Positions 1 to 64,000 of a DNA stretch of 64,000 nucleotides are shown one piece after another. Made by a program: the position numbers and the translations under genes. The notes below the pieces were generated by a model. The model searched no databases. It was not told the origin of the DNA and saw only the letters and a program-made list of their open reading frames with translations. The stretch's first letter is position 1. Every line of letters begins with the position of its first letter. This DNA is from Pedobacter riviphilus (GTDB lineage Bacteria > Bacteroidota > Bacteroidia > Sphingobacteriales > Sphingobacteriaceae), in assembly GCF_014692875.1 (NCBI RefSeq), contig NZ_CP061171.1, positions 2,170,001 through 2,234,000 on the forward strand, in the 5' to 3' direction.

Positions 1-741
1 CGCGAAATTATTATAACCGATATCAATAAAAAGGCTAACGAAATTAGATTGCTTAATGAAAAATTGCAGGCCGCTTACGAGGAATTAGATACTTTTAGCT
101 ATACCATATCCCATGATTTAAGAACACCATTAACCTCAATAAAAACTTATGCTGAGCTTATGCTCAAGAATAAAAGTATTGATGAAAATGGCCAGAAAAT
201 GCTCAGTAGGATTTTAATAGGTGCAGATAAAATGAATTTCTTAATTAAAGAGATTTTAAATTTAGCAAGGGTTGGCCGTTCTGAGATAAATTTTGAAACA
301 GTTGATATAGAATCTTTGTTAAAAGAAATAAAAGGCGAAATATGGTCGGCTTTTAAAGCGGATCATACCGAATTAGTTTTAGGGCAACTTCCACATATCA
401 AAGGAGATAAGACCATGATAGCGCAGGTTTTCACAAACTTGATTGGGAATGCGGTAAAATACTCTGCCATGGTGGACAAACCTAAAGTAGAGGTTTCTGC
501 GTATATTGATGGAGGAGAGACTATCTACGCAGTTAAAGATAATGGTATAGGAATAGACAACCGTTATTACGACCGGGTTTTTGAGCTTTTTAAACGTATG
601 GATAATGTTAAGGATATAGAAGGAACAGGAGTGGGGCTGGCCATTGTAAAAAGGGTGGTAGAAAAACACAATGGCAGGGTTTGGTTTGAGAGTAAGTTAA
701 ATGTAGGATCTACCTTTTTTGTAGCTTTTAAAAACAGATAA
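1..741 (+). CDS. Sensor histidine kinase, 3' part (probable bacteriophytochrome)
   Basis: The reading frame is open from the first base, so the gene begins outside the window and only its kinase core is visible. A HisKA dimerisation helix carries the phospho-acceptor His (codon 112-114, in SHDLRTPL). It is followed by a HATPase domain with N box (IGNAVKYS), G1 (DNGIGID), F box (FELFKRM) and G2 (GTGVGLAIV), so it should be catalytically intact. The stop lies one base before a receiver-only regulator, and a heme oxygenase of the biliverdin-forming type follows. That gene order is typical of bacteriophytochrome operons, so the missing N-terminus probably holds PAS-GAF-PHY. This last step is inference: the sensor is not in the window. 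Confidence 0.85.
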   Translation, partial: REIIITDINKKANEIRLLNEKLQAAYEELDTFSYTISHDLRTPLTSIKTYAELMLKNKSIDENGQKMLSRILIGADKMNFLIKEILNLARVGRSEINFETVDIESLLKEIKGEIWSAFKADHTELVLGQLPHIKGDKTMIAQVFTNLIGNAVKYSAMVDKPKVEVSAYIDGGETIYAVKDNGIGIDNRYYDRVFELFKRMDNVKDIEGTGVGLAIVKRVVEKHNGRVWFESKLNVGSTFFVAFKNR

Positions 742-742
742 T

Positions 743-1162
743 ATGAAAACACCAGATATATTTTATGTTGAGGATGATATAGACTATGCATTTTTTATGC
801 AAAGTGCCGTACAAGAGGTTAAGGATACTCTTAATCTAACTATAGTTGAAGATGGTATGAAAGCATTGCAAAAACTTCAACATTTTGCCGAAAGTAAAAC
901 CAAGCCTAAATTAATATTGCTTGATTTGAACTTGCCCGGCTTATCAGGCTTAGATCTCTTAAAGTTTGTACGGGATATTCCTTATCTCAAAACAGTACCT
1001 GTAATCTTGTTCTCTACGTCTGATAATCCTGATGATGTAAAATCATCAATAGAGTTTGGTGCCAATGCCTATCTTACCAAGCCCGATGGTTACGAGAACT
1101 TGCTTAAATGTATACATTCTGTACACGATTTTTGGTTTAACCAACATTTGAGGTTAAATTAA
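743..1162 (+). CDS. Receiver-only response regulator (Rcp1/CheY-like)
   Basis: A 139-residue stand-alone receiver domain with no output domain. The acidic pocket (E10, D11, D12), the phospho-acceptor D61 in LLDLNLPG, a Ser/Thr switch (ILFSTSD) and the conserved Lys in YLTKPDG are all present. It starts one base after the histidine kinase stop, so the two are surely co-transcribed and probably cognate. Single-domain regulators of this length, with a long loop before D61, resemble the Rcp1 type paired with phytochromes. What it acts on is not visible here. Confidence 0.9.
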   Translation: MKTPDIFYVEDDIDYAFFMQSAVQEVKDTLNLTIVEDGMKALQKLQHFAESKTKPKLILLDLNLPGLSGLDLLKFVRDIPYLKTVPVILFSTSDNPDDVKSSIEFGANAYLTKPDGYENLLKCIHSVHDFWFNQHLRLN

Positions 1163-1184
1163 AATTTTATAAAACCATATGGAG

Positions 1185-1218
1185 AGATTCGGCTATTAAA
1201 TCCGGATCTTTTCTTTTT
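1185..1218 (+). terminator. Possible attenuator between the response regulator and heme oxygenase
   Basis: An 8-bp stem (AGATTCGG / CCGGATCT, one G-U pair) with a 9-base loop is followed by TTTTCTTTTT. It lies in the 75-base gap before the heme oxygenase, so it could reduce read-through into that gene. The stem is short and the T-run interrupted, so confidence is moderate. Confidence 0.4.
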
Positions 1219-1237
1219 AATAATTAAATTTCCAACA

Positions 1238-1822
1238 ATGATTGCCAATTTATTGAGAACTGAAACAGCAGAAAACCATAAAACATTAGAATCCTTAATG
1301 TTTGTGAATGAGATTATGAACAATTCCTTAAGCATTGAACAGTATAAAAAGCTGTTGACCATTAATTATATTATTCACCAGAAATTAGAGAATACGCTCG
1401 TGAATATGTTGGATACAGCTATTGCCGAACAATTGGAAATGAAAAGCAGATTGAAACTCACTGCTTTAGAACAAGACTTAAATTATTGGAATATAGATAG
1501 TTTAACATTACCAGGTTTAGATTTTGAATTGTTTGTTCCAGAAAAAAATACTGCAGAAATTTTAGGTGCGCTGTATGTGTTAGAAGGAGCTACCTTGGGC
1601 GGAAACGTAATTAAAAGGCATATTTTAGCCAATCCCAATTTTAAAGATCACGAAGGTGGCTTAAATTATTACGGTGTTTATGGCGATGAGCTAAGTGCAA
1701 AATGGAAAATATTTGTCTCTGTAATAAACCAAACCGTTGCTGAGGCAGACTATAAACGTTGTGTAAATGGCGCCAACTTAACCTTTAATAACCTGATCAA
1801 CTTATCAAAACAACTGAATTAA
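1238..1822 (+). CDS. bphO: Biliverdin-producing heme oxygenase
   Basis: A 194-residue all-helical protein. The N-terminal T-x-x-x-H segment (TETAENHKTLE, H14) matches the proximal heme ligand region of heme oxygenases. The distal helix signature YVLEGATLGGNVI is characteristic of the bacterial BphO subgroup. The expected reaction is oxidative opening of heme to biliverdin, CO and Fe(II). Its position behind a histidine kinase and receiver protein suggests it makes the biliverdin chromophore of a phytochrome. It could also serve iron release from heme, since a heme-uptake-type locus lies 0.7 kb downstream. Family assignment is firm; the role is inferred from context. Confidence 0.82.
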   Translation: MIANLLRTETAENHKTLESLMFVNEIMNNSLSIEQYKKLLTINYIIHQKLENTLVNMLDTAIAEQLEMKSRLKLTALEQDLNYWNIDSLTLPGLDFELFVPEKNTAEILGALYVLEGATLGGNVIKRHILANPNFKDHEGGLNYYGVYGDELSAKWKIFVSVINQTVAEADYKRCVNGANLTFNNLINLSKQLN

Positions 1823-2004
1823 GTTACCAAATTTTGAGAACAAAAACTAAAAAAATACGTCTATAATAGTGCCAGGGCATTTTTTTGATTGTGAAAATGT
1901 GCAAAACTTCTTTCAAATAAATATTTGCTTTCTGTTGTTAATTCAAGGTAAATATGTATTATTGAAAAAATAATTTTTTTAAACCTTAAAAACATCAATT
2001 AGCG

Positions 2005-2184
2005 ATGGAAAAATTCTCAAAAGTTAAAGCTGCTGTTGCTGCTATTGAAGCAGATGTAGAAAAATTTTATAATGCTGGCAATGCAGCTGCTGGTACTCGT
2101 GTGCGTAAAGCAATGCAAGATCTTAAAGTTTTAGCACAAGAAATCCGTGCAGAAGTAACTGACAAGAAAAACTCTGGAAAATAA
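2005..2184 (+). CDS. Histone H1-like mini-protein (Hc1 family)
   Basis: A 59-residue open frame starting at ATG 2005: MEKFSKVKAAVAAIEADVEK, then a central segment GNAAAGTRVRKAMQDLK and a charged tail ending KKNSGK. The A/G-T-R-V-R-K-A-M-Q-D-L core is the hallmark of the small Hc1-type DNA-binding proteins common in Bacteroidota. It is Lys/Ala-rich and predicted helical, with no Cys or Trp. The gene stands alone, ends in a strong terminator 18 bases downstream, and has a 180-base upstream gap that should hold its promoter. Likely role: abundant nucleoid-associated protein. Confidence 0.85.
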   Translation: MEKFSKVKAAVAAIEADVEKFYNAGNAAAGTRVRKAMQDLKVLAQEIRAEVTDKKNSGK

Positions 2185-2202
2185 TATTTCGCGAGTAGAA
2201 AC

Positions 2203-2234
2203 AAAAAGGGTTCTGGTATGCCAGGACCCTTTTT
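2203..2234 (+). terminator. Rho-independent terminator of the mini-histone gene
   Basis: A 14-bp stem (AAAAAGGGTTCTGG / CCAGGACCCTTTTT, one G-U pair) with a 4-base loop TATG ending in a run of T. Confidence 0.85.
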
Positions 2235-2315
2235 GCGTTTAGGGCAAAATTGACTTATGAAGTCTGATAGAGCCGTACCATTTAGACCTCCAAAGTTTTA
2301 CGAAGCCACCAATCG

Positions 2316-2340
2316 TCTTCCTGAACTTGTTTCAGGATCT
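2316..2340. repeat. Dispersed palindrome, copy 1 (CCTGAAC-N-TTTCAGG type)
   Basis: TCCTGAACTTGTTTCAGGA is a near-perfect hairpin (TCCTGAA / TTTCAGGA). The 20-base core TCCTGAACTTGTTTCAGGAT recurs exactly at 25192-25211, also between convergent genes. It looks like a REP-type intergenic element rather than a terminator, since no T-run follows. Confidence 0.65.
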
Positions 2341-2359
2341 TAACGAGCTACCAATATAG

Positions 2360-2380
2360 ATGCTGAATTAAATTCAGCAT
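2360..2380. repeat. Short palindrome next to the dispersed repeat
   Basis: ATGCTGAATT-A-AATTCAGCAT is a perfect 10-bp inverted repeat with a single central base. No T-run follows. It sits 20 bases from the CCTGAAC-type palindrome and may be part of the same composite element. Confidence 0.6.
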
Positions 2381-2484
2381 GACGCCCATAAATTAATAAT
2401 CCCAATAAAAAGATAAAGCTCCCCATCGCGGAGAGCCTATATCCAACTAACAAAACATATTTTTTAGGTAAGCCTTAACTTACG

Positions 2485-3537
2485 TTATCCTTTTTTCACC
2501 AATTTATATTCGATTATTGGTTTGCCACGGGTACCACCATCACCAGCACCCATCGAAATGAATTTCAACTTGTAAACATTACCAGCTGCATCTTTAATTA
2601 CATAAAAAGTTTTAAGCGTAACTCCTGTAGCCGGCTGTGTGCTTCTCCATGTTGAGCCAATTATTGCTCTATCTGATTTAAAATCTACTGTACTGATGTT
2701 TGATTCTTTAAAATCTGCATAAGCAATAGTGTTTTCTGAAACAATACCAGCCGTTACACCTCCTAAATTGTTAATGAAAATCAAATCAGAAAATGCATAA
2801 GGGAAAGTAGCGGTCCAGTACATGCTGTAAGTCCAAACAATATCCCAGCTAGCCTTTACGGGCTCAGCAGAAACAGTAGTTCCTTTTATCAAAGCGGTAA
2901 ACTGGAAGTTAGCATCAGCATTTTTGATAACATCTAAAGTCTTAAAAGTAGTTTCAGTAACCTTAGCATACTGCAAAGTATAACCTGTTGCACCTTTTCT
3001 AATTACCCTGATTTTGTAAAGTTCATCGTTAGCTAAAACAGTTGCAGCACCACCTTTCCGGTTAATGATATAAACTTTGTTTTCGGCATCTGTAGCAGAA
3101 ATAGCAGCAATAGCCGTTTTATTTAAAATATTGGCTTCTCTACCATCATCAACTATGGTAAAATTACCTTGTCCCTGACCAACTTTTAAAGCATTAGGAT
3201 CAAAATCGGCAGTGGTTACAGCGTTTAAATCTGTTTTATTAACTACTAAAGCAGAAGCACCATTGGTTGAGTTTAATATCACTTTAAAATCTGCTCCCGA
3301 ATAAAAACCTAAATCCCAACTATCTCTTTCAACAGCAGTTTGTTTATCAGCACTAAAATCTACATAAACACTGTTCCCGGCAGCGCTTCCTGCCTCCGTG
3401 CCAACTATTCCATTAAGTGTTAAAGTACTTCCATCTGAGGGCGGCACCACTACTATTGGTTCTTCAGTGTCTTTTTTACAGGCTGTAAAGGTTACCGCCA
3501 TAAAAGCGATGGCAATCATTGAGTTTAATTTATTCAT
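2485..3537 (-). CDS. hmuY: HmuY-like heme-binding lipoprotein
   Basis: A 350-residue exported lipoprotein: signal peptide ending in the lipobox FTAC with lipidated C20, then a low-complexity linker (EEPIVVVPPSDG) and a beta-rich body. The segment YVDFSAD..WDLGFYSG is typical of the HmuY family (PF14064), and a second similar WDIVWTYS motif lies near residue 230. HmuY proteins capture heme at the surface and pass it to a TonB receptor. The gene follows such a receptor by 26 bases on the same strand, which supports that role. It is longer than Porphyromonas HmuY (about 216 residues), apparently because the domain is duplicated or extended. Ligand not proven by sequence. Confidence 0.75.
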   Translation of the reverse strand: MNKLNSMIAIAFMAVTFTACKKDTEEPIVVVPPSDGSTLTLNGIVGTEAGSAAGNSVYVDFSADKQTAVERDSWDLGFYSGADFKVILNSTNGASALVVNKTDLNAVTTADFDPNALKVGQGQGNFTIVDDGREANILNKTAIAAISATDAENKVYIINRKGGAATVLANDELYKIRVIRKGATGYTLQYAKVTETTFKTLDVIKNADANFQFTALIKGTTVSAEPVKASWDIVWTYSMYWTATFPYAFSDLIFINNLGGVTAGIVSENTIAYADFKESNISTVDFKSDRAIIGSTWRSTQPATGVTLKTFYVIKDAAGNVYKLKFISMGAGDGGTRGKPIIEYKLVKKG

Positions 3538-3563
3538 GTCTGTATATAATTATTTTGTTTTTA

Positions 3564-5627
3564 TTATAGTTTATCCCAGCTATAGCTTAAACCCAGGAGG
3601 TAAGAACGACCATAGCTGTATGGTACGGTTGCACCGCTAGTGCTATGTGCGCCACCACTTGCTACTGAGCTATTGGAGAGCTGTGTAACATTAAATAGGT
3701 TTTTAATGCCGGCATTAATGGTTAGCGATTTAAGCAGGTTTTTGTTGAACATTAAATCTGCTGTGTGGAAAGCGCCAATTTTTACCAGTTTTGCCGTAGC
3801 ATTGTTCGTTATCTGATAGCTTGGTAAGTTGCCAGTATATTTATAAAACAGGCTGATGCTTCCATTAAGCTTAGTAAAAGTGTAGCTAATGTTCGAGTTT
3901 AGCTCTGTAGCCCAGGCAAATTCTGGTGTTTGCAGGTTGGCGTTTTCGCTTAAATCGTTATATCTCCCGATGTACGATGCACCAAGTGTAGCCTGAAGAT
4001 TTTTAAAGATGAACGTGTTTTCCAATGTACCACCGGTTGTTTTGTATTTAGAAATATTGATTAGTGTGGTAATGGTTGGGTTTGTTGGATCGAAACCAAA
4101 TTCTATCCTGTTTTTAAACAAATTGTAGAATCCTGATAGGGTAGAACGGAACTGAAAATCCCTAACCTGTATGCCCTCCCAAGCCAATGAACCATTAAAA
4201 CTGTTCGATTCTTCTGCTTTTAAATTGGGATTGCCCAAAATATTATGACTGGCATCAACAAAATCATAATACAGCTCCCGCAACGCAGGAGAACGGAAAC
4301 CTTTGGCAAAGGCTAAGCGTAAATCGAGGTTTTTGGTTAAAATAAACTTTGTATTTAACGATGGAATTACAGGAGGTGCATCGTAAACAGAATTTTTAAT
4401 CACCCTTAAACCTGGTCTGATGCTTATTTGATCGCTTACTTTGAGCGCTGCGGTAAGAAAAGCTGCATAATCGTTAATCGTCGGTGATCCGTTAATTCTT
4501 TGTCCGCTGGCGGCATCTCTACTGTATTCAAAACCTGGCTGAAAAGAAACCGATTGGTTTAGTGTGTAAATAGCATTAACCCTAAAATTAGCGGCATTAA
4601 ATTTGGCTATATCCTGTTCACCAGCTCCTGTACTTAATTCTTCAGTATTGTTTGTGAAATTATGGATCACTGTTTTAGTTGCACGGTCCAGTTTGGTAAA
4701 ACCTGCAATGGCAGACAACTGTAAGCTGTTGTTTATTTTGTATTCCGACTGAAGTTGTTGTGTATACCTGTGTGTGGTGTAAGTTTGCAATATTCCTTTA
4801 TAATTGTTGGGGTTTAGGCCATAACGTACATCAATATCTTCTTTCAAGGCATCTAGCCTGTACCAGATATTAAAGTTATTGTAACGATAGCCTACCTTGG
4901 CGTTACCCAAAAACTGTTCTTTTGGTTTCCAGCGGTTAGCAATGGCATTAACTTCATCTATTGTGGCTGTTTTTGCTGCTAAATTCCAGCCACCGAAATC
5001 GTTGTGGCTAAAACCAACCAGTACACTCCAGTTATTATTTTTCCAATTTGCAGTGATATTCTGCATATGGTTACCCTTGCCCGATAAAGCTTCATATTCG
5101 TTGCCAGCTGTTTCTTCCTGTATCCTTGCAGATAGATTTAGTAATTCCCTGCCAGGTTTTTTGGTGATAATATTAATTACACCTGCCAGCGCATCGGAAC
5201 CATATATAACTGACATGGGGCCTTCAACAATCTCAATCCGCTCAATGGTATTGATATCAATCTGGTTTAAACTCTCGCGGGTATCCGAGCGATCAACCAT
5301 GGGTGCCCCATCTAAAAGTATTTTAACGTTTCTTCCTGTCATACCCATTAACTGAATATCTGTAGTGCCCAGGGTTAAATCATTACTAAAACGAAACCCG
5401 AGTTCGGTATTTAAAACCTGCTGTACATTGGTTGCGGCTCTTAACTTAATCCGTTCTGCACTTATTGTTCTTACATGGTATACTGAATTTCTTAAAGTTT
5501 GCGGGCCATACTGCCCCGTAATTACCACATCTCTTAAATCATTTGCCTTTGCGGTATCAACTTTAATCTCCTGGGCTACAGCAACAAATCCGTAAAGCAA
5601 TAAGGCAATTGATAAATATATCTTCAT
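3564..5627 (-). CDS. hmuR: TonB-dependent outer membrane receptor (heme/iron type)
   Basis: 687 residues. A signal peptide ends near AVAQ (residue 19), then a TonB box (DVVITGQ, about residue 33), and a plug domain with the usual segments (NVKILLDG, IERIEIVEGPMSVIYGSDALAGVINIITKK). A 22-strand barrel follows, ending in an aromatic-rich LSYSWDKL. There is no N-terminal carboxypeptidase-like domain, so it is a classical siderophore/heme receptor rather than SusC type. FRSPALRELYYDF resembles the FRAP/NPNL region of heme receptors, and NPNL is also present. It is the first gene of an operon with the HmuY-like lipoprotein and is divergent from an AraC regulator. Heme is the likely ligand; other iron chelates are possible. 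Confidence 0.8.
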   Translation of the reverse strand: MKIYLSIALLLYGFVAVAQEIKVDTAKANDLRDVVITGQYGPQTLRNSVYHVRTISAERIKLRAATNVQQVLNTELGFRFSNDLTLGTTDIQLMGMTGRNVKILLDGAPMVDRSDTRESLNQIDINTIERIEIVEGPMSVIYGSDALAGVINIITKKPGRELLNLSARIQEETAGNEYEALSGKGNHMQNITANWKNNNWSVLVGFSHNDFGGWNLAAKTATIDEVNAIANRWKPKEQFLGNAKVGYRYNNFNIWYRLDALKEDIDVRYGLNPNNYKGILQTYTTHRYTQQLQSEYKINNSLQLSAIAGFTKLDRATKTVIHNFTNNTEELSTGAGEQDIAKFNAANFRVNAIYTLNQSVSFQPGFEYSRDAASGQRINGSPTINDYAAFLTAALKVSDQISIRPGLRVIKNSVYDAPPVIPSLNTKFILTKNLDLRLAFAKGFRSPALRELYYDFVDASHNILGNPNLKAEESNSFNGSLAWEGIQVRDFQFRSTLSGFYNLFKNRIEFGFDPTNPTITTLINISKYKTTGGTLENTFIFKNLQATLGASYIGRYNDLSENANLQTPEFAWATELNSNISYTFTKLNGSISLFYKYTGNLPSYQITNNATAKLVKIGAFHTADLMFNKNLLKSLTINAGIKNLFNVTQLSNSSVASGGAHSTSGATVPYSYGRSYLLGLSYSWDKL

Positions 5628-5691
5628 TTATTTAGACTAATTATAAATAATTATGCAAATTTGTATATAATCACAAAAAGCAGATAACGTT

Positions 5692-5720
5692 AAACGGATA
5701 ATTAATACCGCCAAACGGAT
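5692..5720 (+). promoter_or_regulatory. Tandem direct repeat, probable AraC operator
   Basis: Two copies of AAACGGAT (5692-5699 and 5713-5720) lie in the same orientation, start-to-start 21 bases apart. Longer matches are cgttAAACGGATaa and cgccAAACGGATta. Direct repeats on the same DNA face are the usual binding layout of AraC proteins. The site sits in the 102-base gap between the TonB receptor (-) and the araC-type gene (+), so it could control both. Confidence 0.6.
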
Positions 5721-5729
5721 TAAATAAAT

Positions 5730-6665
5730 ATGGAAGTTAAACTCTCAACCCATCCGACAGGAAATATTGTTTATAAGAATACCTATCCCGATAATTTTGA
5801 TAGCATTAATGATGTAAGCGAAACTGTGTTAGCATTTGAAAAGGATGGTGTAAAATACCATATAAAGGAAAAGTGGTTTAGGGGAATCCACATTGGTATT
5901 ACGGAGATCCATCCGCACAAGGAAGAGAATTTTTGCTTTGAAAGTTCTCAACAACATATTGGCTTTTTATTTTGTCTGAACGGTGCGATTAATTATGGTA
6001 ACGATCGTCAACAAGATGCTTTTTTATCGCTTACTAAAAACGAGCAAGATTTTAATATAGGCAGGGTTAATTCGATGAGATTTAACGTAACACTGAAAAC
6101 CAGATATCTTTATATACAGTTTACGTCAGATTATTTTCGTCAGGTAACTGGAGGAAAACTCGATAATGACATTAAATCTGAAATCTCAAAATCCATCACC
6201 CCAGAAATCGGGTTGATATTGCAGCAAATTATTTATCCTAAGTACGAGGGTAGGGTAAAGCGCCTGTTCCTGGAAGCCAGGATATTTGAGCTGATTATTG
6301 TTTATATTAATCAAAAACCAGAGAAACAAACACGCCTTTTAAAAAAGGAAGATGTAGAAAAAATTCTTTTGGCCAAACAATTGGTTGAGTACGATTTACA
6401 ACATCCAAATTCATTAATCGAGCTATCACGCAGGGTTGGAATTAATGATTACAAGCTTAAAAGAGGTTTTAAGGAACTAATTGGACATACCGTATTTGGG
6501 TATCTCTATAAGATCAGAATGGAGAAAGCCCATTATTTTCTATCCAGTGAAAAGAAAACGGTAAACGAAGTTTCTTTTCTTGTGGGCTATAAAAACCCAC
6601 AACATTTTATTACTGCCTTTAAAAAGCATTATAATATTTTACCAGGAAGCTTAAACAAAAGCTAG
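5730..6665 (+). CDS. AraC-family transcriptional regulator
   Basis: 311 residues. The N-terminal 190 residues form a cupin-like sensing domain of the PchR/YqhC-type found in iron-uptake regulators. The C-terminal 100 residues hold the double HTH of AraC proteins (LIELSRRVGINDYKLKRGF, then VNEVSFLVGYKNPQHFITAF). It is divergent from the receptor/HmuY operon and just downstream of a direct-repeat operator, so it is very likely the local regulator of that operon. Signal is unknown: heme or a siderophore-like ligand fits the context. Gene and ATG start are unambiguous. Confidence 0.85.
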   Translation: MEVKLSTHPTGNIVYKNTYPDNFDSINDVSETVLAFEKDGVKYHIKEKWFRGIHIGITEIHPHKEENFCFESSQQHIGFLFCLNGAINYGNDRQQDAFLSLTKNEQDFNIGRVNSMRFNVTLKTRYLYIQFTSDYFRQVTGGKLDNDIKSEISKSITPEIGLILQQIIYPKYEGRVKRLFLEARIFELIIVYINQKPEKQTRLLKKEDVEKILLAKQLVEYDLQHPNSLIELSRRVGINDYKLKRGFKELIGHTVFGYLYKIRMEKAHYFLSSEKKTVNEVSFLVGYKNPQHFITAFKKHYNILPGSLNKS

Positions 6666-6675
6666 AAATTTAGCG

Positions 6676-6685
6676 CAAACGTTTG
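6676..6685. promoter_or_regulatory. LacI-type operator, downstream copy
   Basis: The perfect palindrome CAAACGTTTG, inside gcgCAAACGTTTG, lies directly at the 3' end of the lacI-type gene. The same extended sequence, inverted, occurs in that gene's promoter. A central CG flanked by AAA/TTT is the standard core of LacI-family operators. Confidence 0.55.
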
Positions 6686-6686
6686 T

Positions 6687-7703
6687 TTATTCTTTTACAT
6701 CGTTTATAATCAAATCAGACTCTACAATGGTATTGTAATAGGCCTGGTTCTCAGAATTAGGACTATGAATAAGATCTAACAAGATGTTGGCCGCTTTTTG
6801 CCCCTGCAAATATGGATATTGCTCTACTGAGGCTACAGGCGAATTATCTAAGTAACTGATAATAGGTAGGTTTGCATAACTCACTATATCAAAATCATTA
6901 ATTACATTCAGCTTTTTGAAGTATTTAATCAGGAAAAGTGCTACATAGTCGTTAAAGGCAACAATCGCTGTTGGTTTCCGCTTGTGATTTAAAAATTGAT
7001 TGGCTGCGTCGATGGTGCCTTCCTCAGTTAGGTCACAGTTCACCACCAACGATGGATCAAATTTTAAGCGGTTAAAGGTAATCGCCTGCATATAGCCATC
7101 CTTGCGTTCCTCACTGGCGTATAAGGTACTTGGTCCATTAATCATTCCGATACTTCTATGTCCTTTTTTCAAAAGATAGTTCACAGCCTTAATTGTTGCG
7201 CTCTCTAAGCTACACGCTACATAATGCACGTTTTTAAACGGAGGTATCCGGTCAAAAAATACGACAGGTATATTAAATGAATTAAGTTTTTCGAAATGAT
7301 CAAACTTCGAAGTGTCTTTACTGATGGATACTAATAAGCCATCAACGCGTTGATTTTTCATTTTTTCAACGAGTTTTACTTCCTGGTCATAATTATCGTG
7401 CGACTGCGCAAAGATAACCGTATAATTTTTCTTAATAGCCTCATCTTCAATGGCAGAAATAGCGATAGAGAAAAAGTGTTCTGATAGCTCAGGTAAAATT
7501 ACGCCAATAGTATATGTTTTCCCTTTTTGAAAAAGAATTGCCGCATTATTAGGCTCATAGTTTAGAGACTTAGCCAGCTGCTTAATTTTTTCCCTAGTTA
7601 CCGCTCCAATGCTAGGATGATCATGCAATCCCCTAGAAACACTGGATGGAGAAATGTTTAAGATTCTGGCTATTTCTTTGATGGTTGTTGGTTTCGACTG
7701 CAT
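6687..7703 (-). CDS. LacI-family transcriptional regulator
   Basis: 338 residues. N-terminal HTH (TIKEIARILNISPSSVSRGL, residues 7-26) with hinge helix region, then a periplasmic-binding-like effector domain (IGVILPELSEHFFS, VDGLLVSISKD, VVFFDRIPP, HRSIGMINGP). The HTH plus ligand fold is the usual length for the family. There are no sugar genes next to it, so its regulon lies elsewhere or is autogenous. Two copies of CAAACGTTTG, one overlapping its promoter and one at its 3' end, strongly suggest autorepression. Effector unknown, probably a carbohydrate by family habit. Confidence 0.88.
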   Translation of the reverse strand: MQSKPTTIKEIARILNISPSSVSRGLHDHPSIGAVTREKIKQLAKSLNYEPNNAAILFQKGKTYTIGVILPELSEHFFSIAISAIEDEAIKKNYTVIFAQSHDNYDQEVKLVEKMKNQRVDGLLVSISKDTSKFDHFEKLNSFNIPVVFFDRIPPFKNVHYVACSLESATIKAVNYLLKKGHRSIGMINGPSTLYASEERKDGYMQAITFNRLKFDPSLVVNCDLTEEGTIDAANQFLNHKRKPTAIVAFNDYVALFLIKYFKKLNVINDFDIVSYANLPIISYLDNSPVASVEQYPYLQGQKAANILLDLIHSPNSENQAYYNTIVESDLIINDVKE

Positions 7704-7747
7704 TCTGAGTGCTAAACTACATTAAATTTCTTCAATATGTAATAATA

Positions 7748-7767
7748 CAAAATTAATCAAACGTTTG
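7748..7767 (-). promoter_or_regulatory. lacI promoter -7 box with overlapping LacI operator
   Basis: Reading the minus strand, operator CAAACGTTTG (7767-7758) is followed after two bases by TAATTTTG (7755-7748), a perfect match to the Bacteroidota -7 consensus TAnnTTTG. The box is 45 bases upstream of the lacI start. A repressor bound here would cover the promoter, so the gene should be autoregulated. Confidence 0.6.
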
Positions 7768-7965
7768 CGTTGTTTTTTTTTCTTATTTCTTTCCTCTACT
7801 ATATAAATATCAATACTTTCGGAAAAACTTAAGGGCTATACGCTCTAAAAAATAATAATATAAAAATTATACATAGAAAGCAATTTTAGCCCCTTAAAAA
7901 GACAAAATTGATAGGTACCCCAATGATTAACAAAGGTGCCCGTCAATTTTTGGGAGTATTTAAAT

Positions 7966-8000
7966 AAAAAAGGCGAGAAGTGTTCGTACCACTCCTCACC
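7966..8000 (-). terminator. Rho-independent terminator of the candidate small RNA
   Basis: GGUGAGgAGUG / CACUuCUCGCC forms an 11-bp stem including G-U pairs, with loop guacgaa, followed by UUUUUU on the minus strand. Confidence 0.7.
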
Positions 8001-8058
8001 AAACGGGTTATTTTCCTGCAAGCAGGCACAAAAGTTATCTAAGCTATATGTTTAACCC
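7966..8058 (-). ncRNA. Candidate small RNA with own promoter and terminator
   Basis: On the minus strand a -7 box (8071-8064) is followed 6 bases later by GGGTTA (8058-8053). This can pair with TAACCC (8010-8005), enclosing a hairpin CCTGC-TT-GCAGG (8026-8015). A terminator follows: an 11-bp stem (8000-7990 with 7982-7972), a 7-base loop and six U. Two G-U pairs keep the terminator stem intact only when read on the minus strand; the plus-strand RNA would have C-A mismatches. Predicted length is about 93 bases. No known RNA family is recognised. Whether it acts alone or is a leader of lacI (263 bases further on) is open. Confidence 0.5.
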
Positions 8059-8063
8059 TTATT

Positions 8064-8071
8064 CAAAGGTA
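8064..8071 (-). promoter_or_regulatory. -7 promoter box for the candidate small RNA
   Basis: TACCTTTG on the minus strand matches TAnnTTTG exactly. About 20-25 bases further upstream there are only TTTA elements in place of the -33 TTTG, so the -33 match is weak. Confidence 0.45.
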
Positions 8072-8129
8072 TAAAATTTACGCGTGTTATAAATAAAGTG
8101 CCTTATTCTAATTATTATAAAGTTTTTAC

Positions 8130-8159
8130 AGCAATGCTTTTACCAGTTAAAGCATTGCT
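8130..8159. repeat. 11-bp inverted repeat upstream of the MBL-fold gene
   Basis: AGCAATGCTTT / AAAGCATTGCT, a perfect 11-bp stem with an 8-base loop, followed on the plus strand by ATTTTAA. It could be a weak terminator or a regulatory hairpin. No gene ends just before it. Confidence 0.55.
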
Positions 8160-8254
8160 ATTTTAACCCCAAGAAGTAATCCATACGTCATATATCTCAC
8201 TCCAGCTTCTTTTTTAAAATCATATTCCTACTTTGGTTTTATTAATTTTTAATA

Positions 8255-9349
8255 ATGATAGCTGTATACATTTTACTTTTTATCCTAATCGCGTTCTTCA
8301 TTATAACGAACCTCCCGGTTTTTGGCCGTTTGCCAAAGGGGTCAAGATTGGAAAAAATCCATCATTTAGCTAACTATCGTGATGGTGCATTACAAAATCA
8401 GTCGATAACGTTAATGCAGCCCGAAGGTATTAGCTTTTTTAAGGTTTTAAATGCATTTCTTTTTAAAAAACATCCTAATAGGGCTCCAGATAAATCACTT
8501 CCTTTTATTGCGCCTAACTTAAACGGAAAACCTAAAAGCGATGCTCCTGAAATTATCTGGTTTGGGCATTCTTCTTATTTAATCAAAGTTGATGGACTAA
8601 GGGTTTTAGTTGATCCGGTATTTAGCAAAACCCCATCTCCATTTTCATTTATTGGGAGTAAGGCTTTTTTAGGTACAGACGTTGTAAAAGCAGAAGAATT
8701 TAAAAATATCGATATCCTGATCATCACACACGATCATTATGATCACCTCGATTACCAGAGTATTTTAAAAATCGCGCCTGAAGTTAAGACTATTGTTACC
8801 TCGCAAGGGGTTGGTGAACATCTGGAAAGATGGGGAATTAATAGCGGGAAGATCAACGAATTAGGCTGGGACGAATCAGTTGATTTATTTAATAACCTGA
8901 GAATCACAGCTGTTCCGGCGAGACATTTTACCGGACGAAAATTTAAACGGAATCAAACCCTTTGGTCGGCCTTTGTATTGAAAACTGAAAATTACCAATT
9001 GTTTTTGGGAGGCGATTCTGGTTATGATGCGCACTTCGCCAAAATAGGTGAGGCGTTTGGCCCTTTCGATTTAGCCTTGCTCGAATGTGGACAGTACAAT
9101 GCCTATTGGCCTTACATCCATATGTTTCCCGAAGAAACGGTGCAGGCCGCAATCGATTTAAAAGCAAAAATTCTGATGCCGGTACATTGGGGCAAATTTA
9201 GCTTAGCCATGCACCCCTGGAATGAGCCAGTAAAAAGGGCAGTTTTAGCTGCAGCAGAAAAGCAGCTTCCTTTGGTTACGCCAAAATTGGGTGAAACAAT
9301 AATTTTAAACGAATATTTACCAACAAAAAACTGGTGGCTTGAAGAATAA
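8255..9349 (+). CDS. Membrane-anchored MBL-fold metal-dependent hydrolase (UlaG/NAPE-PLD-like)
   Basis: 364 residues. One N-terminal membrane helix (residues 2-21) is followed by a metallo-beta-lactamase fold. The dinuclear metal motif HDHYDHLD lies near residues 159-166, with further ligands in PARHFTG (about 222), GGDSGYD (about 252) and MPVHWGKF (about 308). This pattern (IWFGHSSYLIKVDG, then THDHYDHLD) is that of the UlaG/YcbX-type lactonases and NAPE-PLD-like phosphodiesterases. Substrate cannot be told from sequence. It is followed by two small genes and miaA on the same strand. Confidence 0.82.
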   Translation: MIAVYILLFILIAFFIITNLPVFGRLPKGSRLEKIHHLANYRDGALQNQSITLMQPEGISFFKVLNAFLFKKHPNRAPDKSLPFIAPNLNGKPKSDAPEIIWFGHSSYLIKVDGLRVLVDPVFSKTPSPFSFIGSKAFLGTDVVKAEEFKNIDILIITHDHYDHLDYQSILKIAPEVKTIVTSQGVGEHLERWGINSGKINELGWDESVDLFNNLRITAVPARHFTGRKFKRNQTLWSAFVLKTENYQLFLGGDSGYDAHFAKIGEAFGPFDLALLECGQYNAYWPYIHMFPEETVQAAIDLKAKILMPVHWGKFSLAMHPWNEPVKRAVLAAAEKQLPLVTPKLGETIILNEYLPTKNWWLEE

Positions 9350-9401
9350 AAACTAAACAATAATTGTAGTATGGTGTTTAATTCTAAAATCAAATACAAT
9401 T

Positions 9402-9764
9402 ATGAAAACTGATCTTGTTGAAATTTTTCAGACCATTAGAGCTGGATTACAGCCCTACGCCAGCCGTGGATATACGGTACACGAAAATTCGGAGAATGGC
9501 TATGATCTTTATAGTGAAAAAAACATTGAATTAAACGGCGAAAAAGTGACTGAACGCTTTTTTACTGGCGTTTATATTAATGGGGATACCGTAGAAGTTA
9601 AAATCAATACAGACGAATTTTCTACAACAAATCATAATTTAAATGATTTTGGCAAAAATAAAGCAGGCTTGAAAATCGCAGTACTTGATGATCCCAAATT
9701 AAAAGAAATAGAAACTTTGATAGAAATTATCCATACTAACTTTAAAGAAAAAGAATGGATTTAA
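9402..9764 (+). CDS. Conserved hypothetical protein, 120 residues
   Basis: I do not recognise a family. The protein is acidic, has no signal peptide, membrane helix or Cys, and alternates predicted beta strands (RFFTGVYINGDTVEVKI) with a C-terminal helix (KLKEIETLIEIIHTNF). It begins with a clear ATG 52 bases after the MBL-fold gene and is followed 56 bases later by the gene coupled to miaA, so it may be part of the same transcript. Soluble cytoplasmic protein; function unknown. Confidence 0.65.
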   Translation: MKTDLVEIFQTIRAGLQPYASRGYTVHENSENGYDLYSEKNIELNGEKVTERFFTGVYINGDTVEVKINTDEFSTTNHNLNDFGKNKAGLKIAVLDDPKLKEIETLIEIIHTNFKEKEWI

Positions 9765-9820
9765 CAATCTGATGGTTAAATTTGCAGCAGATAATTTATT
9801 CTGAATAACCCCTCTGCTGA

Positions 9821-10603
9821 TTGAACAATTTAATTTCTGACTGTAACTGGCATCATCAATTAAGTTTAGCGCTCGCTAATAACAAAATTGGTTATGCTTT
9901 TTTTATAGAAGATGAATTTCGGTTATTACGGATCGAACATCAATTGATCATTCACCTGGTAAGTTTAAAAAATAAATTTACTCCACGAGATCTCATTGGG
10001 TTACAAGAAAAATATCGTCAGGAAGGCATTAAACTCATTCATCTTTGGGAAGATCTGTGGCAATCAAAACCAGATCAGGTTTTAGCGAGAATAAAATCTT
10101 TGCTTGGCAAAAATATCCGTATTCACGGTAGAAAAACCAAAGTATTAAAAATTACTAAACCAGTTTCTGATTCTTTTTTAACTGAAAATCACTTACAGGG
10201 ATCAGTAAGTAGCCGTTATAAAATTGGTTTATTTGAAAAAGATGAGCTCGTGGCTGTTGCTACTTTTTCGGCATTACGAAAAATGAACCATACCGAAAAT
10301 TATAAATCGGCAGAATTGATCAGGTTTGCGGTTAAAGCAGGTTATTCCATTACAGGAGGATTAAGTAAACTAATTTCCTTTTTCGCTGAAACCTATAAAC
10401 CTAATGACCTAATGACTTACGCAGATCGTGACTGGTCGACAGGAGCGGCCTATATCAAATTAGGTTTTAAACAGACTGCAGTTTTAGAACCTCAGGTTTA
10501 CGTGCTGGATGAAAATCTAAATCGTCAGTTAAAAAAAGAACAGCTGATTTTAGCACAGGAGATGTTTAATACGGGAAGTTTAAAATTTATTCTCAAATTT
10601 TAA
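9821..10603 (+). CDS. Conserved hypothetical protein with GNAT-like C-terminal half, coupled to miaA
   Basis: 260 residues from TTG 9821; a stop codon lies directly before it and no ATG occurs nearby, so TTG is the likely start. The N-terminal part has a segment GIKLIHLWEDLW like the core of Vsr-type and phage endonuclease-like proteins (a gXXlihlWED motif). The second half (NHLQGSVSSRYKIGLF, ELIRFAVKAGYSITGGLSKLI, YADRDWSTGAAYIKLGF) looks like an acyltransferase-type fold seen in phage-related hypothetical proteins. The TAA stop overlaps the miaA ATG by one base, so translation is probably coupled. Function unknown; a nucleic-acid-related role is a guess based on motif resemblance. Confidence 0.6.
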   Translation: MNNLISDCNWHHQLSLALANNKIGYAFFIEDEFRLLRIEHQLIIHLVSLKNKFTPRDLIGLQEKYRQEGIKLIHLWEDLWQSKPDQVLARIKSLLGKNIRIHGRKTKVLKITKPVSDSFLTENHLQGSVSSRYKIGLFEKDELVAVATFSALRKMNHTENYKSAELIRFAVKAGYSITGGLSKLISFFAETYKPNDLMTYADRDWSTGAAYIKLGFKQTAVLEPQVYVLDENLNRQLKKEQLILAQEMFNTGSLKFILKF

Positions 10604-11532
10604 TGGATCAGCATAACCTCATCATCATTTTAGGGGCAACCGCCGCTGGCAAAACCAAGCTAGCCGTAAGTATAGCCGATGCCTTAAATGGCGAAATTAT
10701 TAGTGCCGATAGCCGTCAGATATTTAAACGAATGAATATTGGTACCGGTAAAGATTTGGAAGAATATCATATTAACGGAAGAAAAATCCCTCACCATTTA
10801 ATTGATATTTTAGAACCTGGTGAACGCTATCATGTAGATGCTTTTAAAAATGACTTCTATCAAGCCTTTGAATCTATCACGCAAAAAAACAAAATACCTA
10901 TCCTTTGTGGTGGAACAGGGATGTATATCCACAGCCTTTTGCAAAATCAAACTTTAACCGCTGTTCCTGTAAATCAACCATTAAGAGATCAGCTCAATCC
11001 ATTGTCGAAAGAAGAGTTGATTTTAAAACTACAGCATCATAAAAACCAAAACATTGATCATGTTGATCTTTCCTCCAAAAAGAGATTAATCCGTGCACTA
11101 GAAGTAGCAGATTATTTAAACCATAATACCCTCGAAGCTGTTGAGCGACCAGAAATTAAACCGATTATTTTTGGATTGAAGAATGAAGTAGAAGTAACCA
11201 GAGCTAAAATTCTAACAAGACTAAACGAAAGATTCAATGCAGGTTTAATAGAGGAGGTAGAACAATTAATTAAAGAAGGTATTAGCAAAGAAATGTTGGT
11301 TTTCTATGGACTGGAGTATAAATTCATTGTTAATTACCTGGATGGATTATTGACTTTTGAAGAATTAAAGCTAAGACTGGGTATCGCCATTTGCCAATAT
11401 GCCAAACGACAAAATACTTTTTTCAGGAAAATGGAAAAGGACCATATCGAGATTATTTGGCTCGATGCATCAGCACCTTCAAACCTACTAAAACAGTTGA
11501 TAATTGAAAAAGTTTTAGTTAGCGGAAATTAA
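10603..11532 (+). CDS. miaA: tRNA dimethylallyltransferase
   Basis: 309 residues, full length. P-loop GATAAGKT (residues 10-17), the DSRQIF motif, GTGKDLEEY, and PILCGGTGMYIHSLL are signature segments of MiaA. It transfers a dimethylallyl group to the N6 of A37 in tRNAs reading UNN codons; MiaB methylthiolation usually follows. It overlaps the preceding gene by one base (TAATG), which ties its expression to that gene. The second-domain segment YGLEYKFIVNYLDG is present, so the protein looks active. Confidence 0.96.
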   Translation: MDQHNLIIILGATAAGKTKLAVSIADALNGEIISADSRQIFKRMNIGTGKDLEEYHINGRKIPHHLIDILEPGERYHVDAFKNDFYQAFESITQKNKIPILCGGTGMYIHSLLQNQTLTAVPVNQPLRDQLNPLSKEELILKLQHHKNQNIDHVDLSSKKRLIRALEVADYLNHNTLEAVERPEIKPIIFGLKNEVEVTRAKILTRLNERFNAGLIEEVEQLIKEGISKEMLVFYGLEYKFIVNYLDGLLTFEELKLRLGIAICQYAKRQNTFFRKMEKDHIEIIWLDASAPSNLLKQLIIEKVLVSGN

Positions 11533-11590
11533 CTTTTATTGGTCATCTTAGTGTTGCTTTATGGCCTAAATAGTATCAAAAATGCCCTTT

Positions 11591-11606
11591 TGGCACAACC
11601 TTTGTA
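11591..11606 (+). promoter_or_regulatory. Sigma-54-type promoter of the outer membrane protein gene
   Basis: TGGCACaacctTTGTA has GG at 11592-11593 and G at 11604, exactly the 12-base GG-to-GC spacing of the RpoN consensus TGGCAC-N5-TTGCA. The only core deviation is GT for GC. It lies 45 bases before the start codon at 11651. Confidence 0.5.
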
Positions 11607-11650
11607 TTTGTTGAAGCATATTAATTTAACTCAAAAACAATATCTTAAGC

Positions 11651-12169
11651 ATGAAAACAATTACAAAAATCATTGCTACTTCAGCAGCTGTCGTGGCTTT
11701 ATTCTTTAGTACAAATGCTAACGCGCAATCTTCTCAAAAATTAGGAATAGGAATAATAGGTGGTATCCCTACCAGTGATGCATATGGTGTAGCCCTTGGT
11801 GCCGATTTACGTTATCAATTTGATATTGATAAACAATTATCAATTCCAGTAACTGCTGGTTATACCCGTTTCTTAGGTAAAGAAATTGGTAATACCGGTG
11901 TTGATTTTCCTGATTTTGGATATATCCCTGTAAAAGCTGGTGTTAAGTATTTTTTTAATGAATCTGGTTCTGGTTTCTATGGTTTAGCAGAGTTAGGTGC
12001 TGGTTTCGGTACAAACGAAGGTAGCGGAACATCATTTGTGTATTCACCAGCTCTAGGTTATGCATGGAGTAACGGTTTAGATTTAGGTGTAAAATACGAA
12101 GGCTTAGCTAGAGATGGTGGTAGCACAGGTTATGTAGGTTTGCGTTTAGCATATGGATTTAGCTTATAA
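11651..12169 (+). CDS. Small outer membrane beta-barrel protein
   Basis: 172 residues. Signal peptide (Lys-start, hydrophobic helix, cleavage near NANA-Q, residue 26), then alternating strands rich in Gly and aromatic residues, ending in LRLAYGFSL with the terminal aromatic/hydrophobic pattern of porin-like barrels. Predicted 8 strands. The next gene encodes a paralogue with the same MKTITK start and VKYEG repeat motif. Preceded by a sigma-54-like promoter and followed by a strong terminator, so it is a single-gene transcript. Function unknown. Confidence 0.75.
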   Translation: MKTITKIIATSAAVVALFFSTNANAQSSQKLGIGIIGGIPTSDAYGVALGADLRYQFDIDKQLSIPVTAGYTRFLGKEIGNTGVDFPDFGYIPVKAGVKYFFNESGSGFYGLAELGAGFGTNEGSGTSFVYSPALGYAWSNGLDLGVKYEGLARDGGSTGYVGLRLAYGFSL

Positions 12170-12191
12170 ACTTAAACCGCAGATCATATTG

Positions 12192-12220
12192 AAAGCCCCG
12201 ACTTTGGTCGGGGCTTTTTT
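12192..12220 (+). terminator. Terminator of the first small barrel gene
   Basis: AAAGCCCCGAC-TTTG-GTCGGGGCTTT, an 11-bp stem running into a T-run of six. Confidence 0.95.
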
Positions 12221-12321
12221 ATTTCATAATATTCTGAAAAAAATGAAAATTTAAAAATCCATAACAGATATTTTAACGTAAATACACTAAACCCTTAATT
12301 GATAACTTAAAATATCTAAGA

Positions 12322-12873
12322 ATGAAAACAATTACTAAACTTTTTGCAACAACATTAACGGCCTTTGCAATTTTAACCTCAACGAATTTAAAGGCCCAAA
12401 CAATGGGAGCCACCGAATCTACGACAAGAGAAAGTGGAATGGCATTTAAAATTGGTGCAGGCGTAAATTATGGGATATTTCCAGATAGATCTGAAATGGA
12501 TTACGGTTATGGTGCAGATGTAAAACTTCAGTATGATTTAAGTCCGTTTGTAGCAGTAACAGCTTCTGGTGGTTATACCCGCTTAAAATGGAAAGGTAGC
12601 CCACTTAAATTCGAATTTATCCCTTTATTAGGCGGTGTTAGGGTATTCCCGATTGAAAGAATGTACCTGGCTACTGAGCTTGGCTCAGGTTTGGCCATTA
12701 AAGAGGGGGCCAATATGAACTTTATCTATACCGGTGGTTTAGGTTACGAGTGGAAAAATGGTCTTGATCTTGGTGTGAAATACGAAGGTTATGTAAACAA
12801 TAGTGCTTCCGATCTTTACTTCATGAAAACCGGGCAATTTAACCTGAGATTAGCTTATAATTTTAAATTATAA
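12322..12873 (+). CDS. Small outer membrane beta-barrel protein, paralogue
   Basis: 183 residues. Signal peptide with likely cleavage after LKAQ (residue 26), a short Thr/Ser-rich linker, then an 8-strand barrel pattern. Motifs shared with the preceding protein are the MKTITK start, GYTR, GLGYEWKNGLDLGVKYEG versus ALGYAWSNGLDLGVKYEG, and a terminal FNLRLAYNFKL. The pair is therefore a tandem duplication with clear divergence. It lacks the sigma-54-like promoter found in front of its neighbour, which suggests separate regulation. Confidence 0.75.
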   Translation: MKTITKLFATTLTAFAILTSTNLKAQTMGATESTTRESGMAFKIGAGVNYGIFPDRSEMDYGYGADVKLQYDLSPFVAVTASGGYTRLKWKGSPLKFEFIPLLGGVRVFPIERMYLATELGSGLAIKEGANMNFIYTGGLGYEWKNGLDLGVKYEGYVNNSASDLYFMKTGQFNLRLAYNFKL

Positions 12874-12892
12874 TTAAAACATCATATAATTT

Positions 12893-12921
12893 AAAGTCCC
12901 GATGAAAATCGGGACTTTTTT
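12893..12921 (+). terminator. Terminator of the second small barrel gene
   Basis: AAAGTCCCGAT-GAAA-ATCGGGACTTT, an 11-bp stem with GAAA tetraloop and T-run. Confidence 0.95.
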
Positions 12922-12968
12922 ATTTATTTACCATTTTAATTACTATTTTGAGCCGAAAACCAAATACA

Positions 12969-13499
12969 ATGAAAAGAATATTCGGATTAGCAATACTTAC
13001 CGCATTAATGGCCTGCAACCAGGCTGATAAAAAATCTACAGAAACTAACGATTCAACAAAAACCGATTCAGCATCGGTGAAAAATGAGATTTCTATAAAA
13101 GACAAGCAGAAATCGGAAATCTTTAATCAATATGTAGATTTAAAAAATGCACTGGTAAAATCAGATTCAGCAAGTGCACAAAAATCTGCAGCACAGTTAC
13201 AAACGAGTTTAGCTGCTTATAAAGGTTGTGAGCCTACTGCAGCTGTTGCTGGCAAAATTGCTGCAAGCAATATTCTCGTTTCGCAAAGAAAAGATTTCAC
13301 GGTTTTAAGTGCCGATTTGATCGCTTTACTTAAAAATGCTGAAATAGAAAAAGGCACAATTTATGTTCAGCATTGCCCGATGGCTAACAAAGGAGATGGA
13401 GGTGACTGGTTATCAACCGAAAAGGAAATTAAAAACCCTTATTACGGCAAAGAAATGTTAACCTGTGGCAGAGTTGCCGAAGAAATCAAAGCAAAATAA
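12969..13499 (+). CDS. DUF3347 lipoprotein, probable metal-binding
   Basis: 176 residues from ATG 12969; a longer frame from a TTG at 12948 would put charged residues before the signal peptide and is less likely. The lipobox LMAC (C16) is followed by a Ser/Thr/Asp linker and a helical domain ending in YVQHCPMANKGDGGDW..NPYYGKEMLTCG. This is the conserved C-terminal signature of DUF3347 (PF11827), with an HCPM motif and a second Cys that resemble soft-metal ligands. The domain is often found with Cu/Ag efflux systems (CusB fusions). No efflux gene is nearby, so a periplasmic or surface metal-handling role is only a family-based inference. Confidence 0.72.
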   Translation: MKRIFGLAILTALMACNQADKKSTETNDSTKTDSASVKNEISIKDKQKSEIFNQYVDLKNALVKSDSASAQKSAAQLQTSLAAYKGCEPTAAVAGKIAASNILVSQRKDFTVLSADLIALLKNAEIEKGTIYVQHCPMANKGDGGDWLSTEKEIKNPYYGKEMLTCGRVAEEIKAK

Positions 13500-13632
13500 G
13501 ATTTCAGATCCTGTTTAATTAAGCATGATTGTTACGTCATTTTGACTAATTATTCATATTAATTTAACAGATTTGTTATGCATGTATATTAATTTTATAT
13601 AATTTAGAAAGCTATAAACACAATACAATAAT

Positions 13633-14922
13633 ATGTCAGATATTGCAGAGATAAAAGTTGATGGTAAGACAGTTGAATTGCCAGTAATTACAGGAACAGA
13701 GGATGAAAAGGCCATTGATATTTCGAAATTAAGAGATCTTACGGGCTTCATAACTTTAGATACTGGTTTTAAAAATACTGGTTCTACAAAAAGCAAGATC
13801 ACTTTTTTAGATGGTGAAAAAGGCATTTTAAAATATAGGGGATATTCTATTGAAGAGCTTGCCGCAAAATCGAGTTTTTTAGAAGTGATTTATCTGATTA
13901 TTTATGGTGATCTTCCAACGCAGGCTCAGTTAGAAGGGTTACAGGCAGAAATCAGCAAACATACACTCATCCATGAGGATATGAAGAAATTTTTTGATGG
14001 TTACCCATCAAGATCTCACCCAATGGGTCAATTGGGCTCCTTGATCTTCTCATTATCTACATTCTATCCTGAGTGCTTAAAACCAAATCAAACCGCAGAA
14101 GAACAAAATTTAACCATTATCAAACTTTTGGCTAAATTCCCAACCATTGTTTCTTTTGTTTATAAAAAATCATTAGGCCACCCACTTATTTATCCAAAAA
14201 ATAAGTACGATTATGTTACCAATTTCCTTTGGATGACATTTGGGCAACGCACCGAAGATTATGATGTAAACCCGATTGTTGTTAATGCCATGAATAAATT
14301 GCTAATTCTGCATGCAGATCATGAGCAAAACTGTTCGGCATCTACAGTGCGTATAGTAGGTTCATCTGATTGTAATTTATATGCTTCAATTGCTGCTGGT
14401 ATTGCTGCACTTTGGGGTCCACTACATGGTGGTGCTAACCAGGCTGTGATCGATATGTTAGAATTGATTAAAGCTGATGGCGGTGATACAGAGAAGTGGA
14501 TTGCAAAAGCGAAAGACAAAAACGATCCATTCCGTATGATGGGCTTTGGACACAGGGTTTATAAAAACTTCGATCCAAGAGCTAAAATTATTAAAAAAGC
14601 TTGTGATGATATCTTAGAAAACTTAGGCATTGATGATCCGATTTTAGAAATTGCTAAAAAATTAGAAGAGGCTGCTTTAACTGATCAATACTTCATCGAC
14701 CGTAAGTTATATCCAAATGTAGATTTCTATTCAGGTATTATTTACCGCGCATTAGGCTTCCCATCGGAAATGTTTACCGTTCTGTTTGCTTTAGGCCGTT
14801 TACCAGGATGGATTGCACAGTGGAAAGAGATGCACGAAAACAAAGAACCGATAGGTCGTCCACGTCAGATTTATGTTGGCGAAACCGACAGAGAATTTGT
14901 TGAACTTAAGGATAGAAAATAA
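13633..14922 (+). CDS. gltA: Citrate synthase
   Basis: 429 residues, type II bacterial length. The catalytic His residues lie in LHADHEQNCSAS (about residue 228) and MGFGHRVYKNFDPRA (about 307), oxaloacetate/CoA binding residues in GPLHGGANQ (about 263), and catalytic Asp in NVDFYSG (about 363). It condenses oxaloacetate and acetyl-CoA to citrate, the entry step of the TCA cycle. The N-terminal beta domain typical of hexameric Gram-negative enzymes is present. Single-gene unit with a terminator shared with the convergent DUF3667 gene. Confidence 0.97.
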   Translation: MSDIAEIKVDGKTVELPVITGTEDEKAIDISKLRDLTGFITLDTGFKNTGSTKSKITFLDGEKGILKYRGYSIEELAAKSSFLEVIYLIIYGDLPTQAQLEGLQAEISKHTLIHEDMKKFFDGYPSRSHPMGQLGSLIFSLSTFYPECLKPNQTAEEQNLTIIKLLAKFPTIVSFVYKKSLGHPLIYPKNKYDYVTNFLWMTFGQRTEDYDVNPIVVNAMNKLLILHADHEQNCSASTVRIVGSSDCNLYASIAAGIAALWGPLHGGANQAVIDMLELIKADGGDTEKWIAKAKDKNDPFRMMGFGHRVYKNFDPRAKIIKKACDDILENLGIDDPILEIAKKLEEAALTDQYFIDRKLYPNVDFYSGIIYRALGFPSEMFTVLFALGRLPGWIAQWKEMHENKEPIGRPRQIYVGETDREFVELKDRK

Positions 14923-14930
14923 TCTAAATA

Positions 14931-14968
14931 AAAAATCCCTTAATTTAATAATTAAGGGATTTTTTTTG
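14931..14968. terminator. Bidirectional terminator between citrate synthase and DUF3667 genes
   Basis: AATCCCTTAATT-TAAT-AATTAAGGGATT, a perfect 12-bp stem with A-run before and T-run after it, so it can stop transcription from both sides. Confidence 0.92.
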
Positions 14969-14981
14969 TGCTCTTCTTTAT

Positions 14982-16097
14982 TTAAACGGCTATGTAGTAG
15001 ATTAGATTCATCATAACAGCTTCGGTGATGAAAAGTGATACCGCGTAAAGTATAAAAATCATAAACATTTTGCCGATAACTTTTTCCCTTTGGTAAAAGA
15101 TCTTAAGTGCATTAAACATGTACCAACAGATCCAGGCAATAACTGCAAGTGAAATAATATTCTTCATTATGCCTTTGCCACCAAAAATATATTTTACCAG
15201 CGGCTGTGTAAAAATTTGCACCACAAAATAAGCTGTCATACCGTGAATAGTAAAAATCAGGTGATCTAGATAATAAATATGATTTTTCCTAAAATTCCAC
15301 ATAATAAACAAAGCCAGTAAAGGCATCAGTAAAAAATACTGTTTGGGTCTGTTATGCTCTAAAGTATCCTGTATTACTTCTGATTTTTCTCCAATTGTAA
15401 TCGAACGCTTCTTAACCAATCTTTCGTACCAGCTGTCTTTTTCGGTTATTGGTAGTGTCTTTTGTCTTGCCAGGTAAGCTTCATAGGTACTATCATTTCT
15501 ATTGTTATGGATCTTACTAAATCCATCAATGATATCAGTTAACGAATCGGAGCTTTTCGCTTTATTCATTTTCTTTAAATCTGCCAAAACTATACGCTGC
15601 TCATTAAAGCTTAGATTTTTAAACTCCTCCTTATCCATCTCTTCTTCAAAACCTTTTTTAGCTTTATTCAGTATATTTGGTGCCTTATCCGCTATCCCAA
15701 TTTTATTTAAAACATTTTGCGCACTGTCTAGTGCTGCTTTCTGTTCAACTTTCGAAACCGCATGCTCTTTTTTCTTTGATTTATGTTCAGGAGAATAAGC
15801 CACTAAAAAATAAACAATGGAAACAAAGATGTACATGCTTACCGGATTAATGTACCTGGCTCTTTTACCAGCTAAATAATCGAGTGTAACTTTTCCGGGC
15901 TTTGTTAAAAGAGGAGTGAGGGTTTGAAAGAATTTATTGTCGAAATGAAAGTAATGTGCAATACTGTGACTGATAAAAGCCCAGAAACTTTCTTTTAATT
16001 CTAAATTTGGCTGACCGCAATCGCTACAATAATGTTTCTCAACATGAGCGCCACAGTTTAAACAATTGTGTTCTTTTCTATACTTACCGGCTGACAT
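14982..16097 (-). CDS. DUF3667 membrane protein with N-terminal zinc ribbon
   Basis: 371 residues. The N-terminus has a zinc ribbon C-x2-C-x8-C-x2-C (CLNCG..HYCSDCGQP, residues 11-27). A conserved block follows (FDNKFFQTLTPLLTKPGKVTLDYLAGKRARYINPVSMYIFVS, split here by domain: ..GKRARYINPV..), typical of DUF3667. Then come a charged, helical extramembrane region (about residues 120-230) and four or so membrane helices to the C-terminus. Cytoplasmic membrane protein of unknown function. It sits 14 bases downstream of the NupG-like transporter on the same strand, so the two probably share a transcript. Confidence 0.85.
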   Translation of the reverse strand: MSAGKYRKEHNCLNCGAHVEKHYCSDCGQPNLELKESFWAFISHSIAHYFHFDNKFFQTLTPLLTKPGKVTLDYLAGKRARYINPVSMYIFVSIVYFLVAYSPEHKSKKKEHAVSKVEQKAALDSAQNVLNKIGIADKAPNILNKAKKGFEEEMDKEEFKNLSFNEQRIVLADLKKMNKAKSSDSLTDIIDGFSKIHNNRNDSTYEAYLARQKTLPITEKDSWYERLVKKRSITIGEKSEVIQDTLEHNRPKQYFLLMPLLALFIMWNFRKNHIYYLDHLIFTIHGMTAYFVVQIFTQPLVKYIFGGKGIMKNIISLAVIAWICWYMFNALKIFYQREKVIGKMFMIFILYAVSLFITEAVMMNLIYYIAV

Positions 16098-16111
16098 GGG
16101 ATAAATGGAAA

Positions 16112-17491
16112 TTATAAATGATTAATGGCTTCTACTTCTGCTCGTGTATGTTTGTGTTTAAATATCACAACAAAAACGATTGCAATAACAAGTACATAAA
16201 TGGTAAAGGTTAACCAGATGTTATGCCAGTCTTTTACATCAAGCGCCCTGCTCAGATCTCCATTAGGCAATACATCAATTCCTTTATTTTTAAGGAATTT
16301 AAGCAGGTGTATATTATCTTCCTCACTTTTAACGTATTTGGAGAGCGAACCAATAGTATGGTAGTAAGTGGTAAAGAAATGGCTAATCATCCAGCCAGAA
16401 ACCAAACTGCCAAACACGGCACCAAAGCCATTGGTCATCATCATAAATAGACCTTGTGCCGAAGAACGGATTTTTGGCGTAGTTGATGTTTCTACAAACA
16501 GCGATCCCGATATGTTAAAGAAATCGAATGCCATGCCATAAACAATGCATGAAGTGATGATCATCCATAGGTTGGTTGATGGATCGCCATAAGCGAATAA
16601 ACCAAAACGCAACACCCAGGCGAACATCGCAATTGCGATTACCCATTTAATTCCAAATCTTTTCAAAAAGAAGGGAATAGCCAGGATAAAAAGCGTTTCT
16701 GATACCTGCGAAATGGATAAAATAATGGTAGAATATTTAATTACGAATGACTCTGCAAAAACAGGAAATAATTTAAATTCATCTAAAAAAACATCGCCAT
16801 AAGCATTCGTTAGCTGTAAGGCTGCACCTAAAAACATCGAGAAAATAAAAAACAAAGCCATTTTGTAATCGGCAAAAAGCTTAAAAGATTCGAGTCCGAG
16901 CTTTTGTGCAAATGTTTTCTTATCGCTTATTAAGTTTAATGGCTTACAAGCGGGCAGCGTAAAAGAGTATACCCCCAATAACAACGCACTTATTCCTGCA
17001 ATATAGAACTGGTTGGCACTGGCTTTATTACCTGTTAAATTGGTAATCCACATGGCAGCAATAAAGCCAATAGTACCCCACACCCTAATGGGAGGGAAGT
17101 CTTTTATTACATCGAAATTGCCGTTCTTTAAAGTAGTATAACTAATAGAATTGCTTAGTGCTATTGTTGGCATGTAAAAGCACATGGCTACCAGCATTAC
17201 CCAAAAAAAACTATGCGGACTTTCTACTTGAGGTAAATAAAACATAGTGGCTGCATAAAGGATATGTAAGATAGCGTAAAGCTTCTCTGCATTGATCCAT
17301 TTATCGGCAATGATACCTGTAATGGTTGGCATAAATAATGATGCAATGCCCATTGTAGAGAAAATTATCCCAAAATCTGCGCCATCCCATTGTTTGGTTC
17401 CGAACCAATAATTTGCAATTGTAATTAACCACGCAGCCCATACAAAGAATTGCATGAAACTCATTATAGTTAAGCGAAACTTAACGTTCAT
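16112..17491 (-). CDS. NupG-like nucleoside:H+ symporter (MFS)
   Basis: 459 residues with about 12 membrane helices. The opening MSFMQFFVWAAWLITIANYWF, the TGIIADKW loop between helices 2 and 3 and the FPPIRVWGTIGFI segment are characteristic of the nucleoside:H+ symporter family (PF03825, E. coli NupG/XapB). Import of nucleosides across the inner membrane is the family function; substrate specificity is not resolved. The gene begins a two-gene unit with the DUF3667 gene, with a 185-base upstream gap. Confidence 0.85.
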   Translation of the reverse strand: MNVKFRLTIMSFMQFFVWAAWLITIANYWFGTKQWDGADFGIIFSTMGIASLFMPTITGIIADKWINAEKLYAILHILYAATMFYLPQVESPHSFFWVMLVAMCFYMPTIALSNSISYTTLKNGNFDVIKDFPPIRVWGTIGFIAAMWITNLTGNKASANQFYIAGISALLLGVYSFTLPACKPLNLISDKKTFAQKLGLESFKLFADYKMALFFIFSMFLGAALQLTNAYGDVFLDEFKLFPVFAESFVIKYSTIILSISQVSETLFILAIPFFLKRFGIKWVIAIAMFAWVLRFGLFAYGDPSTNLWMIITSCIVYGMAFDFFNISGSLFVETSTTPKIRSSAQGLFMMMTNGFGAVFGSLVSGWMISHFFTTYYHTIGSLSKYVKSEEDNIHLLKFLKNKGIDVLPNGDLSRALDVKDWHNIWLTFTIYVLVIAIVFVVIFKHKHTRAEVEAINHL

Positions 17492-17676
17492 AATAATAGT
17501 TTAGTTTGAGTTATTGAAAGTAAAAGCTGAATATAGAACTATTTTGAATGATAATCCAAAATGAGCCCAAATTATTTTAAACAATTTGGGTCATCTTAGA
17601 ATTTAGCTTTTTATTTAGAGATTTTTAGCAAAAATCTGAAGGAATTTTGATTGGATGAATATTTTTTAAAGAAAAA

Positions 17677-18291
17677 TTAAGAGGTTCCACGTTTGTTTAG
17701 TTCGTCTCTTAACCGTGCTGCCTTTTCATAAGCCTCTTCAGCAATTGCTTCCTGTAATTTTTGTTGAAGTTCTTCTAAGGTAAGATCGCCAAAACCTTGT
17801 TGCTGGGTTGAGGTAGGCAAGCTATCTGCTTCAGGTTCTTTTGCAATAGAATCCATGTTTTCGAGGAAAAGAAAATCGTTCCCTTCTATCACAATACCTG
17901 CAGAAGCCAAAATAAATTCGTAAGTATAAATCATCGCATTAAACCGGACGGCTAAAGCAATAGCATCTGATGTTCTGGCATCAACTTCATGTGTATTTTT
18001 ACCATCACTACAGATCAACTTAGCATAAAACACACCGTCAACCAGATTGTATATAATAATTTCCTGAATATTGATATGAAAAGTATCAGCCATTGATTTG
18101 AATAAATCATGTGTTAATGGCCTACTAGGAGTCATTTTCTCAATTTCTATCGCAATGGCCTGTGCCTCAAATGCACCAATAATAATCGGTAGGCGGCGGC
18201 GTCCATTTACTTCTCCTAAAACAAGGGCATAAGCACCAGATTGAGTCTGGCTGTAAGATAAACCTACAATATCTAATTTAACTTTTTTCAT
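17677..18291 (-). CDS. Bifunctional nuclease family protein (DUF151) with UVR motif
   Basis: 204 residues. The N-terminal 150 residues match the BFN/DUF151 domain (RRRLPIIIGAFEAQAIAIE, DARTSDAIALAVRF). The C-terminal 35 residues form a UVR motif (EELQQKLQEAIAEEAYEKAARLRDEL) as in UvrB/UvrC and McsA. This two-part layout is standard in Bacteroidota. BFN proteins from plants and Thermotoga bind or cut nucleic acid; the UVR helix hairpin suggests contact with a partner. It follows etfBA on the same strand, with a short hairpin between them. Confidence 0.88.
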   Translation of the reverse strand: MKKVKLDIVGLSYSQTQSGAYALVLGEVNGRRRLPIIIGAFEAQAIAIEIEKMTPSRPLTHDLFKSMADTFHINIQEIIIYNLVDGVFYAKLICSDGKNTHEVDARTSDAIALAVRFNAMIYTYEFILASAGIVIEGNDFLFLENMDSIAKEPEADSLPTSTQQQGFGDLTLEELQQKLQEAIAEEAYEKAARLRDELNKRGTS

Positions 18292-18302
18292 ATTTATGAT
18301 AA

Positions 18303-18333
18303 GACCTTATAAGTTTTAAAAACCTATAAGGTC
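18303..18333. repeat. Hairpin between etfA and the bifunctional nuclease gene
   Basis: GACCTTATA / TATAAGGTC, a perfect 9-bp inverted repeat with a 13-base loop. It may attenuate transcription from etfA into the nuclease gene; there is no clear T-run. Confidence 0.5.
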
Positions 18334-18342
18334 TATAAGATA

Positions 18343-19311
18343 TTATCCCTTATGTGCTTTTAATGCTTCAATTAATTTGGGTACAACCTCAAAAGCGTCG
18401 CCAACAATACCATAATCGGCCACTTTAAAGAAAGGAGCTTCTGGATCTTTGTTGATTACAACAATCACTTTTGACGAACTCACACCCGCTAAATGCTGAA
18501 TAGCCCCAGAAATACCGATAGCAATATAAAGGTTAGGGCTAATCGCAATACCAGTTTGACCAACGTGTTCTGAATGTGGTCTCCAGTCTGCATCCGATAC
18601 CGGTTTAGAACAGGCTGTAGCAGCCCCCAACAAACCAGCTAATTCTTCGATCATTCCCCAGTTTTCTGGTCCTTTTAAACCCCTGCCAGCAGAAACTACC
18701 AATTCTGCATCAGGCAACGAAACTTTATCAGTTGCCCTAACAATTTCTTTAATAACGGTTCCTAAATCTGATTGTTTAATATCTGCAGCAAAGGTTTCTA
18801 TTGCAACATCTGTAGCATTTTCTTTAACACCAAATGCATTCGGATTTAAGGCGATTACTTTATTAGCAGATGTTAACTCTGTAATAGCAAACGCTTTACC
18901 TGAAAAGGCAGTTTTTTTAACCGAAAATTTACCATCAGTACTCGGTAATTCTACTGCGCCATCAGCTAAACCAGCTTTAAGTTTTACTGCAATACGCGGT
19001 GCTAAACCTTTACCAGAAAAAGAGTTAGACAAAACTATAATATTGGCACCTTCTTTTTCTGCTGCTGCAGCAATAACACTCGCATAAGCCTGATTTACAA
19101 AGGTTTTTAATTGGTCGGCATTTACATTTAATACCTTTGATGCACCGTATTTACCTAATTCTTTTAATTCACTGTCGGCAACATCGCCAATAGAAATTGC
19201 GGTTAAATTAGTTGATTGTTGATCGGCAATGGCTTTGGCATAAGATACGGCTTCAAATACAGATTTCTTAAATTTCCCCTCAGCTTGTTCTACATATACT
19301 AATACTGACAT
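18343..19311 (-). CDS. etfA: Electron transfer flavoprotein alpha subunit
   Basis: 322 residues. The C-terminal FAD-binding segment is intact (SEHVGQTGIAISPNLYIAIG, ISGAIQHLAGVSSSKVIVVI, FKVADYGIVGD), as is the SAGRGLKGPENW motif. With EtfB it forms the heterodimeric FAD/AMP carrier that takes electrons from acyl-CoA dehydrogenases and passes them to the quinone pool. It lies 61 bases after etfB, same strand. No ETF-ubiquinone oxidoreductase is in the window. Confidence 0.96.
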   Translation of the reverse strand: MSVLVYVEQAEGKFKKSVFEAVSYAKAIADQQSTNLTAISIGDVADSELKELGKYGASKVLNVNADQLKTFVNQAYASVIAAAAEKEGANIIVLSNSFSGKGLAPRIAVKLKAGLADGAVELPSTDGKFSVKKTAFSGKAFAITELTSANKVIALNPNAFGVKENATDVAIETFAADIKQSDLGTVIKEIVRATDKVSLPDAELVVSAGRGLKGPENWGMIEELAGLLGAATACSKPVSDADWRPHSEHVGQTGIAISPNLYIAIGISGAIQHLAGVSSSKVIVVINKDPEAPFFKVADYGIVGDAFEVVPKLIEALKAHKG

Positions 19312-19372
19312 ATATTTATTTCTTTATCCTTAACAGGATGGTGTAAACGATTTGATTTATTATGACTTAAAA

Positions 19373-20110
19373 CTAGATTACTTTAGCTTCACTATGAAGT
19401 AAGCCAATTAACGATTCTGTTTGATCAGCTGGAATTAACTTAACCGTTCCGCGAGGAGCAGGAGTTTCATATTTGGTTACCTTGGTTAGCTCTTCTACAG
19501 CAACTGCATCTACCACCGTTAATGGTTTAGTTCTAGCGCTCATGATACCGCGCATATTCGGGATTTTGGGTTCTGCTACACCTTCAGCACAACTTGCAAT
19601 AAACTTACCAGAAACGGTTAGAACTTCTTTACCACCTTCAATTTCTCGTTCAATTGTCGCTGTATCGCCATCAATAGTTAATTTTTTGATGATAGATACT
19701 GAAGGGATATCTAAAAATTCGCCAACCATAGCAGCCACCTGGTTACCGTTGTAATCGATAGACTCGCGACCAGTTAAAATAATATTGAAATCTTTGTCTT
19801 TCGCATATTCTGCAATCTGTTTTGCTACAAAATAAGCATCTCTTGGTGCCGCATTAATCCTAATTGCATCATCTGCACCAATTGCAAGCGCTTTTCTGAT
19901 GGTTGGATCGTTACCCGCTTCGCCAACATTGATCACAGTTACTGTTCCTTTTCCGCCTTCAGTTAATTCAATTGCACGTGATAAAGCAATTTCATCGTAT
20001 GGATTAACAATATATTGCACTCCCGACGTATTGAATTCGGTATTATCATTAGTAAAAGTTATTTTTGTCGTTGTGTCTGGCACGTTACTGATACAAACTA
20101 ATATTTTCAT
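19373..20110 (-). CDS. etfB: Electron transfer flavoprotein beta subunit
   Basis: 245 residues, with the AMP-binding fold (MKILVCISNVPDTTTKI, NPYDEIALSRAIEL) and the signature loop around TGRESIDYNGNQVAAMVGEFL. Partner of the alpha subunit encoded next. The recognition loop and AMP site segments are present, so it should be functional. A TAnnTTTG box on this strand at 20219-20212 could start a transcript with about 95 bases of leader. Confidence 0.96.
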   Translation of the reverse strand: MKILVCISNVPDTTTKITFTNDNTEFNTSGVQYIVNPYDEIALSRAIELTEGGKGTVTVINVGEAGNDPTIRKALAIGADDAIRINAAPRDAYFVAKQIAEYAKDKDFNIILTGRESIDYNGNQVAAMVGEFLDIPSVSIIKKLTIDGDTATIEREIEGGKEVLTVSGKFIASCAEGVAEPKIPNMRGIMSARTKPLTVVDAVAVEELTKVTKYETPAPRGTVKLIPADQTESLIGLLHSEAKVI

Positions 20111-20211
20111 ATGTTAATAGTGGTTTTTATTACTATGAACGATCTGGAACTAAAATTGTTTAGCTGTTGATCGGTTCATATATGATATCATTATTATATA
20201 AGGTCTTTCTG

Positions 20212-20219
20212 CAAATTTA
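20212..20219 (-). promoter_or_regulatory. Possible -7 box for etfBA
   Basis: TAAATTTG on the minus strand fits TAnnTTTG exactly, about 100 bases upstream of the etfB start. The AT-rich setting makes chance matches likely. Confidence 0.3.
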
Positions 20220-20241
20220 ATTAAAAAAGCAAGGAATTAAA

Positions 20242-20577
20242 ATGTCATCCACCCGATTAAGCAAGTTATTAGAATTTTTAGAAAGCGATCCTAACGATCC
20301 ATTTATACTATATGCCTTAGCCACAGAGTATAATGCGCAAAATGATAAAGAAAAGGCCTATTCTTTTTACCTTCAGTTAACTGATAAACACCCTGATTAT
20401 GTAGGTACTTACTATCATTTAGGCAAGTTATTCGAAAAAGACGATCAAAAAGAAAAGGCTATCGCTATTTATCAGAAAGGTATGGAAGTTGCTCGCAACA
20501 AAAGAGACATGCATGCTTTTTCTGAATTACAGGGCGCATATAATACCGCAGCGGGATTAGATTATGAAGACGACTAG
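20242..20577 (+). CDS. Small tetratricopeptide-repeat protein
   Basis: 111 residues made almost entirely of two to three TPR units (DPNDPFILYALATEYNAQND, then HPDYVGTYYHLGKLFEKDDQ, then a last helix pair). It has no signal peptide. Small solitary TPR proteins of this kind act as protein-protein adaptors. It is divergent from etfB and followed 35 bases later by the chromate transporter gene. Function unknown; fold call is confident. Confidence 0.85.
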   Translation: MSSTRLSKLLEFLESDPNDPFILYALATEYNAQNDKEKAYSFYLQLTDKHPDYVGTYYHLGKLFEKDDQKEKAIAIYQKGMEVARNKRDMHAFSELQGAYNTAAGLDYEDD

Positions 20578-20578
20578 G

Positions 20579-20606
20579 TCAGTTTTTAGTTAACAGTTAT
20601 CAGTTT
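20579..20606 (+). repeat. Four tandem heptamers, consensus WCAGTTW
   Basis: TCAGTTT, TTAGTTA, ACAGTTA and TCAGTTT follow each other without gaps just after the TPR gene stop, 7 bases before the chrA start. Short heptamer arrays of this sequence are known as intergenic repeats in several bacterial groups. Confidence 0.6.
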
Positions 20607-20612
20607 AAATTA

Positions 20613-21830
20613 ATGCAAAACAAACCTATCGCTGCAAAAAAACAGTGGTTATTTATTAGAAACGTAATCTTTTTTACATTTACTTCATTTGGAGGTGCAC
20701 AGGCACACCTTGCACTGTTGCTTAAATACTTTGTTCAGAGCACTAAATTTATTTCTGAGGAAGAACTTTTAGAATTAAATGCACTGGCGCAGGTACTCCC
20801 TGGACCAGCATCTACACAAACCCTGGTTGGGATAGCCTGGAAAGTTGGAAAGCTTAAACTGGCCATTATTACTTTCCTGATCTGGATATTACCCACAGCC
20901 ACCATAATGACCTTTGCAGCAATTAGTTATGCTTTGCTCGATCAAAAACAAAAGTTTAACGATATTTTAGAATATATCCAGCCAATTGCACTAGGTATTG
21001 TAGCTTATGGCGCATGGAAACTTGGTAAAAAGGTTTTATCCTCACAGGTTTCCATATTCCTGGCTACCGCTTCGGTTATTGCTACATTGGTTTTAAGAAA
21101 TGCTTATGTATTTCCATTATCAATATTGATTGGCGGAATGATCTCTTCGGCCATCGAAACACCAAAAGAGGAAACAGAGTTAAGGGTTAAACTTTTTTCA
21201 AATATCAATCCTCGAAAACTGATCTACTTTTTAGGTGCTTTGCTCTTGTTCGCATTGGTAGGTGCAATTATAAACCGAACTTCGCCTTTTAGCTTGCCCA
21301 TTCGCTTACTCGAAAACTTTTACCGTAATGGAATATTGGTTTTTGGAGGAGGGCAGGTGCTTGTTCCTTTAATGTTTACCGAATTTGTAGAGATGAAACA
21401 TTATCTGCCTTCATCAGGGTTTTTATCTGGCTTTGCACTCCAGCAAGCTTTACCTGGTCCAACATTTTCTTTTACCAGCTATTTGGGTGCACTAAGCATG
21501 AAGAATTTTGGATACGGATTATGGGGCCAAATTTTAGGCGGATTGATCGGAGTAATTGGCATTAACTTACCTGGACTAATCCTCGTTTTATTTATTGTAC
21601 CGTTTTGGGATGACTTAAAAAAAATCTCCAGAATCCGTCATAGTCTTTCCGGAATCAATGCTGTTAGCGTTGGATTTATTATTGCTGCTTTTGTGCTTCT
21701 TTTAATACCAATGGGCTTTAACTGGATATTTTTTGGGATTATGATCGCTACATTTCTACTGCTTAACTTCACAAAAATAAGTCCACCGATTATCGTATTG
21801 GCAGGTATTCTTATCGGATACATTTTTTAA
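20613..21830 (+). CDS. chrA: Chromate transporter, two-domain CHR family
   Basis: 405 residues with about 10-12 membrane helices in two homologous halves. Each half carries the CHR signature: FGGAQAHLALL with LAQVLPGPASTQ in the first, and FGGGQVLVPLM with ALQQALPGPTFSFTSYLG in the second. ChrA exports chromate using the membrane potential; many family members in soil bacteria have unproven substrates. The start is ATG 20613; the gene may be co-transcribed with the TPR gene. Confidence 0.9.
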   Translation: MQNKPIAAKKQWLFIRNVIFFTFTSFGGAQAHLALLLKYFVQSTKFISEEELLELNALAQVLPGPASTQTLVGIAWKVGKLKLAIITFLIWILPTATIMTFAAISYALLDQKQKFNDILEYIQPIALGIVAYGAWKLGKKVLSSQVSIFLATASVIATLVLRNAYVFPLSILIGGMISSAIETPKEETELRVKLFSNINPRKLIYFLGALLLFALVGAIINRTSPFSLPIRLLENFYRNGILVFGGGQVLVPLMFTEFVEMKHYLPSSGFLSGFALQQALPGPTFSFTSYLGALSMKNFGYGLWGQILGGLIGVIGINLPGLILVLFIVPFWDDLKKISRIRHSLSGINAVSVGFIIAAFVLLLIPMGFNWIFFGIMIATFLLLNFTKISPPIIVLAGILIGYIF

Positions 21831-21920
21831 TCCCTCATACTATTTTCAAATCGGTTGTTGATTTTTCAATAACTTGCTTTTTAGTTTTATCTTCGCCAAA
21901 ATTTAAAATCAGATAAAATT

Positions 21921-22538
21921 ATGAAGAAACTATTAACGCTTTTATTATGCGCCGGCTTAGGCGTGACCAGCCAGGCACAAGAAAAAAACAGTCTTGAATT
22001 AGGAATTCATGTTGGCTATAATCTGGCCACCGTATCAACAAGTAACCAAACGAACAGCAACTACAGAAATGGCTTTAACGTTGCAGCTGTTGGAGATTAT
22101 TTCTTTTCAGACAGATGGAGTATAAAAGCAAAGATCGGGTATGATCAAAAAGGCTGGGACAGTGGTTATTTAACCAATTTGGATAATGGGCAAAGTTTTA
22201 CTACTGATTACCATATCAATTACCTCACCATTCCGGTAATGGCGAACTGGCATTTTGGTAAGAAAAGAAACTGGTATTTAAACTTTGGTCCGTATTTTGG
22301 CATTTTATTGAATGCAAGCGAAACAAAATTTAATACCGACTTAAAGAATTTTATCCACAACAGGGATATCGGCATAGATTTAGGCATTGGCGTTAAATTA
22401 CCAGTGGCCAATAAAGTAAAGGTATTGTTAGAACTTGATGGACAATCAGGTCTTACTGACGTATTTAAACAAAATCAAGGTTATCAGATTAGAACAGTAA
22501 GATCAGGCATTAATGCAGGTTTGCTTTTTAGCTTATAA
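21921..22538 (+). CDS. Outer membrane beta-barrel (porin-like) protein
   Basis: 205 residues. Signal peptide cleaved near SQAQ (residue 19), followed by an opening LELGIHVGYNLATV strand and about eight beta strands, ending in SGINAGLLFSL. It matches the general outer-membrane-protein beta-barrel family (PF13568-like) abundant in Bacteroidota. It is unrelated in detail to the pair at 11651-12873. It is followed by a terminator shared with dnaB. Function unknown. Confidence 0.78.
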   Translation: MKKLLTLLLCAGLGVTSQAQEKNSLELGIHVGYNLATVSTSNQTNSNYRNGFNVAAVGDYFFSDRWSIKAKIGYDQKGWDSGYLTNLDNGQSFTTDYHINYLTIPVMANWHFGKKRNWYLNFGPYFGILLNASETKFNTDLKNFIHNRDIGIDLGIGVKLPVANKVKVLLELDGQSGLTDVFKQNQGYQIRTVRSGINAGLLFSL

Positions 22539-22548
22539 TATTAAAAAT

Positions 22549-22583
22549 AAAAATGCCCCAAATATAAAATTGGGGGCATTTTT
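22549..22583. terminator. Bidirectional terminator between barrel gene and dnaB
   Basis: AAAAATGCCCC / GGGGGCATTTTT, an 11-bp stem with an AT-rich loop, flanked by A- and T-runs on either side. Confidence 0.9.
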
Positions 22584-22597
22584 ATGATCGAATTATT

Positions 22598-24160
22598 TTA
22601 AAACGGTGGATCGTCATCATTATAATCGTCCATTTTTGAGGGACGGATAATTACGTTGCTCTGTTTTTCAAAATCCTGTGATGGATACATTCCAGCTGAA
22701 GGATCGGCAGCGAATGAATTCGGCGGAGCATTAAAATCATCTTCCAGATCCTGGAATTTCACAAACTTACCTACGAATTTAAGCGGAACAATTCCGGTTT
22801 CACCGTTACGGTGTTTTGCAATAATCACCTCGCCAATACCAGCCTGCGATCTTCCTTGCTCATCTTCGGTAATACCATAATATTCAGGACGATACAAAAA
22901 CAAAACCATATCCGCATCCTGCTCAATTGAACCAGATTCACGTAAATCGGATAACATAGGACGTTTTCCCTGTAAACCTGGCCTGCTCTCTACTGCACGA
23001 CTTAACTGTGATAAAGCCAGCACAGGTACATCTAGTTCTTTTGCAACAGATTTTAGCGCCCTCGAAATACTACCAATTTCCTGCTCGCGGTTGCCACCAC
23101 CTTTTCCTTCGCCTTTACCATGCATTAACTGCAAGTAATCGACAATTACCAATTGAATATCGTATTGTGATTTTAATCTTCGGCATTTTGCCCTGAACTC
23201 GAAAATATTTAGTGCAGGTGTATCATCAATTAATAGGGGAGCTTCGGTTAAGCGGCCAATTTTGCTGTGTAACTGCTGCCATTCCCATTCCTGTAAATTT
23301 CCTTTTCTGATTTTTTCCTGCTCAATTTCTGCTTCTCCGGAAATTAAACGATTAACCAGCTGAACTGACGACATCTCTAGCGAGAATACTACTGTTGGTT
23401 TTGCAAAATCGACTGTGGCATTTCTCGCGCAGGTTAGCACGAAAGCCGTTTTACCCATCGCCGGACGTGCAGCAATAATTACTAAATCTTGCTTTTGCCA
23501 ACCACCAGTTATTCTGTCTAATCCTGTAAAACCTGTTGGCACACCTGTTAAACCATCGGTTTTAGTACGAAGTTCTTCGAGCGTAGCTAATGATTGCTTG
23601 ATAATATCGTCCATTTTCTGTGTATCTCTACGCAGGTTATTTTGGGCGATTTCAAAAAGTCCCTTTTCAGCCTGATCTAAAAGATCGAAAATATCTGTAG
23701 TATCTTCGTAGGCATTTGTAATGATTTCGGTAGAGATTCTGATCAGTTCACGCTGAATGTATTTCTGAGAAATAATACGGGCATGAAACTCAATATTTGC
23801 TGCAGAAGCAACACGGTTAGTTAAGCTCGTAATATAATATGCACCGCCAACTATTTCTAGAGAACCTAAAGTCCGCAATTCGGCAGTTACAGTTAAAATA
23901 TCAACCGGCCGAGATTTTTGAAATAAAATATGAATCGCTTCAAAAATTTTCTGATGGGCAATGTTATAAAAAACCTCTGGTTTTAAAACATCAATTACAG
24001 CAGAAAGTGCATCTTTTTCGAGCATTAACGCTCCAAGAACTGCTTCCTCAAGATCCAACGCCTGAGGAGGGATTTTCCCTTGTGAACTTATGGTATTACT
24101 TAACCTGCTTTTTCTAGCAGTCATACTGTTCTTTCCGCCTTGTTCATTATCGATACTCAT
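22598..24160 (-). CDS. dnaB: Replicative DNA helicase
   Basis: 520 residues as drawn. N-terminal DnaB domain (ALDLEEAVLGALMLEKDA), then the RecA-like motor with Walker A (ARPAMGKTAFVL, about residue 235), Walker B/H3 (VIVDYLQLM) and the arginine-finger region (SDLRESGSIEQDAD). No intein is present. It is the ring helicase that unwinds DNA at the fork. The start is open to question: a TAnnTTTG box ends only 4 bases before ATG 24160, so the transcript may start at that codon. A second in-frame ATG at 24124 (Met13, preceded by a purine-rich stretch) would leave a normal leader and keep the whole conserved domain. Confidence 0.96.
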   Translation of the reverse strand: MSIDNEQGGKNSMTARKSRLSNTISSQGKIPPQALDLEEAVLGALMLEKDALSAVIDVLKPEVFYNIAHQKIFEAIHILFQKSRPVDILTVTAELRTLGSLEIVGGAYYITSLTNRVASAANIEFHARIISQKYIQRELIRISTEIITNAYEDTTDIFDLLDQAEKGLFEIAQNNLRRDTQKMDDIIKQSLATLEELRTKTDGLTGVPTGFTGLDRITGGWQKQDLVIIAARPAMGKTAFVLTCARNATVDFAKPTVVFSLEMSSVQLVNRLISGEAEIEQEKIRKGNLQEWEWQQLHSKIGRLTEAPLLIDDTPALNIFEFRAKCRRLKSQYDIQLVIVDYLQLMHGKGEGKGGGNREQEIGSISRALKSVAKELDVPVLALSQLSRAVESRPGLQGKRPMLSDLRESGSIEQDADMVLFLYRPEYYGITEDEQGRSQAGIGEVIIAKHRNGETGIVPLKFVGKFVKFQDLEDDFNAPPNSFAADPSAGMYPSQDFEKQSNVIIRPSKMDDYNDDDPPF

Positions 24161-24164
24161 TCAA

Positions 24165-24172
24165 CAAAAGTA
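24165..24172 (-). promoter_or_regulatory. -7 promoter box abutting the dnaB start
   Basis: TACTTTTG on the minus strand, a perfect TAnnTTTG, ends 4 bases before ATG 24160. Either the mRNA is leaderless or translation starts at Met13 (24124). Confidence 0.5.
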
Positions 24173-24335
24173 ATTAAATTTTGATGTGGTTGCTCGAATT
24201 AGTTACTAGCTGTTTGTTAACAAATTGAAGCATAATCAGATTAAATTTTATTGGATTTATGATGCCGTAAAAATTTTTAAACAATTAAATGTTAATAAGG
24301 CGTACATTGTTTAAGGCGAAAACATTTTATTTGAA

Positions 24336-24343
24336 TACTTTTG
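24336..24343 (+). promoter_or_regulatory. -7 promoter box of rlmB
   Basis: TACTTTTG, an exact TAnnTTTG, lies 17 bases before the rlmB start codon, in the divergent gap with dnaB. Confidence 0.55.
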
Positions 24344-24360
24344 CCTAACAATTTAAAAAC

Positions 24361-25128
24361 ATGGATAATTTTAGAAGACCGCAACGCGCAAAAGAGAATA
24401 ATGAGTTTGTATTCGGCATCAGGGCCGTAATAGAAGCCATTAAAGCAGGAAGAGACATTGAAACCATTTACCAGCAACGCGGTCTGGGCGGCGATCTTTT
24501 TTTAGAATTAAAAGCCCTACTAAAAGATACTTTGATTCCCTTAAACTCGGTTCCGATTGAAAAGCTGAACCGCATGTCGCAGAAAAACCATCAGGGTGTA
24601 ATTGCTGTAATATCTCCAATTACCTATCAGAATATTGAAGATATTATCCCTGCTGTTTTCGAAAAGGGCGAAGTTCCATTAATTTTGGTATTAGATAGCG
24701 TGACTGATGTGCGTAATATGGGCGCAATTGCACGTACGGCGGCTTGTGTAGGCGTTCATGCTATTGTTGTTCCGTTAAAAAATGCAGCGCAGATCAATGC
24801 AGATGCCATTAAAACATCAGCAGGTGCATTATTCAGCATTCCGATTTGCCGACATGCCAATCTCCACAAAACCTGCTTATTTCTACAGGAAAGTGGCCTT
24901 CAGATTGTAGCCTGTACCGAAAAAACCAACGATTTTATTTATGCGCCAGATTATACCATGCCCACAGCAATTGTAATGGGCTCAGAAGATGAAGGAATTT
25001 CTAACGATCTTTTAAGGGTGGCCGATCATTTAGCTAAAATACCAATGGCTGGAAAAATCGAATCGTTAAATGTTTCGGTAGCTGCCGGGGTAATTTTATA
25101 CGAAGCAGTTAGACAGAGAACGGTTTAG
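24361..25128 (+). CDS. rlmB: 23S rRNA (guanosine-2'-O-)-methyltransferase, TrmH/SpoU family
   Basis: 255 residues. N-terminal substrate-binding domain (FVFGIRAVIEAIKAG) and the C-terminal SPOUT knot with its three motifs: DSVTDVRNMGAIARTAA, AIVMGSEDEGIS and IPMAGKIESLNVSVAAGVILYE. It methylates the 2'-O of a guanosine in 23S rRNA (G2251 in E. coli). Assignment to RlmB rather than another TrmH paralogue is by domain layout and length. Divergent from dnaB. Confidence 0.88.
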   Translation: MDNFRRPQRAKENNEFVFGIRAVIEAIKAGRDIETIYQQRGLGGDLFLELKALLKDTLIPLNSVPIEKLNRMSQKNHQGVIAVISPITYQNIEDIIPAVFEKGEVPLILVLDSVTDVRNMGAIARTAACVGVHAIVVPLKNAAQINADAIKTSAGALFSIPICRHANLHKTCLFLQESGLQIVACTEKTNDFIYAPDYTMPTAIVMGSEDEGISNDLLRVADHLAKIPMAGKIESLNVSVAAGVILYEAVRQRTV

Positions 25129-25188
25129 AGCGGAAAAGGGAAGATGGGTAATAGAATTTAGATTTGCAGCTCCATCTCGCCGAGACTC

Positions 25189-25214
25189 GTTATCCTGAAC
25201 TTGTTTCAGGATCT
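25189..25214. repeat. Dispersed palindrome, copy 2 (CCTGAAC-N-TTTCAGG type)
   Basis: Same 20-base core as at 2316-2340 (exact over TCCTGAACTTGTTTCAGGAT). It lies in the convergent gap between rlmB and the manC gene. Confidence 0.65.
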
Positions 25215-25230
25215 ATAAAACGAACTTAAT

Positions 25231-25288
25231 GTAGATAATGTAAAATGGATAATGAGAAATTATACTACATCATCCATTTTACATCATA
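25231..25288. repeat. Long imperfect inverted repeat downstream of rlmB and manC
   Basis: Arms of about 22 bases, 25231-25254 and 25267-25288, share GATAATGTAAAATGGATAATG against its complement with a few changes, with a 12-base loop. No T-run, so it may be a repeat element that also insulates the two convergent genes. Confidence 0.6.
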
Positions 25289-25291
25289 CCT

Positions 25292-26383
25292 TTATATAAA
25301 CTTGTTTCCAAATCTGGATTTAACCTCCGCAACAAACTCTTTAACCCTTTGCTCTTCGTTTCTTGGGCAAATCATGAGCATATTATTGTTTTCAACTACA
25401 ATGTAATCATGCAGCCCTTGTAAAACAACCAGTTTATCTTTTGGAACATTTACCATACAGTTCGATGAGTCGAACATCAATACCTGCTCTGAGGGAATAA
25501 CGGCATTACCTACATAATCTTTCTCAGCCATTTCATAAATTGAGGCCCAGGTTCCTAAGTCAGACCAACCGAAATCAGACGGTAACACATAAACATTCTC
25601 TGCTTTTTCCATAATACCAAAATCGATTGAAATATTGGTACATTGAAAATAGGCATTATTGATAAATTCTTTTTCGCCAGCTTTGTTCAATTCAGACCTT
25701 CCAATATTAAATATTTCGTACATGTCTGGCAGGTGTTTTTCGAAAGCGCTTAAAATCGCTTTTGCCGACCAAATAAATATTCCGGCATTCCATAAGAAAT
25801 CGCCGCTCTGCAAAAATGATTTTGCCAATTCTAAATTTGGCTTTTCGGTAAAAGTTTTAACTTTATGCAGATCGGTATCTGTGTTGAGCACATAATCTGT
25901 ATGCTGAATATAACCATAGCCTGTATCAGGGCGGTTTGGTTTAATACCCAAAGTGATCAAACAATCATTTTTTGATGCAGCGGCTAAAGATTGCTCAATA
26001 GATGCTACAAATCCATCAATATTGGCAATGGTATGATCAGAAGGTGCAACTACAATCGTTGCATTAGGATTTAACTCAGCTATTTTTAAACTTCCATAAG
26101 CAATACAGGGTGCTGTATTTCTCATTAAAGGTTCAGCCAAAATCTGATTATCTGTTAATAGTGGTAATTGCTCTTTAATTAAATCTGAATAAATTTCGTT
26201 GGTAACGATAAATATATTTTCAGGAGGACAGATATTTAGAAATCTTTCGTAAGTGCTTTGAATCAGGGTTTTTCCAACACCGAAAAAATCGATAAACTGT
26301 TTTGGATACTCCGTTCTGCTTACTGGCCAAAAGCGACTTCCGACGCCACCGGCCATAATTAATGCATAATAGTCTTTATTCAT
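25292..26383 (-). CDS. manC: Mannose-1-phosphate guanylyltransferase
   Basis: 363 residues. Nucleotidyltransferase start MAGGVGSRFWPVSRTEYPKQ with the pyrophosphorylase signature, then VVAPSDHTIA, FTEKPNLELAKSFL and WNAGIFIW. It makes GDP-mannose from mannose 1-phosphate and GTP. The C-terminal phosphomannose isomerase domain of the bifunctional type is absent, so it is the single-function form. Co-oriented 15 bases after kdsD, so both feed surface polysaccharide or LPS synthesis. Confidence 0.92.
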   Translation of the reverse strand: MNKDYYALIMAGGVGSRFWPVSRTEYPKQFIDFFGVGKTLIQSTYERFLNICPPENIFIVTNEIYSDLIKEQLPLLTDNQILAEPLMRNTAPCIAYGSLKIAELNPNATIVVAPSDHTIANIDGFVASIEQSLAAASKNDCLITLGIKPNRPDTGYGYIQHTDYVLNTDTDLHKVKTFTEKPNLELAKSFLQSGDFLWNAGIFIWSAKAILSAFEKHLPDMYEIFNIGRSELNKAGEKEFINNAYFQCTNISIDFGIMEKAENVYVLPSDFGWSDLGTWASIYEMAEKDYVGNAVIPSEQVLMFDSSNCMVNVPKDKLVVLQGLHDYIVVENNNMLMICPRNEEQRVKEFVAEVKSRFGNKFI

Positions 26384-26398
26384 TTTATAAATTAAAAA

Positions 26399-27367
26399 TT
26401 ACACGATACCTTCATTTAAAAGATCATGTAAATGGATCATGCCAAAGTAAGTATTTTGTTCCAATACTAACAACTGCGTTATATTGTTTTGTTTAATAAT
26501 ATCTAAGGCATCAACGGCTAAAGCATCAAATTGTACGCTCTTTGGTGTTCTGCCCATGATATCTTCAGCTTTTAAGTTTGCAATAGAATTGTTATTTTCT
26601 AACATCCGCCGAATATCACCATCAGTAATGATGCCTAGTACCTTATCGTCGTTATCCACAACAGCAACAGCACCTAAACGGTTTTTACTAATTTCTATCA
26701 GCACATCTTTAACTGAGGCAGATGGATGTATAGCCGGTTTTTCGTTAGATAGAGCAAGATCGCGGGCTTTTAAATATAATTTTTTGCCTAACGATCCTCC
26801 TGGATGATACTTTGCAAAATCTGATTCATTAAAATCTCTACATTCTAATAAACAAATAGCTAAGGCATCGCCTAATGCTAACTGCGCCGTTGTACTGGTA
26901 GTAGGCGCCAAATTGTGTGGACAAGCTTCTTTTTCGAAAGAAGTGTTCAAAATCAGATCAGCCTGCTCCGCTAAAAAAGAATTCAGCTCACCAACCATTC
27001 CAATTAGAAGATTGCCAGATGTTTTTAACAAAGGGGTAAGCACCTTTATTTCTGGCGTATTTCCACTTTTAGAAAGGCAGATTACAATATCGTCTACCTG
27101 TATCATGCCCAGATCGCCATGAATAGCATCTGCAGCATGCATAAAAATAGCAGGTGTACCAGTTGAATTAAAAGTAGCCACCATTTTTTGTGCAATGATT
27201 GCACTCTTTCCTATACCCGTAACAATTACCCGTCCTTTGCCATGTAAAATGCTTGATACGACTTTTTCAAAATCGTTGTTAATATTCTTGGCAACATTTA
27301 ATATTGCTGCTGCTTCAAGCTCTAATGTGCTTACAGCTGATTGGATTATTGATTTTTTACTTTTCAA
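26399..27367 (-). CDS. kdsD: Arabinose-5-phosphate isomerase (KpsF/GutQ family)
   Basis: 322 residues from a TTG start at 27367; no upstream ATG is in frame. SIS domain (GIGKSAIIAQKMVATFNSTG, AIHGDLGMI, SKSGNTPEIKVLTPLLK) followed by two CBS domains (about residues 205-320). It converts ribulose 5-phosphate to arabinose 5-phosphate, the first step of Kdo synthesis. The Kdo-8-phosphate synthase gene kdsA is 2.4 kb away, beyond recQ, on the other strand. Confidence 0.92.
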   Translation of the reverse strand: MKSKKSIIQSAVSTLELEAAAILNVAKNINNDFEKVVSSILHGKGRVIVTGIGKSAIIAQKMVATFNSTGTPAIFMHAADAIHGDLGMIQVDDIVICLSKSGNTPEIKVLTPLLKTSGNLLIGMVGELNSFLAEQADLILNTSFEKEACPHNLAPTTSTTAQLALGDALAICLLECRDFNESDFAKYHPGGSLGKKLYLKARDLALSNEKPAIHPSASVKDVLIEISKNRLGAVAVVDNDDKVLGIITDGDIRRMLENNNSIANLKAEDIMGRTPKSVQFDALAVDALDIIKQNNITQLLVLEQNTYFGMIHLHDLLNEGIV

Positions 27368-27458
27368 AGAGAAAATAATTGTTTGTTAATACTTGAAATT
27401 CTTGTAAAATTATGTTATTTTGGATACAAAAATAGCATCGCATATTTTATTACACAAA

Positions 27459-29648
27459 ATGGACGTGAAAAAGTCGTTATTTGATAACCTACAAAATTTC
27501 TTCGGGTTTGATAATTTCAAGGGTGATCAGGAGTCGATCATTACCAATATTTTAGAGGGCAATAACACGTTTGTTATTATGCCTACAGGCGGAGGGAAGT
27601 CTATTTGCTATCAGTTACCTGCTTTAATGAGCGAAGGAACAGCAATTGTGATCTCTCCACTAATCGCATTGATGAAAAACCAGGTAGACCAATTAAGGGC
27701 TTTTGGTGGAAATGACAGTATTGCTCATTTTCTTAATTCATCCTTAAACAAATCTGAAATTACTCAAGTTAAATCTGACCTCTTAAGCGGGCAGACTAAA
27801 TTATTGTATGTTGCGCCCGAATCTCTGGCAAAGCAGGATAATATTGAATTTTTAAATCTGATTAAAATTTCTTTCGTTGCCGTTGATGAAGCACATTGTA
27901 TCTCTGAATGGGGACACGATTTCAGGCCAGAATACCGTAAGATTAAACAGGTTATTGCAGGATTGGGGAATAACATTCCAATTATTGCACTAACCGCAAC
28001 TGCCACACCAAAAGTGCAACAGGATATTATGAAGAATCTTGGTATGACGGAAGCAACGTTATTCAAATCATCATTTAATAGGCCGAACCTATTTTACGAG
28101 ATCCGCCCTAAAAGAGACATTACCAAAGAGATTATTAAATACATCAAGTCTAATCCAGGTAAATCAGGTATTATCTATTGCCTTAGCCGTAAAAAAGTAG
28201 AGGAAGTTGCCGAAGCCCTGAACCTCAACGGAATCAGCGCTTTGCCTTATCATGCCGGTTTAGATCCAAAGGTTAGGGCTGAAACGCAGGATAAATTTTT
28301 GATGGAAGATGCGGAGGTGATCGTTGCAACCATCGCCTTTGGGATGGGCATCGACAAACCCGATGTCCGCTTTGTTATTCACCATGATGTGCCTAAAAGT
28401 ATGGAGGGTTACTACCAGGAAACTGGCAGGGCCGGACGTGATGGTGGCGAAGGTGTATGCATTGCTTTCTACTCCCAAAAAGATGTAGATAAGCTGGCCA
28501 AGTTTATGAAAGATAAACCGGTTTCTGAAAGAGAAATTGGTACACAGATATTAAAGGAGGTGATTGATTATGCCGAATCTGGCGTTTGCCGCCGTAAGCA
28601 GATTCTTCACTATTTCGGCGAAAACTTTAACGAAACAGGCTGTAACTGCATGTGTGATAACTGCAAAAAACCTAAAAAACAGTTTGATGCCGAAAGTCAG
28701 TTATCTACCTTATTAAAGTTTATTGAGAAATCTGGAGAGAAATTCGACGATGCACATTTACTAAACGTTTTCTTAGGCTTAGAAACAGCGCAAACCATTG
28801 CCTACGAACATAGTAAGGTTCCAGAATTTGGGATTGGTAAAGAGGAAGGTGAGTTGGTGTGGAAATCGATTATCCGCCAGGCTGTTTTAAATAATTACCT
28901 TTTTAAGGATATTGATAATTATGGCTTATTAAAGCTAACTAAGCAAGGAAGAGATTTTATTGTTAATCCTTATAGCCTTAAATTTATACTAAATGAACCC
29001 ATAGAGAACGGTGCTGATGACGATGATGATGATGTAAAACAAGGCACAGGTGCTTTAGACACCCATCTTTTATCATTGCTTAAAGAACTACGTAAAAAAA
29101 TTGCAAAGCAGAAAAGCGTTCCGCCATTCGTAGTTTTCCAGGATCCATCTTTAGAGGAAATGTGTACCCATTATCCGATCACAATGGAAGAGCTTCGTCA
29201 GATTTCTGGTGTAGGCTCGGGTAAAGCAATGAAATTCGGGACACCTTTTATCGAATTGATCAAAAAGTATGTCGAGGATAACGATATCGAACGTCCTATT
29301 GATTTGATTATTAAAACTCAGGCCAATAAGTCGCAGATGAAAGTTTCGATCATTCAAAATATCGATAGACAGATTGGTTTGGAAGATATTGCCGATTCGA
29401 AAGGCATTACTTATGAAGAAATTCTGAAAGAAGTAGAATCGATTGTAAATTCTGGTACTAAACTTAACCTGAATTATTTCATTGATGAAGTGATTGATGA
29501 TGATAGACAGGATGAAGTTTTTGATTATTTCAGAGCAGCCGAAAGTGATTCTATAGATGAAGCGCTTAATGAACTCGGCGAAACCGACTATACCCGTGAA
29601 GAAATTCAATTGATGCGGATTAAATTCATGTCAGAACTAGGAAATTAA
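27459..29648 (+). CDS. recQ: ATP-dependent DNA helicase RecQ
   Basis: 729 residues from ATG 27459; an in-frame TTG at 27420 gives a longer but unneeded N-terminus. Walker A (MPTGGGKSICYQLPA), DEAH box (VDEAHCISEWGHDFRPEY), helicase motif VI (QETGRAGRDG), the Cys-rich zinc-binding segment (CRRKQILHYFG..CNCMCDNC), winged helix, HRDC domain (EEMCTHYPITMEELRQISGVG) and an additional C-terminal helical domain of about 100 residues common in Bacteroidota RecQ. It acts in recombination and fork repair. Divergent from kdsD. Confidence 0.96.
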   Translation: MDVKKSLFDNLQNFFGFDNFKGDQESIITNILEGNNTFVIMPTGGGKSICYQLPALMSEGTAIVISPLIALMKNQVDQLRAFGGNDSIAHFLNSSLNKSEITQVKSDLLSGQTKLLYVAPESLAKQDNIEFLNLIKISFVAVDEAHCISEWGHDFRPEYRKIKQVIAGLGNNIPIIALTATATPKVQQDIMKNLGMTEATLFKSSFNRPNLFYEIRPKRDITKEIIKYIKSNPGKSGIIYCLSRKKVEEVAEALNLNGISALPYHAGLDPKVRAETQDKFLMEDAEVIVATIAFGMGIDKPDVRFVIHHDVPKSMEGYYQETGRAGRDGGEGVCIAFYSQKDVDKLAKFMKDKPVSEREIGTQILKEVIDYAESGVCRRKQILHYFGENFNETGCNCMCDNCKKPKKQFDAESQLSTLLKFIEKSGEKFDDAHLLNVFLGLETAQTIAYEHSKVPEFGIGKEEGELVWKSIIRQAVLNNYLFKDIDNYGLLKLTKQGRDFIVNPYSLKFILNEPIENGADDDDDDVKQGTGALDTHLLSLLKELRKKIAKQKSVPPFVVFQDPSLEEMCTHYPITMEELRQISGVGSGKAMKFGTPFIELIKKYVEDNDIERPIDLIIKTQANKSQMKVSIIQNIDRQIGLEDIADSKGITYEEILKEVESIVNSGTKLNLNYFIDEVIDDDRQDEVFDYFRAAESDSIDEALNELGETDYTREEIQLMRIKFMSELGN

Positions 29649-29660
29649 AAACCAGATTTG

Positions 29661-29728
29661 AGATATGAGACGTTGGATTTGAGACAAACTCATATCCAAC
29701 GTCTCATATCTTCATATCTCACATCTCA
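29661..29728. repeat. Compound palindrome between recQ and kdsA
   Basis: GAGATATGAGACGTTGGAT is followed by ATCCAACGTCTCATATC and then a second ATATCTCACATCTC arm. The central stem is 17-18 bp (GATATGAGACGTTGGAT / ATCCAACGTCTCATATC). No T-run. It lies between two co-oriented genes, so it is more likely a repeat or RNA-stability element than a strict terminator. Confidence 0.65.
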
Positions 29729-29731
29729 AAA

Positions 29732-30544
29732 ATGATAAACTACTTAGATAAATTAAAAAATACAGATTCAGGAAATTTCTTTTTAATGGCTGGTCCATGT
29801 GCCATTGAAGGCGAGGATATTGCCATGAGAATTGCCGAAAAGATTATTACGATTACCGATAAACTACAGATTCCATATATATTTAAAGGTTCGTACCGGA
29901 AAGCTAATAGAAGCAAAGGAAGTTCTTTTACCGGCATTGGCGATGAAAAAGCTTTACGTATTTTAGAAAGGATTGGCAGAGAATTCGGTGTACCAACTGT
30001 TACCGATATCCATGAAAGTGCTGAGGCTGCAATGGCTGCCGCATATGTAGATGTGCTGCAAATTCCTGCATTTTTATGCCGCCAAACAGATTTGTTAATT
30101 GCTGCAGCAAAAACCGGAAAAGTAGTTAACGTTAAAAAAGGGCAATTCCTTTCTGCAGGTTCAATGAAATTTGCTGTAGAAAAAGTAAGAGAAGCTGGTA
30201 ACAATAAAGTAATCTTAACTGATAGAGGCAATACATTCGGTTATCAGGATTTGATTGTTGATTATCGTGGATTACCGGAGATGCAGAGTTTTGGAGTACC
30301 TGTAGTGATGGATTGTACACATTCATTACAACAACCCAATCAAAGCAGTGGGGTAACAGGGGGTAAACCAGAACTGATTTCAACCATTGCCAAAGCGGCG
30401 ATTGCAGTTGGTGCAGATGGTTTATTTATCGAAACACATCCTGATCCTGCAAATGCAAAATCGGACGGTGCCAATATGCTACATTTAGACCTATTAGAAG
30501 AAACCTTAACAAAACTGATCCGGATAAGACAGGCGATATTATAA
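29732..30544 (+). CDS. kdsA: 3-deoxy-8-phosphooctulonate (Kdo-8-P) synthase
   Basis: 270 residues. MAGPCAIEGEDIA, GSYRKANRSKGSSFTGIG, IPAFLCRQTDLL, DRGNTFGYQDLIVDYRGL and DCTHSLQQPN mark the enzyme. It condenses phosphoenolpyruvate with arabinose 5-phosphate. The Cys in AGPCAIE marks the metal-dependent class (as in Aquifex); the E. coli type has Asn at this place. Pairs functionally with kdsD at 26399-27367. Confidence 0.96.
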   Translation: MINYLDKLKNTDSGNFFLMAGPCAIEGEDIAMRIAEKIITITDKLQIPYIFKGSYRKANRSKGSSFTGIGDEKALRILERIGREFGVPTVTDIHESAEAAMAAAYVDVLQIPAFLCRQTDLLIAAAKTGKVVNVKKGQFLSAGSMKFAVEKVREAGNNKVILTDRGNTFGYQDLIVDYRGLPEMQSFGVPVVMDCTHSLQQPNQSSGVTGGKPELISTIAKAAIAVGADGLFIETHPDPANAKSDGANMLHLDLLEETLTKLIRIRQAIL

Positions 30545-30765
30545 TATATAAGATCGAAACAATACCTGAAGTAATTGGGTTTTATATTTATTGATGTTAG
30601 CTCCTAGGTGTAACTTTTCCTTTACTTACCAGTTTTAAGGAGGCTAGCCTTGGTTTTTTTATATTAAATTTAGAGATGGAAATACCTGGAAGCCTAGCGT
30701 AGTTATATCAAAGAATTTATAAAAAAGGCGAACCTGGGCGCACATCCATATATAAATGTCCAACT

Positions 30766-31389
30766 ATGAAATCTTCTGATCAGAAACCAAATCAAGGCGA
30801 TAGCAGGCGCGATTTCCTCAAAAAAAGCTCAGTAATTACTGCCATTGCATTAACGCCTGGTGTTGCAGTTAAAGCAGCTGAAAGCAATGCGGATGAACGT
30901 TTTGCCGAACTTTTTGAGAAAATCCCCTTAAAACTTACGATAAACAACAAAGCTTATCAAACAACAGTAGAGCCGAGGGTAACACTTTTAGATTATCTGC
31001 GTGAAGAATTACACTTAACAGGTACTAAAAAAGGATGTGACCATGGCCAATGCGGCGCCTGTACCGTTCATGTTGACGGGCAAAGGATAAATTCTTGCCT
31101 CAGTTTGGCGGTAATGAATGAAGGAAAGAAAATCACTACGATTGAAGGTTTGGCGGATGGTAATACTTTACATCCCATGCAGGCTGCATTCGTTAAGCAC
31201 GATGGTTTTCAGTGCGGTTATTGTACGCCCGGTCAGATCATGTCGGCTGTAGCTTGTGTGCGCGAAGGCCATGCCAACTCAAGAGATGAGATAAGTGAAT
31301 ATATGAGTGGAAACATTTGTAGATGTGGCGCTTACCCTAATATAGTTGATGCAATTATTGAAGTGAAGGAAGGAGGTCAAATCATATGA
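30766..31389 (+). CDS. paoA: Periplasmic aldehyde oxidoreductase, 2Fe-2S subunit (Tat-exported)
   Basis: 207 residues. A twin-arginine signal (SRRDFLKKSS, residues 13-22) with hydrophobic stretch, then a plant-type [2Fe-2S] domain (CDHGQCGACTVHVDGQRINSC) and a second [2Fe-2S] domain (CGYCTPGQ..CRCGAYP). It passes electrons from the molybdenum subunit. The start is ATG 30766. First gene of a three-gene operon; its stop overlaps the next start (ATGA). The signal peptide places the complex in the periplasm, as for E. coli PaoABC. Confidence 0.9.
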   Translation: MKSSDQKPNQGDSRRDFLKKSSVITAIALTPGVAVKAAESNADERFAELFEKIPLKLTINNKAYQTTVEPRVTLLDYLREELHLTGTKKGCDHGQCGACTVHVDGQRINSCLSLAVMNEGKKITTIEGLADGNTLHPMQAAFVKHDGFQCGYCTPGQIMSAVACVREGHANSRDEISEYMSGNICRCGAYPNIVDAIIEVKEGGQII

Positions 31390-32369
31390 TCAACTTTCAA
31401 TATCTAAGAACCACCACAGCCAAATCAGCAATTGCTTTATTGGCAAAAGATAAAAACGCAAAATTCCTTGCAGGTGGTACAAACTTAATTGATCTGATGA
31501 AAAGAGGGGTTACTGCACCTGAAAAACTCATCGATATCAATCACGTTCCACTAAAACAGATCGAGCAGATTGGGAATAAAATCCATATTGGTGCCTTGAC
31601 TTCCAATTCTGCAGTTGCAGATCATCCTCTGATTAAAGAAAAACTACCACTCCTTTCATGGGCTTTGCAGGCAGGGGCATCAGCGCAGCTAAGAAATGTA
31701 GCCACTGTTGGCGGTAACATGATGCAGCGTACACGCTGTGGGTATTTTTACGATATCGAAATGCCTTGTAATAAACGCCAACCAGGAACAGGGTGTGGTG
31801 CCATGGAAGGTTTTAACCGGATGCATGCTATTTTCGGAACTTCAGAGAAATGTATTGCCGTTCATCCCAGCGATATGTGTGTAGCTCTTGTTGCTTTAGA
31901 TGCTGAAGTGGTATTGGCTCATGCCAAAGGGGAACGTAAAATATCATTTAAAGATTTTCATCGCTTAGCAGGAGATACCCCTCAGTTAGACAATAATTTA
32001 AAGGTTGATGAAATGATTATTCGTTTAGAAATCCCTATAAATAACCTGACTAAAAATTACCATTATCTTAAAGTTAGAGATAGGGCTTCTTATGCTTTCG
32101 CGCTCGTATCGGTAGCAGCGGCATTTGAGATCGTCAATAATAAAATTATTGATGTTCGATTAGCGATGGGTGGAGTAGCACATAAACCCTGGCGTTTAAC
32201 TGCAGCTGAGAATTTTCTAAAAGGAAAAGAAGCCATCTTAACCAATTTTGAGCAGGCCGCGCAATTGGCCATGAAGGATGCAAAAGGCTTTGGAGGAAAT
32301 GACTTCAAACTAAAACTGGCACCCAATACGATTATTGAAGCATTAAATCTTGCAAAATCAAAAGCCTAG
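31386..32369 (+). CDS. paoB: Periplasmic aldehyde oxidoreductase, FAD-binding subunit
   Basis: 327 residues. FAD-binding segments (KFLAGGTNLIDLMKRG, ASAQLRNVATVGGNMMQRTRC). The Cys-rich loop C-x9-CNKRQPGTGC-x18-C (about residues 118-158) matches the extra [4Fe-4S] cluster found in PaoB but absent from xanthine dehydrogenase. No signal peptide of its own, so it must be exported in complex with the Tat-tagged subunit. Overlaps paoA by 4 bases and lies 2 bases before paoC. Confidence 0.9.
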   Translation: MINFQYLRTTTAKSAIALLAKDKNAKFLAGGTNLIDLMKRGVTAPEKLIDINHVPLKQIEQIGNKIHIGALTSNSAVADHPLIKEKLPLLSWALQAGASAQLRNVATVGGNMMQRTRCGYFYDIEMPCNKRQPGTGCGAMEGFNRMHAIFGTSEKCIAVHPSDMCVALVALDAEVVLAHAKGERKISFKDFHRLAGDTPQLDNNLKVDEMIIRLEIPINNLTKNYHYLKVRDRASYAFALVSVAAAFEIVNNKIIDVRLAMGGVAHKPWRLTAAENFLKGKEAILTNFEQAAQLAMKDAKGFGGNDFKLKLAPNTIIEALNLAKSKA

Positions 32370-32371
32370 TT

Positions 32372-34495
32372 ATGGAAAAGCGCATGTTAAAAGACGATAA
32401 TGATCGTGTAGATGGAATCTTAAAGGTTACCGGTCAGGCTAAATATTTCGCTGAATATGAATTACCTGGCTTAACTTATGGTGTTTTGGTAACCAGTACT
32501 ATTACCAAAGGTAGAATTACTGCACTAAATACTAAAGATGCAGAAAAAGCTCCAGGAGTAATTGCTGTGATTTCGCACCTGAATAAGCCATCGGCTGCTG
32601 CTTACGAGCAGGAGGGTGGTCCACAGATGAAGATTTTTTACACCGACAGGATTTTTTATAACGGACAGCCAATAGCAATTGTGGTAGCCAACACTTTTGA
32701 AAGAGCAACTTATGCCGCCTCATTGGTTAAGGCCACTTACACTAAAGAAGAATTTAATACCGATTTTGAAAAAGCGCTAAAAGATCCTAAGGCTAAAAAG
32801 CTGCAGGGGCAGGCTGATTATAAACGCGGTGAGGAAAATGCTTATAAAAATGCAGAAGTAAAGCTCGAAGAAAGATACTTTCTACCGATTGAAACACATA
32901 ACCCTATGGAACTTCATGGGATTATTGCCGATTGGCGATCAAATAACCAACTCACCGTTTACGCCAAAACACAAGGGGTAAAAGCTACTCAAGGTACTAT
33001 TGCAAATGTTTTTAAAATTCCGATGGAAAATATCCAGGTGAATTCGGAGTTTGTTGGAGGTGGTTTTGGCATGGCATTACGCACGTGGCCGCTTGAAATT
33101 GCAACGGTGATGGCTTCTAAACACATTGGTAGACCTGTAAAAGTGGTTATTACGCGGATGCAGATGTTTACCATGGTAGGAAATCGTCCGGCAGCGATAC
33201 AAACTATTGGTTTGGGCGCAAATAAAGATGGTAAATTAACAGGTATTACGCATAGGGCTTATGGCGAAACTTCAACTTATGAGAACTTTACCGAAGGCGT
33301 GGTTAACATGGCGAAGTTTATGTATCAATGCGATAACGTAAATACTTCTTACGCGATTGTACCTGTTGACCTTGGTGTACCCATATGGATGCGCGGACCA
33401 GGTGAAGCAACCGGAGCTTTTGCGCTCGAAAGTGCAATAGATGAGATGGCGCATGCTTTAGATATGGATCCATTGGATTTTAGAATCAAAAATGATCCTG
33501 AAACCGATCAGCAGAAAAATAAACCATTTTCGAGCAAGAATATTAAAGAAGCCTATAGAATCGGGGCGGAGAAAATAGGATGGAACAACCGGAAAAATAA
33601 ACCAGGCAGTTTGGTAGAAGGACCATGGCAAACAGGTTATGGAGTGAGTGTTGGCGTGTTTAACGCCAATAGAGGTAAGGCCAGCGTGAAAGGTACTTTA
33701 AAGGCTGACGGGTCGCTGCTTTTACAAAGTGCAACCAGCGATATTGGCCCCGGAACAGGAACTGGTATGACTTTAATTGCCAATAAATTAATGAAGATCC
33801 CTGTAAATAAAATTACATTTGAGCTTGGCGATTCTTCTTTGCCACCAGCACCAAGTCAGGGTGGTTCGGCTACATTATCTACGGTAGGCTCGGCCGTAAA
33901 CGACGTTTGTGTAGCGTTAAAATCTGCAATTGCAGAGCTGGCCGCAAATTCAAATATGGATGCAACGGCTAATTTTGTTGATGTTTTAAAAAAGAACAAT
34001 CTTCCACAAATAGAAATAACCAAAGAGAGCCAGAGCGGTAAGGAAAAAGATAACTACTCCATGTACTCTTTCTCCATCCATTTTGTACAGGTAAAGGTTC
34101 ATTCACTAACAGGTGTAGTAAAAGTGAGTAAAATTGTTTCTGTGGGCGATTCTGGCACCATTGTAAGTCCGAAAACAGCCCGAAGCCAGATGCTGGGTGG
34201 TGCTGTTGGCGGTATAGGAATGGCTTTAACCGAAGAATCAATAATCGATCACCGCTATGGAAGATACATAAATAACAACTTTGCCGACTACCACGTTCCG
34301 GTAAATGCCGATGTACCGGAGATCGATGTTAATTTCATTAATAAACCTGATCCCTACATTAATCCAATGGGAGCAAAAGGCATGGGCGAAATTGCCTTAA
34401 TCGGTTTTTCCGCGGCTGTAGCCAATGCCGTTTTTAATGCTACTGGAAAAAGAATCAGGACATTACCGATTACACCGGCTAAAATATTGGCATAA
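32372..34495 (+). CDS. paoC: Periplasmic aldehyde oxidoreductase, molybdopterin subunit
   Basis: 707 residues. Xanthine-oxidase-family fold: GGFGMALRTWPLEIA for cofactor binding, IWMRGPGEATGAFALESAIDEMA, QGGSATLSTVGSAV, and the catalytic Glu in GAKGMGEIALIGFS near the C-terminus. It hydroxylates aldehydes to acids, probably aromatic ones by analogy with E. coli PaoC. The dedicated maturation chaperone (PaoD/XdhC) and Moco-synthesis genes are not in the window and must lie elsewhere. Third gene of the operon, followed by a strong terminator. Confidence 0.9.
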   Translation: MEKRMLKDDNDRVDGILKVTGQAKYFAEYELPGLTYGVLVTSTITKGRITALNTKDAEKAPGVIAVISHLNKPSAAAYEQEGGPQMKIFYTDRIFYNGQPIAIVVANTFERATYAASLVKATYTKEEFNTDFEKALKDPKAKKLQGQADYKRGEENAYKNAEVKLEERYFLPIETHNPMELHGIIADWRSNNQLTVYAKTQGVKATQGTIANVFKIPMENIQVNSEFVGGGFGMALRTWPLEIATVMASKHIGRPVKVVITRMQMFTMVGNRPAAIQTIGLGANKDGKLTGITHRAYGETSTYENFTEGVVNMAKFMYQCDNVNTSYAIVPVDLGVPIWMRGPGEATGAFALESAIDEMAHALDMDPLDFRIKNDPETDQQKNKPFSSKNIKEAYRIGAEKIGWNNRKNKPGSLVEGPWQTGYGVSVGVFNANRGKASVKGTLKADGSLLLQSATSDIGPGTGTGMTLIANKLMKIPVNKITFELGDSSLPPAPSQGGSATLSTVGSAVNDVCVALKSAIAELAANSNMDATANFVDVLKKNNLPQIEITKESQSGKEKDNYSMYSFSIHFVQVKVHSLTGVVKVSKIVSVGDSGTIVSPKTARSQMLGGAVGGIGMALTEESIIDHRYGRYINNNFADYHVPVNADVPEIDVNFINKPDPYINPMGAKGMGEIALIGFSAAVANAVFNATGKRIRTLPITPAKILA

Positions 34496-34522
34496 TCATT
34501 CGTTGAATAATACCCATAACAA

Positions 34523-34558
34523 AAAATGCGTCCCAATTTTAAAATGGGACGCATTTTT
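34523..34558. terminator. Bidirectional terminator after paoC
   Basis: AAAAATGCGTCCCA / TGGGACGCATTTTT, a 14-bp stem with A-run and T-run on its flanks, shared by the convergent subtilase gene. Confidence 0.92.
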
Positions 34559-34595
34559 ATTTGTTTAAACTTCGCTCGGACAACAAACCGAATAA

Positions 34596-36209
34596 TTATT
34601 TAGCAACAGCTTTACCTGAGTAAGTTGCCGCTAATTTTAATGCATTGTAAGCATTCACAATACCACCGCTTATACAAAGATCAGAGAAAGGAACAGAAAT
34701 TTTTTCTGCACCAGGTTCTTCACTTTTAGCGTATTCTACATTATGATTAACCTTCGTAACCGATTTAACAATAATTTCTTTCACCTGGGCAGCAGATAAT
34801 TTTGGGTAATAAGAGCGGATTAATCCAGCTAAACCAGCTACAACAGGAGAAGCCATACTGGTTCCATCTAAGTTTTTGTATTTAGAACCAGGTACTGTTG
34901 AATAAATTTTAACTCCTGGAGCAAAAACATCTACCTGCGTTTTGCCGTAATTAGAGAAACTGGCTTTAAGTGTTGCATCATCTTTAGGACCAGACGCACC
35001 AACGGTTATCCATGAGGCAATGGTCTTCTCATCTAAATCTTTATGATTAGGAAAATTGTTTTCCACATCAATATTTTTGTTTTCGTTACCTGCAGCCTGA
35101 ACGATCAGTACATCTTTAGATGCAGCATATTTCATTGCTTCGTTAACAATGGCTTTATTCCAGCTATAAGCTTTACCAAAACTCATGTTAATTACCTTTG
35201 CACCGTTATCAACTGCATAACGGATTCCATTTGCCACATCTTTATCTCTTTCATCACCATTTGGCGTACAACGAACACCCATAATAGCCACGTTATCGGC
35301 CACGCCTAAAATACCAAGTTTATTGGTTCTATCAGCTGCAATAATACCTGCTACGTGCGTACCATGCATAGCATCAGGGCCTGCAACATCGTTATTGCCA
35401 TAAAATTTCTCGTTAACATTGTTCGGGTCATCACCAACAATAGCGCGCGGATCATAATCGAGATTTAAATTGTAATTAACCTGGCGGTTATAATAATCAA
35501 ATCCTTCCGTAATCTGCTCTTCATAAAAATCTTTAAAGCTATTTTTTCCTAATTCCTCAATTACAACCCCTTGTACCCGGGCATCAACATCTGTAACTGG
35601 TTTAAAATTTTTAAAGTCTTCGATAGTTGGATTCTGTTTGCCAATTTTTTTTACCACTGCATCTAGTGCAGCTTTGAACCCCGTTAAACCCGCAAGATTT
35701 TCTTTAGCTTCTGCCAGTTGTTTTTCTAAATCGGCTCTCTCTGCTTTGAATACAGCAAAGTCCTTTTTATCTTTTTCTGCAACATTTGCATCAGTAGTAT
35801 TGGCAAAACGGTCCTGATCGCGACGAACTAAACGTGTTAACTCTAGCGTTTCAAAATTGATAGATTCTTTTGGCCCACCAATAAAGTTCCAGCCATTGAT
35901 ATCGTCGATATAGCCGTTTTTATCATCGTCTTTTCCATTCCCAGCTATTTCTTTGGTATTTACCCACATTATCCGCTTTAAATCTTCATGAGTGGCTTCT
36001 ACACCACCATCATTAACAGCAACGATAACTTTAACAGATTTTTTCCCCTTTAAAAGCTCTTTGTATGCTTTTTCGGTACTGATACCGAATGTACTGTCGG
36101 TTTTAAGATCAAGGTTTTGCCAATTAGTTTTTTGTGCATTTGCTAAAGTTGGTATTGCACTGATGAGCGCAACACTTAAAAGCGCGCTAAAAATTCTACT
36201 CCTATTCAT
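34596..36209 (-). CDS. Subtilisin-like serine peptidase (S8), exported
   Basis: 537 residues. Signal peptide (cleavage near ANAQ, residue 26). Catalytic triad: Asp in VNDGGVEATHEDL (about 66), His in HGTHVAGIIAA (about 285), Ser in GTSMASPVVAG (about 447), plus oxyanion Asn in AAGNENKN. The Asp-to-His distance of about 220 residues is far longer than in ordinary subtilisins because of a charged helical insertion (residues about 95-260). The protein has no C-terminal sorting domain of type IX, so it should stay periplasmic or be released by another route. Substrate unknown. Stand-alone gene. Confidence 0.9.
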   Translation of the reverse strand: MNRSRIFSALLSVALISAIPTLANAQKTNWQNLDLKTDSTFGISTEKAYKELLKGKKSVKVIVAVNDGGVEATHEDLKRIMWVNTKEIAGNGKDDDKNGYIDDINGWNFIGGPKESINFETLELTRLVRRDQDRFANTTDANVAEKDKKDFAVFKAERADLEKQLAEAKENLAGLTGFKAALDAVVKKIGKQNPTIEDFKNFKPVTDVDARVQGVVIEELGKNSFKDFYEEQITEGFDYYNRQVNYNLNLDYDPRAIVGDDPNNVNEKFYGNNDVAGPDAMHGTHVAGIIAADRTNKLGILGVADNVAIMGVRCTPNGDERDKDVANGIRYAVDNGAKVINMSFGKAYSWNKAIVNEAMKYAASKDVLIVQAAGNENKNIDVENNFPNHKDLDEKTIASWITVGASGPKDDATLKASFSNYGKTQVDVFAPGVKIYSTVPGSKYKNLDGTSMASPVVAGLAGLIRSYYPKLSAAQVKEIIVKSVTKVNHNVEYAKSEEPGAEKISVPFSDLCISGGIVNAYNALKLAATYSGKAVAK

Positions 36210-36321
36210 TGATGTATTTTTGTATTAAACGGTGAAAATTAATTTTAATTTCTTTAATAGGAAGAAATTGTATCAAAAATGATGTTTTTCACACATTTTG
36301 ATCGCTAAACAAACCTTGTCG

Positions 36322-36918
36322 TTATTTCATATCAACAACAATCTTTTTGGCCATAGCATTGTGCAATTCAATTACCTTTAAAGTATTACTTGCCCAGGTT
36401 TTAATTGCCTGATCACGGTTTTGTATACCGGTTTTAAACAGCGTAATTGTTTTTTCATGATCAGTAACCATCATATGCATATAATGTTGATCAAATGCTT
36501 CGCCCGTCATTTTTTTCATTTCATCCAAATGAATCTGGTCATCGGCAGGCAAGGCATCGGGAGTAATTACTTTCTTTTTTATAGCCAACGCTTTTAATTC
36601 TGTATTGGCTTTGGTATGGTCGGCAAGCATTTTAGCAGCGAACTCTTTCACTTCAGCACTTTTTGCATTTTTAGCTGCAATTTTTGCTGCCTCCACCTCC
36701 ATAATACCACCAATCGCAGCTTTTCTTAAAAATGTGGCACCGGCTTCATCAACGCCCGATTCTGTGCTTTCAGCGCCTGTAGCGTGGTTGCCATTTATCA
36801 TATTGGTATCGCCAGCAACACTATCTTTTGTGGTTGCCGATTTTTTATCTGCAGTTTGGCAGGATCCGAACGATAATATCAACGCAAAAGCTGTAGGTAA
36901 TAAAAATATCTTTTTCAT
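36322..36918 (-). CDS. DUF4142 lipoprotein (ferritin-like helical domain)
   Basis: 198 residues. Lipobox FGSC with C20, a Ser/Thr/Glu-rich linker (residues 22-58), then a four-helix domain with FLRKAAIGGIMEVEAAKIA, VKEFAAKMLADHTKANTELK and YMHMMVTDHEKTITLF. These segments are typical of DUF4142, a ferritin-like fold of unknown catalysis. His/Asp/Glu residues in the helices could bind metal, but this is not shown. Stand-alone minus-strand gene between the subtilase and an acetyltransferase. Confidence 0.85.
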   Translation of the reverse strand: MKKIFLLPTAFALILSFGSCQTADKKSATTKDSVAGDTNMINGNHATGAESTESGVDEAGATFLRKAAIGGIMEVEAAKIAAKNAKSAEVKEFAAKMLADHTKANTELKALAIKKKVITPDALPADDQIHLDEMKKMTGEAFDQHYMHMMVTDHEKTITLFKTGIQNRDQAIKTWASNTLKVIELHNAMAKKIVVDMK

Positions 36919-36976
36919 GTTTTCTCTATGTTTTGATGTGTTTTAAAAACAAGAGAACTTAAGAAAGGTTTTTTGC

Positions 36977-37423
36977 CTATTCAGCAGCTCTGGTGTAAAT
37001 ATCCGGAATTACGATGCCCATCTGTCTTTCCGGATGCTCAATTACCGAAAAGCCAAACTGTTCATAAAGGCCATGGGCATCCAGGGTGGCCAGTTGGTAA
37101 CGGCGTAACCCCTGCAAATCGGGATGAAAGATCATAAACGACATCAGTTTCTTAGATAAACCTAAGCCACGGTAACTTTCTTTTACATAAACATCGCAGA
37201 GCCAGGCAAAAGTTGCTTTGTCTGTTACCCAACGTGCAAAACCAACCTGTTCCTGATCTTTATAAATACCAAAGCAAAGTGAATTTTCGATAGATCGTTT
37301 TACTGTATCGAATGGAATGTTCTTTGCCCAATACGATTCGGTGCTTAAGTAATGATGGATGGCCTCAATATCCAATAGCTCCTTTTTATCTGAAAATATA
37401 AAACCGTTTTCGCTGATTTCCAT
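36977..37423 (-). CDS. GNAT-family N-acetyltransferase
   Basis: 148 residues. The acetyl-CoA pyrophosphate loop (YVKESYRGLGLSKKL, about residues 92-106) and the C-terminal YEQFGF motif are present. The domain arrangement fits one compact GNAT fold with no extra domains. Substrate unknown. It lies 58 bases after the YajQ gene on the same strand, with a 9-bp hairpin in the gap. Confidence 0.85.
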   Translation of the reverse strand: MEISENGFIFSDKKELLDIEAIHHYLSTESYWAKNIPFDTVKRSIENSLCFGIYKDQEQVGFARWVTDKATFAWLCDVYVKESYRGLGLSKKLMSFMIFHPDLQGLRRYQLATLDAHGLYEQFGFSVIEHPERQMGIVIPDIYTRAAE

Positions 37424-37448
37424 TATTTTTAGGTTAAGCGTATAAATC

Positions 37449-37482
37449 GGTTAACTGATAGAATATACTAAAACAGTTAACC
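37449..37482. repeat. Inverted repeat between YajQ and GNAT genes
   Basis: GGTTAACTG / CAGTTAACC, a perfect 9-bp stem with a 16-base loop, touching the yajQ stop codon. No T-run. Confidence 0.5.
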
Positions 37483-37973
37483 TAATTACGCATGTTAATA
37501 TACTGCAATGGTTGTCCGAAATCTTCGCCTCTACACAAACTGATCACCGCCTGTAAATCGTCGATTTTTTTTGCTGTTACACGTACCTGATCGTCCATAA
37601 TGGAAGGTTGCACCTTTAAACCGCTGGCTTTGATTTTCGCAACCACTTTTTTAGCAGCTTCTTTATCCAATCCTTCTTTAATGCTGATTTCTTTCCGGAT
37701 CATATTGCCCGAAGCCTGTTGTTCATCACCAAAATCCAGACTTTTAGGATCAAGGTTCTGTTTCATCATTCTCGAAATGATCGAATCTTCAATGGCTTTT
37801 AAGCGCATATCATCTTCGGTTACAATGGTAATTACATTTGCTTTTTTATCCAGATCAATCGTGCTTTTCGAGCCGTTAAAGTCATAACGGTTAAGGATTT
37901 CTTTTTTTGCATTGTTAACTGCATTGTCTAATGTTTGCGCGTCAACTTTACTTACTATATCAAAAGAGGGCAT
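37482..37973 (-). CDS. yajQ: YajQ-family nucleotide-binding protein
   Basis: 163 residues, the family's normal length. The opening MPSFDIVSKVD, then RYDFNGSKSTIDLDKK and LKAIEDSIISRMMKQNLDPKSLDFG are strongly conserved in the YajQ family. Some members bind cyclic di-GMP and act with transcription factors; others bind GTP or tRNA. No specific partner is visible here. First gene of a probable pair with the GNAT gene. Confidence 0.92.
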   Translation of the reverse strand: MPSFDIVSKVDAQTLDNAVNNAKKEILNRYDFNGSKSTIDLDKKANVITIVTEDDMRLKAIEDSIISRMMKQNLDPKSLDFGDEQQASGNMIRKEISIKEGLDKEAAKKVVAKIKASGLKVQPSIMDDQVRVTAKKIDDLQAVISLCRGEDFGQPLQYINMRN

Positions 37974-38049
37974 GGTTTTAGCTTTAAAGTAAAAAAATAA
38001 GTAGATTTAGTAGAAATTAATCTTACCTCACAAAAAAACGAAAAATAAT

Positions 38050-38673
38050 ATGAAAACCACTAAACCAAAGTCTCAAAAAAAGATCACCAAGAAAGAAGCC
38101 AAAAAACAATTGGAACAATCTATCACCGATAAATTTTTAGAGGTAATCAAAAGTTTAGGACATGATGTATCGGAAATCAGTACAGAGGTTGGAAAGGCGA
38201 GTAAGCGTGTGGCTAAAAAACTGACGAAAAAGTTTACCATTGTAAAAGCCGATGTGGGACAAAAAATAGATGAATTGATTCATGCATCAAAAGAGAAAGC
38301 CGTGAAAAAACCAGTTGCCAAAGCTGTAAGTAAGTCTGAAAAAACAGCTCAGAAAGTGGTTAAAAAAGCCGTTGCAAAGGCTAAACCAGTAGTACAAAGC
38401 ATTAAGGTTGCGGCAATAGAAACAGAGGAAAAAGCAGAAAAAGTATTGGCAAAACCAGTAACAAAAGCAAAAGAAGCAGTAAAGGAGGCTACAACAGTTG
38501 TTAAAAAAGCGGCAACCACGGCAAGTAAAGTACCTGCAAAGGCTGCTACAACAGTTAAAAAGGCTGTAGCTCCAGCCGCTACTCCTGCAAAAGCAGCAAC
38601 AGTTGTTAAAAAAACAGTTGTTAAAGCTACGCCCGCAGTTAAGAAAGAAACAAAAACACCAACTAAAAAATAA
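38050..38673 (+). CDS. Lys/Ala-rich histone H1-like protein
   Basis: 207 residues. The first 75 residues form a mixed helical region (LEQSITDKFLEVIKSLGHDV..). The rest is a low-complexity tail of KKAVAKA, VVKKA and PAKAAT type repeats, giving a very basic protein with no Cys or Trp. The tail resembles the C-terminus of eukaryotic H1 and of bacterial AlgP/Hc2-like proteins. Probably a DNA- or polyanion-binding nucleoid protein. It lies directly before ppk1; binding to polyphosphate is a speculative possibility. Unrelated in sequence to the mini-histone at 2005-2184. Confidence 0.75.
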   Translation: MKTTKPKSQKKITKKEAKKQLEQSITDKFLEVIKSLGHDVSEISTEVGKASKRVAKKLTKKFTIVKADVGQKIDELIHASKEKAVKKPVAKAVSKSEKTAQKVVKKAVAKAKPVVQSIKVAAIETEEKAEKVLAKPVTKAKEAVKEATTVVKKAATTASKVPAKAATTVKKAVAPAATPAKAATVVKKTVVKATPAVKKETKTPTKK

Positions 38674-38738
38674 ATTTGTTAACGTTAATGCGCATATGAA
38701 TTAACATCGATTTAACAAATTAATGTGCAGTTTTGAAC

Positions 38739-38766
38739 ATCCCTGTTTTGGCAGGGATTTTTTATT
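38739..38766 (+). terminator. Terminator 7 bases before the ppk1 start
   Basis: ATCCCTG-TTTTGG-CAGGGAT followed by a T-run interrupted by one A. It ends the histone-like gene but leaves almost no room for a ppk1 promoter behind it. Confidence 0.75.
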
Positions 38767-38773
38767 TTTTTAA

Positions 38774-40834
38774 ATGAGCAATAAGAAGATCCCTTTTTTA
38801 AACCGCGAAATCAGTTGGCTTTACTTTAACGAACGTGTACTGCAGGAAGCTGCTGATGAAACAGTTCCGCTGATTGAACGGATTAAATTTCTATCTATAT
38901 TTTCTTCAAATTTGGAGGAGTTTTACCGTGTGCGGGTAGCCACCATGACCCGACTAACCAATTTGAACGATAAGGCTAAAGCACTTTTAGGATTTAACTC
39001 AAAGAAAATTCTGAATGAGATTAAAAATATTGTTGTAAAACAGGAAAGAAAATTTGACCAGCTTTTTCAGGCTACCTTAATAAACGAACTTGCTCAAAAC
39101 AGGATTTTTATTTTAAACGATACCCAACTGAATGTAAGCAGGGGCGAATTTGTTAAAAATCACTTTAGGGATAAGATTTTATCTAATCTGGTTCCCATTA
39201 TGCTGGATATGGATAAACCTTTTCCAGAATTGAAAGACCGGTACCTTTACTTTTTTGTTAAACTTTCAAAAAAGGATACAAAAATTAAAGAGAAATATGC
39301 ACTCATTGAAATTCCGCCCAATTTGCCACGATTTTTGGTGTTGCCCGAAACAAACGATCTAAAATTTATAATTCTGGCCGAAGATATTATCCGATATTGT
39401 TTAGACGATATATTTTATGTTTTTACGTACGATAATTTAGAGGCTTATTCGATCCAGTTAACACGGGATGCGGAATTGGACATTGATAAAAACATTAATG
39501 ATAAATTTATCGATGATTTAAAAAACAGTTTGGAAAAACGCAAAAAAGGAAAACCGATGCGTTTGCTTTATGATTCGGCTATGCCTTTAAATATGCTTAC
39601 TGTACTGGTGAATAAACTTAAGCTTGAGGCCGAAAGTTTAATTCCAGGTAACCGTTACCATAAATTTGGCGATTTTATTGCCTTCCCAAATGTGGGTAAA
39701 AAGGAATTGGAATATGCGCCGAACGTGCCGCTAAAGGTACATGATTTGCACAGAACCCAAAGCATGTTCGCTAAAGTTGCCCAGCGCGATTATTTGGTGA
39801 ATTTACCCTACCAATCGTACGATTACATTATTCTGTTTTTGCGTGAAGCCGCAATTGATCCGAAAGTAACCGAAATACAGATTACCTTATACCGATTAGC
39901 CGAAAACTCAAAAGTAATTAATGCATTAATTAACGCTGCTAAAAATGGTAAAGCAGTTTCTGTTTTATTAGAACTTAAAGCCCGTTTTGATGAACAGGCT
40001 AATATTTACTGGACGAGCCGCTTAATGGAGGAAGGTGTTAAGGTGAATTACGGTTTAACTGACTACAAAGTACACTCCAAAATTTGTTTGGTTAAACGGA
40101 TCGAAAAAGATAAGCCAGTATACTATGCAAACTTAGCAACAGGAAACTTTAACGAGAAAACCGCAGGTTTATACTGTGATCATAGTATTTTCACGGCTAA
40201 AAAAGAGATTACCAACGATCTGGTAAAGCTTTTTGATGCGTTGAGTAAACGTACCGTAACGAAGGGATTTAAACACCTGATTGTTTCGCCGCTGGAGAGC
40301 CGCTCGAAATTGGTCAATTTTATTAACCGCGAAATCAGGAACGCAAAACAAGGTAAACTCGCTTACATCATGTTAAAGGTAAATAGTTTAGCGGATGAAG
40401 GGATTATTGCCAAACTTTACGATGCGAGCAATGCTGGCGTTAAAATTCAGCTGATTATCCGTGGTATCTGCTGTTTGGTACCGGGAGTAAAGGGCTTTAG
40501 TGAAAATATTACGGCCATCAGTATTATCGATAAGTTTTTAGAGCATGCCCGGGTTTATATTTTCGGTAATAACGGTAAAAACGACATGTATTTATCATCC
40601 GCAGATTTAATGAGCAGGAATTTCGAACACCGTGTAGAGGTAGGATTCCCGGTTTTGGATCATGATGTGAAACAGGAGATACAGGATATCATTGATCTGC
40701 AACTGCAGGATAATACCAAATCGAGGCAGATCAATGCTTTGAACAATAATAAATACCATAAAAACAGATTAAGTAAAAAGATAAGGGCGCAGGTAGACAT
40801 CTATAACTATTTAAAAACCAAGCATCAATCATAA
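38774..40834 (+). CDS. ppk1: Polyphosphate kinase 1
   Basis: 686 residues, full length. The N-terminal region (FLNREISWLYFNERVLQEA, FSSNLEEFYRVRVA) and the two phospholipase-D-like halves are present. The autophosphorylated His lies in DYKVHSKICLV (about 435) and the second conserved His in LEHARVYIFGN (about 590). GNFNEKTA and SADLMSRNFEHRVE complete the active site. It reversibly builds polyphosphate from ATP. Its stop overlaps the ppx start (TAATG). A terminator ends just 7 bases upstream, so its promoter probably lies before that hairpin. Confidence 0.96.
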   Translation: MSNKKIPFLNREISWLYFNERVLQEAADETVPLIERIKFLSIFSSNLEEFYRVRVATMTRLTNLNDKAKALLGFNSKKILNEIKNIVVKQERKFDQLFQATLINELAQNRIFILNDTQLNVSRGEFVKNHFRDKILSNLVPIMLDMDKPFPELKDRYLYFFVKLSKKDTKIKEKYALIEIPPNLPRFLVLPETNDLKFIILAEDIIRYCLDDIFYVFTYDNLEAYSIQLTRDAELDIDKNINDKFIDDLKNSLEKRKKGKPMRLLYDSAMPLNMLTVLVNKLKLEAESLIPGNRYHKFGDFIAFPNVGKKELEYAPNVPLKVHDLHRTQSMFAKVAQRDYLVNLPYQSYDYIILFLREAAIDPKVTEIQITLYRLAENSKVINALINAAKNGKAVSVLLELKARFDEQANIYWTSRLMEEGVKVNYGLTDYKVHSKICLVKRIEKDKPVYYANLATGNFNEKTAGLYCDHSIFTAKKEITNDLVKLFDALSKRTVTKGFKHLIVSPLESRSKLVNFINREIRNAKQGKLAYIMLKVNSLADEGIIAKLYDASNAGVKIQLIIRGICCLVPGVKGFSENITAISIIDKFLEHARVYIFGNNGKNDMYLSSADLMSRNFEHRVEVGFPVLDHDVKQEIQDIIDLQLQDNTKSRQINALNNNKYHKNRLSKKIRAQVDIYNYLKTKHQS

Positions 40835-41715
40835 TGTTAAGATACGCAGCTATAGATATCGGGTCTAATGCGGTGAGGTTACTCATTGCCGATATTAGCA
40901 AACAAGACGGAAAATATAAGTATAAAAAAAACACCCTTATACGTGTGCCGCTCCGGTTGGGAGATGATGCATTCTTAGATCAATATATATCGGAAAAAAA
41001 ATCTGCAGATCTGGTAAAAACCATGACTGCTTTTAAAAATCTGATGGACGTTTATCATGTTTCTGAATATTTGGCTTGTGCAACATCTGCTATGCGCGAA
41101 GCCCGTAATGGAGAAGATATTGTTAAGTTGATTAAAAAGGAAGCAGACGTTACTTTAGAGATTATTGAGGGGCAGCGGGAAGCGAATATTATTTATGCTA
41201 ACCATATTGAAGAAGAGTTAGACGAAAATAAAAACTACCTATATATTGATGTTGGTGGAGGTAGTACTGAACTGTCGGTTTTCGTAAAAGGTGCTCCAGA
41301 AGCATCAAGATCCTTCAATATTGGCACAATCAGGATGCTCGATAATCAGGATAAGGAAGAAACCTGGGAAGAGATGAAAGATTGGGTAAAAGAGCATACA
41401 AAAGAATATAAACATTTGGCTGGCATAGGTACAGGTGGCAATATTAATAAATTGTTCCGCATGTCGGATGAGAAGGAAAATGCGCCATTATCGTTGCAGA
41501 AATTAAATTCGATGTACAATAAATTAACCAGTTATTCATTGAAAGAAAGGATCAATACGCTGGGTTTAAACCCCGACCGTGCAGATGTAATTATTCCGGC
41601 CTGCGAAATTTACCTTACTTTAATGAAATGGACAGGTATAAAACAGATTTATGTACCTAAAGTGGGAATGGCTGATGGAATTATTAAGTTATTGATAGAA
41701 GAGAAGTTGGATTAG
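40834..41715 (+). CDS. ppx: Exopolyphosphatase (Ppx/GppA family)
   Basis: 293 residues: the short form that contains only the two actin-like domains. Motifs: AAIDIGSNAVRLLIAD (phosphate 1), ACATSAMREARNG, EGQREANIIY, YIDVGGGSTELSVF and GIGTGGNINKL. It removes terminal phosphate from polyphosphate (or pppGpp in GppA-type members). One-base overlap with ppk1 means the synthesising and degrading enzymes are made together. The HD-type C-terminal domain of E. coli Ppx is absent. Confidence 0.9.
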   Translation: MLRYAAIDIGSNAVRLLIADISKQDGKYKYKKNTLIRVPLRLGDDAFLDQYISEKKSADLVKTMTAFKNLMDVYHVSEYLACATSAMREARNGEDIVKLIKKEADVTLEIIEGQREANIIYANHIEEELDENKNYLYIDVGGGSTELSVFVKGAPEASRSFNIGTIRMLDNQDKEETWEEMKDWVKEHTKEYKHLAGIGTGGNINKLFRMSDEKENAPLSLQKLNSMYNKLTSYSLKERINTLGLNPDRADVIIPACEIYLTLMKWTGIKQIYVPKVGMADGIIKLLIEEKLD

Positions 41716-41733
41716 AGGCGTTTTACTTGTGAA

Positions 41734-41779
41734 GCCCTCATTGCGAAAAGGTTTTTTCAGCCGACGAAGCAATGAGGGC
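41734..41779. repeat. Inverted repeat downstream of ppx
   Basis: GCCCTCATTGC / GCAATGAGGGC, a perfect 11-bp stem with a 24-base loop that contains AAAAGGTTTTTT. It lies between convergent ppx and the DUF5655 gene. Confidence 0.6.
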
Positions 41780-41790
41780 CATATATATGG

Positions 41791-41812
41791 TGTCAGATGT
41801 TTCCATCTGACA
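41791..41812. repeat. 22-base palindrome, tandem copy A
   Basis: TGTCAGATG-TTTC-CATCTGACA, a perfect 9-bp stem with 4-base loop. A diverged copy with the same geometry follows at 41829-41850. Confidence 0.65.
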
Positions 41813-41828
41813 CTAAAATTTATTAAAC

Positions 41829-41850
41829 TGTCGGATGATAACATCCAACA
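41829..41850. repeat. 22-base palindrome, tandem copy B
   Basis: TGTCGGATG-ATAA-CATCCAACA has the same 9-4-9 geometry as copy A, and the base changes mostly preserve pairing (one G-U/C-A position). Confidence 0.6.
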
Positions 41851-41875
41851 GCACCTATGTTCTGGGGCAATTAAC

Positions 41876-42229
41876 TCACTCCATCGCCATCCTTAAAAAA
41901 CTTTTCACCTCATCATTAATATCTTCCTCGAAATAAATCCTCAAATGATGGTTAAATTGATCCGTTCCTGGCACCTGTGCAATTTTGGTGAAGCAAAGAT
42001 TGTTTTCATACGGTTGATTGAAAGGAATAACCACATGAATAAAGTTCTTTCCCAACTGCGTAATATACGCAAAGCTGGTTTCGGATTCGATCGCGATCAT
42101 GGACTTTGTAGGCCTAAGATTTATCTCTCCTAATTCGGTCAATTGCGCAATAAAAAAACGGAACAACCCTAAGGTATATTCCGTTTTTCCGTTTAAAAAG
42201 TCTGATAAATGTTTTTCTTCAGACATCAT
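41876..42229 (-). CDS. DUF5655-like protein
   Basis: 117 residues without signal peptide or membrane helix. The pattern TEYTLGLFRFFIAQLTELGEI, RPTKSMIAIE and a C-terminal HHLRIYFEEDINDEVKSFL fits DUF5655, a small domain of unknown function. It is the last gene of the minus-strand operon ppgK-gnd-zwf-pgl, 6 bases after pgl, so it is probably expressed with the pentose phosphate enzymes. Any direct link is unproven. Confidence 0.68.
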   Translation of the reverse strand: MMSEEKHLSDFLNGKTEYTLGLFRFFIAQLTELGEINLRPTKSMIAIESETSFAYITQLGKNFIHVVIPFNQPYENNLCFTKIAQVPGTDQFNHHLRIYFEEDINDEVKSFLRMAME

Positions 42230-42235
42230 AATTTT

Positions 42236-42961
42236 TTAATCTTCTAATAATTTTGTTGCAGCCTCATCGGTAAACCAGGTTAATTTACCATCAATCGGAT
42301 CGATTAACTGAGAAGGGTATAAGTCAACATTTTTTTCGGTATCACCGATAACATGCTTCAGCGCTTCGGCCTTATTCTCTCCAAACACCAGGAAAGCGAC
42401 GTTATCTGCTTTGTTAATTAACGGTGCGGTAAAGCTAATGCGGTAAGTATCTAATTTTTCTACATACACCGCTGCTATGTTTACTTCTTTGTCTTTAACT
42501 AACGTGGTATGCGGAAAAATTGAAGCCGTATGCGCATCATCACCCATACCTAAAAGGATCAAATCGAAAACAATGTCTTCACCATTAAAATGCTTGTCGA
42601 TTGCTTTTTTATATTCGATAGCTGCTTTTTCTGGAGCCAAAGTGGTATCAACGTAAAAAATATGATCTTCTTTAATACCTAGTGGATCTAAAATGGTTTT
42701 CTTGGCCATTAATCCGTTGTAGTTATCGTCATTAGCCGGAACGTTGCGCTCATCGCCAAAGAAGAAATATACTTTTTCCCAATCAATTCTGTGCTGGCCT
42801 TCTGTAGCCAGAAGATGATAAAGTGCTTTAGGAGAACTACCGCCAGTTAAAACGAAATTGAAACGGTCGTTTTCTTCGATAGACATTTCTGCAATCTTGA
42901 TCACATAATCTGCCAGATCCTGGTTCAGTTCTTCTAATGTTTTATATATGAGTAGATTCAT
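42236..42961 (-). CDS. pgl: 6-phosphogluconolactonase
   Basis: 241 residues. FVLTGGSSPKALYHLLA, YFFFGDERNVPANDDNYNG and the active-site segment LLGMGDDAHTASIFPHT (usual form GMG-D/E-DGHTASLFP) identify the DevB/Pgl type. It hydrolyses 6-phosphoglucono-lactone, the second step of the oxidative pentose phosphate branch. Follows zwf on the same strand after 121 bases that contain a palindromic repeat. Confidence 0.93.
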   Translation of the reverse strand: MNLLIYKTLEELNQDLADYVIKIAEMSIEENDRFNFVLTGGSSPKALYHLLATEGQHRIDWEKVYFFFGDERNVPANDDNYNGLMAKKTILDPLGIKEDHIFYVDTTLAPEKAAIEYKKAIDKHFNGEDIVFDLILLGMGDDAHTASIFPHTTLVKDKEVNIAAVYVEKLDTYRISFTAPLINKADNVAFLVFGENKAEALKHVIGDTEKNVDLYPSQLIDPIDGKLTWFTDEAATKLLED

Positions 42962-42980
42962 TTTATAACTTATTAATTAA

Positions 42981-43040
42981 TGTCATGTTGAGCTTGTCGA
43001 AACACCGATCGTTAAGTTCTTCGACAGGCTCAGAATGACA
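42981..43040. repeat. Inverted repeat between zwf and pgl
   Basis: TGTCATGTTGAGCTTGTCGAA and TTCGACAGGCTCAGAATGACA form imperfect 21-base arms around an 18-base loop. This palindrome family (TTCGACA-GCTCAG) is a widespread intergenic repeat. Between co-oriented genes it may act as an RNA-stability or attenuation element. Confidence 0.65.
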
Positions 43041-43082
43041 ATCCGCTTATGGCTATAATGCTATTGGGCCATTAACCTAATA

Positions 43083-44597
43083 TTATTCCTTATTCTTCAA
43101 TGGCAGGTTAAACCAGTGGAAACCATCTCTTGCAATAAGTGCTTCGGCTTCTTCTGGTCCCCAACTATCGGCAGGATAGTTAGGAAAATTGATTGATTTT
43201 TTACTTTCCCAAGTATTTAAGATCGGCATTACCAACTCCCATGCTGTTTCTACCTGATCGCCACGCATAAACAAAGTTTGATCCCCCATCATGGCATCTA
43301 ATAATAAGGTTTCGTAGGCCTCAGGGGTATCGCCCTCGTAAGTTCCTTTATAATCGAAAACCATATCAACAGGATTCAATACCATATCCAATCCAGGTCT
43401 TTTAGCCTGTACCTGCATACGGATACTCATTTCAGGCTGTATACTGATTACTAACCTGTTTTGTTGCCAGTTTTCGGTTACACCTGATGAGAAAATCTGA
43501 TGAGGCACATCTCTAAACTGAATGGTAATTAGAGATGAAGTCTGATTTAAGCGTTTTCCAGTTCTTAAATAGAAAGGAATACCTTGCCATCTCCAGTTAT
43601 CGATATGGAATTTAACAGCAGCAAAAGTTTCAGTATTAGAATGTGTATCAACACCTTTTTCCTGACGGTATCCAGGTACTTCCTTACCTTCAACCCAGCC
43701 TTTACTATATTGACCGCGGACAGTATGAAAACGGATATCTTCTGCAGAAAAAGGACGCATCGCTCTTAAAACCTCAACCTTACGATTCCTGATTTCATCG
43801 GCATCAAAATTAATTGGTGCTTCCATTCCAACCAAACAAAGCAATTGCAACAGGTGATTCTGAATCATATCTCTCAAAGCGCCAGAACCTTCATAATAAC
43901 CTCCACGATCGCCCACACCTAACTGTTCGGTTACCGAAATTTGAACGTGATCGATATAAGATCTATTCCATAACGGCTCGAACAATGCATTGGCAAAACG
44001 GAAAGCCATCATATTTTGAACGGTCTCTTTACCTAAGTAATGATCGATACGATAGATCTGTTTTTCGGTAAAAATGGTACTCAATAATGTATTCAGTTCT
44101 TTTGCAGATTCTAAATCATGACCGAAAGGTTTCTCTATAACGATGCGGCTGTTATCTTCATCTTGCGTAAGTTTATATTTCTGCAAACACTCGGCAATAA
44201 TAGGGAAGAAGTTAGGCGCAACGGCAAGGTAGAAAATTACCTGCGTACCAGCACCAAAGTCTTTTTGATATTTTTCTACAGTTGCCTTAAGGTTTTCGAA
44301 AGTTTTTGGCTGAGCAAAATCGGTAGGACAGTAACTCATAGTTTTTCCAAAATCGTCCCATTTATCTTTTTTTACTTTTCCGCTGCGTGAAAACTGGTTT
44401 ACAGCATCTTCTAAAGCAGCTTTGTAGCTATCGTCAGTAAATTCGGTTCTACCGGTACCAATAACGGCAAACTTATCTGGCATGTAACCCTCTATAAACA
44501 AGTTATATAGGGCAGGTGCTAATTTTCTTTTGTTTAAATCACCTGTTCCACCAAATATTACAAAAATGGTAGGGTTTAATGCGGTTTTGGTTTTCAT
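43083..44597 (-). CDS. zwf: Glucose-6-phosphate 1-dehydrogenase
   Basis: 504 residues. The NADP-binding start VIFGGTGDLNKRKLAPALYNL, the active-site signature RIDHYLGKETVQNM (catalytic His) and EKPFGHDLESAKELN are intact. It oxidises glucose 6-phosphate to the lactone and makes NADPH. It is 30 bases downstream of gnd and followed by pgl, giving the three oxidative pentose phosphate enzymes in one operon. Its substrate is made by the kinase gene at the operon's head. Confidence 0.97.
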   Translation of the reverse strand: MKTKTALNPTIFVIFGGTGDLNKRKLAPALYNLFIEGYMPDKFAVIGTGRTEFTDDSYKAALEDAVNQFSRSGKVKKDKWDDFGKTMSYCPTDFAQPKTFENLKATVEKYQKDFGAGTQVIFYLAVAPNFFPIIAECLQKYKLTQDEDNSRIVIEKPFGHDLESAKELNTLLSTIFTEKQIYRIDHYLGKETVQNMMAFRFANALFEPLWNRSYIDHVQISVTEQLGVGDRGGYYEGSGALRDMIQNHLLQLLCLVGMEAPINFDADEIRNRKVEVLRAMRPFSAEDIRFHTVRGQYSKGWVEGKEVPGYRQEKGVDTHSNTETFAAVKFHIDNWRWQGIPFYLRTGKRLNQTSSLITIQFRDVPHQIFSSGVTENWQQNRLVISIQPEMSIRMQVQAKRPGLDMVLNPVDMVFDYKGTYEGDTPEAYETLLLDAMMGDQTLFMRGDQVETAWELVMPILNTWESKKSINFPNYPADSWGPEEAEALIARDGFHWFNLPLKNKE

Positions 44598-44627
44598 TTT
44601 ATGTTCTTGTTCGTGAATCTAATAGGT

Positions 44628-46043
44628 TTATGATAATTTATTCCAATCAGCGTGGAAAACACCGTCTTTATCAATGCGCTCAAAAGTGTGTGCACCAAAG
44701 AAATCTCTTTGTGCCTGGATTAAGTTAGATGGCATTCTAGCTGTGGTAATGGTATCGAAATAGGTTAGGGTAGATGCAAATGCAGGAATGCCTAAGCCAG
44801 CATTGATACATGCACTGATTGTTTTGCGTGTGCCTGCTAAAGTGCCTTTAATGATATTCTGGATGCCAGCATCACCGAATAAATGTTCAAGAGAATTGTT
44901 TTTATCATAAGCCTGATAAATATCTTCCAAAAATTTAGCCCTGATGATACAGCCTCCACGCCAGATTTTGGCAATTTCCTGTAACTGTAAGTTGTATTGG
45001 TATTCTTTTGATGCCTGAACCAATAAATGCATTCCTTGTGCATAAGCACTGATCATAGAGAAGTAAAAAGCATCTTCCAGTTCATTAATGGTAACAGCAA
45101 TTTTGGTGTCTTTTTTCCCGAATGCTTCTTCTAAAGAAACCCTTAGTTTTTTGAATTTAGATAAATCCCGGTTAGAAACAGCCTCGTTAATGGTTGGTAC
45201 AGGTAACTGAAGTTCCATTGAAACCTCTGATGTCCATTTCCCAGTACCTTTTGAACGTGCTTCATCTTTGATCTGATCTAAAAGATCATTTTGTGTTTCA
45301 GTATCTTTAACAAGGAAGATTTCGGCAGTAATTTCTAATAAGAAAGATTGTAACCTGCCTTCGTTCCATTTTTTGAATACCTTATATATTTCTTCGTTGG
45401 TATAACCCAATCCATTTTTAAGGATGCCATAAACTTCGGCAATAAGCTCCATTATGGCATATTCGATTCCGTTGTGTACCATTTTAACAAAATGGCCAGA
45501 AGCACCAGGGCCAATGTAAGTTACACAAGGATCGGTTCCAACTTTTGCAGCTACGGCATCAAAAACATCTTTAACTACGTTATAAGCTTGTTTATCGCCA
45601 CCTGGCATCATACTCGGACCAAAACGTGCTCCTTCTTCACCACCAGAAATGCCCATTCCGAAGAAATGTAAGCCATCTTTCTCCAGTTCGTCAACACGGC
45701 GGTTGGTATCGGTAAAATGTGAGTTTCCACTATCGATAATAATATCGCCTTTGCTTAAAAGCGGTTTTAATTCTGCAATAACGCTATCTACAATCGGTCC
45801 GGCTGGTACTAATAAGATTAATGTACGTGGTGTTTGTAAGCTAGAAATAAAGCTTTCAATATCGTCAAATCCTTCTAAGTTGTGCTTCTTGCCTTCTTCT
45901 TCAAGTTTCGAGATCATTTTTCTGTCTTTATCGTAACCAGTTACAGAGAAGCCTTTATCAGCCATGTTTAACAATAAGTTCCGGCCCATGGTGCCTAAAC
46001 CGATCATTCCCAATTTATATTTTTTCGAATCGTTATTTGCCAT
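44628..46043 (-). CDS. gnd: 6-phosphogluconate dehydrogenase (decarboxylating)
   Basis: 471 residues, the long homodimeric type. Dinucleotide fold MIGLGTMGRNLLLNMADKG, LVPAGPIVDSVI, the signature GISGGEEGARFGPSMMPGG, and catalytic Lys in GASGHFVKMVHNGIEYA. It converts 6-phosphogluconate to ribulose 5-phosphate and CO2 with NADPH formation. Ribulose 5-phosphate is also the substrate of KdsD encoded at 26399-27367. Second gene of the operon. Confidence 0.97.
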   Translation of the reverse strand: MANNDSKKYKLGMIGLGTMGRNLLLNMADKGFSVTGYDKDRKMISKLEEEGKKHNLEGFDDIESFISSLQTPRTLILLVPAGPIVDSVIAELKPLLSKGDIIIDSGNSHFTDTNRRVDELEKDGLHFFGMGISGGEEGARFGPSMMPGGDKQAYNVVKDVFDAVAAKVGTDPCVTYIGPGASGHFVKMVHNGIEYAIMELIAEVYGILKNGLGYTNEEIYKVFKKWNEGRLQSFLLEITAEIFLVKDTETQNDLLDQIKDEARSKGTGKWTSEVSMELQLPVPTINEAVSNRDLSKFKKLRVSLEEAFGKKDTKIAVTINELEDAFYFSMISAYAQGMHLLVQASKEYQYNLQLQEIAKIWRGGCIIRAKFLEDIYQAYDKNNSLEHLFGDAGIQNIIKGTLAGTRKTISACINAGLGIPAFASTLTYFDTITTARMPSNLIQAQRDFFGAHTFERIDKDGVFHADWNKLS

Positions 46044-46130
46044 TTTTTATTTTATTTGAATGCATCCAAAATTAGGGTTTACAAATTAATATTGCAGCTA
46101 TTGTTGTTAAAAGATTGTAATAAAGATTAA

Positions 46131-46889
46131 TTATTTTTTAGGTTCAACAGTAAAGATGTTGTACTTGTCGGCCAGTTTCCAGAGTTTTGCGCCACCTTTA
46201 ATGCCGTCTCTGTTGGTTACAATTTTAATATTGCTTTCCAGTTTAAAGTCTATTTGTTTAGAATTGCCACCACCAATATATAAGGTGTCATAATTGAAAA
46301 CCGTTTTGTAGATTTCGATTACTTTTTTGAGTCTTTTATTCCAACGTTCAGTTCCAATTTTTTCGAAAGCCTTATTTCCGATATAATCATCGTAGTCTTC
46401 TTCCTTGTTGATCGGGAAATGTGCGAGTTCTAAATGCGGCAGTAATTCTCCATCGAATAGTAAAGCCGTTCCAAAACCTGTACCTACTGTAAAAACAATT
46501 TCAAATCCTTTGCCCTCAACTACACCTAAGCCTTGCTGATCTGCATCGTTTACCAAACGTACTGGTTTACCTAACTCATTGGCTACACGCTGCGCGAGAT
46601 CAACATCTGCCCATTTGTTTTTTGCCAGGTTAGGGGCGGTTTTAACAATTCCGTTTTTAACATAACCCGGAAAACCGATCGATACACGGTTGTAGCTAAC
46701 AGGAAAAGGCTTAATCAACTCAATAATTCCAGAAACAATGTCTTTTGGAGTAGCTTCTGGCGGGGTTTTGCTTTTTAAATATTCGGTAAGCATATTTCCG
46801 CTTTCATCCAAAAGAACCGTTTTAATGCTTGTGCCGCCTATATCAATGGATAATATATTGTTGTTTTCAGCTTTTTTATCTGTAGCCAT
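46131..46889 (-). CDS. ppgK: ROK-family kinase, polyphosphate glucokinase-like
   Basis: 252 residues. Phosphate-1 motif SIDIGGTSIKTVLLD, catalytic base Asp in RLVNDADQQGLGV, FTVGTGFGTALLFDG, and LYIGGGNSKQ near the end. It lacks the Cys-rich zinc motif of ordinary ROK glucokinases and the HTH of ROK repressors. Length, the ..GFPGYVKNGIVKTAPNLAKNK.. region and the ELAHFPI element fit actinobacterial polyphosphate glucokinases. It heads the gnd-zwf-pgl operon and ppk1-ppx lies 4.4 kb away, convergent. Use of polyphosphate as donor is inferred from family resemblance and context; an ATP-dependent glucokinase is the alternative. Confidence 0.75.
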   Translation of the reverse strand: MATDKKAENNNILSIDIGGTSIKTVLLDESGNMLTEYLKSKTPPEATPKDIVSGIIELIKPFPVSYNRVSIGFPGYVKNGIVKTAPNLAKNKWADVDLAQRVANELGKPVRLVNDADQQGLGVVEGKGFEIVFTVGTGFGTALLFDGELLPHLELAHFPINKEEDYDDYIGNKAFEKIGTERWNKRLKKVIEIYKTVFNYDTLYIGGGNSKQIDFKLESNIKIVTNRDGIKGGAKLWKLADKYNIFTVEPKK

Positions 46890-47052
46890 AATGGTGTATT
46901 TATAATTTCGAAGTTCTACAAATAAATTAAAACAACAAACATAAAATGAAGATCGAAGTAATTTAGGTGTAATAATATATTCTATAAAATCTATGTATTT
47001 AATAGAATATATTTATGTTTGTTCCGTTAAACTAAAAAAGACCACTACAGTT

Positions 47053-48279
47053 ATGACGGTAAACTACCTTGCATTTGCTATACCAGCATTTTTTATTTTT
47101 GTATTTATTGAGTTTAAGATCGCCCAGCATCAAAAAAAAGCGAAAATTTTCAAATATGAGAGTACGGTTGCAAATTTTAGCGTAGGTATTGCTGAAAGGT
47201 TACTCAATTTATTTATTGCGGCCAGTTTTTACCAGGTTTATAATTGGGTGTATGCGAACTATGCCATTTTTGATATTCCTACCAAATGGTATGTTTGGAT
47301 ACTTTTATTGCTTTCTACTGATCTGGTTTGGTACTGGTACCACAGGTTGGGGCATGAGATCAATTTTTTATGGGCGGCACACATTGTTCATCACCAGAGC
47401 GAAGAGTTTAATTTATCTGCAGCAGCTCGGATTACCACGATACAGGCCATTTTCCGTAATGTGTTCTGGTGCATCCTGCCACTGATCGGTTTTCATCCGA
47501 ATATGATTATTACCATTCTTCTGGCGCATGGTGCTTATTCGTTTTTTACACATACACAATTGGTTGGTAAACTGGGCTGGCTCGAAAATATATTCATTAC
47601 ACCATCTTTACATGGCGTTCACCATGCATCGGATGAGAAATACCTCGATAAAAACTATGGTGATGTATTTGTTTTTTGGGATAAACTCTTCGGTACTTTC
47701 CAAAGGGAAGAAGAAGCTCCAAAATATGGCCTAACACATCCCATTAAGAGTTATAGTTTTTTATGGCAACATTTCCATTATTATTTGGAGATAGCAGAAG
47801 CTTACAGGCGGGCAAATGGATTTAAGGCAAAATGGGATGCTGTTTTTGGTAGTCCGGCTTTAATGGACCAGAATATCAGGCCGATTTTGGAAGAACGTTA
47901 TTATCAGAATAAAATGCAAGATGAGGCAAAACCTAAACCAAAGTTTAAAATCTATCTGAATATCCAGCTGATAATGGTGGTAGCAATGCTTACAGGTACT
48001 ACCATGTTTTACGAATGGCTAACCTTAGTACACAAAACTGCCATATTGATTTTTATCCTGGTTACCCTGATCAATATCGGTGCTTTATTAGAGCAGCGCA
48101 AATGGATTTATTACCTCGAATGTTTCAGGTTGATATTAATCTTTGGCTATTTTTTCTACGCTTTAAACCTTCTTGGTTTTTTAATATTTCCGGTGATTAT
48201 CTTAATCGCGCTGGAACGGACATTCTCTTTACGTAAACTTTACATGAAGCATGTATTTGAGTACGCAAAGATAGGTTAG
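47053..48279 (+). CDS. Fatty acid hydroxylase/sterol desaturase family membrane protein
   Basis: 408 residues from ATG 47053; a frame extending to ATG 46993 lies in AT-rich leader and lacks family similarity. About eight membrane helices. The diiron His motifs are present: HRLGH, HIVHH and HGVHHASD. A large C-terminal membrane part extends beyond the family core, as in alkylglycerol monooxygenase-like members. It probably introduces oxygen into an acyl or ether-lipid chain in the membrane; substrate unknown. Divergent from ppgK. Confidence 0.85.
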   Translation: MTVNYLAFAIPAFFIFVFIEFKIAQHQKKAKIFKYESTVANFSVGIAERLLNLFIAASFYQVYNWVYANYAIFDIPTKWYVWILLLLSTDLVWYWYHRLGHEINFLWAAHIVHHQSEEFNLSAAARITTIQAIFRNVFWCILPLIGFHPNMIITILLAHGAYSFFTHTQLVGKLGWLENIFITPSLHGVHHASDEKYLDKNYGDVFVFWDKLFGTFQREEEAPKYGLTHPIKSYSFLWQHFHYYLEIAEAYRRANGFKAKWDAVFGSPALMDQNIRPILEERYYQNKMQDEAKPKPKFKIYLNIQLIMVVAMLTGTTMFYEWLTLVHKTAILIFILVTLINIGALLEQRKWIYYLECFRLILIFGYFFYALNLLGFLIFPVIILIALERTFSLRKLYMKHVFEYAKIG

Positions 48280-48783
48280 TCATGTTTCTTTATCTTTCGG
48301 TTTTGGTTGATATATAAATGTTACAACTGGATGTTTCGTTTTGTTGCTCTATTTATTTTCCTGGCACCATACCTTGTAATAAAATTATTACGTACCTCCC
48401 TTGTGTTAATGATTTAATCAGGCATTGCCTCGTTTTTCTTTATTTATAGCTAAATATTCTATTTTTTGCTTTATTCAGTATAACTTAGGTATCCAATTCT
48501 TTTTGCGATCATCAATATTTCTGTCTGTTTAAACATTCAATTAAAAAATATTTCTTGCTGATTTATTTTATTGTTTTTAGTTTCGATTTGTTTTGTTAAT
48601 TTTAATTAACGAAATATATAGTAAGCAAAACCAAATAAATCGCAATATATTTAGGTTGCTTTTTAATACGTTAATGTTTGCTTAATATATTTTTAACATA
48701 AACAGACTTACTTTGCCCGCAAATCCGGACAAAATAAATCGCACATATGAACCCCATTACTAACCGGATATACTATAATAATT
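48280..48783 (+). other. Intergenic region upstream of the SusC gene (504 bases)
   Basis: Very AT-rich and without a convincing gene. It contains a perfect inverted repeat GTTAATT-TT-AATTAAC (48595-48610) lying inside a larger imperfect palindrome (CGATTTGTTTTG about 48584 with CAAAACCAAATAAATCG about 48632). A promoter-like TTACTTTGC lies at 48708-48716, one base off TAnnTTTG, about 70 bases before the susC start. The size of the leader suggests regulatory content, but no known riboswitch is recognised. Confidence 0.5.
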
Positions 48784-51700
48784 ATGATCAAAAATTTTAC
48801 TCAACAGGTTTCGTGGCATCATTGCGTTCTGCATGTAAAGCAAAGTAGCCCTCATAATCACCAAACGAAAAGTCGAACTTTTTTTAAGGGCAAACTAAAA
48901 CGCTTTAGTTTTTTAGTTTGTGTTATGCTGATACAATTAATTTGTATTAACGAAAGTTTTGCGCAAACTCCAGCGCAAAATATTGTAATTAAAGGTACTG
49001 TGTTAGATGACCAGGACGGACAAATATTAATTGGAACCACGATAACGGATAACAATAAAAAATTTTTAGGGGTAACCAACGAGAAAGGAAATTATATCAT
49101 CACTATTGCTAAAGGAACAACCGTTTTATATAATATGGTGGGGTATACAACCTTGCGGAAAACGTTTAATAATAACGAAAACAATGCAACAATAAGGTTG
49201 GCTTCATCTACCAGCCAGTTAAGCGAAGTGGTAGTTACGGCACTAGGAATAAAACGTGAAGAAAAAGCATTGGGTTATGCCGTAACAAAGGTTGATAGCA
49301 CACAACTCACCGATGCAATATCAAGCAATTGGACAGACGCATTATCTGGAAAAGTTGCCGGATTAAATCTTGTTAGAAACAGTGGACCCGCGGGTTCTAA
49401 TAAAATTATTTTAAGGGGCGAGAACAATCTTACCGGGGATAATGAGGCGCTTATTGTGATTGATGGAGTAGTAGCAAGTAGCAGCTCAAGGCGTACTGCA
49501 GCAACGGGCGGTGGAGTATACGGAACATCGGGCGATATTATGCCGGTAGATTTTGGTAGTGGTATTAATGATTTAAATCCTGATGATATTGAGAGCGTAA
49601 CGGTGTTAAAAGGTCCCGCAGCTTCTGCACTTTATGGGCAACGAGGCGCCAATGGAGCGGTTATGATTACAACTAAATCAGCTAATAAAAATAAAAAGAA
49701 GTTAGGAATTTCTTTTACTTCTAATAGCTCTTGGGAGGATGTTAATCGTGGTCCTGCCAGACAAAATGAATTTGGAGCCGGTACAGACGGTACTACAAGT
49801 TATCAATTTGGTACAGGTAATACAAGTTCAACTTATGGCCCGGCTTTCGCTGATGGATATATGTTTTTCCAATATGATCCTGCAACTAAAGCAAAAGGCT
49901 TAACCAAAACACCATGGGTAGGCTATGGAGACCCTGTTGATGGTTTTTTTATCACAGGTTTCGAATCTACCAATTCGGTTAGTTTAGATGGAACACTTAA
50001 AAAAGTAGGTCTTCGTTTCTCGGCAAGCCACGGTAATAATGAGTGGATTGTACCGAATACCGGTATGGAAAGAACAAATGTTTCGCTAAACGCGAATACG
50101 AATATTACCAAAAGATTAAGCTTAAATTTAAAAGTACAATATAGTAACAGGAACAGTGATAATTTGCCTGCCACGGGTTATGGCAATCAATCGTTAATGT
50201 ATTGGTTTATGTTTGCACAGCCTAACATTAATCCAGATTGGTACCGGGATTATTGGGCTCCAGGTAAAGAACTACAACAGTTTGTAAATTTAACAACCTC
50301 TTTTCCGGAAGGCCCTTATGCTATTTCAGAACAGTATTTAAATGGACAAAAACGTAACGGCTGGTTAGGAAATATACAAGCTACCTATAAATTTACTGAT
50401 GAATTGAGTTTAATGGTGCGTGCATCTGGAGATTATAATAAAGATAGACGTGAAACCATGCGCCCTTGGGATACTTCATCAGGCGGTATGTTTGCACAAG
50501 GATCTTATCGTGTAGCTGATATTAAATCGTATGAAATTAATGCCGATTTTATGTTGAAGTACGATAAAAAACTAACAAAAGATTTTAATTTATCAGCAAG
50601 TGTTGGAGGTAGCCAAATGCGTAACGAATATAGTAAGTTAGAAACCCGTGCAGATGGTTTAAAAATACCCGGGTATTATAGCTTAACCAATAACATTAAC
50701 AAATTGGTTTATGTGCCAGATACCGCCCGTTATAGAATTAACAGTCTTTATGCAATGACATCGCTGGCTTACAAAAACTATTTATTTTTAGATTTAACTA
50801 TCCGTCAGGATTGGAACAGTACATTGGCTACTTTAACAAGAAAAGATAATGTTGGTTTTTCTTATCCATCGGCGAGTTTAGCTTTTGTAGCGTCAGATTT
50901 TTGGGAAATGCCAAAAGCAATAAGTTTTGCAAAGTTAAGAGCATCTTATGCACAAGTAGGAAGTGGTAGTACAACTCCTTATCGTACTGCTTACAACTAC
51001 TTAATAGCTGCCAATGGTGTTTACCCTGGCAATGCAATGACGAACCCAAGGATTTTACCAAATCCAGATTTAAAACCATTAATGACGACAACCATTGAAT
51101 TGGGATTGGATTTGAAATTATTTAAAAACAGGTTAAATTTTGATGTTGCCGTTTATAGCGGTAATACAAAAAATCAAATACTTAGTCGTGTACTCGATAA
51201 ATCATCGGGTTATGATATTGGTATTTTTAATGTTGGTAGAGTAAATAACAAAGGTTTAGAAATGTCAGTTAATGCTACGCCATTAAAAACTAAGAAATTT
51301 ACATGGACATTGAATGGTACATTTAGCGCTAACCGTAACGAAATTAAAGAATTAGCAGATAGCTCGGTAATTTTGCGTACAGGTGGTTTTGGCAACTCGG
51401 GGCAAGTGGTTGCGGCAGTTGGCGGCAGTATGGGAGATTTGTATGGAACTGGCTTTTTACGTTCTCCTGATGGTCAGATAATTTTTGATGCAGTAACAGG
51501 CTATGCTAAACCAACTGCAGAAGTAAAATATTTAGGTAATACTTTACCTAAATTTAGGTTTAGTTTTGGTACTGGTGTAACCTATCAACAAGTAAGTATG
51601 AGTGTTTTATTCGATGCACAATTAGGTGCTGTTGGTCACTCGTTTACTTTTGCCCGTATGGCTTCATTGGGTAAGTCAACAATTACTTTACCTGGTAGAT

Positions 51701-52080
51701 ATAATGGTATAATTGGTGATGGAGTTGTAGATAACGGTGGAGGTACCTATCGTAAAAACGATATTATTGCTACAGATATAGAGGGATATTACAATTCTTT
51801 ATATTACAACCAAGCAGAAGGAAGTATTTTTAGTACAGATTATTTAAAATTCAGAGAAGCAAATATTACTTATGCTTTTAATAAGAAATTCCTGAGCAGA
51901 ATTGGCTTTAGTAAACTAACAATAGGTGCTTACGGTCGTAATCTGTTCATTTGGTCACCTTGGCCTGCATTCGATCCAGAGTTTGGAACTTTAGCTGGCT
52001 CAGATATTCAACAAGGGTTTGAAACCGGTCAACTTCCCTCTACAAGAAATTATGGAGTGCGTTTAGTTGTTGGTTTATAA
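48784..52080 (+). CDS. SusC/RagA-type TonB-linked outer membrane transporter
   Basis: 1098 residues. A long N-terminal extension ends in a hydrophobic signal (cleavage near SFAQ, residue 61). It is followed by a carboxypeptidase-like beta-sandwich (IVIKGTVLDDQDG to about 150), the TonB box region LSEVVVTALGIKREEKALGY, the plug (DDIESVTVLKGPAASALYGQRGANGAVMITTK, in pieces) and a large barrel ending in RNYGVRLVVGL. It imports oligomeric nutrients with its SusD partner. The five genes behind it are phosphoesterase-rich, so the substrate is probably a phosphodiester or lipid-derived compound. No sigma/anti-sigma pair or hybrid two-component regulator lies next to it. Confidence 0.93.
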   Translation: MIKNFTQQVSWHHCVLHVKQSSPHNHQTKSRTFFKGKLKRFSFLVCVMLIQLICINESFAQTPAQNIVIKGTVLDDQDGQILIGTTITDNNKKFLGVTNEKGNYIITIAKGTTVLYNMVGYTTLRKTFNNNENNATIRLASSTSQLSEVVVTALGIKREEKALGYAVTKVDSTQLTDAISSNWTDALSGKVAGLNLVRNSGPAGSNKIILRGENNLTGDNEALIVIDGVVASSSSRRTAATGGGVYGTSGDIMPVDFGSGINDLNPDDIESVTVLKGPAASALYGQRGANGAVMITTKSANKNKKKLGISFTSNSSWEDVNRGPARQNEFGAGTDGTTSYQFGTGNTSSTYGPAFADGYMFFQYDPATKAKGLTKTPWVGYGDPVDGFFITGFESTNSVSLDGTLKKVGLRFSASHGNNEWIVPNTGMERTNVSLNANTNITKRLSLNLKVQYSNRNSDNLPATGYGNQSLMYWFMFAQPNINPDWYRDYWAPGKELQQFVNLTTSFPEGPYAISEQYLNGQKRNGWLGNIQATYKFTDELSLMVRASGDYNKDRRETMRPWDTSSGGMFAQGSYRVADIKSYEINADFMLKYDKKLTKDFNLSASVGGSQMRNEYSKLETRADGLKIPGYYSLTNNINKLVYVPDTARYRINSLYAMTSLAYKNYLFLDLTIRQDWNSTLATLTRKDNVGFSYPSASLAFVASDFWEMPKAISFAKLRASYAQVGSGSTTPYRTAYNYLIAANGVYPGNAMTNPRILPNPDLKPLMTTTIELGLDLKLFKNRLNFDVAVYSGNTKNQILSRVLDKSSGYDIGIFNVGRVNNKGLEMSVNATPLKTKKFTWTLNGTFSANRNEIKELADSSVILRTGGFGNSGQVVAAVGGSMGDLYGTGFLRSPDGQIIFDAVTGYAKPTAEVKYLGNTLPKFRFSFGTGVTYQQVSMSVLFDAQLGAVGHSFTFARMASLGKSTITLPGRYNGIIGDGVVDNGGGTYRKNDIIATDIEGYYNSLYYNQAEGSIFSTDYLKFREANITYAFNKKFLSRIGFSKLTIGAYGRNLFIWSPWPAFDPEFGTLAGSDIQQGFETGQLPSTRNYGVRLVVGL

Positions 52081-52091
52081 AAATTATAGTT

Positions 52092-53663
52092 ATGAGAAAG
52101 AATAAAAACATTATTATATATATCATCCTGGCAGGATTGAGTTTATCAACACTCTCTTGCACAAAAGATTTTAATGAAGTTAATACCGATCCGCTTGGAA
52201 AAACAGAAGTAAATGCAGATCAGCTGTTGGCGCCAACATTAGTAAACCTAATGTCGACCAATATGTTGCGTAACCGTAACTTTAATAACGAGTTAATGCA
52301 GGTTACTGTTGATTTAGGCGATGCCGAAGGAAAAACGTTTAGATATGATATTAGACGAAGCGCTGCTGATAACACATGGAACAATTGGTATTTAAATTTA
52401 ACCAATATTGTTGATATTCAGAATATTGCGAGTAAACCAGAAAAATTAAATAAATCATATCAAGGTATTTCTCTTATCATACAATCTTGGATATATTCTT
52501 TACTTACAGATACTTATGGCGATGTACCTTTTACAGAAGCTAATAAAGGAAAAGAAGGTAATTACCAACCGGTTTTTGATAAGCAAAAAGATATTTATTT
52601 AGGAATGTTTGAGAAACTTGAACAAGCTAATAATTTATTGAAAGATGGAACACCAATTGTTGTTACCAGCGATCCTGTTTTTTATGGAGATGTAAGTAAA
52701 TGGCGTAGATTAGGTAATTCACTGTATTTAAGATTATTGCTTCGCGTATCGGGCAAAGCCGAAGTTTCACCAACTGTTATTGCTAAAATAAAGGATATCG
52801 TTGATGTTAATTCTGCTAATTATCCAATCATGGTCAATAATCAGCATACAGCTAAATTACAATGGACAGGTTCTAATGTAAGCAATGCATTACTTACATC
52901 ACCCTTTATGGCAAATGTACGCGTTAATGATTTTTACGTGCCTGCACTTGGTGAGTTTTTCATAAATAATCTGGTAGTATGGAATGACCCCCGCATTCTT
53001 CAATCTTACGGTACAAGTGGTATTAATCGTTTCCGTATTAGGCCAGGTACTAATGGATATGCAGGTGTGCCAAGTGGTTATGTACCAGGTAACGAGCCTG
53101 CAAAACAATCTAGTTTTTATTCGGCAAGTGATAATGCAGTTTTATCTCTTCAAACCGATCCTTATACAGGGATAATTATGAATGCTGCCGAAGTAGATTT
53201 TATTTTAGCAGAAGCAGCCGCCAAAGGATGGATAAGTGGAAGTGCCCAAACTTATTATTACAAAGGAATTGCAGATGCGATAAATTATTGGTTACCTACG
53301 GTAATGACTGGCGGTGCAACCGATCCAGCAGTAACTGCTTATGTTAATGCAGCTGACATTGAATGGAATAATGCATTACCATTAAACAGCGCATCGCCTA
53401 ACACAATGAGTAAAATGTTGTTAATCCATCAACAAAAATATTATGCATTGTTTTTGGTCGATTTTCAGCAATGGTTCGAATACCGTCGTAGTGCATACCC
53501 AATTTTGCCAAAAGGTTTAGGTTTGCTTAACAATGGGATAATGCCTGCCCGGTTATTTTATCCAGTGGTTACTCAATCAGCAAATCCTACCAATTATAAA
53601 AATGCGGTAGCGTCGCAAGGTGCCGATGCAATCAGTACACAAGTTTGGTGGCAAAAACCTTAA
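52092..53663 (+). CDS. SusD/RagB-type lipoprotein
   Basis: 523 residues. Lipobox TLSC with C23, then CTKDFNEVNTDP, the opening of the SusD-like type 2 family (PF12771). The helical TPR-rich core (SWIYSLLTDTYGDVPFTEA, LILAEAAAKGW, KYYALFLVDFQQWFEYRRS) is complete. It forms the lid on the SusC barrel and captures substrate at the cell surface. Starts 11 bases after the SusC gene, so they are co-transcribed. The SusD type 2 group is linked to peptides, glycans or other nutrients, so it does not fix the substrate. Confidence 0.92.
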   Translation: MRKNKNIIIYIILAGLSLSTLSCTKDFNEVNTDPLGKTEVNADQLLAPTLVNLMSTNMLRNRNFNNELMQVTVDLGDAEGKTFRYDIRRSAADNTWNNWYLNLTNIVDIQNIASKPEKLNKSYQGISLIIQSWIYSLLTDTYGDVPFTEANKGKEGNYQPVFDKQKDIYLGMFEKLEQANNLLKDGTPIVVTSDPVFYGDVSKWRRLGNSLYLRLLLRVSGKAEVSPTVIAKIKDIVDVNSANYPIMVNNQHTAKLQWTGSNVSNALLTSPFMANVRVNDFYVPALGEFFINNLVVWNDPRILQSYGTSGINRFRIRPGTNGYAGVPSGYVPGNEPAKQSSFYSASDNAVLSLQTDPYTGIIMNAAEVDFILAEAAAKGWISGSAQTYYYKGIADAINYWLPTVMTGGATDPAVTAYVNAADIEWNNALPLNSASPNTMSKMLLIHQQKYYALFLVDFQQWFEYRRSAYPILPKGLGLLNNGIMPARLFYPVVTQSANPTNYKNAVASQGADAISTQVWWQKP

Positions 53664-53680
53664 TTTTAAGCTAAATTAAT

Positions 53681-55270
53681 ATGAAAAATACATTAAAATA
53701 TATAAATGCTTTCGCTGTTATTGCATGTATATTAATCATAGGATGTGATAAACAAAAAGATGAATTTGTATTAGGTACAATAAGTCCTTTTATCTCTAAT
53801 TTTGATTTAAAGAAATCTTATAAAGAAACCGATTTGGTACTTAATACAACTGTTATGAAAGGTGCCTCCTCTATAAAAGGAGTAGTAATATCTGATTTTG
53901 TGGCGGGGAATACACCAAAAAATTTATTAGTTGTTCAAAACTCAAGAATTGTTGGTAATGGTATTGACTCGGTACGAGGGATAGCCATAAATATTGGTGC
54001 AGATGCAGCTAAATACACAGTAGGCGATTCGGTGCACATTAAAGTAGAAGGTGGGATTTTAAAGCGTGTAGATGGTGTGCTTCAAATTGAAGGTGTAAAT
54101 AGCACCGCAGTTAACAAAATTGCTTCTGGTAAAAACATTAAAGTGCCAGTTGTAAATATTGCTAATTTAATAGCTCAACCTTTAGTGTACGAAAACACAT
54201 TGGTTACCGTAAGTAATACCGTAGTAGAACCCGAGCCGGTACAGGGCGATACTTTTTCTGGCGATAAAACCATTAATGACGGTTTTGGTAAAGCAAGACT
54301 ACATACCGAAGCTACAGCCAATTTTTCTGGTAATCAATTACCTTCTGCTGCAAATTTTACTGGAGTTGCATATTTTAAAACACAAAACAACCAGCCCCAG
54401 CTTTCTTTATGGGTGCGTAATGCGAATGATGTATTTGCCTTGCCATTAGTAAAGCCTTCTCCAATAATTATTTCTGGCTACTTAACCAATCCCGGAGGTA
54501 GTGAAGCTGTAACTAGCGGAACTCAAAAGGGAGCATATGAATATGTACAATTATTGGCAACAAAAGATATCGATTTTTCAGTTACTCCATACTCTTTAGT
54601 TACTACTAATAATGCAGGTTCTGCAAATCCGGCTCCTGCAAATGGATGGGCAACTGGTGGGGTACGTACCTATAAAATTAACATTACATCTGGTACTGCT
54701 AAAAAAGGTGATTTTATTTATGTTGGCGGTTACAGCAAATTGATATGGGGTTTTGGCTCAACAAATATTTCATCAGCAAACTGGGTGGCCGCAGTAGATT
54801 ATGCAAATAATGATGGCGCAAACTTTGGAACTAAAAACACAAATTTATTAGCAAATAGCGGTAATGTAGCAGGTATAGCTCTTTTTGAAGGTACCACAGT
54901 TAATGCAAGTACAGTGCCAGTAGATGTGATTATGTATGGCGGAGGAAATCCAAATTCTGGAAATGTATATGTTGCAGGCCCACCAGAACTTGGTTATAGA
55001 ATTACAAATACAGATTATTACACTACAATAAATCCTTCTTCTCGCTTACAGCAAAACTTCTTTGGTGCTGGCAGCAATACCAATCGCTTAGGTTTTCAAG
55101 TTGAGCAGACCGGCACAAGTGGAGGTGGTTTTATCCAACTTGGTGGTATATATATAACAAGTACAGGAAGATGGGAAAAAGGTAGATTACTCACAAATAT
55201 TGTAATGTCTACAACTGCTACTATTTCTGATTTGCAAACCGGAGCAGGCGTTACTGTTTTAAAGAATTAA
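53681..55270 (+). CDS. DUF5689 surface lipoprotein
   Basis: 529 residues. Lipobox IIGC with C22, then a domain (KGVVISDFVAGNTPKNLLVVQ, VGDSVHIKVEGG) of DUF5689, an OB-like fold frequent in Bacteroidota SusCD loci. A C-terminal region of about 250 residues follows (SPIIISGYLTNPGGSEAV, YEYVQLLATKDIDFS, GDFIYVGGYSKLIWG), resembling carbohydrate/nuclease-associated surface modules. It lies 17 bases after the SusD gene. Probably the surface glycan- or substrate-binding member of the locus, by position and lipid anchor. Confidence 0.72.
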   Translation: MKNTLKYINAFAVIACILIIGCDKQKDEFVLGTISPFISNFDLKKSYKETDLVLNTTVMKGASSIKGVVISDFVAGNTPKNLLVVQNSRIVGNGIDSVRGIAINIGADAAKYTVGDSVHIKVEGGILKRVDGVLQIEGVNSTAVNKIASGKNIKVPVVNIANLIAQPLVYENTLVTVSNTVVEPEPVQGDTFSGDKTINDGFGKARLHTEATANFSGNQLPSAANFTGVAYFKTQNNQPQLSLWVRNANDVFALPLVKPSPIIISGYLTNPGGSEAVTSGTQKGAYEYVQLLATKDIDFSVTPYSLVTTNNAGSANPAPANGWATGGVRTYKINITSGTAKKGDFIYVGGYSKLIWGFGSTNISSANWVAAVDYANNDGANFGTKNTNLLANSGNVAGIALFEGTTVNASTVPVDVIMYGGGNPNSGNVYVAGPPELGYRITNTDYYTTINPSSRLQQNFFGAGSNTNRLGFQVEQTGTSGGGFIQLGGIYITSTGRWEKGRLLTNIVMSTTATISDLQTGAGVTVLKN

Positions 55271-55342
55271 TTAAAAATAAATGAATATAACAAGGATAGT
55301 AGTATGCTATCCTTTGTTAGTTAAAATAGGTGCTCAGCAAAA

Positions 55343-56752
55343 ATGAACAGAAGATCATTTATACAAAAATCAACTTTATTAACCACCACCTTATTTGTTA
55401 GCTTAAAATCCTTTCCTTCATCGCTTTTTTCTGTTGATGGCCTGGTAAGCGGAACGGTAACTAGCAAAGGTAAACCTGTTGCCGGAGTGGTTATTTCTGA
55501 TGGCTACAGCGTGGTACAGACAGATAAAAATGGCAACTATGAAATTAAACTGCATGAGCTTGCCCGTTTTGTTTGGATCAGCACGCCTTCGGGTTACGAG
55601 TTTAAAACCGACAGCAGTATTGCGCGCCATTATTATAAACCAGATACGGCCGGTAAGTTGAATTTCGATCTTAAACCCCTAAAACAAAATGATAACAAAC
55701 ATAATTTTATCATTTGGGCAGATCCTCAGGTGAGGAATAAAAAGGATGTTCAGCAAATGATGGAAACTTCGGTTCCTGATACAAGAGAAGTAGTAAAAGC
55801 AATGGGGAAAACACCTGTTCATGGAATCGGTGTTGGAGATTTAGTTTGGGATAATTTTGATCTTTTTCCTGCATATGATGAGGCTATTGCTAAAATCGGA
55901 ATTCCATTTTTCCAGGCATTAGGAAATCATGATCAGGATTACAGGCTGGGTGGTGATGATACCTCTGACCGTACTTTTCAAGCACATTATGGGCCAACTT
56001 ATTATTCTTTCAATAGGGGAAAGGCCCACTATGTGGTTTTAGACGACGTACGCTATTTAGGTGTAGAAAGAACTTATGATGGATACATTACCTCAACACA
56101 GTTAGAATGGCTGGCCAAAGATTTAGAATTGGTACCTAAAGATGCTTTATTAATTATATGCCTACATATTCCGGTACACAATTCGGTAAAAAACAATGAT
56201 GATTTTTATGCTGTTTTAAAGGATTTCAAAAACGTACATATTATGTCTGGTCACACCCATTTTAATAAAAACGTAATTAAAAATGGTATTTACGAGCATA
56301 ATCATGGTACAGTATGCGGTGGTTGGTGGACAGGACCAATCTGTGGCGACGGCACACCGCGTGGTTATGGTGTTTATGAAGTGAACGGAACAGATTTAAA
56401 ATGGTTCTACAAATCAACTGGCGAAGACCGTAAAAAACAGTTGAGCATTTACGTAGATACCCTAACCAATCAGAAAAGATTGATAGCCAATGTGTGGAAT
56501 TATGATCCTGAATGGAAAGTAGAATATTTTTTGGATGGAAAAGCGATGGGTACTTTGACAACCCAGGATGGATTTGATCCTTTATCAGTTAAATTATATA
56601 AAGGTGATAAATTGCCAAACCCTAGGCCATTTGTTGAACCGATCTCTACAGATCATTTATTTTTGGCACATTTTGAGCCTTCAGTTAAAAAAGTGAAGGT
56701 AATAGCAACTGATCGTTTTGGAGAAAAATTTGAAGCAGAAATAGAAGCCTAA
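55343..56752 (+). CDS. Exported calcineurin-like metallophosphoesterase
   Basis: 469 residues. A short N-terminal hydrophobic segment with an RRSF Tat-like start (residues 3-6), a beta-sandwich domain (VSGTVTSKGKPVAGVVISDG), the metallophosphatase core and a C-terminal beta domain. Metal motifs: ADPQ (D near 127), GVGDLVWD, LGNHDQDY, CLHIPVH and MSGHTHFNKN. All five dimetal motifs are present, so it should be active on phosphomono- or diesters. The three-domain layout with flanking N and C beta domains is known in Bacteroidota. Fourth gene of the SusCD locus, 72 bases after the DUF5689 gene. Confidence 0.88.
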   Translation: MNRRSFIQKSTLLTTTLFVSLKSFPSSLFSVDGLVSGTVTSKGKPVAGVVISDGYSVVQTDKNGNYEIKLHELARFVWISTPSGYEFKTDSSIARHYYKPDTAGKLNFDLKPLKQNDNKHNFIIWADPQVRNKKDVQQMMETSVPDTREVVKAMGKTPVHGIGVGDLVWDNFDLFPAYDEAIAKIGIPFFQALGNHDQDYRLGGDDTSDRTFQAHYGPTYYSFNRGKAHYVVLDDVRYLGVERTYDGYITSTQLEWLAKDLELVPKDALLIICLHIPVHNSVKNNDDFYAVLKDFKNVHIMSGHTHFNKNVIKNGIYEHNHGTVCGGWWTGPICGDGTPRGYGVYEVNGTDLKWFYKSTGEDRKKQLSIYVDTLTNQKRLIANVWNYDPEWKVEYFLDGKAMGTLTTQDGFDPLSVKLYKGDKLPNPRPFVEPISTDHLFLAHFEPSVKKVKVIATDRFGEKFEAEIEA

Positions 56753-56851
56753 TAATGCTTTCAGATGACTCTGGTTATAAATTTAATATAGATTTAATTA
56801 ACCGCGTTAATTGGTAACACTTGATACCATTATCTTGTAGATTAATTAATA

Positions 56852-56875
56852 GCGTTGGATGTTAACGTTCAACGC
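56852..56875. repeat. Near-perfect palindrome before the GDPD gene
   Basis: GCGTTGGATGTTAACGTTCAACGC pairs with its own complement except at two symmetric positions. It lies 25 bases before the start codon at 56900, a good place for an operator or a leader hairpin. Confidence 0.5.
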
Positions 56876-56899
56876 CACCATAAAATCCCTCTTTTGGAT

Positions 56900-57799
56900 A
56901 TGAAACTTAAAAAAACAGCAATTTTGATTCTTTTATCCGCATTTGTAGTAAAATCGAATGCTCAGGACGTTAAATTCCCTGTATTTAGTGCAGAAGCACA
57001 TCGTGGTGGAAGAGGGCTTATGCCCGAAAATACTATTTTGGCTATGTTAAACGCCATGAAAATAGAAGGAATTACCACTTTGGAAATGGATACCCACATT
57101 TCTAAAGATGGTAAAGTCGTGGTAACACACGACGATTATCTGAGTCCGGCATTTATGCTTACCCCAGAAGGGAAAGACATTCCGGTAACAGATGCCAAGA
57201 AATATCCGATTTTCGGCATGAATTACGATGAAATTAAGCAGTTCGATTTGGGTACCAAATATTACGATCTTTTTCCTCAGCAAAAGAAGGAAAAGACGTA
57301 TTTACCTTTACTTGCTGATTTAATTGATGCTGTTCAACGCGATATTAAAACCAATAAACGCAAACAGTTTTTCTACAATATTGAAACTAAATGCAGCGAA
57401 AGTGGTGATGGAATTACCAATCCTAAACCTGAAGAATTTGTCAAACTTTTGATGGACGTCATCATAAAGAAAAAGGTTACTGATTTTGTGGTGATTCAAT
57501 CTTTCGATAAACGTACGATTCAGATCATCCATGAGAAATACCCAAAAATGAAAACTTCCTTTTTGGTTGCCAATAAAAAAACATATGAAGAAAATATTGC
57601 CGATTTAGGCTATAAGCCTTTTATTTTGAGTCCGGTTTGGCAAATGGTGAACGAAGAGTTCGTAAAAAAGGCACATGCTGATGGCGTAAAAATCATTCCT
57701 TGGACCGCCAATACTTTAGCTGATATTCAGAAATTAAAAACCTTAAATGTTGATGGTATTATTTCTGATTACCCTGATATTTTAGTTCAGGCAAAATAG
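56900..57799 (+). CDS. glpQ: Periplasmic glycerophosphodiester phosphodiesterase
   Basis: 299 residues from ATG 56900; the in-frame ATG at 56855 would put a palindrome inside the gene and charged residues before the signal peptide, so I rejected it. Signal peptide cleaved near SNAQ (residue 22). GDPD core: AHRGGRGLMPENTI (HR and E/N), TLEMDTHISKDGKVVVTHD (metal Glu/Asp and His) and the C-terminal IIPWTANTLADIQKL. It hydrolyses glycerophosphodiesters to glycerol 3-phosphate and alcohol. Fits the phosphoesterase theme of the locus. Confidence 0.9.
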   Translation: MKLKKTAILILLSAFVVKSNAQDVKFPVFSAEAHRGGRGLMPENTILAMLNAMKIEGITTLEMDTHISKDGKVVVTHDDYLSPAFMLTPEGKDIPVTDAKKYPIFGMNYDEIKQFDLGTKYYDLFPQQKKEKTYLPLLADLIDAVQRDIKTNKRKQFFYNIETKCSESGDGITNPKPEEFVKLLMDVIIKKKVTDFVVIQSFDKRTIQIIHEKYPKMKTSFLVANKKTYEENIADLGYKPFILSPVWQMVNEEFVKKAHADGVKIIPWTANTLADIQKLKTLNVDGIISDYPDILVQAK

Positions 57800-57827
57800 T
57801 ATTTTCGACTTTGTAAAAAAATAGAAA

Positions 57828-58523
57828 ATGAAGGCACTTTTAAATAAGTTATTCGTAACTGCTGTTGTATTTACCATAAGCTTCGCAACAGCTTCGGCTC
57901 AGGTGGTTAAATGGGACAGCACCTATCGCCCGGGGAAATATGTTGAGCAGGTGGCTAAATTTAAAGCTGATCCAAAATCTAAAAAAGATATTGTTTTTTT
58001 AGGTAACAGCATTACTGCCGGAACAGATTGGGCTAAACTTTTAGATCTTCCACAAGCAAAAAACAGAGGGATCTCTGGCGATATTACTTTTGGCGTTTTA
58101 GAGCGTTTGCAGGACGTAATTGATGGTAAACCTGCAAAAGTGTTCATCCTGATTGGTATAAACGATATTTCCAGGAATATTCCAGATAGCGTGATCTTAA
58201 GGAATTATAAAACAATGATTGCCAGAATCAGAAAAGGGTCGAAGAAAACAAAAATATATTTTAATACACTTTTGCCTGTTAATGCGGCCTTCGAAAAGTT
58301 TAAAAACCATTATGGTAAAGATGAACACATTCTTTGGTTAAACGATGAAATCAGAAAATTTGATGCTAAAAATGTAACGGTTATCGATCTGTATCCAAAT
58401 TTTACCGATCTGGACAAACATTTAAAAGCAGAGCTTACCAAAGATGGTTTACATCTTATTCCTGCCGGATACCAGGTTTGGGCCGACCTTCTTAAAAAGT
58501 CTGGTTATTTAACCGAGAAATAA
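57828..58523 (+). CDS. Exported SGNH/GDSL-family hydrolase
   Basis: 231 residues. Signal peptide (cleavage near ASAQ, residue 25). SGNH blocks: block I VFLGNSITAG (nucleophile Ser), block II Gly in RGISGD, block III Asn in GINDISRNIPD, block V KDGLHLIPAGYQVW (Asp-His). It should be an esterase or lipase acting in the periplasm or at the surface; acyl or acetyl esters are usual substrates. Last gene of the SusCD locus, 28 bases after the GDPD gene. With GDPD and phosphoesterase it could deacylate and dephosphorylate phospholipids. Confidence 0.86.
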   Translation: MKALLNKLFVTAVVFTISFATASAQVVKWDSTYRPGKYVEQVAKFKADPKSKKDIVFLGNSITAGTDWAKLLDLPQAKNRGISGDITFGVLERLQDVIDGKPAKVFILIGINDISRNIPDSVILRNYKTMIARIRKGSKKTKIYFNTLLPVNAAFEKFKNHYGKDEHILWLNDEIRKFDAKNVTVIDLYPNFTDLDKHLKAELTKDGLHLIPAGYQVWADLLKKSGYLTEK

Positions 58524-58573
58524 TATGATTTAGATAGATGTCAAATTTTAAAAAATTGACTTCTCTGAAGTGA

Positions 58574-59182
58574 TTAAATGAAAAGATTCTGGCCAGCAGC
58601 CTTCACCTTTTCCTTATCAATATTTTTTAAGCTAGGTATACTACCTAGCTTTTTTATTTTGCTATATTGAAGAATAAACCTTTCCGTTTCTGCATTCTCA
58701 TCGCCATTAAAAATGATTCCTTTAACAGGAATTTCGTACTGTTTAAGCAGGTTGACTGACAATAATGTGTGGTTAATGCTTCCTAAATAATTTTGTGAAA
58801 CCAGTATTACTTCAACCTCCAGCTTTTTGATCAGATCGATAATCAGTTCTTTTTTGTTTAAGGGTACCATTAAACCGCCAGCCCCTTCAATAATTAAATT
58901 GTTATTTGTTAAAGGCGTATTGATTTTGTTCAGATCAATCTCAATCCCATCTAATCTCGCCGATAAATGCGGCGAAAGGGGCTGCGTTAACCTATAGCTT
59001 TCTGGGTGGATAACCGTTTGTGTGTTGCTAATTAAACTATTTATTGTGATACTATCACTTGTATCTAAATCTCCCGATTGGATCGGTTTCCAGTAATCAG
59101 CCTTTAATTTTTCTGTTAAAATGGCACTGATCAATGTTTTTCCAATACCTGTTCCAATACCCGTAATAAAATATTTAGTCAT
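58574..59182 (-). CDS. bioD: Dethiobiotin synthetase
   Basis: 202 residues. P-loop GTGIGKTLISAIL (residues 9-21) with the extended TGIGTGIGKT motif of BioD, the YWKPIQSG segment and IEGAGGLMVPL. It closes the ureido ring of dethiobiotin with ATP and CO2. The start ATG adjoins the bioF stop with no gap, so translation is coupled. bioA and bioB are not in the window. Confidence 0.94.
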   Translation of the reverse strand: MTKYFITGIGTGIGKTLISAILTEKLKADYWKPIQSGDLDTSDSITINSLISNTQTVIHPESYRLTQPLSPHLSARLDGIEIDLNKINTPLTNNNLIIEGAGGLMVPLNKKELIIDLIKKLEVEVILVSQNYLGSINHTLLSVNLLKQYEIPVKGIIFNGDENAETERFILQYSKIKKLGSIPSLKNIDKEKVKAAGQNLFI

Positions 59183-60304
59183 TTAATGTAATTCTTTAAG
59201 ATGATTAACCAACGAGATAATCTCCTCGTCGGTATTAAAGGCATGAAGGCAGATCCTGAGCCTTTCTTTGCCTAGCGCAACTGTTGGGCTTAATATTGCC
59301 CGTACATCAAAACCTTTGCTTTGCAAGTTAGCAGCGGCAAGTTTGGTTGCTTCATTTGATGAAAACAAAATACCCTGAATGGTGCTTTTGCTATCGAGTG
59401 CGTTAATGCTTTGTTCTTTTAACGTTTTTCTAAACAACGCAATTTTTTGGTGAACCAGCTGATGATCAATTTTATTTAAGTATTGATATGCCGACCTAAC
59501 TGCAACAAGATTATGAATGGGGGCAGCTGTGGTGTAAATGAATGATCTTGCAAAATTAATAAGATAATGCCTTAAGTTTTTGCTTCCTAAAACAATGGCT
59601 CCGTGTACGCCTATGGCTTTTCCGAAAGTTACAATGCGTGCGAATACCCGATCAGTTAGGTTGAGTTGATTGATTAATCCTTGGCCATTTGTGCCAAAAA
59701 TGCCTGTAGCATGGGCTTCATCTACAATCAGGTTGGCCTTGTAGCGCTCGCAGAGATTCGATACCGCTATTAAAGGCGCAATATCTCCATCCATAGAATA
59801 AACACTTTCTACCACTACAAATATGTTTCCTTTTGTCAGTTTTAGTTTGGTTTCAAGATCATTAATATCGTTATGATGAAATTTATAACGTGTAGCATGG
59901 CTTAATCTACAGCCATCTATAATACTCGCGTGAATCAATTCGTCGGCGATAATCGTGTCGCCACGTTGTGGCACGCTAGATAGTAGCCCAACATTGGCAT
60001 CATAACCGGAGTTAAAGATTAATCCGCTTTCAGCCAGATGAAAATCGGCAATAAACTGTTCGGTTTCTTCAGTAAATTTGGTATTTCCGCTTAACAGTCG
60101 CGAACCACCAGCTCCATTCAGGTAATTAGGCAGTGCTGCCAGGGCATCATCGATCATTTTTTTTAATTCGCCAGATCTGGCAAAACCTAAATAATCATTA
60201 GAGCAAAAATCAAAAGGAGGGATGTTCGTTGATAAATTTCTGATCGAAAGCTTATCTTTTCGTTCCTGAAGTCTATCACCAATAAACTGTTCAATTTTGC
60301 TCAT
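59183..60304 (-). CDS. bioF: 8-amino-7-oxononanoate synthase
   Basis: 373 residues. PLP enzyme: catalytic Lys in VTFGKAIGVHGA (about 226), VDEAHATGIFG, NDYLGFARSGELK and GAGGSRLLSGNTKF. It condenses pimeloyl-thioester with alanine, the first step of the biotin ring pathway. bioF is read first, then bioD, both on the minus strand. A TAnnTTTG box ends 4 bases before its ATG, so the mRNA may be leaderless. Confidence 0.95.
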   Translation of the reverse strand: MSKIEQFIGDRLQERKDKLSIRNLSTNIPPFDFCSNDYLGFARSGELKKMIDDALAALPNYLNGAGGSRLLSGNTKFTEETEQFIADFHLAESGLIFNSGYDANVGLLSSVPQRGDTIIADELIHASIIDGCRLSHATRYKFHHNDINDLETKLKLTKGNIFVVVESVYSMDGDIAPLIAVSNLCERYKANLIVDEAHATGIFGTNGQGLINQLNLTDRVFARIVTFGKAIGVHGAIVLGSKNLRHYLINFARSFIYTTAAPIHNLVAVRSAYQYLNKIDHQLVHQKIALFRKTLKEQSINALDSKSTIQGILFSSNEATKLAAANLQSKGFDVRAILSPTVALGKERLRICLHAFNTDEEIISLVNHLKELH

Positions 60305-60308
60305 CGCT

Positions 60309-60316
60309 CAAAAGTA
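60309..60316 (-). promoter_or_regulatory. -7 promoter box abutting the bioF start
   Basis: TACTTTTG on the minus strand, a perfect TAnnTTTG, ends 4 bases before the bioF ATG. The box begins where the upstream gene's terminator T-run ends. Confidence 0.5.
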
Positions 60317-60347
60317 AAAAAAGCGTCTCGAATAATCGGAACGCTTT
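60316..60347 (-). terminator. Terminator of the DUF4890 gene, next to the bioF promoter
   Basis: On the minus strand AAAGCGT-tc-CGA-ttat-TCG-ag-ACGCTTT followed by seven T. It separates the DUF4890 transcript from bioFD. Confidence 0.85.
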
Positions 60348-60378
60348 CAAAAATATAATTAATTAATGTTTGTCCTAT

Positions 60379-60831
60379 TTATCCTTGTGCAGGAGGATTA
60401 GAGACTACAGGTGCTTTGTCTTTTTTACCTCTGCTACCTAATCCTTTTCTCATTTTCTCACCTTTTTCTTTAGCTTCGGCACGAAAGGCATCCATTTTAG
60501 TTTTTTGCTCAGCAGTTAAAATACCATCTATTTTAGCTTTTTGCTCATCAATAGCTGCTTTACGTTCTTTCATTTTGCCTTTCATATCACCCTGATCAGC
60601 AGATCTCCAAGCCTCCATTTTCTTTGCGTTTTCCAATTCAATGGCATAAATTTTGTTTTTTTGATCAGCGGTTAAGCTTAACCGTTTCTCTAATCTTGCA
60701 GTTACCTTTTCTGCTCTTTGTTCTGCAGTCATTTTAGGCATTGCCCGTCTTACCCGCTTTGTAGTGTCTTGAGCAAATGCAGCGGTAAATCCCATTACTG
60801 CAATTGCTATTGTTAAAATTGCCTTTTTCAT
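60379..60831 (-). CDS. DUF4890 periplasmic protein (Spy/CpxP-like)
   Basis: 150 residues. Signal peptide (cleavage near AFAQ, residue 21), then a very charged, helical body with repeated MTAEQRAEKVTARLEKRLSLTADQKNKI and ILTAEQKTKMD segments, and a Lys/Pro-rich tail. The LTxxQ repeats are the mark of Spy/CpxP-type periplasmic chaperones and of DUF4890 in Bacteroidota. Probably an envelope-stress or protein-holding factor. Stand-alone gene with its own terminator. Confidence 0.8.
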   Translation of the reverse strand: MKKAILTIAIAVMGFTAAFAQDTTKRVRRAMPKMTAEQRAEKVTARLEKRLSLTADQKNKIYAIELENAKKMEAWRSADQGDMKGKMKERKAAIDEQKAKIDGILTAEQKTKMDAFRAEAKEKGEKMRKGLGSRGKKDKAPVVSNPPAQG

Positions 60832-60910
60832 GTTATGTTTTTTTATGTGTTTGTTAAATCAATAGATACATAAAAACGCAAACGGTTTAATCGGCCCTTG
60901 TTAAAAATTG

Positions 60911-61687
60911 TTAATTTTTATTTAGCTGAGAGATTGATTTCTGCATTTGCGCCATCATCTGTGTCAGGGTTTCCATTGTTGGGTCTGGTGCAGGCTCAGG
61001 CAATGAAGTTGATATATAGGCTTTGGCTTTCCAGATTTCGAGGATATCATCGGCAGCAATGGTATAAGCATCGTATACTTTATTATCTGATATCAATTTC
61101 AAATCTTTATTCTCCCTGAAACGGTTACCTGCTCGTTTATATACTACGCCTTCATTTTTACTAATCACAATGTATGTTTCACCAGTTTTTACCTCATTCC
61201 AGTTATCAAGGTACTCACCAATAATTACACTGCCCGGTTGAACAGGCAACATACTATCGCCCATAATCTCAAAAGCCCTAAAGGTGCCTTGTCTTAATGC
61301 AGCTAAGGGGAGTTGAAATTTAGGCAGGTCGCTAATATATTGAGGATCTGAAAAACCGTTCAAATAACCGGCACTCGCTTTAACCGGAACCAATTCGATG
61401 TTTTCGCGATCGTTCTGATCAACAGAAATACTCAGTACCCTGAGGTTAGATCCCTGGCTTTTTGGCTTAGGTTTCCAGCTGTCAGATATTTTCTCATTGA
61501 TGAATTCATCGATGGTAAGATCAAAGTATTCGGCTATTTTTTTTAGCAAATCATATTTAGGTTCCGCTCGGTCTTCCTCGTAAGCCCCGATGAGCGATCT
61601 CTTGATTTCCATAATATCAGCGAAATTTTGCTGTGTATGGCCTTTTTTCTTCCTGAGGTACTTTAAATTATTTGAAATATTTGACAT
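60911..61687 (-). CDS. LexA-like XRE-family repressor with S24 peptidase domain
   Basis: 258 residues. N-terminal XRE HTH (LRKKKGHTQQNFADIMEIKR, residues 11-30; AYEEDRAEPKYDLLKKIAEYF). A flexible linker carries an Ala-Gly bond in VKASAGYLNGF (about 108), the expected self-cleavage site. The S24 domain has catalytic Ser in MGDSMLPVQPGS (about 147) and Lys in GVVYKRAGN (about 187). All self-cleavage elements are present, so RecA-stimulated inactivation is plausible. C-terminal tail is a Met/Gln-rich helix. Divergent from a GIY-YIG-like gene across a gap with three TTAGTAAT half-sites, its likely operator. Confidence 0.88.
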   Translation of the reverse strand: MSNISNNLKYLRKKKGHTQQNFADIMEIKRSLIGAYEEDRAEPKYDLLKKIAEYFDLTIDEFINEKISDSWKPKPKSQGSNLRVLSISVDQNDRENIELVPVKASAGYLNGFSDPQYISDLPKFQLPLAALRQGTFRAFEIMGDSMLPVQPGSVIIGEYLDNWNEVKTGETYIVISKNEGVVYKRAGNRFRENKDLKLISDNKVYDAYTIAADDILEIWKAKAYISTSLPEPAPDPTMETLTQMMAQMQKSISQLNKN

Positions 61688-61714
61688 AAAAATAAATTTT
61701 AAAATAAATTTGGA

Positions 61715-61758
61715 ATTACTAAAATAGTTAGTAATTTTATGCTCATAAAGTTAGTAAT
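61715..61758. promoter_or_regulatory. Operator cluster: three TTAGTAAT half-sites
   Basis: ATTACTAA-aatag-TTAGTAAT (61715-61735) is a perfect inverted repeat with 5-base spacer. A third TTAGTAAT lies at 61751-61758. They lie in the divergent gap between the S24 repressor and GIY-YIG-like genes, 28 bases before the repressor start. This is the typical layout of a phage-like repressor operator. Confidence 0.65.
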
Positions 61759-61820
61759 ATTATTTTGAATTGCAAGAGAGTATACTAAATAGTTTAGTTT
61801 TAAGTTTTAAACATAAGATC

Positions 61821-62171
61821 ATGAAAAAGTTTGTTTATATCGTTACCGACAGAAATCGTACAAGTATGCACGTGGGCATGAGCTCTGATTTAATGAAGAC
61901 ACTGGATTTCTACAAACAGATGCCAAACTTATTTTTTGATAATGGGCAGCAATTAACCCGCCTGGTTTATTTTGAAGAGTTTAAAACAGAAGCACAAGCT
62001 TTGGTTCGTTTTAAATCAATTAGCCGCTTTACACGCATGCAGAAAGAGCGTTTGGTAAGATCTTGTAATCCAGATTGGATTGATTTAACTATAGGCCTTG
62101 ATTTCGAAAATATTCTTTTGCGTAGAAATACCTCCAATCAGGTAAAACTATCATTTACAAGTTTATCTTAA
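61821..62171 (+). CDS. GIY-YIG-like protein with degenerate active site
   Basis: 116 residues from ATG 61821; an in-frame TTG at 61770 would extend into the operator region. The fold pattern of GIY-YIG nucleases is visible: FVYIVTDRNRTSMHVGMSSDL (GIY and YIG strands now VYI and HVG) and a terminal NPDWIDL. The catalytic Arg expected after HVGMSSDL (the L..R position) and the metal-binding Glu of the REKQIK motif are replaced (ALVRFKSISRF). So it is probably not a nuclease. Divergent from an S24 repressor with shared operators; it may be a DNA-binding or regulatory derivative. Confidence 0.7.
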   Translation: MKKFVYIVTDRNRTSMHVGMSSDLMKTLDFYKQMPNLFFDNGQQLTRLVYFEEFKTEAQALVRFKSISRFTRMQKERLVRSCNPDWIDLTIGLDFENILLRRNTSNQVKLSFTSLS

Positions 62172-62240
62172 TCGATTTTTAAACCTTAATATTTTGCAGA
62201 TCGAATTAGAAATAATAATTAATAAATATCTACCTATAAA

Positions 62241-62285
62241 AAATGCTTGAATGATAGGGATCATCAACACCCAATCATTCAAGCA
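62241..62285 (-). terminator. Terminator of the propeller/barrel gene
   Basis: On the minus strand TGCTTGAATGAT / ATCATTCAAGCA, a 12-bp stem with two extra G-C pairs in the loop region, followed by TTTTTT. Confidence 0.85.
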
Positions 62286-62362
62286 ATCATTATTATTTGT
62301 TATTTATTTAATTCATAAGAGATTTATTTATTCCGTCATTTAATTAATCTCTCATTCATTTT

Positions 62363-64000
62363 TTACCATCCTGGCGCAAATGTTAAACCGAATACTCCAG
62401 TTTTAACATCTTTTCTTTGGAAAGGGATGGCATAGTAAGGTTCTAATACAAAATAACCAAAAATATTTACTCTTACCGATACACCAACACTCATTGCTGG
62501 TACACGTTCTGTTGTAGCCTGATAAGTAACTGGTTTCCCCTTATCATCAAAAACTGGTTGTTTATTTGCATCTAAAACAGGTTCGGTAGTGTATGTTGGT
62601 TCACTTTTAAATTTCACTTTGGTATCATTTGTCCAGGCTATACCAGCATCGAAGAATAAATTTAGATCTGAGAATAAAAACTTAGAAGGTATTGCAGCCA
62701 ATTTTTTAGGACCTGTAAATGGTAAGCGGACTTCAAAATTAAAAACAGCTATTTTACTTCCTGTTAATTGGTTAATATCAAAAGATTCTGATGATTGGGC
62801 CGAAGTGCTTTTGTAAATTGAGTTTGATTCGTAACCTCTAATCAGATAAGGATAACCAAGATACATCGGGTAAAGCCTATCTGCATCTTTACCAATTCTT
62901 AAGGTGTTATAACTTCTTACTGCAAAGGTTACGGGCTTAGCTCTCCAATATTTACGAAGATCTGCTGTTACGCCGGCAAAATTATAAGTACCAAAATATT
63001 TTTCACCGCTCACACGGTATCTGAAACCATCAAGTGGACCCGTAAGACCAAAGATTGAGTTGTCGCCTATAAAACCAGCGTTTAATTGATACAAGGTAAA
63101 AGAATTAAAAGGAATGCCGTAATCCTGAGAAGCAACATCGTTAGAAATTCTGCTTTTGTCTGAACCTATGTAATTACCTACCGAATTGTAATAATTGCTA
63201 TATCTATCAACTCTGTAACTATAGTGCGAAAATGAACCGCCTAACTCAAAACGGTGTATTTTACTAAATGGATAAGCCCCGAAAATCTGAAGCTGATCTT
63301 CGAAAGTTCTAATAATATCTGTTCTGTCTGCCAAGGCTTTAATACTTGTATTATCTCCTGTTGGGACATTTTCATAGCCGTAAGACCTAAAACCAGATAC
63401 ATATGGAATGTGCGAAACGGCAGCACCCCAATTTATTCTACTTTTCTGATTAATGTAGCCCACTAATCCACCGGCATCATAAATTTCACCATTTACAGAA
63501 ATATTTGCTATAATCTGATTAGTTCCTAATATGTCGCTGAACATCCCTACAATACCTCCTGAAACACCCGTTCCGAAACGGCTGGTAGAAACACCAACGC
63601 CACTATTGGCTAAATAATCTAACCTGAATTTTGGTCTGTAAGGTACCGTTTTCATCGAATCGGCCGTTGTTTTTTCGAAACGGTCAAAATTATTCAAGTT
63701 AGAATTGATGATGTTTACCCCAATGTTTTCCATTGGAGGAAGGATAGCGGCATCAAAATTCTCTTCCTGGTTGCCTATTCGTTTCGCTTTAAAGCTACTT
63801 AGTTTAGCATTATACAAGGTATAACGCTGGTAACGATAATAGCTGTACACAATATCATCAGTTGTAGAGACAGAAATTGCAGGCGAAAACTCAGTAATCC
63901 CACTAATTCCAGTAAAATAATCGGTCAACTGATCAACAGTATTATCTACTAAATTGTATTTGTATAAATTTCTAAATCCATCTCTGTTCGAGAGGAAATA
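62363..64000 (-). CDS. TolB-like propeller plus outer membrane beta-barrel protein (5' part missing)
   Basis: The frame runs off the right edge; 545 residues are visible. The first visible part has TolB-type propeller repeats (FLSNRDGFRNLYKYNL, DIVYSYYRYQRYTLYNAKL). After a linker, a beta-barrel domain of about 400 residues follows, with a surface-antigen-like RNTLRIG..YPYLIRGYE and SDLNLFFDAGIAW segments, ending in TGVFGLTFAPGW. This combination of periplasmic propeller and C-terminal outer membrane barrel is frequent in Bacteroidota. The barrel resembles the Omp85/BamA surface-antigen superfamily. Function unknown. Confidence 0.8.
   Translation of the reverse strand, partial: YFLSNRDGFRNLYKYNLVDNTVDQLTDYFTGISGITEFSPAISVSTTDDIVYSYYRYQRYTLYNAKLSSFKAKRIGNQEENFDAAILPPMENIGVNIINSNLNNFDRFEKTTADSMKTVPYRPKFRLDYLANSGVGVSTSRFGTGVSGGIVGMFSDILGTNQIIANISVNGEIYDAGGLVGYINQKSRINWGAAVSHIPYVSGFRSYGYENVPTGDNTSIKALADRTDIIRTFEDQLQIFGAYPFSKIHRFELGGSFSHYSYRVDRYSNYYNSVGNYIGSDKSRISNDVASQDYGIPFNSFTLYQLNAGFIGDNSIFGLTGPLDGFRYRVSGEKYFGTYNFAGVTADLRKYWRAKPVTFAVRSYNTLRIGKDADRLYPMYLGYPYLIRGYESNSIYKSTSAQSSESFDINQLTGSKIAVFNFEVRLPFTGPKKLAAIPSKFLFSDLNLFFDAGIAWTNDTKVKFKSEPTYTTEPVLDANKQPVFDDKGKPVTYQATTERVPAMSVGVSVRVNIFGYFVLEPYYAIPFQRKDVKTGVFGLTFAPGW

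Follow-up and report, generated by a model that had tools for sequence, protein, structure and literature searches.

A SusC/SusD locus of Pedobacter riviphilus that probably serves glycerophosphodiester utilisation within the glp regulon

Genes of the locus

The DNA analysed here, termed the window, is a 64-kb stretch of the Pedobacter riviphilus genome, in which six co-directional genes at 48784–58523 of the + strand encode SusC, SusD, a DUF5689 lipoprotein, a metallophosphoesterase (MPE), a glycerophosphodiester phosphodiesterase (GDPD) and an SGNH esterase, as given by the open reading frame (ORF) listing (Table 1). From SusC through to the SGNH gene, they are separated by gaps of 11, 17, 72, 102 (or 147) and 28 nt. 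GDPD is listed with a TTG start at 56855, and the next in-frame ATG, at 56900, gives a protein of 299 aa, a length found in many relatives; this ATG is the likely true start.

Table 1. Features of the locus and its upstream region, in window positions
Feature	Position	Strand	Evidence
Second operator-like site, ATGTTTCGTTTTGTTGCTCT, upstream of SusC	48331..48350	+	glpD-upstream motif model
Operator-like site TAGTTTCGATTTGTTTT...TTAACGAAA, ~200 nt 5' of SusC	48578..48614	+	regex, SusC-upstream model, 15-mer pattern
SusC/RagA-type TonB-dependent outer-membrane transporter	48784..52080	+	ORF list, Pfam, TIGR04056
Cassette: SusC from ~residue 270, SusD, DUF5689, first MPE codons	49600..55400	+	identity to relatives
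SusD-like lipoprotein (SusD-like_2)	52092..53663	+	ORF list, Pfam, comparison with solved SusD proteins
DUF5689 lipoprotein, exchanged along with SusC/SusD	53681..55270	+	ORF list, Pfam, relatives
MPE (MetallophosN-Metallophos-MetallophosC)	55343..56752	+	ORF list, Pfam, fold
GDPD, signal peptide	56855..57799	+	ORF list, Pfam
SGNH/GDSL esterase, signal peptide	57828..58523	+	ORF list, Pfam

The family assignments are clear. SusC carries the TonB barrel, Plug and CarbopepD_reg_2 domains and exceeds the TIGR04056 cut-off (553.8 vs 368.25), SusD matches SusD-like_2 (PF12771) at 325.8 bits (cut-off 27), and the third protein matches the DUF5689 family at 79.7 bits (cut-off 28.6). MetallophosN, Metallophos and MetallophosC are the sole Pfam matches of MPE, while GDPD matches PF03009 at 120.3 bits and the SGNH protein Lipase_GDSL_2 at 93.8 bits. 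The first-pass annotation had described a SusC/SusD locus with phosphoesterases and an esterase in place of glycoside hydrolases, and the ORF list and Pfam bear this out: the SusC/SusD pair of a canonical polysaccharide utilisation locus (PUL) is present, and no glycoside hydrolase family, nor any other glycan-degrading enzyme, was matched among the six proteins.

MPE begins with a Tat-like RR-x-F motif, and its catalytic domain resembles the GpdQ/Rv0805 fold of class III phosphodiesterases. It differs from GpdQ of Enterobacter aerogenes, with which it shares 15% identity, in having additional N- and C-terminal domains as well as the Tat-like start, and Rv0805 matches it as well as GpdQ does. 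The DUF5689 protein, which we infer to be a third surface subunit beside SusC/SusD, gave a confident structure model (pLDDT 88.4). The top Foldseek matches of this model, OB-fold HIN domains, are weak (E 4e-5, query TM 0.20), and a function was therefore not deduced from the fold.

Conservation and exchange among relatives

With MPE as the query, 90 stretches encoding a relative were collected and 79 loci retained, in which genes were labelled by their best BLAST match to the reference proteins. Gene order is conserved, with SusC in 76 of the 79 loci listed, SusD in 71, DUF5689 in 73, GDPD in 66 and SGNH in 54; the presence of MPE in all 79 follows by construction from its use as the query. 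Loss of the phosphoesterases from syntenic loci, which the first-pass annotation had named as an outcome that would count against it, was not seen in these MPE-found loci, GDPD being absent from 13. Some relatives carry two GDPD copies, and one locus (L112) has MPE, GDPD and a partial SGNH gene, with SusC, SusD and DUF5689 absent.

The segment from the SusC barrel to the first MPE codons is 97–99% identical to that of Pedobacter sp. Bi126 (L086), compared with 73–90% in the flanks. Judged by these identities, the SusC-barrel/SusD/DUF5689 segment is passed between species as a cassette, by allelic exchange. The correlation between GDPD and MPE is poor (r 0.33), which weakens the cassette reading and means that parts outside the cassette had their own history. 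Exchange of this kind recalls the RagAB alleles of Porphyromonas gingivalis, a SusC/SusD-type pair of which distinct alleles have spread over strains through genetic exchange, according to the portion of the account consulted (PMC5266723); RagAB exchange, as presented there, occurs within one species, whereas the Pedobacter cassette moves between species and comes with a third lipoprotein and two alternative control heads.

One of these heads is an operator-like motif, found in 44 of 52 loci, and the other an ECF-sigma/FecR pair, with the motif in none of 21 loci, a comparison that is uneven in that 74–264 nt were searched upstream of the ECF genes and up to 600 nt upstream of SusC. SusC of the ECF-type loci is longer, through an N-terminal extension of ~78 residues, in which Pfam found no STN domain in the two loci L074 and L134.

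Link to the glycerol-3-phosphate genes

In enterobacteria, the glpTQ/glpFKD regulons bring together a glycerophosphodiesterase, GlpT, GlpF, GlpK, GlpD and a DeoR-family repressor in one pathway. The same components recur around the Pedobacter locus, which adds a SusC/SusD/DUF5689 import module and MPE. Genes of the glp pathway lie inside or adjoining the locus in 27 of the 79 loci listed (glpT 22, glpD 24, a DeoR-type regulator 21, glpK 14, glpF 5), and the other 52 have no glp gene within the DNA compared. Across 59 genomes there are eight clear GlpT genes, all eight of them within the locus. The P. riviphilus genome has no GlpT, and its glpFKD genes lie away from the locus in an 18-kb glp region, together with a DeoR-family regulator encoded beside glpD at C1:1893188–1893952 in genome coordinates. 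The top curated model for the regulator is AgaR, not GlpR, at a score below the cut-off (249 vs 260), and GlpD likewise falls under the curated cut-offs.

In P. riviphilus itself, the connection is drawn by the operator-like motif. A SusC-upstream motif model built from the sites of relatives has its top match at the main site 5' of SusC (score 30.5), and its best match within the glp region lies directly upstream of glpD, by a small margin (14.9 vs 13.7 for the runner-up inside glpD). The reverse model, made from seven distinct glpD-upstream sites of relatives and run on the whole window, ranks the second site upstream of SusC first and the main site 14th. An exact 15-mer pattern, itself derived from the main site and its glpD counterpart, occurs at these two places only in the whole genome. 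Allowing one mismatch gives 17 matches vs 31 for the reversed control, so that the pattern is not commoner than the control and was rejected as a genome-wide regulon finder; among the six such matches examined, four lie within open frames and none adjoins a SusC gene.

In relatives, then, the locus is genetically linked to glp genes, and in P. riviphilus it has a motif in common with glpD. From these features it probably shares control with the cell's glycerol-phosphate genes, the likely agent being the DeoR-family regulator, which would bind the common motif.

Proposed pathway

We consider it likely that this is a glycerophosphodiester-utilisation locus belonging to the glp regulon, because in relatives glpT, glpD, glpK, glpF and the gene for the DeoR-family regulator are part of it, and because the motif connects it with the unlinked glp operon. 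Weighing on the other side are the 52 loci with no glp gene in the DNA compared, the 21 with an ECF/FecR head and no motif, the 13 lacking GDPD, the narrow margin and uneven ranks of the motif matches, the curated-model scores of the regulator and GlpD, the glucan-binding proteins nearest SusD, and the absence of GlpT from P. riviphilus. That part of the earlier interpretation which saw a phosphoesterase-based SusCD locus aimed at glycerophosphodiesters is supported. It had also proposed that phosphate feeds a nearby polyphosphate cluster. The ppk/ppx genes are confirmed in the window at 38774–41715, 7 kb upstream, but no tested feature ties them to the locus, whose partner genes are those of glycerol-3-phosphate catabolism, and the polyphosphate link was dropped.

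Going by family and fold, the surface ligand of SusC/SusD and the DUF5689 lipoprotein would be a molecule with glycerophosphodiester groups, probably an oligomer, which they would carry across the outer membrane. Its source may be teichoic acid or lipid head groups. In the periplasm, the SGNH esterase may strip acyl or acetyl groups, the Tat-type MPE would cleave phosphodiesters, and GDPD would liberate glycerol-3-phosphate. In relatives with GlpT, this product would enter through GlpT and be oxidised by GlpD. In P. riviphilus, without GlpT, it would probably be dephosphorylated in the periplasm, with glycerol passing to GlpF, GlpK and GlpD; the last steps would therefore depend on phosphatases not assigned, for which the genome offers ten matches to PF01663 and one to PF00245 as candidates. 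On the best reading of these sequences, the locus would yield carbon besides phosphorus.

Alternative readings and known systems

A more specific reading, which we hold only tentatively, is that the locus serves to feed on teichoic acids of Gram-positive bacteria, or on comparable polymers of glycerol phosphate, whose chains would be captured from neighbouring cells at the Pedobacter surface, with the cassettes as alleles tuned to differently decorated polymers and the control head, glp operator or ECF-sigma/FecR switch, swapped independently. In Bacillus subtilis, the exo-acting GDPD-kind glycerophosphodiesterase GlpQ and the metallophosphoesterase-type phosphodiesterase PhoD degrade teichoic acid, releasing glycerol-3-phosphate from glycerol-phosphate polymers, as described in the portion of the source consulted (PMC7086022). 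The Pedobacter locus likewise pairs two such phosphodiesterases, one of them of the GDPD family (PF03009), though MPE has no PhoD family match in Pfam. GlpQ/PhoD, as portrayed there, act on the organism's own wall in a Gram-positive, while the Pedobacter locus adds an outer-membrane import pair.

Among systems already described, the nearest are the SusCD loci for phosphate utilisation (PUS) of Flavobacterium, reported by Lidbury et al. (PMC8115612) and characterised here from part of that paper. These low-phosphate-induced loci, PUSI and PUSII, hold a SusCD-like pair (PusCD) adjoining predicted periplasmic phosphodiesterases, and are proposed to import organic phosphorus. The first-pass statement that no PUL of this make-up had been described accordingly needs a qualifier: a SusCD-like pair beside phosphodiesterases is common to both, but PUSI/PUSII have SusD families pf07980/pf14322, neighbouring enzymes pf16670 and PhoA1, and demonstrated low-phosphate induction, and no glp genes in that description, whereas the Pedobacter locus has glp genes in relatives and a motif common to glpD. 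A literature search, mostly without subscription journals, found no publication describing glp genes in a SusCD locus.

It is conceivable, if unlikely, that the Pedobacter locus is itself of the PUS type, a low-phosphate-induced scavenger of organic phosphodiesters for phosphorus in which the glp genes merely dispose of glycerol-phosphate. The Flavobacterium precedent and the ppk/ppx genes upstream favour this; the motif common to glpD speaks against it, as do the six genes without a phosphomonoesterase family in Pfam and the SusD-like_2 assignment of SusD, which scores below the cut-off for PF14322 (21.2 vs 27 bits) and does not match PF07980. Orthology with PUSI/PUSII was rejected on SusD family. 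As PusD is described as polyphyletic in the consulted part of the paper (PMC8115612), the mismatch rules out kinship with PUSI/PUSII, not a PUS way of working.

Less probable still is that this is an ordinary polysaccharide locus acting on a glycan decorated with phosphodiester and acyl groups, with the glycan-cutting enzymes encoded elsewhere. The solved proteins nearest the SGNH protein are sialate O-acetylesterases and those nearest SusD in sequence are glucan binders, and individual relatives encode a GH36 alpha-galactosidase (in L096, with the same cluster present in L126), NAGPA, a phosphodiester glycosidase (L055), or a sulfatase (L138), but the six genes include no glycoside hydrolase and it is glp genes that recur. 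That the locus recycles phospholipids from the envelope of the cell itself, with no outside feeding, is very improbable: full-length MPE orthologues (at least 61% identity) are indeed widespread, in 27 of 36 same-genus genomes, but outer-membrane import and surface parts exchanged between species point outward, and the glpT/glpD linkage indicates catabolism.

Implications

The glycerophosphodiester reading would widen the range of SusC/SusD loci beyond glycans to include glycerophosphodiesters, and would join these loci to a known central pathway, glycerol-3-phosphate catabolism. As a named regulator and a candidate operator are linked to that pathway, the substrate can be sought by experiment rather than guesswork. 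With uptake cassette and control head both exchanged at a single fixed position in the chromosome, the locus provides a natural allele set for the study of SusCD variation, the possible drivers of which include substrate, phage and toxin attack. Were the substrate teichoic acid, the locus would be a SusCD system feeding on a bacterial wall polymer instead of a glycan, and would show soil Bacteroidota harvesting Gram-positive wall polymers for both carbon and phosphorus.

Make-up of the locus

Profile matches bear out the first-pass annotation of a SusC/SusD locus carrying phosphoesterases and an esterase: six co-directional genes encode SusC, SusD, a DUF5689 protein, a metallophosphoesterase (MPE), a glycerophosphodiester phosphodiesterase (GDPD) and an SGNH esterase, in a genome of one 5.83-Mb contig, of which the window spans positions 2170001-2234000. 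From the sequence, SusD and the DUF5689 lipoprotein have lipobox-like starts, and GDPD and SGNH have signal peptides. The MPE start reads RR-x-F, presumably a Tat-like motif, with R3, R4 and F6 each conserved to at least 90% across 47 sequences. Same-genus genomes carry MPE orthologues of 92-97% identity, and named records that are about as similar belong to Pedobacter.

Features of the Pedobacter riviphilus locus and of related loci (L numbers) found by MPE search
Sequence	Position	Feature
Window	48784-58523	whole locus, + strand
Window	48784-52080	SusC
Window	52092-53663	SusD
Window	53681-55270	DUF5689
Window	55343-56752	MPE
Window	56855-57799	GDPD
Window	57828-58523	SGNH
Window	49600-55400	cassette (SusC barrel, SusD, DUF5689)
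Window	55292-55314	10-pair hairpin, then T-containing stretch, between DUF5689 and MPE
Own genome	1.889-1.894 Mb	clustered glpF-glpK-glpD and DeoR gene
L055	8464-9870	lipoprotein with two TIG domains and NAGPA phosphodiester glycosidase domain, between DUF5689 copies and MPE
L096	12317-14467	GH36 alpha-galactosidase-type protein, between GDPD and GlpT
L105	14755-21226	second SusC-SusD-DUF5689 set, directly downstream of first locus
L112 (MAG contig)	6193-7605 and neighbours	fatty acid hydroxylase gene to MPE, without SusC, SusD, DUF5689
e.g. L102, L105		order GlpK-GlpD / GlpR-SusC-SusD-DUF5689-MPE-GDPD-GlpT-SGNH
L118, L120		order GlpD-SusC-SusD-DUF5689-MPE-GDPD-GlpT-SGNH
L140, L141 (Pseudoflavitalea)		order GlpD-SusC-SusD-DUF5689-MPE-GlpK-GlpF-GDPD

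Related loci and glp genes

Genome contigs searched with the MPE gave at least 79 distinct loci, 90 stretches encoding a relative, with ORFs labelled by best BLAST match to reference proteins. Among the 79 loci listed, these labels include SusC (76), SusD (71), DUF5689 (73), GDPD (66), SGNH (54), FecR (21) and ECF (19). One locus, recorded as Flavobacteriaceae bacterium PS02338, is Pedobacter-type along with its flanks, so that title may be wrong.

Unexpectedly, 27 of the 79 listed loci contain at least one glp gene: GlpD in 24, GlpT in 22, a DeoR-family regulator in 21, GlpK in 14 and GlpF in five. Against curated models, GlpT (L105) and GlpK and MIP (L140) score above cut-off, and GlpD and the regulator below theirs; the best model for the latter is AgaR (247 in L105 and 249 in the own genome, cut-off 260). 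GlpT of at least 67% identity occurs in eight of 59 genomes (36 same-genus), in all eight within a few kb of the MPE; a GlpT search of the own genome found none.

The first-pass statement that no described PUL of this make-up is known holds in part: no description of a SusCD-glp locus was found in the literature searched, subscription journals being mostly outside its scope, but the plan is shared with the nearest described systems, the PUS loci of Flavobacterium, from which, according to excerpts of PMC8115612, this locus differs in SusD type and in its link with glp genes.

Cassette exchange

Across 24 loci with an MPE more than 84% identical to that of the window, pairwise identities of SusC co-vary with those of SusD (r 0.96) and DUF5689 (r 0.91), and barely track MPE (r 0.26) or BioF (r 0.16). 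MPE tracks BioF (r 0.76); GDPD tracks MPE poorly (r 0.33). Pedobacter sp. Bi126 (L086) is 97-99% identical to the window at ~49.7-55.4 kb, with 0-5 differences per 100 nt save one ~90-column gap near 53.6 kb, and 73-94% identical elsewhere; in L077, L082 and L123 that stretch shows the lowest similarity (52-75%, background mostly 72-96%). The stretch ends sharply, on one side inside the SusC plug and on the other where MPE begins. For 18 loci, the tree of SusC, SusD and DUF5689 and that of MPE, BioF and LexA-like protein each rejects the other in the AU test (p 3e-81 and 1e-8). These comparisons indicate that Pedobacter species swap the SusC barrel, SusD and DUF5689 as one unit at a fixed site. 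Its travelling with SusC and SusD suggests that DUF5689 is a member of the surface complex. From RagAB, such a SusC/SusD pair is already known to exchange alleles (excerpts of PMC5266723).

The second set in L105 is possibly a stage or donor of such exchange. The hairpin near the right edge is by itself no evidence of function.

Control regions

Loci with SusC as first gene carry the conserved sequence TAGTTTCGATTTGTTTT...CGAAA, usually 130-210 nt upstream of SusC. With three loci lacking SusC and three with SusC at a contig end left out, the motif (at most two mismatches) was found among the loci listed in 37 of 43 SusC-first heads, upstream of glpD in 7 of 9 with GlpD-SusC order, and in 0 of 21 ECF/FecR heads, where shorter stretches were searched, making the contrast somewhat flattering. 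L146 has the site at one mismatch and was scored as a miss for the sole reason that its SusC falls into two frames. Across SusC barrel, SusD and DUF5689, the DNA of Pedobacter alluvionis (L074), which has an ECF head, is mostly 84-96% identical to that of P. borealis (L077), which has an operator head; in the head itself identity is only 50-68%. One uptake cassette thus stands behind either an operator-like or an ECF-sigma/FecR head, and the mode of control is swapped as well.

A weight matrix was built from 16 distinct SusC sites of relatives, excluding the window, whose identical 20-mer nevertheless occurs in one of them. In the own 18-kb glp region its top site lies just upstream of glpD (14.9; runner-up 13.7, within glpD); the SusC site (30.5) is the single one of 127,962 window positions to score 14.9 or more. 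Among relatives, 20 regions between glpD and glpR gave best scores of at least 14.9 in 10 cases, 9.4-12.4 in eight and below 5 in two. In reverse, a matrix from seven distinct glpD sites scores highest, within the 64-kb window, at 48331, which likewise lies upstream of SusC; the 48578 site ranks 14th. The exact pattern GTTTCGWTTTRTTWT occurs in the own genome only at the SusC-upstream and glpD-upstream sites, but, with the pattern derived from both, this count shows only that a third exact copy is absent; when one mismatch is allowed, the pattern is no more frequent than the reversed control (17 vs 31). On this evidence the motif link between the SusC locus and glpD is good, short of proof of a regulon.

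Mechanism and substrate

The enzymology of GDPD, GlpT, GlpK and GlpD is established, and points to glycerol-3-phosphate as the common product. Free glycerophosphodiesters are small enough to pass porins, so the SusCD pair argues for a larger substrate, which may be glycerol-phosphate polymers such as teichoic acids; lipid head groups are a possible alternative. For glycerol-phosphate polymers there is precedent in B. subtilis, where, in excerpts of PMC7086022, an exo-acting GDPD and a second phosphodiesterase act on teichoic acids. The GH36 protein of L096 (same cluster in L126), the phosphodiester glycosidase of L055 and a PLD-like protein within L132, few and in single relatives, would suit decorated polymers.
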